Shown: piece after piece, positions 1 through 22,320 of the stretch
Position numbering within the stretch: position 1 is the first letter of the stretch
Layout: each line of letters starts with the position of its first letter
From: Solirubrobacterales bacterium
Lineage (GTDB): Bacteria; Actinomycetota; Thermoleophilia; Solirubrobacterales; Solirubrobacteraceae
Direction of reading: 5' to 3'
DNA length: 22,320 nucleotides
Assembly: GCA_003157595.1 (NCBI GenBank)
Contig: PMKB01000300.1
Span: forward strand, 7,198 to 29,517
Translations under genes and position numbers: made by a program
The notes under the pieces: model-generated
What the model saw: only the letters and a program-made list of their open reading frames with translations
Database searches by the model: none
Told to the model about the DNA's origin: nothing

Positions 1-1067
1 TCGCGCATCATCCGCTCGACGGGGTAATCGCGCACGTAGCCGTAGCCACCGAGGACCTGCACCGCCTCGACCGTGACCGCCATCGCCGTGTCGGAGGCGA
101 AGACCTTCGCCATCGACGCGTACTTGCCCGCCCCGGGGTCGCGCCGGTCGGCCATCGCGCAGGCGCGATAGAGCAGCTCGCGGGCGGCGGCCGTGCGCAG
201 CTCCATGTCTGCGAGCTTGAACGCGATCCCCTGAAACTCGCCGATCGGCCTGCCGAACTGGCGGCGCTCGCGCGCATAGCCGACGGCATAGTCCGTCGCA
301 CCCTGCGCGATCCCGACCGCCTGCGCGGCGGCTCCGAGTCGCGAGCGCTCGAGCGTCCCAAACGCGACCGCGAGTCCCTTGCCTGCTGTCCCGAGCACGT
401 TCTCGCCCGGCACGCGCACCTCGTCGAAGCGCAGCTCGCCGGTGGGCGAGCCGCGGATCCCGAGCTTGTGCTCCAGCTTGCCGGTGCTCAGGCCCGGACG
501 GTCGGACTCGACGATGAATGCCGTGATCCGCCGCTCCTCCGCCTCGCTGAGCGCGAAGACGATGTAGAAGTCGGCGATCCCGCAGTTGGAGATCCAGGCC
601 TTCGAGCCGCTGATGACCCAGTCGTCGCCGTCCCGGCGGGCCGCGGTGATCATCCCCGCAGGATCGGAGCCCGCGCCCGGCTCCGAGAGTGCGAACGCCG
701 GCGACCACTCCCCCGTCGCGCAGCGCGGCAGAAACCGCAGCTTCTGCTCATCGTTGCCGAACAGGCGGATCGGCAGCGTGCCGAGATCCTGAATCATCAG
801 GATCAGCGCGCTCGCCGCGCAGGCCTTCGCGACCTCCTCGATCGCGACGTTCATCATCAGCGTGCCGGTTCCCGTGCCGCCGTAGCGCACCTCGAACGGC
901 AGCGCGAGCAGATCGTGCTCGGCAAACAGCCGACGCAGATCCCACGGATAGGCGGCCTGCTCGTCGATCTCCGCAGCTCGCGGGGCGACCCGCTCGACCA
1001 CGATCTGGCGGATCGTGTCGCGGAACTCGACCAGCTCGGCAGGCAGAGCGTAGATTTCGCCGAGCAT
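1..1067 (-). CDS. Acyl-CoA dehydrogenase, partial (C-terminus outside window)
   Basis: FAD-dependent acyl-CoA dehydrogenase, which would oxidise acyl-CoA to 2-enoyl-CoA in fatty-acid or branched-chain acid breakdown. About 355 codons are visible; the family is usually 380-400 residues, so only the C-terminal end lies beyond base 1. Visible in order are the N-terminal helical domain, the SEPGAGSDP signature, a KAWISNCG beta-domain motif, and the C-terminal helical domain with RRQFGRPIGEFQ and VLGGYGYVRDYPVERMMR. The catalytic Glu that normally follows this last motif is outside the window, so substrate class cannot be judged. The start is uncertain. ATG at 1067 has GAGG 8 nt upstream. An in-frame GTG at 1073 sits 6 nt after a TAGGAT -10-like element and could be a leaderless start. 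It is divergent from the rhodanese gene across a 17-bp palindrome. Confidence 0.93.
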   Translation of the reverse strand, partial: MLGEIYALPAELVEFRDTIRQIVVERVAPRAAEIDEQAAYPWDLRRLFAEHDLLALPFEVRYGGTGTGTLMMNVAIEEVAKACAASALILMIQDLGTLPIRLFGNDEQKLRFLPRCATGEWSPAFALSEPGAGSDPAGMITAARRDGDDWVISGSKAWISNCGIADFYIVFALSEAEERRITAFIVESDRPGLSTGKLEHKLGIRGSPTGELRFDEVRVPGENVLGTAGKGLAVAFGTLERSRLGAAAQAVGIAQGATDYAVGYARERRQFGRPIGEFQGIAFKLADMELRTAAARELLYRACAMADRRDPGAGKYASMAKVFASDTAMAVTVEAVQVLGGYGYVRDYPVERMMR

Positions 1068-1092
1068 CGCCACGGCCTCATCCTACCCCCCG

Positions 1093-1109
1093 GTCCGAGC
1101 GGCTCGGAC
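1093..1109. promoter_or_regulatory. 17-bp perfect palindrome in divergent promoter, candidate operator
   Basis: GTCCGAGC, one central G, then GCTCGGAC: an 8-1-8 perfect inverted repeat. It lies between the acyl-CoA dehydrogenase (minus) and the rhodanese (plus). A TAGGAT -10-like element on the minus strand (1080-1085) and TATGCT on the plus strand (1123-1128) place both -35 regions in or at the edge of the palindrome. A TetR-type repressor site would look like this and is common at acyl-CoA dehydrogenase genes; that is inference, as no regulator gene is in view. Confidence 0.45.
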
Positions 1110-1139
1110 GGCTGTGGTGGCGTATGCTCAGCGGCCTGC

Positions 1140-1487
1140 GTGAACGCCTTCGAGAATCCCGAGATGGAGATCACGGCGCAGCGTGCGGCGAAACTGCTGG
1201 CCGATGGCGCGAGCGTGATCGACGTGCGCGAAGGCTACGAGCGCGAGGCCGGCTACATCAAGGGCACGCGCCACATCGAGCTCGAGCGGCTGGCCTCGAG
1301 CGCTGAGCAGATCGACCGCGACCGTCCGGTCGTCTTCCACTGCCGCCTGGGCTTGCGCTCAGCGATGGCGGCGAGCGCCTTTCGCGCCGCCGGCTACGAC
1401 GCCTACACGCTGACCGGCGGCATCCAGGCATGGGTCGACGCTGGCCTGCCGATCGAGCCGGACGGCGGCTATGTCGCCGACCATTGA
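1140..1487 (+). CDS. Single-domain rhodanese-like sulfurtransferase
   Basis: About 115 residues, the usual size for a stand-alone rhodanese domain. The sequence shows the typical ITAQRAAKLLADG start, the IDVRE loop, GYIKGTRHIEL, and the active-site loop FHCRLGLRS with the catalytic Cys near residue 68. The end has the TGGIQAWVDAGLP motif. Such proteins carry sulfur as a cysteine persulfide; donor and acceptor here are unknown. I chose GTG at 1140 because it follows a TATGCT -10-like element by 11 nt; ATG at 1164 is an in-frame alternative just before the domain. Its TGA stop directly abuts the stop of the convergent LOG-family gene, with no base between. Confidence 0.88.
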   Translation: MNAFENPEMEITAQRAAKLLADGASVIDVREGYEREAGYIKGTRHIELERLASSAEQIDRDRPVVFHCRLGLRSAMAASAFRAAGYDAYTLTGGIQAWVDAGLPIEPDGGYVADH

Positions 1488-2228
1488 TCAGCTGCGGCGC
1501 GGGCGTCCCTGAACCGCCGCCGCGGCGCCGACGATCCGGCAGACCTCGGCCGGCTCGTCAACGAGTTGCAGCAGCGCCAGATCCTCGGGCGCGACGTTCG
1601 TATGCGCGAGCACGGACGCCCTGATCCAATCGAGCAGACCGCGCCAATAGTCGCTGCCGTAGAGGATCACCGGGAAGTGGCTGATCTTGCCGGTCTGAAT
1701 CAGCGTGAGGGCCTCGAACAGCTCGTCCAGGATGCCGAGCCCACCGGGCAGGCCGACAAACGCGCTCGCATAGCGGACGAACATCAGCTTGCGCACGAAG
1801 AAGTAGTGGAACTCCAAGCCGAGATCGATGTAGGGGTTGGGCACCTGCTCGTGCGGAAGCTCGATGTTCAGCCCGATCGAGCGGCCGCCGGCCTCCTGCG
1901 CGCCGCGGTTCGCGGCCTCCATGCTGCCGCCGCCACCGCCGGTGATCACCGCGAAGCCCGCTGACGCGAGGCCGCGGGCGAGCTCGCGCGCCCGATCGTA
2001 GGCCGGATCGTCGACGCGGGTTCGCGCCGAGCCGAACAACGACACCGCCGGCCCGATGTCGCCGAGCGCCTCGAAGCCGTAGGCGAGCTCGCCGGCGATC
2101 AGCGCGATCCGCTGGCGGTCGGAGCGCAGCGCGACGACCGTCTCTCGCTCGGCGGCGAACAGCTCCTCATCGGTGCTGGTCGGCTGGCGCGGATGGACGG
2201 TCACGAGCTGGTGGGCCTTCCCAAGCAT
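1488..2228 (-). CDS. LOG family protein (TIGR00730 Rossmann fold, probable nucleotide 5'-monophosphate hydrolase)
   Basis: Members of this family release the base from nucleoside 5'-monophosphates (cytokinin riboside phosphohydrolase in plants, PpnN-like in bacteria). The 246-residue product carries VSLFGSAR near the first beta strand, the nucleotide-binding loop GGGGGSMEAANRGA, RKLMFVRYASAFVGLPGG, and PGGLGILDELFEAL, which corresponds to the conserved PGGxGTxxE catalytic loop. The usual Thr is Ile here but the Glu is kept. I start at ATG 2228; an open frame continues upstream to 2357, but that extension has no family similarity I recognise and lacks a ribosome site. A TACGGT element lies 3 nt before this ATG. 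The gene follows the GT-C glycosyltransferase by 148 bp on the same strand. Confidence 0.88.
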   Translation of the reverse strand: MLGKAHQLVTVHPRQPTSTDEELFAAERETVVALRSDRQRIALIAGELAYGFEALGDIGPAVSLFGSARTRVDDPAYDRARELARGLASAGFAVITGGGGGSMEAANRGAQEAGGRSIGLNIELPHEQVPNPYIDLGLEFHYFFVRKLMFVRYASAFVGLPGGLGILDELFEALTLIQTGKISHFPVILYGSDYWRGLLDWIRASVLAHTNVAPEDLALLQLVDEPAEVCRIVGAAAAVQGRPRRS

Positions 2229-2376
2229 TCCACCGTACTCGTCGGCGTCCGCACGCCGCCTGGAGGCGTCCTGGGACACTGAGTCAGCGCAACCAGCCTT
2301 GCCCGCTCCCTGCCTCCCGGACAGTCGACGCCAGCCACTCGCCGCCTCCGGCGCCACAACGCTGCTGGAAGACCCA

Positions 2377-4023
2377 TCAGAAGAGCAGTGCGGTCATGAA
2401 GTTCGTTTCCTGCGCGCCGAGGTTGGTGTTCGCCGGGTTGATGTGCAGGAAGCCCAGGATCTCCGACGAGTAGGGCATCCAGGCCAGATAGATGTAGACA
2501 CCGAACACGGTGGCGGCGATCCGCAGGCCACGCGAGCGCGACAGCGCAGCGAACGGCAGCAGCCAGAGGATGTACCACGGCAGCGTCCAGCCGAGGGTCA
2601 GCAGCAACGCCAGACTGACGACACCACACGCGGTCAGCCAGCGCCTGGTGCGCCAGACCCAGATCGAGGCGGCAGCGATCACGCCGACGAGCGCCAGGGT
2701 CAGCGCGGTGCGCATCTGGGAGGTGTATCCACCGAAGCCGAGCGCCAGGCCGAGCAGGTTGGGAAGCCCGTCCGGGACGACGAGGCGGTCCTGCTGGCCG
2801 ATGTTCGGCAGGTTCACGCCGAAGGTGACGATGGTCATCGCGACCGCCGCCGCGAGGCCGATCAGCACGCCGATCGCCACCCGGATCCGTCGTGCCGCGC
2901 CGGCCAAGACGACCGGGATCAGCACAGCCGACGAGGCCTTGATCGACACCGCCGCGACCAGCGTGATGCCGGCGCCGATCTCCATCCACGCCGCCGGCTC
3001 CCCCCTGACGAGCGGTCTCGGCATCCCGTCGAGCCACGCCCAGGCGCGACGAAGACCGCCGCCGACGGCGTCCGGCGCAGGCTTGGCGCGCTTGCCCACG
3101 CGCATCGAGTTGGCCCGCAACAGCAACCAGAAGCCGAGAACGAGGCAGAACGTCATCAGGAAGTCGTTGTGGTCGCCGCCGAGCCCCCAGACGAGCACGA
3201 TCGGGTTGATGCCCACGATCACCGCGGCCGCCAGCGGGTTGCGCCCCAGCAGCTCGGCGCAGCGATATACGAGGAACACGGTCCCGAGGCTTGCCAGCAT
3301 CAGCGTCAGCTTCATCGCCCAGAACGAGCCGGTGACGCCGAGCGGCACCAGCGCCATCGTGAAGACGGTGAACAGCGGCCCGTACGGGCTCAGCAGGCCG
3401 TGCCAGTTGCTGAGCACGAAGGTCGGGTCGCCGTGCGGCTCGAGCGCCGGAAGCGTCATGTAGGGATTCAGGTGGTAGACCGCCTCCATGCGCCCGTAGT
3501 TGAGGTAGTTGAAGACATCGCTGAGCGTGAGCGGCGGCGAGAGCAGGAAGATCAGATGCAGCACGACGATCGCCGCGAGGACCCATTCCACGCGCAGGCG
3601 CGGTGCCGAATAGACCACGATCAGGTAGGCGACCAGCATCGTGGCGATCAACGCGGTGAACAGCACGCGCTCGTCGTGCGCGCTGGCCGTGAACCAGTTC
3701 GTCAAGACCCCGGTGGGACCGGCGATCCACAGCGGGTAGTTGTCATGCTTGGCCACCGGCACGAGGATCCCGGGACGCGCCGCGGCGAGCGAGACCAGCA
3801 GCAGGCTGCTAAGGACCATCAGCGCGAGCGCGGCTGCCGACGCGGCCGCCGCGAGCGTCGGATGAAACAGGTCCGGCCGCCACGGATCGCCCCGGCGGTG
3901 CGCGGGGATGTGGCGGCGCCGGTCGCGTGCCGCCGCCGCGCCGCTCGGCGCTACGCGCTCAGCAGCCGGCGCCGGAGGGGCGACGGCGAAGCGTCCGGTG
4001 CGGTGTCTCGCGTCGATCGACAT
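2377..4023 (-). CDS. GT-C type polyprenyl-phosphate-sugar mannosyltransferase-like integral membrane protein (MptA/MptB, GT87-like)
   Basis: A 548-residue multi-pass membrane protein with roughly 11-13 hydrophobic segments, the first beginning about residue 55 (LAAAASAAALALMVLSSLLL). The first large outer loop has LSDVFNYLNYGRMEAVYHLNPY, with Asp at about residue 169. This loop resembles that of alpha-1,6-mannosyltransferases MptA/MptB and related DUF2029 (GT87) proteins, which use polyprenyl-phosphate mannose outside the membrane. LSPYGPLFTVF and GGDHNDFLMTF are further family-like loops. The acceptor glycan is unknown. I start at ATG 4023. The frame is open up to a GTG at 4137, but that start would lie in the terminator hairpin of the cold-shock gene and would add a low-complexity Arg/Pro/Gly tail. 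Confidence 0.82.
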   Translation of the reverse strand: MSIDARHRTGRFAVAPPAPAAERVAPSGAAAARDRRRHIPAHRRGDPWRPDLFHPTLAAAASAAALALMVLSSLLLVSLAAARPGILVPVAKHDNYPLWIAGPTGVLTNWFTASAHDERVLFTALIATMLVAYLIVVYSAPRLRVEWVLAAIVVLHLIFLLSPPLTLSDVFNYLNYGRMEAVYHLNPYMTLPALEPHGDPTFVLSNWHGLLSPYGPLFTVFTMALVPLGVTGSFWAMKLTLMLASLGTVFLVYRCAELLGRNPLAAAVIVGINPIVLVWGLGGDHNDFLMTFCLVLGFWLLLRANSMRVGKRAKPAPDAVGGGLRRAWAWLDGMPRPLVRGEPAAWMEIGAGITLVAAVSIKASSAVLIPVVLAGAARRIRVAIGVLIGLAAAVAMTIVTFGVNLPNIGQQDRLVVPDGLPNLLGLALGFGGYTSQMRTALTLALVGVIAAASIWVWRTRRWLTACGVVSLALLLTLGWTLPWYILWLLPFAALSRSRGLRIAATVFGVYIYLAWMPYSSEILGFLHINPANTNLGAQETNFMTALLF

Positions 4024-4136
4024 CTCTGGGGAGCACGATCCGTCGCTGCGCGCCGGACCGCTCGGAGGATATCGGGCGCCGCCTCGCCTGCCGCCGACAT
4101 CGCCCGGCGGAGCTGCGCGGAACGGCTCCACAACCA

Positions 4137-4165
4137 CCGGAGCCCGCCTGGTGGGCGGGCTCCGG
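4137..4165 (-). terminator. Rho-independent-type hairpin after the cold-shock gene
   Basis: A 12-bp perfect stem, CCGGAGCCCGCC (4137-4148) with GGCGGGCTCCGG (4154-4165), and a 5-nt loop. It begins 36 bp beyond the cold-shock stop codon. There is no strong T-run after it, as is often the case in high-GC actinobacteria. Confidence 0.7.
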
Positions 4166-4201
4166 ACGCTTCAGGAAACTGTGAGACGCTCAGTCGTCTT
4201 G

Positions 4202-4405
4202 CTACAGGGGGACGACGTTGACCGCCTTCGGTCCCTTGTCGCCAGCCTCTGCGTCGAAGGACACCTTGGCCCCCTCCTGCAGCGAGCGATATCCCTCGCC
4301 GACGATCCCGGTGTGATGGACGAAGAGATCCTTGTCGCCGTCATCGGGCGTGATGAAGCCGAATCCCTTGTCGTCGCTGAACCACTTGACGGTGCCCGTA
4401 GGCAT
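4202..4405 (-). CDS. CspA-family cold-shock domain protein
   Basis: A 67-residue single OB-fold protein, the full family length. It has the family start [20 protein letters not shown] with the RNP1 motif (KGFGFI) and the RNP2-like DLFVHHT, and ends [24 protein letters not shown]. Such proteins bind single-stranded RNA and DNA and act as RNA chaperones; many are constitutive, so cold induction is not implied. ATG 4405 has a strong GGAGGAA ribosome site 4-5 nt upstream. A promoter on the minus strand at 4523-4550 implies an untranslated leader of about 110 nt, as is typical for csp genes. The gene is divergent from msrB and is followed by a strong hairpin. Confidence 0.96.
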
Positions 4406-4522
4406 TGCGTTCCTCCACTGTCGGTGTATGTGCTTGCTGCGACGCGGAGGACGCTTGAAAAGCTTCGACCTGCGAGCGCTCGCACTGCCTTCGCCGGCAC
4501 TCACCGGCGTCTTTCCCGCGTG

Positions 4523-4550
4523 ACGGTAGCACGTCACGGCGCAGGCGCAA
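4523..4550 (-). promoter_or_regulatory. Candidate promoter of the cold-shock gene
   Basis: On the minus strand, TTGCGC (4550-4545) and TACCGT (4528-4523) are separated by 16 bp. The TACCGT element lies within a 7-bp inverted repeat, CGTGACG (4519-4525) and CGTCACG (4532-4538) around a 6-nt centre. The repeat could be an operator or only part of the early leader RNA. Confidence 0.5.
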
Positions 4551-4581
4551 GCAATTCGCACGACACTTTTGCGCCACCCGC

Positions 4582-4587
4582 TACGCT
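4582..4587 (+). promoter_or_regulatory. -10 element of msrB, probable leaderless transcript
   Basis: TACGCT lies 6 nt before the msrB ATG, so transcription would begin at or next to the start codon. There is no ribosome site in front of this ATG. No convincing -35 is visible. Confidence 0.5.
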
Positions 4588-4593
4588 CCAGCA

Positions 4594-4992
4594 ATGAGCG
4601 AGAAGGTGCATAAGACCGACGAGGAGTGGCGCGCGGAGCTTGGACCCGAGCGCTACGAGGTGCTCCGCCGCAAGGGAACCGAGCGCCCGTTCACCGGGGA
4701 GCTCAACGCAAACAAGGATGACGGCTCCTACCGCTGCGCCGGCTGCGGCACCGAGCTGTTCCGCTCGGATACGAAGTTCGACTCCGGCACCGGCTGGCCG
4801 AGCTTCTGGCAGCCGAGCGCGCCGGAGGCCGTCAGCACGGAGGACGACCGCAGCCTTTTCACGCGTCGCACCGAGGTGCTGTGCTCGACGTGCGAGGGGC
4901 ACCTCGGCCACGTTTTCGAGGACGGTCCCAACCCGACTGGTATGCGCTACTGCATCAACTCCGCGGCGCTGAAGTTCGAGCCTGACGACTAG
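4594..4992 (+). CDS. msrB: Peptide-methionine (R)-S-oxide reductase
   Basis: A 132-residue MsrB, which reduces the R form of methionine sulfoxide in proteins using thioredoxin. It carries both structural zinc pairs, CAGC (Cys48, Cys51) and CSTC (Cys97, Cys100), the substrate motif [22 protein letters not shown], and RYCINSAAL with the catalytic Cys120. The length is that of a stand-alone MsrB, with no MsrA fusion. ATG 4594 has no ribosome site but follows TACGCT by 6 nt, so it is probably translated from a leaderless message. The stop overlaps the GTG start of the next gene by one base (TAGTG), so the two are probably co-transcribed. Confidence 0.97.
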
Positions 4993-5756
4993 TGCCCGCG
5001 GCGAAGACCGATGCACCCCGCTTCGTCAGCCTGATCTCGCAAAGCACCCCACGCGCGATGGTCACCGCGGAGCAGGCGCTGAGCGACTGGCGCGTGGACG
5101 GCGACGGCGACCTACGCGTCGCGCTCAACATGATTGCCAGCGTTGACGGGCGGATCGCCATCGACGGCCGCTCAGCGGCGCTCGGAGGACCCGCAGACCG
5201 GGCGCTGTTCCACGCGCTGCGCGCGCGCGCGGACGCGGTCATGGCCGGAGCGGGAACGGTGCGTATCGAGCACTACGGGCCGATCATCCGCGATCGCCGG
5301 GTGCGCGAGCAGCGCACAAAGGAGGGCCTCTCGGCCCAGCCGCTCGCCGTGATCGTCTCCCGCCGCCTCGATCTGGACCCGGCGTTGCCGCTGCTGGACG
5401 ACCGCGACTCGCGCGTCGTGATCGTGACGCCCGCTTCGGGCGACCTCCCCTACTGCAGGGCGAAGGTCGACTACATCCGCACCGCCAGCATGCGAACCGC
5501 GCTGGCCGAACTGCACGAGAGCCACGGCGCGCACCTGATCGTCTGCGAGGGGGGCCCCTCGCTCAGCGCGTCGCTCGCTGCCGAGTCGCTGATCGACGAG
5601 CTGTTCCTCGCGACCTCACCCCAGCTGGTGGGCGACGCGCCGGGCGCAGGGACGCTGCTGAGCGGTGGCGCTCCGGCGAAGCCGCTGTCGCTGGAGCTGC
5701 GGATGCTGCTCCTGCATGACAGCCAGCTCTACGCGCGCTACATCTCGAAGGGCTGA
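4992..5756 (+). CDS. RibD C-terminal (dihydrofolate-reductase-like) domain protein
   Basis: A 254-residue protein of the RibD-C family, the NADPH-dependent reductase fold used on pyrimidine intermediates in riboflavin synthesis. After an N-terminal stretch of about 40 residues come LRVALNMIASVDGRIA, the loop GGPADRALFHALRARADAVMAGAGTVRIE.YGP, a Rossmann-like centre (PLAVIVSRRLDLDP) and the nucleotide motif VCEGGPSLSASL. There is no deaminase domain and no other riboflavin gene nearby, so it need not act in riboflavin synthesis; many such stand-alone proteins have no known substrate. The GTG start overlaps the msrB stop by one base. The 3' end overlaps the convergent MscS gene by 19 bp. Confidence 0.88.
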   Translation: MPAAKTDAPRFVSLISQSTPRAMVTAEQALSDWRVDGDGDLRVALNMIASVDGRIAIDGRSAALGGPADRALFHALRARADAVMAGAGTVRIEHYGPIIRDRRVREQRTKEGLSAQPLAVIVSRRLDLDPALPLLDDRDSRVVIVTPASGDLPYCRAKVDYIRTASMRTALAELHESHGAHLIVCEGGPSLSASLAAESLIDELFLATSPQLVGDAPGAGTLLSGGAPAKPLSLELRMLLLHDSQLYARYISKG

Positions 5757-6748
5757 GTGACCGGCGCCGCACCGGGCTCGCGGGTGTCGGCGTGTCCGAT
5801 CTCGCGGTTGAGCACCGCGAGCAGCTCGGCCGCAAGCGCGCCTCCGTCAGCGGCGACGCGCGGCGTGGCGCTGACTGTCACGACCATCTCGCTGCCGTCG
5901 AGCTCCTCGAGCGTGACGCTCGGATGACGGCGGACCGCCACCGTCAGGGCCTGCTCGATGCTGCGCTGCAGCTCGACCGGCGTGATTCCTGACCGCAGCC
6001 GCACGGTGAGGCTGACCGCCTCCGGTTCGCGCAGCGGACTGACCGACACGGCGAGCACGACGCTGTTGGGCACGAGTACCGGATCGTCGCCGGCGTTGAT
6101 GGTCGTGTAGAGCAGGCCGAGCGCCGACACGACACCCTCGACCCTTCCGGCGAGCGGCCCGCCCTGCAGGCGGACGCGGTCGCCCACACGAAACGGCCTC
6201 GCGCTCAGGAGCACGATTCCCGCGATCAGGTTACCGAGCGTCTGCTGCGCGGCGAGGCCGAAGACGACCGCCGAGAACGACGCACCGATCGCGATCGCCG
6301 TCAGCCCGACGCCGGCGATGGTGAGCGCCACGATGATCGCCGCCAGCATCGTGAGCAGCCGGATCACGAACCCGGCGGTGCCGGCGGTCGCCTCGTCCAT
6401 CCGCTTGAACAGGATCGGCTCCAGGCCGCGGACGAAATCGCGCGCGAGCGCCCAGCCGATGATCACGAGCGCGAGCACGACGAACACCTGCAGCGCCGCG
6501 GTGCCGGAGCGGCAGGTCGACACGCCTGTTCCCGCTGCGCACGGCTGCGTGAGCCCGAACAGATCGTCGCGGTAGTCCCACAGCAGGATCACCCCGGCGA
6601 ACAGCGGCGCGACCACCAGCAGTTGCATCCGCGCGCGCCGCACGGCCTGCGGCGAGAGCCCGAGCGCCAGCCCGAATTCACGCAGGCGCTCGCCGCGGCG
6701 CTCGGGTGTGCGCGGTGCCGGTGGCTGCTCGTCGGTCGTTTGTGACAA
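5738..6748 (-). CDS. Small-conductance mechanosensitive channel family protein (MscS type)
   Basis: A 336-residue inner-membrane channel subunit. Membrane helices are near residues 42-58 (QLLVVAPLFAGVILLW), 88-108 (LQVFVVLALVIIGWAL) and 125-190. The last contains the pore-lining segment TAIAIGASFSAVVFGLAAQQTLGNLIAGIVLL, followed by the MscS signature ARPFRVGDRVRL and the beta domain (VLVPNSVVLA). The loop between helices 1 and 2 holds two Cys (PCAAGTGVSTC), perhaps a disulfide. MscS proteins open under hypo-osmotic stress. The start is doubtful: TTG 6748 gives a sensible N-terminus but has no ribosome site; GTG 6640 and ATG 6628 are alternatives. The C-terminal codons overlap the convergent RibD-C gene. 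Confidence 0.9.
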   Translation of the reverse strand: MSQTTDEQPPAPRTPERRGERLREFGLALGLSPQAVRRARMQLLVVAPLFAGVILLWDYRDDLFGLTQPCAAGTGVSTCRSGTAALQVFVVLALVIIGWALARDFVRGLEPILFKRMDEATAGTAGFVIRLLTMLAAIIVALTIAGVGLTAIAIGASFSAVVFGLAAQQTLGNLIAGIVLLSARPFRVGDRVRLQGGPLAGRVEGVVSALGLLYTTINAGDDPVLVPNSVVLAVSVSPLREPEAVSLTVRLRSGITPVELQRSIEQALTVAVRRHPSVTLEELDGSEMVVTVSATPRVAADGGALAAELLAVLNREIGHADTREPGAAPVTQPFEM

Positions 6749-6757
6749 AGCCGTGAA
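6742..6757 (+). promoter_or_regulatory. Two-unit 11-bp direct repeat (PHO-box-like) before the CpsB-like gene
   Basis: GTGAC at 6742-6746 and GTGAA at 6753-6757 start exactly 11 bp apart. The second ends 29 bp before the TACCGT -10 element, the same geometry as at the response regulator gene. It overlaps the proposed TTG start of the divergent MscS gene. Confidence 0.45.
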
Positions 6758-6785
6758 ACCCGAGAGGCAAAGCAGAACGGCCTGC

Positions 6786-6791
6786 TACCGT
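6786..6791 (+). promoter_or_regulatory. -10 element of the CpsB-like gene
   Basis: TACCGT. Transcription from here would give a leader of about 65-70 nt ending in the purine-rich ribosome site before ATG 6865. No clear -35 hexamer is visible, which fits activator dependence. Confidence 0.4.
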
Positions 6792-6864
6792 GGGGAAAAC
6801 GACCATAGCAACGTATCGCGAGGCGGGCACCGAAGATCCGCCGCCAGAAAGGAAGGAAAGCCTC

Positions 6865-7644
6865 ATGTCATATGTCGATCTGCACCTTCATCTGCTCCCC
6901 GGCGTGGACGACGGCGCACCAGACGAGGCCACAGCGCTCGCACACGCCCGGCGGCTCGCGGCCGAGGGTGTCCGCGATGTGACCGTCACCCCGCACGTCA
7001 ACCGCTACTGGCCGCTCGAGATCAGCACGATCCCGCAACGAGTCGCCGAACTCGCCCTGCTGCTCGAAGAGCACGCGATCGGCGTTCGCGTGCGCCCCGG
7101 CGGTGAGCTCGACGCACGCCACGCGCGTGAGTGCAGCGACGCCGAGCTCGAGCTGATCGCCCAGGGACCCGCGGGCAGCCGCTGGCTGCTGGTCGAAGCA
7201 CCGTTCCGCGGTCTCGACGCAACCTTCGCAGCCGACTGCGACGCGCTCCTGCGCCGTGGCTTCGGCGCCGTCATCGCCCATCCCGAGCGCGCCGCCGGAG
7301 CCGGCACGCCCACCGGTGTGCAGGCGCTCTGCAGCCTGCTCGCGACCGGAGTCGTCGCGCAGGTCAACGTGTGTTCGCTGCTCGGCAACAACGGGCTCGA
7401 CGTGCAGGAGTCGGCCGTCAGCCTGCTGCGCGCCGGCCTGGCCTACGTGATCGCCTCTGACGGCCATCCCGGGACTCGCGATCACACGCTCGCACTCGGT
7501 TTTGTGCTCGCGCAGCGCGCCGGCGCCTCATCGGTCCAGGCGTGGCGACTGACCCAGGCCAACCCGCGCTTCCTGCTGACGCACGGCATTCCGCAGGCAC
7601 CCTCGCCGGCGACGGCAGCCGCACTCGAGCTCGCGCTCGACTAG
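6865..7644 (+). CDS. CpsB/YwqE-like PHP-domain phosphatase
   Basis: A 259-residue PHP-fold metal-dependent phosphoesterase of the CpsB/YwqE tyrosine-phosphatase type, which in other bacteria controls capsule or exopolysaccharide export kinases. Metal-binding motifs are all present: DLHLHLLPGVDDG at the N-terminus, VTPHVN, a Glu in RPGGELD, IAHPERA, and ASDGHPG near the C-terminus. No BY-kinase or Wzx/Wzy gene is in the window, so the substrate is open. ATG 6865 is preceded by AAAGGAAGGAAAG (6848-6860), the strongest ribosome site in the region, and an upstream -10 element shows that 6792-6864 is leader. It is likely transcribed alone, possibly under the 11-bp box at 6742-6757. Confidence 0.88.
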   Translation: MSYVDLHLHLLPGVDDGAPDEATALAHARRLAAEGVRDVTVTPHVNRYWPLEISTIPQRVAELALLLEEHAIGVRVRPGGELDARHARECSDAELELIAQGPAGSRWLLVEAPFRGLDATFAADCDALLRRGFGAVIAHPERAAGAGTPTGVQALCSLLATGVVAQVNVCSLLGNNGLDVQESAVSLLRAGLAYVIASDGHPGTRDHTLALGFVLAQRAGASSVQAWRLTQANPRFLLTHGIPQAPSPATAAALELALD

Positions 7645-7710
7645 CGCAGCGGCTCCGAACGTTGTGCCTCGCTCGCTCCCTGCGTTGTTGCCCGGCGGCG
7701 CCAGTCATAC

Positions 7711-7744
7711 CGCCGCCCGCCCCCGAGGACGCGGCCGGGCGGCG
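7711..7744 (+). terminator. Candidate terminator hairpin downstream of the CpsB-like gene
   Basis: A 9-bp stem, CGCCGCCCG (7711-7719) with CGGGCGGCG (7736-7744), and a 16-nt loop. It is 66 bp past the stop codon with no T-run. The 154-bp gap between genes holds nothing else I can name except the next promoter. Confidence 0.4.
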
Positions 7745-7786
7745 TTCAGACGCCGACCTTTCGGGTGCGACGTTCGCGCCGTCCAC

Positions 7787-7792
7787 TAGATT
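7787..7792 (+). promoter_or_regulatory. -10 element of the small membrane protein gene, probable leaderless transcript
   Basis: TAGATT stands 6 nt before ATG 7799, the same spacing as TACGCT before msrB. No ribosome site is present between them. Confidence 0.5.
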
Positions 7793-7798
7793 GCCGCC

Positions 7799-8038
7799 AT
7801 GGGCAACTCCCGCCTGATGATCGTCCTGGCAATCGTGCTCGGCGTCGCGCTGCTGTTCGTCGCCGGCATCTACTTCGCCGAGCCGGCAAGGTCGCTGCCG
7901 GCGTTCTTCCCCGGTCATTCCGCGACGGCCACGACCCACCACATCAAGCACGGCATCGCGTCGATCGCGGTCGCGCTCGCGCTGTTCGTGTTCGCCTGGT
8001 TCGCGAGCGGGCCGCGCACGGCCGCGGCCGCCCGTTAG
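7799..8038 (+). CDS. Small two-helix membrane protein of unknown function
   Basis: A 79-residue protein that I cannot assign to a named function. Two hydrophobic helices, about residues 6-26 (LMIVLAIVLGVALLFVAGIYF) and 52-70 (GIASIAVALALFVFAWFAS), flank a short polar link. The link contains PAFFPGHSATATTHHIKHG, with four His. It would form a membrane hairpin. The coding case rests on the TAGATT -10 element 6 nt before the ATG, the clear helix pattern, and a strong double hairpin right after the stop. It has its own promoter and terminator and is not in an operon. The His cluster could bind a metal or haem, but that is only a possibility. Confidence 0.72.
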   Translation: MGNSRLMIVLAIVLGVALLFVAGIYFAEPARSLPAFFPGHSATATTHHIKHGIASIAVALALFVFAWFASGPRTAAAAR

Positions 8039-8040
8039 CC

Positions 8041-8076
8041 GGCCGGCGCAGCCGGCCCCCAGCCGGCGCAGCCGGC
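8041..8076 (+). terminator. Double hairpin terminator after the small membrane protein gene
   Basis: GGCCGGC-GCA-GCCGGCC (8041-8057) is followed by a near copy, GCCGGC-GCA-GCCGGC (8062-8076). These are two tandem perfect stem-loops starting 3 nt after the stop codon. The unit is a direct repeat of about 20 bp. Confidence 0.55.
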
Positions 8077-8153
8077 CCCATAAACGGCGAAGACCGCCAC
8101 GCACGCAGACCACGCACGCGGCGGCAGCAGCGCAACGGGCTCAACCGGCAAGG

Positions 8154-8205
8154 TTGGCCAGCTGCGCCCCGGGCTCATCTGAGTCGAGCCCAGGGCGCTG
8201 GCTGA
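8154..8205 (+). other. Long imperfect stem-loop, possible structured RNA or attenuator
   Basis: TTGGCCA (8154-8160) pairs with TGGCTGA (8199-8205, with G-U pairs). GCGCCC (8164-8169) pairs with GGGCGC (8193-8198), and GGGCTC (8171-8176) with GAGCCC (8186-8191). One C-A mismatch and a 3-nt bulge interrupt a stem of about 19 pairs closed by a 9-nt loop. Function is not evident. Confidence 0.4.
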
Positions 8206-8335
8206 GAGAGGCCCTCGTGCGCGACCCGCGTGGTCATCCTGTTCGAGAGCTCGCTGCGAGCTGGTCAGGCTCGCACGGGCATCTCAGCAGCGCAGCCGAC
8301 GCACGAGGTGAAGATCCTGATAGCGCGCCGGCTCG

Positions 8336-8351
8336 TTCACCGGCTGGTCAC
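8336..8351 (+). promoter_or_regulatory. TTCAC/GTCAC 11-bp direct repeat before the PHP-GT4 gene
   Basis: TTCAC (8336-8340) and GTCAC (8347-8351) start 11 bp apart, the same core and period as the other boxes but in the opposite orientation to the gene. They lie 35-50 bp before ATG 8386, where they could overlap the -35 region. Confidence 0.4.
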
Positions 8352-8385
8352 AGAAAGTCATGTTTTGCAGCCGAATCTTAGGTGC

Positions 8386-10674
8386 ATGACAACGACCCAG
8401 AACCCGCAGACCCCGGGCGTGAGCACCCGGGTCGATCTCCACTGCCATTCGAGCGCCTCCGCCATCTCACGCCTGGGCGTCCAGCGCGCGCTCGGGCTGC
8501 CGGAATGCGCGACGCCTCCGGCCGAGGTCTACGAGCTCGCCAAGCGGCGCGGCATGGACTTCGTGACGATCACCGACCACGACACCATCGACGGCGCGCT
8601 CGCAATCGCCGAGCAGCCGGACGTCTTCATCTCCGAAGAGCTGACAGCGAGCTTCCGTGGCGAGCGCCAGGCGGTGCACGTGCTGTGCTTTGGCATCACG
8701 CCGGACGACCACGAGTGGCTGGCGGCCAACGCGGGCGACGTCGAGGAGTGCGCCGCCTACCTCGACGCTCGCGCCATCGTCAGCGCGCTCGCCCACCCGT
8801 TCTACGCGGTCGGAGCACCGCTGAGCAGCCGCCACCGACGCCGGCTGGCCGAGCTGTTCCCGATCTGGGAGACGCGCAACGGCTCGCGCGCCCGCGAGCT
8901 GAACATGCCGGCGGCGATCTACGTCGAGACCCAGGGCGGCATCGCGATCGGCGGCAGCGACGACCACGCGGGAATCGACATCGGTCGCACCTTCACGGTC
9001 GCTCCGGCCGCAGCCAGCCCGGCGGAATTCCTCGCGCACGTGCGTGCCGGTCGTGTGACCCCCGGCGGCGAACAGGGCAGCGCGGAGAAGTGGGCCCACG
9101 CGGCGATGGCGCTGGCCGTGCGCGCGCTCGGCCGCGACGGCGAGCGGGCCGAGCTGGATCCGGTGCGTGTCCTCGAGATCGCCGAGCGCGTGCTGCGCGA
9201 AGGAGACCGTCGCGAGGGGGACGGCGTGGGCAACCTCGCCCCTTCCGACGCGCGCGCCCTGCTTCGGGCCTGGCTCGTGTCGGTCGGTCTCGACGATCTC
9301 TCGGAGGCCGACCTGGTCGCCTACATGCAGGATGACCGCTTCGCCCACGCCGACCTCTACCGCCGAGCCACGCGCGCTCACGAGCGCGGTCTGCGCGACG
9401 CGGTCGCCACTGCGATCGACGCCGCGGGGCGCGGTGAGATCGGGGAGATCGGTGCCGTGCTGTTCACGGCCTGCATCCCCGCGATCCCCTATGCGCCGTC
9501 GGCTGCCTTCATCGCCCGCGAGCGCGCCAAGCTGAGCGTCCGGGACGGCGAGCTTCCACGCATCGCGATCGTGGCTGATGGCATCGGTGCGATGCACGGC
9601 GTCACACGCACGATCGAGGAGATTCGCGAGCGCGGCGTCGAGGGCTTCGCAATCGAGGTGATCGGCACCGACCGCAACGTCGACCGCCGACTCGCGGCCG
9701 TGGCCGACGTCGAGATCCCGCACTACCCGGGGATGCAGATCGGCGTGCCGAGCCTCCCAGCGGCTGTCGAGGCGATCGCCGACGGGCGCTACGACCTGAT
9801 CCACGTCTGCTCGCCCGGTCCCAGCGGCGTGGCCGCGGCGCTGCTCGCGCGCGCGATGGAGATCCCGCTGGTCGGCAGCTACCACACCGAGCTCGCCGCC
9901 TACGCCGGGCTTCGGAGCGGCGACCCGGCGCTCGAGTTGACCGCACAGCTGGTGGTCGCGGCGTTCTACTCGCAGTGCCGGCTCGTGCTCTCACCGAGCC
10001 GCGCCGCCGATCAGGCCCTCGCAGAGCTCGGGATAGGAGCCCAGCGGGTTGTGCGCTGGGACCGCGGCGTCGACACCGGCCGTTTCGATCCGGCGCTGCG
10101 CGACCCGCGAGCGCTGCCGGGCGAGCTGAGCGTGCTGTACGCGGGCCGCATCAGCAAGGAGAAGAACATCGACCTGCTGGCCGATGCCTTCACACTCGCG
10201 CACGAGCACGACCGACGTCTGCATCTTGTGTTCGCCGGCGGCGGTCCCGAGCAGCCCCGCCTGCAGGAGCGGCTCGGCGAGCGGGCGAGCTTCCTGGGCT
10301 GGCTGGAGGGCACCGCGCTCGCCGCCGCCTACGCGAGCGCCGACGCCTTCTGCTTCCCGAGCGAGACCGACACCTTCGGTCAGGTCGTGCTCGAAGCGCA
10401 GGCCAGCGCGATCCCGGTGCTCGCCGTCGACGCGGGCGGGCCGCGCGAACTGATCACCGACGGCGTCGACGGTCTGCTGCGACCGGCGCGAGCAGACGCC
10501 CTTGCCGAAGCGCTGCTCCTGTTGGCCGGATCCGACGCCTTGCGGCTCCGGCTCGGCCACGCGGCGCGACGGAGCGTCGAGCAGCGCACCTGGGAGCGGG
10601 CGCTCGACCGGCTCGCCGCCGGCTACCGCAGCGCGCTGGAAGCCGCGCGCAACGAGGCGCGCGATGCGGCCTGA
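8386..10674 (+). CDS. PHP-domain / GT4 glycosyltransferase fusion protein
   Basis: A 762-residue cytoplasmic fusion. Residues 1 to about 210 form a PHP phosphoesterase-like domain with DLHCH (His19, His21), TDHD (64-66), AHPF (His137) and GSDDHAG (Asp193, His194), so the metal site looks complete. Residues about 210-385 are a helical linker of no known family. From about 390 on is a GT-B glycosyltransferase of family 4: AIVADGIGAMHGVTRTI, HVCSPGPSG, VGSYHTELAAYAG, YAGRISKEKNIDLL (from about 590), and FPSETDTFGQVVLEA with Asp662 and Glu670 of the donor-binding motif. That last motif is closest to SQD2/MgtA-type enzymes that build glycolipids or mannosides from nucleotide sugars. ATG 8386 begins just before the PHP motif. 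Its end overlaps the next gene by 11 bp. Confidence 0.9.
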   Translation: MTTTQNPQTPGVSTRVDLHCHSSASAISRLGVQRALGLPECATPPAEVYELAKRRGMDFVTITDHDTIDGALAIAEQPDVFISEELTASFRGERQAVHVLCFGITPDDHEWLAANAGDVEECAAYLDARAIVSALAHPFYAVGAPLSSRHRRRLAELFPIWETRNGSRARELNMPAAIYVETQGGIAIGGSDDHAGIDIGRTFTVAPAAASPAEFLAHVRAGRVTPGGEQGSAEKWAHAAMALAVRALGRDGERAELDPVRVLEIAERVLREGDRREGDGVGNLAPSDARALLRAWLVSVGLDDLSEADLVAYMQDDRFAHADLYRRATRAHERGLRDAVATAIDAAGRGEIGEIGAVLFTACIPAIPYAPSAAFIARERAKLSVRDGELPRIAIVADGIGAMHGVTRTIEEIRERGVEGFAIEVIGTDRNVDRRLAAVADVEIPHYPGMQIGVPSLPAAVEAIADGRYDLIHVCSPGPSGVAAALLARAMEIPLVGSYHTELAAYAGLRSGDPALELTAQLVVAAFYSQCRLVLSPSRAADQALAELGIGAQRVVRWDRGVDTGRFDPALRDPRALPGELSVLYAGRISKEKNIDLLADAFTLAHEHDRRLHLVFAGGGPEQPRLQERLGERASFLGWLEGTALAAAYASADAFCFPSETDTFGQVVLEAQASAIPVLAVDAGGPRELITDGVDGLLRPARADALAEALLLLAGSDALRLRLGHAARRSVEQRTWERALDRLAAGYRSALEAARNEARDAA

Positions 10675-11395
10675 GCGAACGCTGGCGGTCGCCGTCCATG
10701 ACATCGAGCCGGCGACCTTCGAGCGTGCCGCCCTGATCCGCGACTGGCTCGAGGATCTAGGCGTCGACCGGGTCACGCTGCTTGTGATCCCCGCGCGCGA
10801 CATGCACCCGCTGTCTGACCGTCGACCTGAGGTTGCGACTTGGCTCCTCGATCGCGCCGGGCGGGGTGACGCCATCGCCCAGCACGGGTTCCACCACCTG
10901 CAAGCGCGCCAGCCGCGCTGGCTGCCACATCCTCGCTACGCCGTCGCACGCGAGTCACCGGAGTTCGTCGGCCTGGACTCGCGCCAGACGGCCCGGGCAC
11001 TCGACGCCGGCCGGCGGATCCTCAAACTGGCCGGGATCGAACCGCACGGATTCATCGCGCCTGCCTACGCCTACACTCCAGCGCTGCGCGAGTCGCTGCG
11101 CACGCGCTTTGCCTGGTGGGCGGGCGCCTGGGGCCTGCATCCGACTCGCGCCGGCGCGACGCAACAGGTCTGCGCGCCTCCGATCGGCCTCGCCGCCGCC
11201 GGGCCCTTGCGGCGCGCGATGTCGCCGTCGCTGCTGCGTCTGGGGGGCCGTCTCGCGGGCCGTACGCTGCGCATCGACGTGCACCCACTCGACCTCGCGT
11301 ACGCCGGCCACATGCTCGCGCTCGAGGACGTCATCCGCCGCGCGACGCCCGGCCGCGCGTGCGTCACCTACGACGATCTCGCCGCCGCGGCCTAG
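10664..11395 (+). CDS. Polysaccharide deacetylase-like protein (DUF2334-like)
   Basis: A 243-residue protein with features of the NodB/DUF2334 deacetylase fold. These are VAVHDIEPA with His12-Asp13 at the first strand, IAQHGFHHL with the metal-binding HxxxH (His74, His78), GFIAPAYAYTPAL, and a late DVHPLDL, all at expected places. Such enzymes remove acetyl groups from amino sugars of cell-surface glycans. It lacks a signal peptide, so it should act in the cytoplasm, for example on a lipid-linked or nucleotide sugar. ATG 10664 lies inside the end of the PHP-GT4 gene (11-bp overlap), so translation is probably coupled. I infer that the two act in one glycan or glycolipid pathway. Confidence 0.8.
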   Translation: MRPERTLAVAVHDIEPATFERAALIRDWLEDLGVDRVTLLVIPARDMHPLSDRRPEVATWLLDRAGRGDAIAQHGFHHLQARQPRWLPHPRYAVARESPEFVGLDSRQTARALDAGRRILKLAGIEPHGFIAPAYAYTPALRESLRTRFAWWAGAWGLHPTRAGATQQVCAPPIGLAAAGPLRRAMSPSLLRLGGRLAGRTLRIDVHPLDLAYAGHMLALEDVIRRATPGRACVTYDDLAAAA

Positions 11396-11484
11396 AGACG
11401 TAGCGCACAAGCACCCACAGTGCGGGCAATTTCGCGACACCCGTTGCACGCTACGACCTGTACGCGTGATACAACGGGCCAGGC

Positions 11485-14103
11485 ATGCAACTCGATCGTG
11501 TCCGCCGGATGGCGCTTGTCGTCGTAGTTCTGAGTGCCGTCGGGCTGATTGCCGCCTCAACCGGCGTCACTCCGCTGGCCGCTGACTCGGCGTCTTTGCT
11601 GAACGCGAACGGCGGAGCCGTGACAGGCGCCTCGGGAGCGTCAACCCCGACCGGCGCCTCGGGAGCCACCGGATCGACCTCCCCCACGGGCGAAACCGGC
11701 ACAACCGGCACAACCGGCGCAACCGGCGCAACCGGCGCAACCGGCACGACGGGAACGACCGGCACGACGGGCGCAACAGGTGCGACCGGCACGGCCTCGA
11801 CCACCGGCTCGACCAGTTCGACCGGATCGGCCACGACTACGACCACGACCGCCGTGACGGACGCAACCGGCTCGACGGGCCCGACCACGCCGGTCAGCGG
11901 AACGACCGGACCGAGCGCGGGCACCGGCAGCTCGGGCGCCGGCGCGTTCGCAGTGCCGATGATCACCGGCTCGCAGCCGCAGCCGCAGAGTGGGCTGAGC
12001 GTCAAGCAACCGGCCGGCGGCCGCCATTCGGCAGCGGGCGCACCGGGCGCAGCCAGCCGATCGAGCGGCCCGACCGCTCCGTCGCCTTCTCTGTTCGCCG
12101 GCACCAACCCGCTCGCCGGCGTGCTGCCGGGATCCTGGGAAGACCCGTTCATCGTCAACGGCGGCGCCGACGTGCCGCAGTTCTACGTCGACAACTTCCA
12201 CATCCCACCGTTCCTGCTGGTGATCTACCAGGCGGCCGGCGCGGCGTACGGCATCCCCTGGCAGACACTGGCCGCGATCAACGAGGTTGAGACCGATTAC
12301 GGCACGAACCTCGACGTGTCCTCCGCCGGCGCGATCGGCTGGATGCAGTTCTTGCCGAGCACGTGGAAGCGCTACGGCGTTGACGCGAGCGCGTCCGGGG
12401 TAAGGGATCCCTACAACGCTGCCGACGCGATCTTTGGCGCCGCGCGCTATCTGGCGGCGGCCGGCGGCACGCACAACCTGCCACGCGCGATCTTCGCCTA
12501 CAACCACTCGCGCTCCTACGTCCAGTCTGTACTGCTGCGCGCGGAGCTGCTGAGCGGCGAACCCAGCGCGCTGGTCGACTCGGTCAGCCAGCTCGCCGAG
12601 GGCGACTTCCCGCTCCAGCTGGGCGACCATGCAAGCTACGGTCCGACGGCGTCCTCGCACGCCGCGAGCGCGGGCGGTGCCTCCACCGCAGCAGGCGTCG
12701 GCTCCGGCGCTGCCCCCGCACCCACCGCGGTTGGCGCGGCGACCGCAGCAGCCGCGAGCGCGAAGTCGCCCGCTGAGGACATCTTCGCCTCCTCCGGCGC
12801 AGCGGCCGTGGCCGTCCAGGACGGGACGATCGTCAAGATCGGCCGCAACCGCGAACTCGGGCGTTACGTGGTTCTGCGCAGCGCGTTCGGCGACCGCTTC
12901 ACGTACGGGAACCTCGCGTCGGTCTCGGCGTGGTACCCGACTCCCAAGCCGCCGCGGCCCAGCGCGGCGCTGCTCTCGACGGCAGTGCCGGCCGCGCTCG
13001 CGCCGGGCCCGCACCCGACGGCCCCCGCAACGGCCGGCGCGCAGTCCTCCTCCAACAAGCCGTCGCAAACGCTGTTCCGCCGCGAGCGCGCCGCGGCAGC
13101 GGCGGCCGCACAGACCACGCCGGTCGTGGCCACCATCAACCTCCGGTCGAGGCCCACTGTTGCAACGCTGTTCACACCCCTTGCGGTGCTCGAGCGCGCC
13201 GTCCGTCACGCGACACGCGGCCGGGCGCACCGCAGCCTGCTTGCGCGCTACTTCACCGGCGCCTTCGGCCTGCGCCCCAGTCAGCTCGAGTTGGTGGGGC
13301 TGAAGGTGGGCTCGCACGTGCTGGCCGGAACGATCCTCGGCCGCCTCGCACACACCACGGGCGCGCACCGCCCGCACCTGATCTTCAAGCTGCGCCCCGC
13401 CGGCACCGGAGAGGCGCCGATCGACCCGCGGCCGTTCCTCGACGCGTGGTCGCAACTCGAGACGCTCGAGCTGCACCGCGACAGCTTCAACACCCCCTTC
13501 TACGGCCCCAACCTGCACGCCGCGAATGTCGGCACCGTGTTGCTGGCGAGCCAGGTCGACATCGAGCGAATCGTGCTCCAGGACACGCGCGTGACGCTTC
13601 CGGCCTGCGAGCGCTCCGCGGTTGGTGCCGGGAATGTCGACCGGCGCGTGCTGGCAACGCTCGAGGTGCTCGTGATCCACGGGATCGACCCCACGGTCAG
13701 TGGCGCCTGGTGCGCAACCGGGGCACACAAGCAGGCGACGGCGGCGATCCTCAAGACCGCTGACGCGATCGCGCTGAGCGCACTTGACGGACGATCGGCC
13801 GCAGCGGTTGCGAGCGTCGCGACCAAGGCACTGGCCGGGCTCCACGGCAGCGCGCGCCCGACACTCAGCGAGCAGACGGTGCCTGGCCAGCTGGTGATCT
13901 CGTTCTCGCCCGCGCACGCGCCCGTGGCGCTCGCCGCGGCGGCGTCCTACACCGCCGGCTTCGCGCTCTCTTCGACGCGCTGGTCTCAGCTCGACTCCCG
14001 CCTGGCGCAGATCACCGAGCCGCGGGTGCCAACCGCGATCTCAGCGCTCGCCCTGCCGGCCGTCTCGACGCGCTCAACGGCGCGCGCCGCCAAGCGTCAC
14101 TGA
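11485..14103 (+). CDS. Exported lytic transglycosylase (SLT/MltB-like) with collagen-like repeat and degenerate M23 domain
   Basis: An 872-residue exported protein acting on peptidoglycan. A signal peptide (residues 1-33, hydrophobic core [17 protein letters not shown]) is followed by Gly/Ala/Ser/Thr-rich sequence with Gly-X-Thr triplets (about 45-155). The transglycosylase domain covers about 235-360: [12 protein letters not shown] with the likely catalytic Glu269, [16 protein letters not shown], and IFAYNHS. An M23-like domain follows in two parts. [21 protein letters not shown]...TYGNL (441-477) and [16 protein letters not shown]...[11 protein letters not shown] (605-645) are separated by about 125 Ala/Pro-rich residues. 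The zinc ligands are largely lost: the usual HLHFE is HLIFK (His631, Ile633) and the early His is missing, so it is probably binding only. A C-terminal region with Cys708 and Cys743 is unrecognised. Confidence 0.88.
11689..11787 (+). repeat. 9-bp tandem repeat encoding Gly-X-Thr triplets
   Basis: Eleven consecutive 9-bp units of the type GGC-(R)CN-ACC encode GET, then GTT or GAT triplets. Less regular units continue on both sides. The coding is collagen-like in having Gly at every third place. DNA identity is highest at 11692-11745, where units are near copies, so slippage and length variation between strains are likely. Confidence 0.85.
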
Positions 14104-14111
14104 ACCAGGGC

Positions 14112-14145
14112 GCGGCGGCGCGGGTGCGCCACCTAGCGCCGCCGC
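14112..14145. terminator. Bidirectional terminator between the transglycosylase and DUF47 genes
   Basis: GCGGCGGCGC (14112-14121) pairs perfectly with GCGCCGCCGC (14136-14145) across a 14-nt loop. It sits between two convergent genes, and the right arm lies in the last codons of the DUF47 gene. Confidence 0.5.
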
Positions 14146-14756
14146 AAGCCGATCCCCTCGAGGATGTGGGCAACCGTTTCGCACGCGTCGACGGCCGCCT
14201 CGAGCGACTCGAAGATGTCGCGCCAGCGAATCACGACCATCGGGTCGGTTCCGCCCGCGAACAGCGATGCCACAGCGTCGCGGCGCAACCGGTCTCCCTC
14301 GTTCTCCAACCGATGGATCTCGACCAGGTGCGGGGCGAGCCCATCGCCGGTGCGCAGGCACCCGAGGGCTTGCGCAACCTGCTCGGACGCGCCGACCAGC
14401 ACGTCGGCAAGCTCCACCGCCTGCTCCATCGTCGCCTCGACCGCGTAAAGGCCGAGCGTGTCGGCGACCTGCTCCGCGTGATCGACGATGTCGTCGAGCG
14501 CCGTGGCCAGCCGGTGACCGTCTGCGGCGTCGAACGGCAGCTGGGAGCGCCGCGCGTCGGCGAGTCGGTGGATCACATCGTGGGTGATGCGGTCGCCCTC
14601 GTGCTCGCACTGACGCACGTCGCGCGCCAGCGAATACCGATCGGGGTAGTCCGAGATCAGGTCCCGCAGCAGCAGCGTCGTCGCGACTACGTTGCGTCCC
14701 GACTCCGCGATGAGCTCCAGCAGGCCGTCGTCCACCGTGCGTCGCAGCAAGGCCAT
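14133..14756 (-). CDS. DUF47 family (PhoU-like) protein
   Basis: A 207-residue all-helical protein, the usual length of DUF47/YkaA proteins, which resemble PhoU and usually accompany Pit-type phosphate transporters. It carries two PhoU-type metal-binding motifs, CEHEGDRITHDV (about residue 50) and LENEGDRLRRDA (about 150). It likely modulates phosphate uptake at the membrane, but no pit gene is in the window. ATG 14756 lies 9 nt after a TACTGT -10 element (14766-14771, minus strand) and has no ribosome site, so the message may be leaderless. Four 11-bp direct repeats upstream (14799-14842) end 28 bp before this -10, so I expect phosphate-dependent control. Confidence 0.92.
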   Translation of the reverse strand: MALLRRTVDDGLLELIAESGRNVVATTLLLRDLISDYPDRYSLARDVRQCEHEGDRITHDVIHRLADARRSQLPFDAADGHRLATALDDIVDHAEQVADTLGLYAVEATMEQAVELADVLVGASEQVAQALGCLRTGDGLAPHLVEIHRLENEGDRLRRDAVASLFAGGTDPMVVIRWRDIFESLEAAVDACETVAHILEGIGLRRR

Positions 14757-14765
14757 GATCAGCGA

Positions 14766-14771
14766 ACAGTA
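14766..14771 (-). promoter_or_regulatory. -10 element of the DUF47 gene
   Basis: TACTGT on the minus strand, 9 nt from ATG 14756. It has no good -35, as expected for an activated promoter with the box array just upstream. Confidence 0.45.
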
Positions 14772-14798
14772 CGCATACCGCGCGCGCCTCGCCGATCC

Positions 14799-14842
14799 TT
14801 CACGACTTCTTCACCGCTGCATCACAGCATCTTCACCCGCTG
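14799..14842. promoter_or_regulatory. Four tandem 11-bp repeats (PHO-box-like operator)
   Basis: Four adjoining 11-bp units on the plus strand: TTCACGACTTC (14799-14809), TTCACCGCTGC (14810-14820), ATCACAGCATC (14821-14831), TTCACCCGCTG (14832-14842). The TCAC core recurs exactly every 11 bp. Tandem 11-bp units with a GTTCACC-like core are the form of PhoP-binding PHO boxes in actinobacteria. It lies between the DUF47 gene and the OmpR-type DNA-binding gene, next to phoU. Confidence 0.7.
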
Positions 14843-14872
14843 GACGCAAACGCGCGGGAGCCTGCTTCGTCG

Positions 14873-15289
14873 ATGCACGAACGGGGCGATCACGCTGAGA
14901 TGATCCGCATCGACGATATCGAGATCACGCCGGGCGAGGGCCTCGTGCGTGCGGGCGGGCAGGTGCTGACACTGTCGGTCAGAGAGTTTCAGCTGCTCGT
15001 GGCGATGGTCGAGCACGCCGGCGGAATAGTCGGTCGGGAGGAGCTTTGCCGCCTGGTGTGGGGCCGTGAGCTGCGCCCGGGCGACCGCTCGGTCGACGTC
15101 TACGTGAGCAAGCTGCGCGCGAAGCTCGAGCACGCGGTGCCGGATCGGAGCTACATCCACACCCACCCGAGCTTCGGCTACCGCTTCCAGCCGCAGCCAA
15201 GGCTGTCCTACGATCCTGACCGCGCGGAGCCGTATGCGCCCGAGATCGCAGCGGCCTGGTCGCTCGCCAACGCACGGCGTGTCGAATAA
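14873..15289 (+). CDS. Receiver-less OmpR/PhoB-type winged-helix DNA-binding protein
   Basis: A 138-residue protein that consists almost only of the OmpR-family effector domain. Visible are LTLSVREFQLLVAMVEHAGGIVGREEL, the recognition-helix region RPGDRSVDVYVSKLRAKLEHAVPD, and the wing YIHTHPSFGYRFQPQP. There is no receiver domain upstream, so phosphorylation cannot control it in the usual way. It is a close paralogue of the effector domain of the response regulator at 16128-16979. ATG 14873 is my start; ATG 14900 (MIRIDDIEI) begins exactly at the domain and is equally possible. Neither has a strong ribosome site. It lies downstream of the PHO-box-like array and 53 bp ahead of phoU, probably in one transcript with it. 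Confidence 0.88.
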   Translation: MHERGDHAEMIRIDDIEITPGEGLVRAGGQVLTLSVREFQLLVAMVEHAGGIVGREELCRLVWGRELRPGDRSVDVYVSKLRAKLEHAVPDRSYIHTHPSFGYRFQPQPRLSYDPDRAEPYAPEIAAAWSLANARRVE

Positions 15290-15342
15290 TGCGATAACCA
15301 GGCCTGCACTCGGGCCGGGGCAACTGCATGGAGGGTACTCAG

Positions 15343-16053
15343 ATGGCTTCCAGGACTTCCGTCGGCAAGGCAGGCGGCCGGTCGCGCTTCGAGGAGGAGC
15401 TGCGCGAACTGGAGCAGCGCGCGCTCGGCGGCATCGACATCGTGCTCGAGCAACTCGACCGCACGCTCGAGGCGCTCGCGCACCAGGATGTGGAGCTCGC
15501 CTCCTTTGTGATCGCCGACGACGACCGGGTCGACGGGCGCTACCTGGAGGTCCATCAGGGCATCCTCTCGCTGCTGGCGCGCCAGGCTCCGGTCGCCGGC
15601 GATCTGAGGCTCGTCGCCGCGCTGCTGCATGTGATCATGCGCGTCGAGCGGATGGGCGACCAGTGCGTGAACATCTGCAAGCAGCTGCCGCTCTCGGGCC
15701 ACGAGCCGCCGACCCAGCCCGAAATTCTGGCGCTGCTGCTGCGGATGGGCGAAATCGCGCGCTCGGAGGTCTCCCAGGCGAAGCGCTCGTTCGCGGACCG
15801 CGACGTCGGCCTGGCCGCGGACCTGGTGCGTCAGGACCGCGAGGTCAACCAGATCCAACGCGAGATCTTCCGCCTCTCGATCGAGACCGGCGAGGACATC
15901 GACACCCGCGAGTGGGCGATGCACATGACGCTCGTGGCGCGCTGCATGGAGCGCATCGGCGACAACGCCGTCGATATCGGCGAGCAGACCACGTTCGTCG
16001 TCACTGGCCTGTTTCGCGAATTTCCCGGTAATTCGCAGATCGGCGCGTCGTGA
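15343..16053 (+). CDS. phoU: Phosphate signalling complex protein PhoU
   Basis: A 236-residue two-bundle helical protein of standard PhoU length. The duplicated metal-binding signatures are RVERMGDQCVNICKQ (about residue 105) and CMERIGDNAVDIGEQTTFVVTG (about 210). PhoU links the phosphate state of the cell to the PhoR/PhoB(P) system and to transporters; the high-affinity pst genes are not in the window. I chose ATG 15343 because GGAGGG stands at a good distance before it; ATG 15328 would place that ribosome site inside the coding region. It follows the receiver-less DNA-binding gene and precedes the response regulator, which has its own promoter. Confidence 0.95.
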   Translation: MASRTSVGKAGGRSRFEEELRELEQRALGGIDIVLEQLDRTLEALAHQDVELASFVIADDDRVDGRYLEVHQGILSLLARQAPVAGDLRLVAALLHVIMRVERMGDQCVNICKQLPLSGHEPPTQPEILALLLRMGEIARSEVSQAKRSFADRDVGLAADLVRQDREVNQIQREIFRLSIETGEDIDTREWAMHMTLVARCMERIGDNAVDIGEQTTFVVTGLFREFPGNSQIGAS

Positions 16054-16063
16054 CCGATGCGCC

Positions 16064-16085
16064 GATCGTGTGAAGATCTCGTGAC
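16064..16085 (+). promoter_or_regulatory. Two-unit 11-bp repeat (PHO-box-like) before the response regulator gene
   Basis: GATCGTGTGAA (16064-16074) and GATCTCGTGAC (16075-16085) are tandem 11-bp units with GTGAA/GTGAC at the same place in each; the reverse strand reads GTCAC and TTCAC. The second unit ends 29 bp before the TAGACT -10 element. This suggests autoregulation. Confidence 0.6.
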
Positions 16086-16113
16086 CACCGCCACGGCCGT
16101 GCCGCCTCCGGCA

Positions 16114-16119
16114 TAGACT
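16114..16119 (+). promoter_or_regulatory. -10 element of the response regulator gene, probable leaderless transcript
   Basis: TAGACT stands 8 nt before ATG 16128. The GTG at 16122 is only 2 nt from this element, which is too close, so the ATG is preferred. Confidence 0.5.
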
Positions 16120-16127
16120 TTGTGCAG

Positions 16128-16979
16128 ATGGTGCACGCTTCCGCGGTGGAGGAAATCCTGCCGGCCGATCCGACCGGTCACGCGGGCGCTTCGTTGAGCC
16201 TGCGCATCGCCGTGCTCGACCGCGACTCCGGCTTCCTCGCGGTGCTCGGGAAGCGCCTCGAGCGGGCCGGCTGGGAGTACCGCGTGCTGGCGTCCTCAGT
16301 CGCCCCGGAGACGATCGTGCCGATGCGGCTGGGTGCGATCGTGGTCGACCTGGCGGTGATCGGGCCGACCTGCTGGGAATGGCTCGAGCGCCTCTGCGGA
16401 GCGCTGCCGGAGCTCGGCGTCGTCGTCTGCACCGGCAGCTCGACGGTCGCCCAGCGCGTGCGTGGTCTGCGGCTGGGCGCCGATGACTGGCTGACCAAGC
16501 CCTGCCATCCGGAGGAGCTGATCGCCCGCGTGGAATCGGTCGTTCGCCGCCGCCGCCGGCTCGAGGGCTCGACGGCCGTGGAGCCGATGCTCGCCGGTGA
16601 GGTGGAGATCCAGCGCGACCAGTTCCAGGCGTTCGTCGACGGCGTCAGCATCGATTTGACGCGCCGCGAATTCGAGTTGATCGAGCTGCTCGCCGCCTCA
16701 GGCGGCCGCGTGCTCGAGCGCGAGTTCATCTATCAGCGGCTGTGGGGTTACGCGATGGTCCGAGGCGACCGCTCGGTTGATGTGTTCGTGCGCAAGCTGC
16801 GACAGAAGCTCGAGCGCGTATCCCCGGACTGGCGCTACATCCACACGCATTTCGGGATCGGCTACCGCTTCGCGGCCGAATCGGCAGGACACTCGGGATC
16901 CGCCATCCCCGCCGGCGCACTCGCACCGAAGATGCTCGTGTCAGAGCCCAGCGACGAGCTCGACCTCGCGCGGGCGTAG
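16128..16979 (+). CDS. OmpR/PhoP-family response regulator
   Basis: A 283-residue DNA-binding response regulator. After about 24 residues the receiver domain begins (LRIAVLDRDSG with the acidic pair). The phospho-acceptor Asp is at about residue 74 (AIVVDLAV), and Lys124 is in LTKPCHPEEL. The OmpR effector domain covers about 160-255: DLTRREFELIELLAASGGRVLEREF, RGDRSVDVFVRKLRQKLE, YIHTHFGIGYRF. Its place next to phoU suggests a PhoP/PhoB role, but no histidine kinase gene is adjacent. The receiver is divergent in the region after the Asp (IGPTCWEWLERL). ATG 16128 is chosen over GTG 16122 on promoter spacing. A PHO-box-like repeat lies just upstream. The 3' end overlaps the convergent sixA by 39 bp. 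Confidence 0.92.
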   Translation: MVHASAVEEILPADPTGHAGASLSLRIAVLDRDSGFLAVLGKRLERAGWEYRVLASSVAPETIVPMRLGAIVVDLAVIGPTCWEWLERLCGALPELGVVVCTGSSTVAQRVRGLRLGADDWLTKPCHPEELIARVESVVRRRRRLEGSTAVEPMLAGEVEIQRDQFQAFVDGVSIDLTRREFELIELLAASGGRVLEREFIYQRLWGYAMVRGDRSVDVFVRKLRQKLERVSPDWRYIHTHFGIGYRFAAESAGHSGSAIPAGALAPKMLVSEPSDELDLARA

Positions 16980-17402
16980 CAGCACGATCAGCCGACCTCC
17001 GCGAATCGCCGCAATCCCTCCCTTCTTCATCTCGATCCGCGACGAAGTCAGGGCCGCGACGAGCCGCGACAGGTCCGGCTCGTGCCCGACGAGCAGCAGC
17101 GAGCCGCCCGGCTCGGTCGCCGCCAGCAGCTCTGCGGCGTCGCGCTCGTCGAAACCGCCGGCGAGCGGCTCATGTACGACCGGCTTGCCTCCGAGCTCGC
17201 CGCATAGCAGCCGAGCGGTGTCCAGCGCGCGCACGCGCGGGCTGGAGTAGACGTGCTCGAAGCTCACGCCCAGCCGCGCGAACGCGCGACCAGCGGCACG
17301 CGACTGATGCTCGCCACGCGCAGTCAGGCGGCGCTCGAAGTCCGAAACGGCGCCGTGGGGCTCAGCGTCGCCGTGCCGGAGCAGCCAGAGGGTCCCTGCC
17401 AC
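16941..17402 (-). CDS. sixA: Phosphohistidine phosphatase SixA-like histidine phosphatase
   Basis: A 153-residue histidine-phosphatase-superfamily protein, the normal SixA size. The catalytic RHG motif is at the very start (LWLLRHGDAEPHG), followed by RRLTARGEHQSRAAGRAFARLG, YSSPRVRALDTARLL, and LLVGHEPDLSRLVAAL with the second catalytic His. SixA removes phosphate from phosphohistidine of phosphotransfer proteins, so it may counter signalling in this island; other small molecules are possible substrates. GTG 17402 is chosen because it gives the usual short N-terminus and lies 9 nt from a TATAGG -10 element. The frame is open far upstream, but that part runs opposite to ppx and has no family features. 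Confidence 0.88.
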   Translation of the reverse strand: MAGTLWLLRHGDAEPHGAVSDFERRLTARGEHQSRAAGRAFARLGVSFEHVYSSPRVRALDTARLLCGELGGKPVVHEPLAGGFDERDAAELLAATEPGGSLLLVGHEPDLSRLVAALTSSRIEMKKGGIAAIRGGRLIVLLRPREVELVAGL

Positions 17403-17411
17403 ACCCGCGAG

Positions 17412-17419
17412 CCTATAGC
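17412..17419. promoter_or_regulatory. Shared palindromic -10 for divergent sixA and ppx
   Basis: CCTATAGC contains the palindrome CTATAG. On the plus strand TATAGC (17414-17419) is 8 nt from the ppx ATG. On the minus strand TATAGG (17417-17412) is 9 nt from the sixA GTG. Only 25 bp separate the two start codons, so both messages would be leaderless and could not be started at the same time from the same DNA. Confidence 0.5.
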
Positions 17420-17427
17420 CTGACCTG

Positions 17428-18315
17428 ATGATCTGCGGCTGCATCGACATCGGCTCGAACACAACGCGGTTGCTGGTCGCCGAACCCGCCGACGGGCGCC
17501 TGCGCGAGTTGATGCGCCAGCGCGCGTTCACGCGGATCGCCAAGGGCCTGCGCCGCGACGACACGATCCCGCCGAAGAAGATCGCCGAGGTCGTCGAGGT
17601 GGTGGCGACACAGGTGCGGCTCGCACGCGAGCTCGGCACCGAGACGATCCGCGCGGTGGCGACCGCTGCGATCCGCGAGGCCTCAAACCAGCTGGAGTTC
17701 ACGCGCGCGATCGCCGAGCGAGCCGGCGTCGAGGTCGAGGTCCTCAGCGACGAGGAGGAGGCGCGGCTGGCCTTCGTCGGAGCCACCAGCGCGTTGGACC
17801 ATCCACCTGACGGCGACATCGCAGTGATCGACGTGGGCGGCTCCTCGTCGGAGATCGCGATCGGCACGATCGCCGACGGCGTGCGAGCTTCGAGCTCGTT
17901 CCGGATCGGCTCGGGCTTTCTCGCCGACGCCTACCTCCACGGCGACCCGCCCACGATCGAGCAGCTGGCGCACGTGCGCGCCCATGTCGGCGGCGTGTTC
18001 GAGGGATTCACGCTGCCGACGCCCGAGCTGGCGGTCGCCGTGGGCGGCTCCTCGACGTCGCTGCGACGGCTCGTCGGCGGTGTGCTCGACCACGAGACGC
18101 TCGAGCGCGGGCTGCGGATTCTCGCCACGACACCCAGCGACGAGGTCGCGAGAGCCTTCGAGATGGAGGCCGAGCGGGTGCGGCTGCTGCCGGGCGGCAT
18201 GCTCGTGCTCGAGGAGATCTCCGACCGGCTCGAGCGCCCGCTGCTGATCGGTCGCGGCGGACTTCGCGAGGGTGTGATCCTGGAGATGCTGATCGCGGCG
18301 GGCTGGAGCGCATGA
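17428..18315 (+). CDS. ppx: Ppx/GppA-type exopolyphosphatase
   Basis: A 295-residue ASKHA-fold phosphatase that removes terminal phosphate from polyphosphate, or hydrolyses pppGpp. Visible motifs are CIDIGSNTTRLLVAE (phosphate 1 loop), IRAVATAAIREASN, VEVLSDEEEARLAFVGA with the catalytic Glu, IDVGGSSSEIAIG (phosphate 2 loop), and AVAVGGSSTSLRRL. It lacks the C-terminal HD-like domains of the 500-residue E. coli enzyme; short forms like this are common in actinobacteria. ATG 17428 follows TATAGC by 8 nt without a ribosome site. The stop overlaps the next gene by ATGA. As first gene of the ppx-CHAD-CHAD-ppk1 operon it places degradation and synthesis of polyphosphate under one promoter. Confidence 0.94.
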   Translation: MICGCIDIGSNTTRLLVAEPADGRLRELMRQRAFTRIAKGLRRDDTIPPKKIAEVVEVVATQVRLARELGTETIRAVATAAIREASNQLEFTRAIAERAGVEVEVLSDEEEARLAFVGATSALDHPPDGDIAVIDVGGSSSEIAIGTIADGVRASSSFRIGSGFLADAYLHGDPPTIEQLAHVRAHVGGVFEGFTLPTPELAVAVGGSSTSLRRLVGGVLDHETLERGLRILATTPSDEVARAFEMEAERVRLLPGGMLVLEEISDRLERPLLIGRGGLREGVILEMLIAAGWSA

Positions 18316-18758
18316 CGCTCACGGCAGAGCAGCCGTATGCGCAGGCGGCGGCAACGGTCATCTCCGGGCGCGCCGAGGCGGTCTTTGCCTGCCGGCGCAA
18401 GGAGGTGCTCGATCTTGGCGAGATCGAGGGCGTTCACGCGATGCGCGTGGCGACGCGCCGGTTGCGCGCGGCGCTCGAGGTGTTCGGTCCGTGTCTGACG
18501 GGCAAGCACCGTGGACGCGTGCTCGCCGAGGTCAAGGCGCTCGCCGCCGCGCTGGGTGAGCGGCGCGACCGCGACGTGCAGCTCGAGCTGCTGGAGCGGC
18601 TGCAGGCGGACTGCAGGGGCAGCGAGCGCCGTGCCCTCGCCCTGCTCGTGCGCGAGCTGCGCGGCGAACAGGACGAAGCCAATCGCGATCTGGCCAAGGC
18701 GCTCGTCCACGCCAAGCGGACCGGATTGCGCCGGCGGCTCGGGAGGCTCGCAAAATGA
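18312..18758 (+). CDS. CHAD domain protein, N-terminal half
   Basis: A 148-residue helical, Arg-rich protein matching the first half of a CHAD domain, a polyphosphate-binding fold made of two similar helical bundles. It has VHAMRVATRRLRAALEVF (His42, Arg45, Arg49, Arg50) and then ALGERRDRDVQLELLERL. These are the basic-patch helix and following helix of one bundle. A complete CHAD domain holds two such sets and is roughly 200-300 residues, so this gene encodes one half only. Its ATG overlaps the ppx stop (ATGA), and its own TGA overlaps the ATG of the gene for the second half. It has no CYTH (triphosphate tunnel) domain. I infer that it works as a heterodimer with the next product. Confidence 0.85.
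   Translation: MTLTAEQPYAQAAATVISGRAEAVFACRRKEVLDLGEIEGVHAMRVATRRLRAALEVFGPCLTGKHRGRVLAEVKALAAALGERRDRDVQLELLERLQADCRGSERRALALLVRELRGEQDEANRDLAKALVHAKRTGLRRRLGRLAK
18741..18746 (+). promoter_or_regulatory. Ribosome binding site of the second CHAD gene
   Basis: GGGAGG lies 8 nt before ATG 18755, inside the end of the first CHAD gene. It supports true initiation of a separate second protein. Confidence 0.6.
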
Positions 18759-19231
18759 AGGCCCATCGCGTGGACGGGCTCGAGTCGACGATGGCGCTGG
18801 CGGATGCGGCGCGGCGGATTGTCGCCGTGCGCACCGCCGAGCTGTACGCGTTCATACCCGAGGCGCTCGGCGAAAGCGCCGTCAGCGCGATGCACGACAT
18901 GCGAATCGCCGCCAAGCGCCTGCGCTACCTGCTGGAACTTGTCGGCTTCTGCTTCGGCGCCGTCGGCGAGGAGGCGCAGGCGCGCGCACGCGCGCTTCAG
19001 GACGTGCTCGGCGAGGTCCACGATTGCGACGTGATGCTCGAGCGAATCGCGGCCAGCCGAGAGCGCGAGCCCGACGGCTTCGACGCACTCGCGGCGCGCT
19101 TCCGGGTCCGCCGGGCGGACCAGTGCGCGCGCTTTGCGACCCTGTGGAACGCGATCGAAGCGTCCGGTCTGCGTGACCGTCTGCTTGCAACAACGCTGTC
19201 TTCGCCGCAGCAGGCTCCCGCGGGCCGATAA
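18755..19231 (+). CDS. CHAD domain protein, C-terminal half
   Basis: A 158-residue protein matching the second half of a CHAD domain: AMHDMRIAAKRLRYLLELVGF (His47, Arg50, Lys54, Arg55) followed by VLGEVHDCDVMLERI. The pattern HxMRxAxxRLR, then LGExxDxDVxLE, is the same as in the previous gene, so the two products are paralogous halves of one pseudo-symmetric fold. It begins at ATG 18755, with GGGAGG 8 nt upstream and an ATGA overlap, so translation is coupled and stoichiometry should be near equal. It ends 12 bp before ppk1. The likely role is binding polyphosphate made by Ppk1 or steering Ppx and Ppk1 to it. A single fused reading by -1 slippage on AAAA at 18752-18755 is possible but less likely. 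Confidence 0.85.
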   Translation: MKAHRVDGLESTMALADAARRIVAVRTAELYAFIPEALGESAVSAMHDMRIAAKRLRYLLELVGFCFGAVGEEAQARARALQDVLGEVHDCDVMLERIAASREREPDGFDALAARFRVRRADQCARFATLWNAIEASGLRDRLLATTLSSPQQAPAGR

Positions 19232-19243
19232 TCGGATATTGCG

Positions 19244-21388
19244 ATGAGTACGACCGGCACACCACGCCTCGCCGAAGAGGGCCCCGACCCGTCCAAGCGC
19301 GGGAGCGATCGGGCGGCGCCCAAACGCCGGGACCCGGCGAACTACTTCAACCGCGAGCTCTCGTGGCTTGACTTCAACCTGCGCGTGCTCGAGCTCGCCG
19401 AAGACGCCTCTGTGCCGCTGCTCGAGCGCACGAAGTTCGCTTCGATCTACACCTCGAACCTCGACGAGTTCTTCATGGTTCGCGTTGCTGGCCTGCACGA
19501 CCAGATCGAGGCCGGCGTCGAGCGCCCGAGCGTCGACGGCCGAACGCCGTCGCAGACGCTGTCGGCGCTCCACGAGCGGGTGCTCGAGCACGGCTCGCGC
19601 CTCGCCCGCTGCGTCTCCGAGCGTCTGCTCCCTGGCTTGGCAGAGCATGGCATCGTCGTCAAGCGGGTCGCCGACCTCGGCGAGGCCGAACGCGAAGCGC
19701 TCGCCCGCCACTTTCGCCGCGTGATCTTCCCGGCGCTCACCCCGCTCGCAGTTGGTCCCGGGCAGCCCTTCCCGTACATCTCCAATCTCTCGCTGAGCCT
19801 CGGGGTGATCGCCCGCGATCCCGACAGCGGTCACACGACCTTCGCGCGCGTGAAGGTCCCCACCGAGGTCCTGCCCCGCTTCGTCGCGCTCGCCGACCGT
19901 ACGACGTTCGTGCTGCTGGAGGATGTCATCGCTCATCACCTCGCCGCTCTCTTCCCGGGGATGGAGATCGCCGACTACGACTACTTCCGCGTGACCCGCG
20001 ACGCCGACCTTGCGATCTCGGACGAGGCCGACGACCTGCTGCAGGCCGTCGAGGAGGAACTGCGCCGGCGACGGCTCGGCGAGGTCGTGCGCGTAGAGGT
20101 GGGATCGCGGATCGCCGCTCGACTGCTCGGCGAGCTGACCACTGCGCTCAACGTCTCGCCCCGCGACGTCTATCCGATTGACGGCATGCTCGACTTGACC
20201 GCCCTGCTCGAGCTGACCAAGTTGCCCGGCTACCGAGAGCTGCGCGACACGCCCTACACGCCGGTCGCGCACCCGCGTGTGGTCGCCGACGAGGAGCGTC
20301 GGGCCGACGTGATGGGCGCCATGCGCAAGGGGGATCTGCTCGTCCATCACCCTTACGACTCCTTCTCCAGCTCGGTCGAGCGATTCGTCGAGCAGGCTGT
20401 GAACGACCCGCAGGTACTGGCGATCAAGCAGACGGTGTATCGCACGAGTGACGACTCGACGCTGGTACCGGCGCTGATTCGCGCCGCCGAGCGCGGCAAG
20501 CAGGCGGTCTGCCTCGTCGAGCTGCAGGCGCGCTTTGACGAGCTGACCAACATCCACTGGGCGAAGGCGCTCGAACAGGCCGGGGTGCACGTCGTCTACG
20601 GACATCCGGCGATGAAGACGCACGCGAAGTGCGTGCTCGTCGTGCGGCGCGAAGGCGACGGCGTGCGCAATTACGTGCACATCGGCACCGGCAACTACCA
20701 CTCCGCCACCGCGCGGCTGTACACCGACTTCGGCCTCTTCACGACCGACGAGGCCATCGGCGCAGACGTCGCCGAGCTGTTCAACTACCTCACCGGCTTC
20801 GGGCGCCCGTCGGGCTACCGCAAGGTGCTCGTGGCTCCGAGCTACCTGCGAAAGGCAATCCTGGGTGAGATCGAGCAGGCCGTCGCGGCGCACTCGCCGG
20901 ACTCTCCATCCAGGATCGCGATCAAGATCAACGCCCTCGTGGACCGTGCCTGCATCGACGCGCTCTATCTCGCGTCCGGCGCCGGCGTGCGCGTGGACCT
21001 GAACGTGCGCGGCATCTGCTGCTTGCGGCCCGGGCTCAGCGGGGTCTCGGAGAACATCCGCGTCGTCTCGGTCGTCGGGCGCCTGCTCGAGCACTCACGC
21101 GTCTACTCGTTCACCTACGGCGGCACGCAGAAGGTCTACATCTCCTCCGCCGATCTGATGCCCCGTAACCTCGACAATCGTGTCGAGCTGGCGGTGCCGA
21201 TCGAGGATCCCGCGCTGCGCGCGCAGGTCATGGAAACGGTCGAGTTGTGCCTGGCCGACAACCACAACGCCTGGGACCTGGGCTCCGACGGGGTCTGGGT
21301 GCGCCGTCACCCCGGCGCGACCGAGCAGATCATCAACGCGCAGGAGATCCTGATGCGCCGCCACGCGGCGCACGCGGTCGAAGGCTAG
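19244..21388 (+). CDS. ppk1: Polyphosphate kinase 1
   Basis: A 714-residue enzyme that reversibly polymerises the gamma phosphate of ATP into polyphosphate, full length for Ppk1. Domains in order: N-terminal (NRELSWLDFNLRVLELA, IYTSNLDEFFMVRVAGL), head domain (FARVKVPTEVLPRFV), and the two phospholipase-D-like C domains. The phosphorylated His is in MKTHAKCVLVVRRE (His460), followed by YVHIGTGNYHSATARLYTDFGLFT. The second catalytic His is in LLEHSRVYSF (His617), and RGICCLRPGLSGVSENI is also kept. ATG 19244 is 12 bp after the second CHAD gene with only a weak ribosome site, so coupling to the upstream genes is likely. A strong hairpin follows the stop, ending the operon. Confidence 0.97.
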   Translation: MSTTGTPRLAEEGPDPSKRGSDRAAPKRRDPANYFNRELSWLDFNLRVLELAEDASVPLLERTKFASIYTSNLDEFFMVRVAGLHDQIEAGVERPSVDGRTPSQTLSALHERVLEHGSRLARCVSERLLPGLAEHGIVVKRVADLGEAEREALARHFRRVIFPALTPLAVGPGQPFPYISNLSLSLGVIARDPDSGHTTFARVKVPTEVLPRFVALADRTTFVLLEDVIAHHLAALFPGMEIADYDYFRVTRDADLAISDEADDLLQAVEEELRRRRLGEVVRVEVGSRIAARLLGELTTALNVSPRDVYPIDGMLDLTALLELTKLPGYRELRDTPYTPVAHPRVVADEERRADVMGAMRKGDLLVHHPYDSFSSSVERFVEQAVNDPQVLAIKQTVYRTSDDSTLVPALIRAAERGKQAVCLVELQARFDELTNIHWAKALEQAGVHVVYGHPAMKTHAKCVLVVRREGDGVRNYVHIGTGNYHSATARLYTDFGLFTTDEAIGADVAELFNYLTGFGRPSGYRKVLVAPSYLRKAILGEIEQAVAAHSPDSPSRIAIKINALVDRACIDALYLASGAGVRVDLNVRGICCLRPGLSGVSENIRVVSVVGRLLEHSRVYSFTYGGTQKVYISSADLMPRNLDNRVELAVPIEDPALRAQVMETVELCLADNHNAWDLGSDGVWVRRHPGATEQIINAQEILMRRHAAHAVEG

Positions 21389-21399
21389 GCCCCGCCGCG

Positions 21400-21429
21400 G
21401 CGTTCCCCCGCCGAACGGCGGGAGAACGC
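21400..21429. terminator. Bidirectional terminator between ppk1 and the secreted-protein gene
   Basis: A 14-position stem (21400-21413 with 21416-21429) has one C-A mismatch and an AA turn. It lies between two convergent stop codons (21388 and 21449) and begins 12 bp after ppk1. Confidence 0.65.
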
Positions 21430-21448
21430 GCGCGACTTACTCGATCGA

Positions 21449-22159
21449 CTACTTCTTCTTGCTCGGCGGTGGACCGGTCAGCACGATCTTCGGCGGGTAG
21501 TTCCCGAGCCGCGTGTCGGCGCCGAAACTGTCGCCCTTGCAGCCCCACGGGCGGCCGAGGTCGTAGGGTCCCGAGATGTACTGGGTGACCGTGGCGGTCG
21601 CCGTCGGAGCGGTCTTGGTGCCGCCGATCGTCGCCGTCGCGGTCGCGTCGGTGACGGTCAGGATCGGGTCGACGCGGGGCTCGGTGCAGAGGTTCTTGCC
21701 GGCGATCACGAACTGGCCGGTGATCACCTCGAAGGCAGCCGAGGCCAATCCCGTGCAGTTGATCTGCACGCCCGGAATGAAGCCGCTGCAGGAGAAGCTG
21801 TCGGTGGTCGACGGCACGCCGGCGAGCGCCACGAGCGGCGACTGGTCGAAGTACTGGACCTGGTGGGGCTCGGTCTCGATCTGGTAGCCGGTGATCGGGC
21901 CGTCACAGGAGAACTGGTACTCGACCTGCGTCCCGGAAACACCCGATTCCGCGACGCCCTTCTCGATGTGGCCGTCGCAGGTGTAGTTGTTCGGGTCGTC
22001 GGTCGCGACGGTGGGCCCGGTCGCGCCGGTCGCGCCGGCCGCGGCATGCGCGCTACGGGCCTGCCCGAGCGACGCCCCCAGAGCCGGGAGCGCGATCGCG
22101 ACGGCAAGAACCCCGAGCACGGCGACCAGCCGGCGACGGGCGGGATGAGATCTGAGCAA
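21449..22159 (-). CDS. Exported Cys-rich protein of unknown function
   Basis: A 236-residue protein with a clear signal peptide (MLRSHPARRRLVAVLGVLAVAIALPALGAS, likely cut after AHA near residue 40). The mature part starts with a short Gly-Ala-Thr run (GATGATGP) like that of the transglycosylase. It contains six Cys, four of them in similar segments: YTCDGHI, FSCDGPITG, FSCSGFIPG and INCTG. This suggests a small beta-rich repeat held by disulfides. The tail is Lys-rich (PPPSKKK). I recognise no family and assign no function. The start is TTG 22159, supported by a perfect AGGAGG 5 nt upstream. It is convergent with ppk1 and shares its terminator. Confidence 0.82.
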   Translation of the reverse strand: MLRSHPARRRLVAVLGVLAVAIALPALGASLGQARSAHAAAGATGATGPTVATDDPNNYTCDGHIEKGVAESGVSGTQVEYQFSCDGPITGYQIETEPHQVQYFDQSPLVALAGVPSTTDSFSCSGFIPGVQINCTGLASAAFEVITGQFVIAGKNLCTEPRVDPILTVTDATATATIGGTKTAPTATATVTQYISGPYDLGRPWGCKGDSFGADTRLGNYPPKIVLTGPPPSKKK

Positions 22160-22164
22160 CGTGT

Positions 22165-22170
22165 CCTCCT
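22165..22170 (-). promoter_or_regulatory. Ribosome binding site deciding a TTG start
   Basis: On the minus strand AGGAGG lies 5 nt before TTG 22159. No ATG or GTG fits this site, so TTG is the likely start. Confidence 0.7.
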
Positions 22171-22294
22171 GTGGGTATGTCGATCGTTGAGCGAGGCTGC
22201 CGATCCGCTGACGGTACGCGGTACGCGCAGCCTACCGCAAACGACCTAAACCAGATCGTCATAGTGAAGATCCTGCTAGGATTTGCGCTTCGCA

Positions 22295-22320
22295 GTGGCC
22301 AAAGCAAACCATCGAAACGG
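22295..22320 (+). CDS. Possible start of a gene running off the right edge
   Basis: GTG GCC AAA GCA AAC CAT CGA AAC is open to the window end and follows a TAGGAT -10-like element (22277-22282) by 12 nt. With eight codons visible nothing can be said about the product, and it may not be a gene. The rest of the gap from 22171 holds only a 7-bp tandem repeat (22212-22225). Confidence 0.22.

Follow-up and report, generated by a model that had tools for sequence, protein, structure and literature searches.

Genes and features at the locus

The window (the whole 22,320-nucleotide stretch of DNA that was analysed) is the end of a contig in a metagenome-type assembly of a Solirubrobacterales bacterium (GCA_003157595.1; 2.95 Mb, 358 contigs, 73% complete). 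It carries an island of phosphate genes in which the following features were located.

14133-14756, minus strand: DUF47 / PhoU_div gene, divergent from the genes that follow (Pfam PF01865, E 1.7e-21)
14766-14771, minus strand: -10 element TACTGT of the DUF47 gene, 27 nt from the array and 9 nt before the ATG
14799-14842, plus strand: four-unit PHO-type operator array, 11-bp direct repeats with a TTCAC core, pointing to the winged-helix gene
14858-14863, plus strand: -10 element GAGCCT of the winged-helix promoter, starting 59 nt after the array start
14873-15289, plus strand: lone OmpR/PhoB-type winged-helix protein of 138 aa (Pfam Trans_reg_C only), the first gene past the array
15328-16053, plus strand: phoU (Pfam PhoU, E 2.3e-36; NCBIfam TIGR02135 above its cut-off)
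16064-16085, minus strand: two-unit PHO-type box, reversed, before the response-regulator gene
16114-16119, plus strand: -10 element TAGACT of the response-regulator gene, 28 nt from the reversed box
16128-16979, plus strand: OmpR-type response regulator with an atypical receiver (Pfam Response_reg and Trans_reg_C; ORF 16122-16979, likely start ATG at 16128)
17428-21388, plus strand: ppx, two CHAD half-genes and ppk (Pfam), the polyphosphate genes of the island

The order of the island genes is kept in two sister genomes (L066 and L067); in a third (L065) ppx was not called. In all three, the island is followed by a small gene on the opposite strand and then by a pst cluster, the first gene of which encodes a Pfam PBP_like_2 protein in L065. 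The contig of the window stops short of pst. Most other relatives examined have the pst genes (pstSCAB) between the winged-helix gene and phoU. The CHAD domain is split across two adjoining genes (18312-19231) before ppk, and likewise in the three sister genomes.

The array consists of unit 1, TTCACGACTTC (14799-14809), unit 2, TTCACCGCTGC (14810-14820), unit 3, ATCACAGCATC (14821-14831), and unit 4, TTCACCCGCTG (14832-14842). An earlier note on this DNA had described four adjoining 11-bp units in a shared register, and both its sequence and its coordinates are exact. With up to three mismatches the four-unit pattern matches the window twice, once at the array itself (no mismatches) and once at the array's own register shifted by 11 bp (three mismatches), and it had no match in 100 dinucleotide shuffles of the window. 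Together with the period controls given below, these shuffles rule out a chance origin of the array. The two-unit pattern (at most one mismatch) has 6 matches in the window versus 0.41 expected, and 57 in the window's own genome versus 21 for the reversed pattern; for the three-unit pattern, the array is the only site to pass in this 73% complete genome.

Some of the shorter matches were considered as additional Pho sites and rejected. The other exact two-unit matches of the genome (C184, C194 and C277) lie at ORFs that, by eye, include no evident pst-like gene. C277 of this genome (G000; L064) has a third-position GC below that of the window and is possibly an assembly contaminant. A two-unit box at 6736-6757 (minus strand), at the start of a mechanosensitive-channel gene, scores 18.9 bits in the window versus 7.3 bits for the best site in five relatives; none of the five has a comparable box, and the match is probably due to chance.

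Conservation of the array in Solirubrobacterales

Conservation was assessed in 80 named Solirubrobacterales loci. They come from a profile search of a named genome collection for the winged-helix protein, of whose 372 relatives the 80 best were kept. Within the 220 bases upstream of each winged-helix gene, three units were scored against TTCAC (15 core bases). All 15 bases agree in 29 loci, 14 in 19, 13 in 18 and 12 in 9, and the remaining 5 loci score 7-11. Conservation in related genomes had been set as a test of the operator, and the units pass it: at period 11, 66 of the 80 loci have at least 13/15 core bases and 75 have at least 12/15. With periods of 8, 9, 10, 12, 13 and 14, none of the 80 loci reaches 13/15. 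Of six other core words, four matched no locus; CTTCA, whose letters overlap the TTCAC repeats, matched 17, and GTGAA, the reverse complement of TTCAC, matched 1. These 80 loci are not independent events, because they are related, overlap with other genomes of the analysis and include two array pairs identical over 115 nt (74 distinct arrays of 76).

The consensus of the arrays is TTCAC-n6-TTCAC-n6-TTCAC-n6-GTAAC. The fourth unit is GTAAC in the consensus, TTCAC in the window and TTAAC in the sister genomes.

Promoters on the two sides of the array

When the loci are aligned on the array, the only strong downstream signals are A at position +60 and T at position +64 (0.88 each). These belong to a -10-like element, nAnnnT. 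Of 76 arrays, that of the window among them, 66 have it at +59 from their start and 9 at +60, and 1 lacks it. Because this element keeps a fixed distance of 59 or 60 nt in 75 of the 76 arrays, we take the main promoter to face the winged-helix gene. The last T of the -10 element is followed by the start codon within 6-9 nt in 68 of 74 loci, and counted from the array start this codon comes at 71-74 nt in 66 of 74 (sd 1.5). Start codons were chosen as those nearest to 73 within 68-80, a rule that favours a narrow spread; the -10 result is independent of this choice. No clear ribosome-binding signal was found between the -10 element and the start codon in the aligned loci. Given this and the closeness of the -10 element to the start codon, we infer that the winged-helix mRNAs are leaderless or nearly so.

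On the other side, tblastn searches with three DUF47 queries located a divergent DUF47 gene no more than 1.5 kb away at 42 of 81 loci. No upstream DUF47 gene was found in 35 of the 76 array-bearing loci, some of which end early at a contig end. The TACTGT element that the earlier note had placed 28 bp from the array exists, and a TAnnnT is conserved in the DUF47-bearing relatives; the gap is 27 nt. A TAnnnT occurs 4-13 nt before the chosen DUF47 start in 35 of 39 measurable loci, at a distance from the array of 27-29 nt in 25 of these 35, of 37-39 nt in 6, and of 17, 48, 71 and 104 nt once each. The groups at 17, 27-29, 37-39 and 48 nt are about one helical turn apart, and the distances of 71 and 104 nt may reflect a wrong start. 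Within the DUF47-side stretch, AnnnTA is present in 36 of 39 loci with DUF47 versus 5 of 35 without. From this difference and the TAnnnT spacing, the array probably serves two divergent promoters.

The regular DUF47 distances could also be read as those of an operator for DUF47 only. We consider this very improbable, and the spacing and distribution disfavour it: arrays occur at loci where DUF47 was not found, as counted above, and the spacing to the winged-helix gene is kept almost everywhere. The orientation of the array, its 59/60-nt spacing and its persistence at loci with no divergent DUF47 found show, at the level of sequence, that its conserved duty is as the promoter of the winged-helix gene, with DUF47 sharing it from the other side. 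The earlier assignment of the array to DUF47 is therefore incomplete; the GAGCCT promoter had been missed, as had the reversed box at 16064-16085.

Further arrays at the same locus

A second array with at least 12/15 core bases lies 280-650 nt past the winged-helix start in 48 of the 74 loci with enough sequence (period controls: 0, 0, 0 and 2). When pstS-side arrays are selected by the four-unit score, 48 loci qualify, and nAnnnT is found at +59 or +60 in 41 of these. The pstS array overlaps the end of the winged-helix coding sequence in L133 (4083-4442) and in many of L146-L219, where the operator thus partly encodes the C-terminal residues.

The box before the response-regulator gene has a fixed orientation of its own. 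At a threshold of at least 11 bits it is reversed in 28 of 30 loci and forward in none of the 30. All 30 have just one TAnnnT in the 60 nt next to the box edge, at 28-30 nt in 5 loci and at 38-40 nt in 25, so that the two spacing classes differ by one helical turn. In the larger spacing groups of the DUF47 and response-regulator promoters (25 loci each), no conserved -35 element is visible.

A probable phosphate regulon in related genomes

The earlier note had proposed a genome-wide motif search, which we ran in 15 genomes of the genus and family with the pattern TTCAC-n6-TTCAC-n6-KTMAC (at most one mismatch). It gave 66 matches versus none for the reversed pattern. Merged by hand, the matches make 49 sites, some of them inside over-long called frames. 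Of these, 14 belong to the winged-helix gene, 20 precede phosphate genes checked by Pfam and 15 lie elsewhere. The 20 phosphate sites precede eight genes for PBP_like_2 proteins (pstS-like binding proteins), three ppk genes, two DUF47 genes followed by a PHO4 transporter (pit), two alkaline phosphatase genes, and genes for PhoX, GDPD, a metallophosphoesterase and two phosphoesterases. Arrays of the same matrix thus stand before pstS, phoA-type and DUF47-pit genes, as a Pho regulon would have them. The 15 other sites comprise one before a glycerophosphotransferase gene, three before a gene for a TIM-barrel protein, and 11 with no evident phosphate link or in other frames.

A distance of 26-27 nt from the last unit to the -10 element is kept at all three ppk sites, both alkaline-phosphatase sites, all three TIM-barrel sites and some of the unlinked sites. 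The GDPD, PhoX and glycerophosphotransferase sites, one DUF47-pit site and both phosphoesterase sites depart from it, and the other DUF47-pit site conforms only if its second unit is taken as the last.

The TIM-barrel proteins behind arrays form a xylose-isomerase-like family (L113 1965-2834, L123 2606-3550 and L130 1988-3001), found once beside phoU. It is a candidate new member of the Pho regulon.

Two features of a PHO box are found in these 15 genomes, i.e. 11-bp direct repeats and sites before phosphate genes, and we conclude that the array is very likely a Pho operator. The earlier note had called it so from the tandem 11-bp units, the actinobacterial TTCAC core and the phosphate island; this prediction from sequence agrees with our results. 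An extremely improbable alternative is a nitrogen operator of the GlnR type, whose period is 11 bp too. The top structural matches of the wing domain include 8hig and 8hml, listed as 'DNA-binding response OmpR family regulator', which we take to be mycobacterial GlnR. The GTAAC of the fourth unit also resembles the a-site GTnAC of GlnR boxes (PMC10704036, excerpt). However, units 1-3 are TTCAC rather than GTnAC or GaAAC, the gTnAc-n6-GaAAc alternation of GlnR is absent with these and a GTAAC fourth unit, and phosphate genes follow 20 of the 35 sites that lie away from the winged-helix locus.

Two regulators with one recognition helix

The lone winged-helix protein and the response regulator have in common the recognition-helix string RSVDV-(F/Y)-V-x-KLR-x-K. 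Orthologues of the former are 55-70% identical over the aligned part. Neither protein reaches the cut-off of the PhoB equivalog TIGR02154 (296.2 bits), with 96.8 bits for the response regulator and 56.7 bits for the lone winged-helix protein. In a 296-genome sample of the phylum, the winged-helix profile finds two proteins each in G000, G010 and G015, namely the lone protein and the response regulator encoded at its locus. That one profile matches both suggests that the lone protein descends by duplication from the response regulator.

The receiver of the response regulator has D76, T104 and K126 invariant in 18 aligned sequences. At the second acidic position of the pocket, D10 in PhoB, all 18 carry R, T, S or A, and thus the full acidic pocket is absent. 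Among the matches listed of 329 HATPase_c domains in seven genomes, no sensor kinase lies within 30 kb of the winged-helix gene, and the neighbourhoods of three distant kinases, inspected by eye, include no clear PhoR.

An atypical receiver and the lack of a nearby kinase among those matches would fit a canonical PhoP-PhoR pair that is encoded elsewhere and binds the array, the local regulator having another role. Most of 101 genomes searched have 5-26 OmpR-type domain matches each, which would leave room for such a pair. We regard this as unlikely, since in relatives the gene of the local regulator accompanies pst-phoU and is itself preceded by a conserved, reversed PHO-type box.

A second alternative is that the main binder is the lone winged-helix protein rather than the response regulator, acting as an autoregulated, phosphorylation-free factor. 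The most conserved duty of the array is indeed this gene's own promoter, the recognition helix is kept, and the invariant W63 and D71 align with W184 and D192 of PhoB, residues tied to polymerase contact (PMC3348028, excerpt). Against this, the response regulator is present in 58 of 61 relatives at E 1e-60, a lone-type match (about 170 bits) occurs in only 4 of the 296 sampled phylum genomes, all of the window's family, and three-unit arrays also stand before other phosphate genes. This alternative therefore seems to us unlikely.

Proposed mechanism

The reading that we favour, and hold to be highly probable as a whole, is that the array is a PHO-box array of a Solirubrobacterales Pho regulon, bound by its regulator under phosphate limitation and acting on the promoters of both sides. 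When phosphate is scarce, the island's response regulator (16128-16979) would occupy the four units head to tail, a protomer on each, and might be joined on the array by the lone winged-helix protein (14873-15289). The bound array would recruit RNA polymerase to the promoter with the -10 element GAGCCT (14858-14863), which would drive the winged-helix, phoU and regulator genes. The same bound array would act backwards on DUF47, by activation or repression, with the -10 element 27 nt from its other edge. What the sequences show are the repeats, their conservation, the two promoter spacings and the phosphate genes behind such arrays in relatives; the identity of the binder, activation rather than repression and phosphate as the signal are proposed.

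A bolder version of this mechanism, which we offer tentatively and as more doubtful than the mechanism itself, is that of a split regulator. The receiverless winged-helix protein, whose gene heads the Pho operon and would be under tight control by its own product, would share the 11-bp sites with the pocket-deficient response regulator. The readout of phosphate would then be the proportion between the two binders (together with PhoU), with no linked PhoR kinase, and box orientation would set the sign or strength of each promoter. A search of the literature, judged by titles and the starts of abstracts, found no paper on a receiverless Pho regulator; it found no usable paper on repression from reversed boxes and, among the matches listed, no description of a Pho box in Solirubrobacterales or Thermoleophilia.

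The conserved layout amounts to a grammar for Pho promoters, i.e. TTCAC-n6-TTCAC-n6-TTCAC-n6-GTAAC, 21-22 nt, nAnnnT and the start codon, that can be used to map phosphate regulons in many uncultured genomes of the order. The lone winged-helix protein and the kinase-less neighbourhood make a testable departure from the textbook scheme of PhoR and PhoB.

Comparison with known systems

PHO boxes are 11-bp direct repeats with a GTTCACC core in Streptomyces, where two units suffice and the boxes stand before pstS, phosphatase and other phosphate genes (PMC4415409 and PMC6988585, excerpts). The Streptomyces PhoP operator, as far as these excerpts describe it, is like the present array in having 11-bp direct-repeat units before phosphate genes. 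Unlike it, the array here has four units, ends in GTAAC in the consensus, keeps a rigid 59/60 nt to the -10 element and precedes an operon whose first gene encodes a receiverless regulator. The pstS boxes of S. lividans are at -141 to -113 in the numbering of PMC2605767 (excerpt), the reference point of which may not be the start codon.

The E. coli PhoB operator likewise has 11-bp direct repeats upstream of the -10 element and of phosphate genes, and the wing domains align with that of PhoB. The spacing is different: from the TCAC of the last unit to the -10 element there are 25 nt here versus 14 nt at pstS and phoA of E. coli MG1655 (with the E. coli -10 elements assigned in this analysis). 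Relative to E. coli, the last unit here is thus shifted upstream by a single 11-bp step.

PhoP of M. tuberculosis is bound as a tandem dimer to 7-bp TCACAGC direct repeats with a 4-bp spacer (PMC4832192, excerpt). Its site has the same 11-bp period as the array, with two units in the structure rather than four. In an alignment by eye, its base-contacting residues Asn212, Tyr217 and Tyr220, as given in that excerpt, are unmatched in the RSVDV helix. GlnR occupies four 11-bp sites head to tail with four protomers, and its atypical receiver is unphosphorylated at the usual Asp (PMC10704036, excerpt). Its four-site promoter, so described, resembles the present locus in the four 11-bp units and the atypical receiver, and differs from it in core sequence and target genes. 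What sets the array apart from the known Pho systems is its shared, two-sided and rigidly spaced layout, together with a lone DNA-binding domain at the head of the operon.
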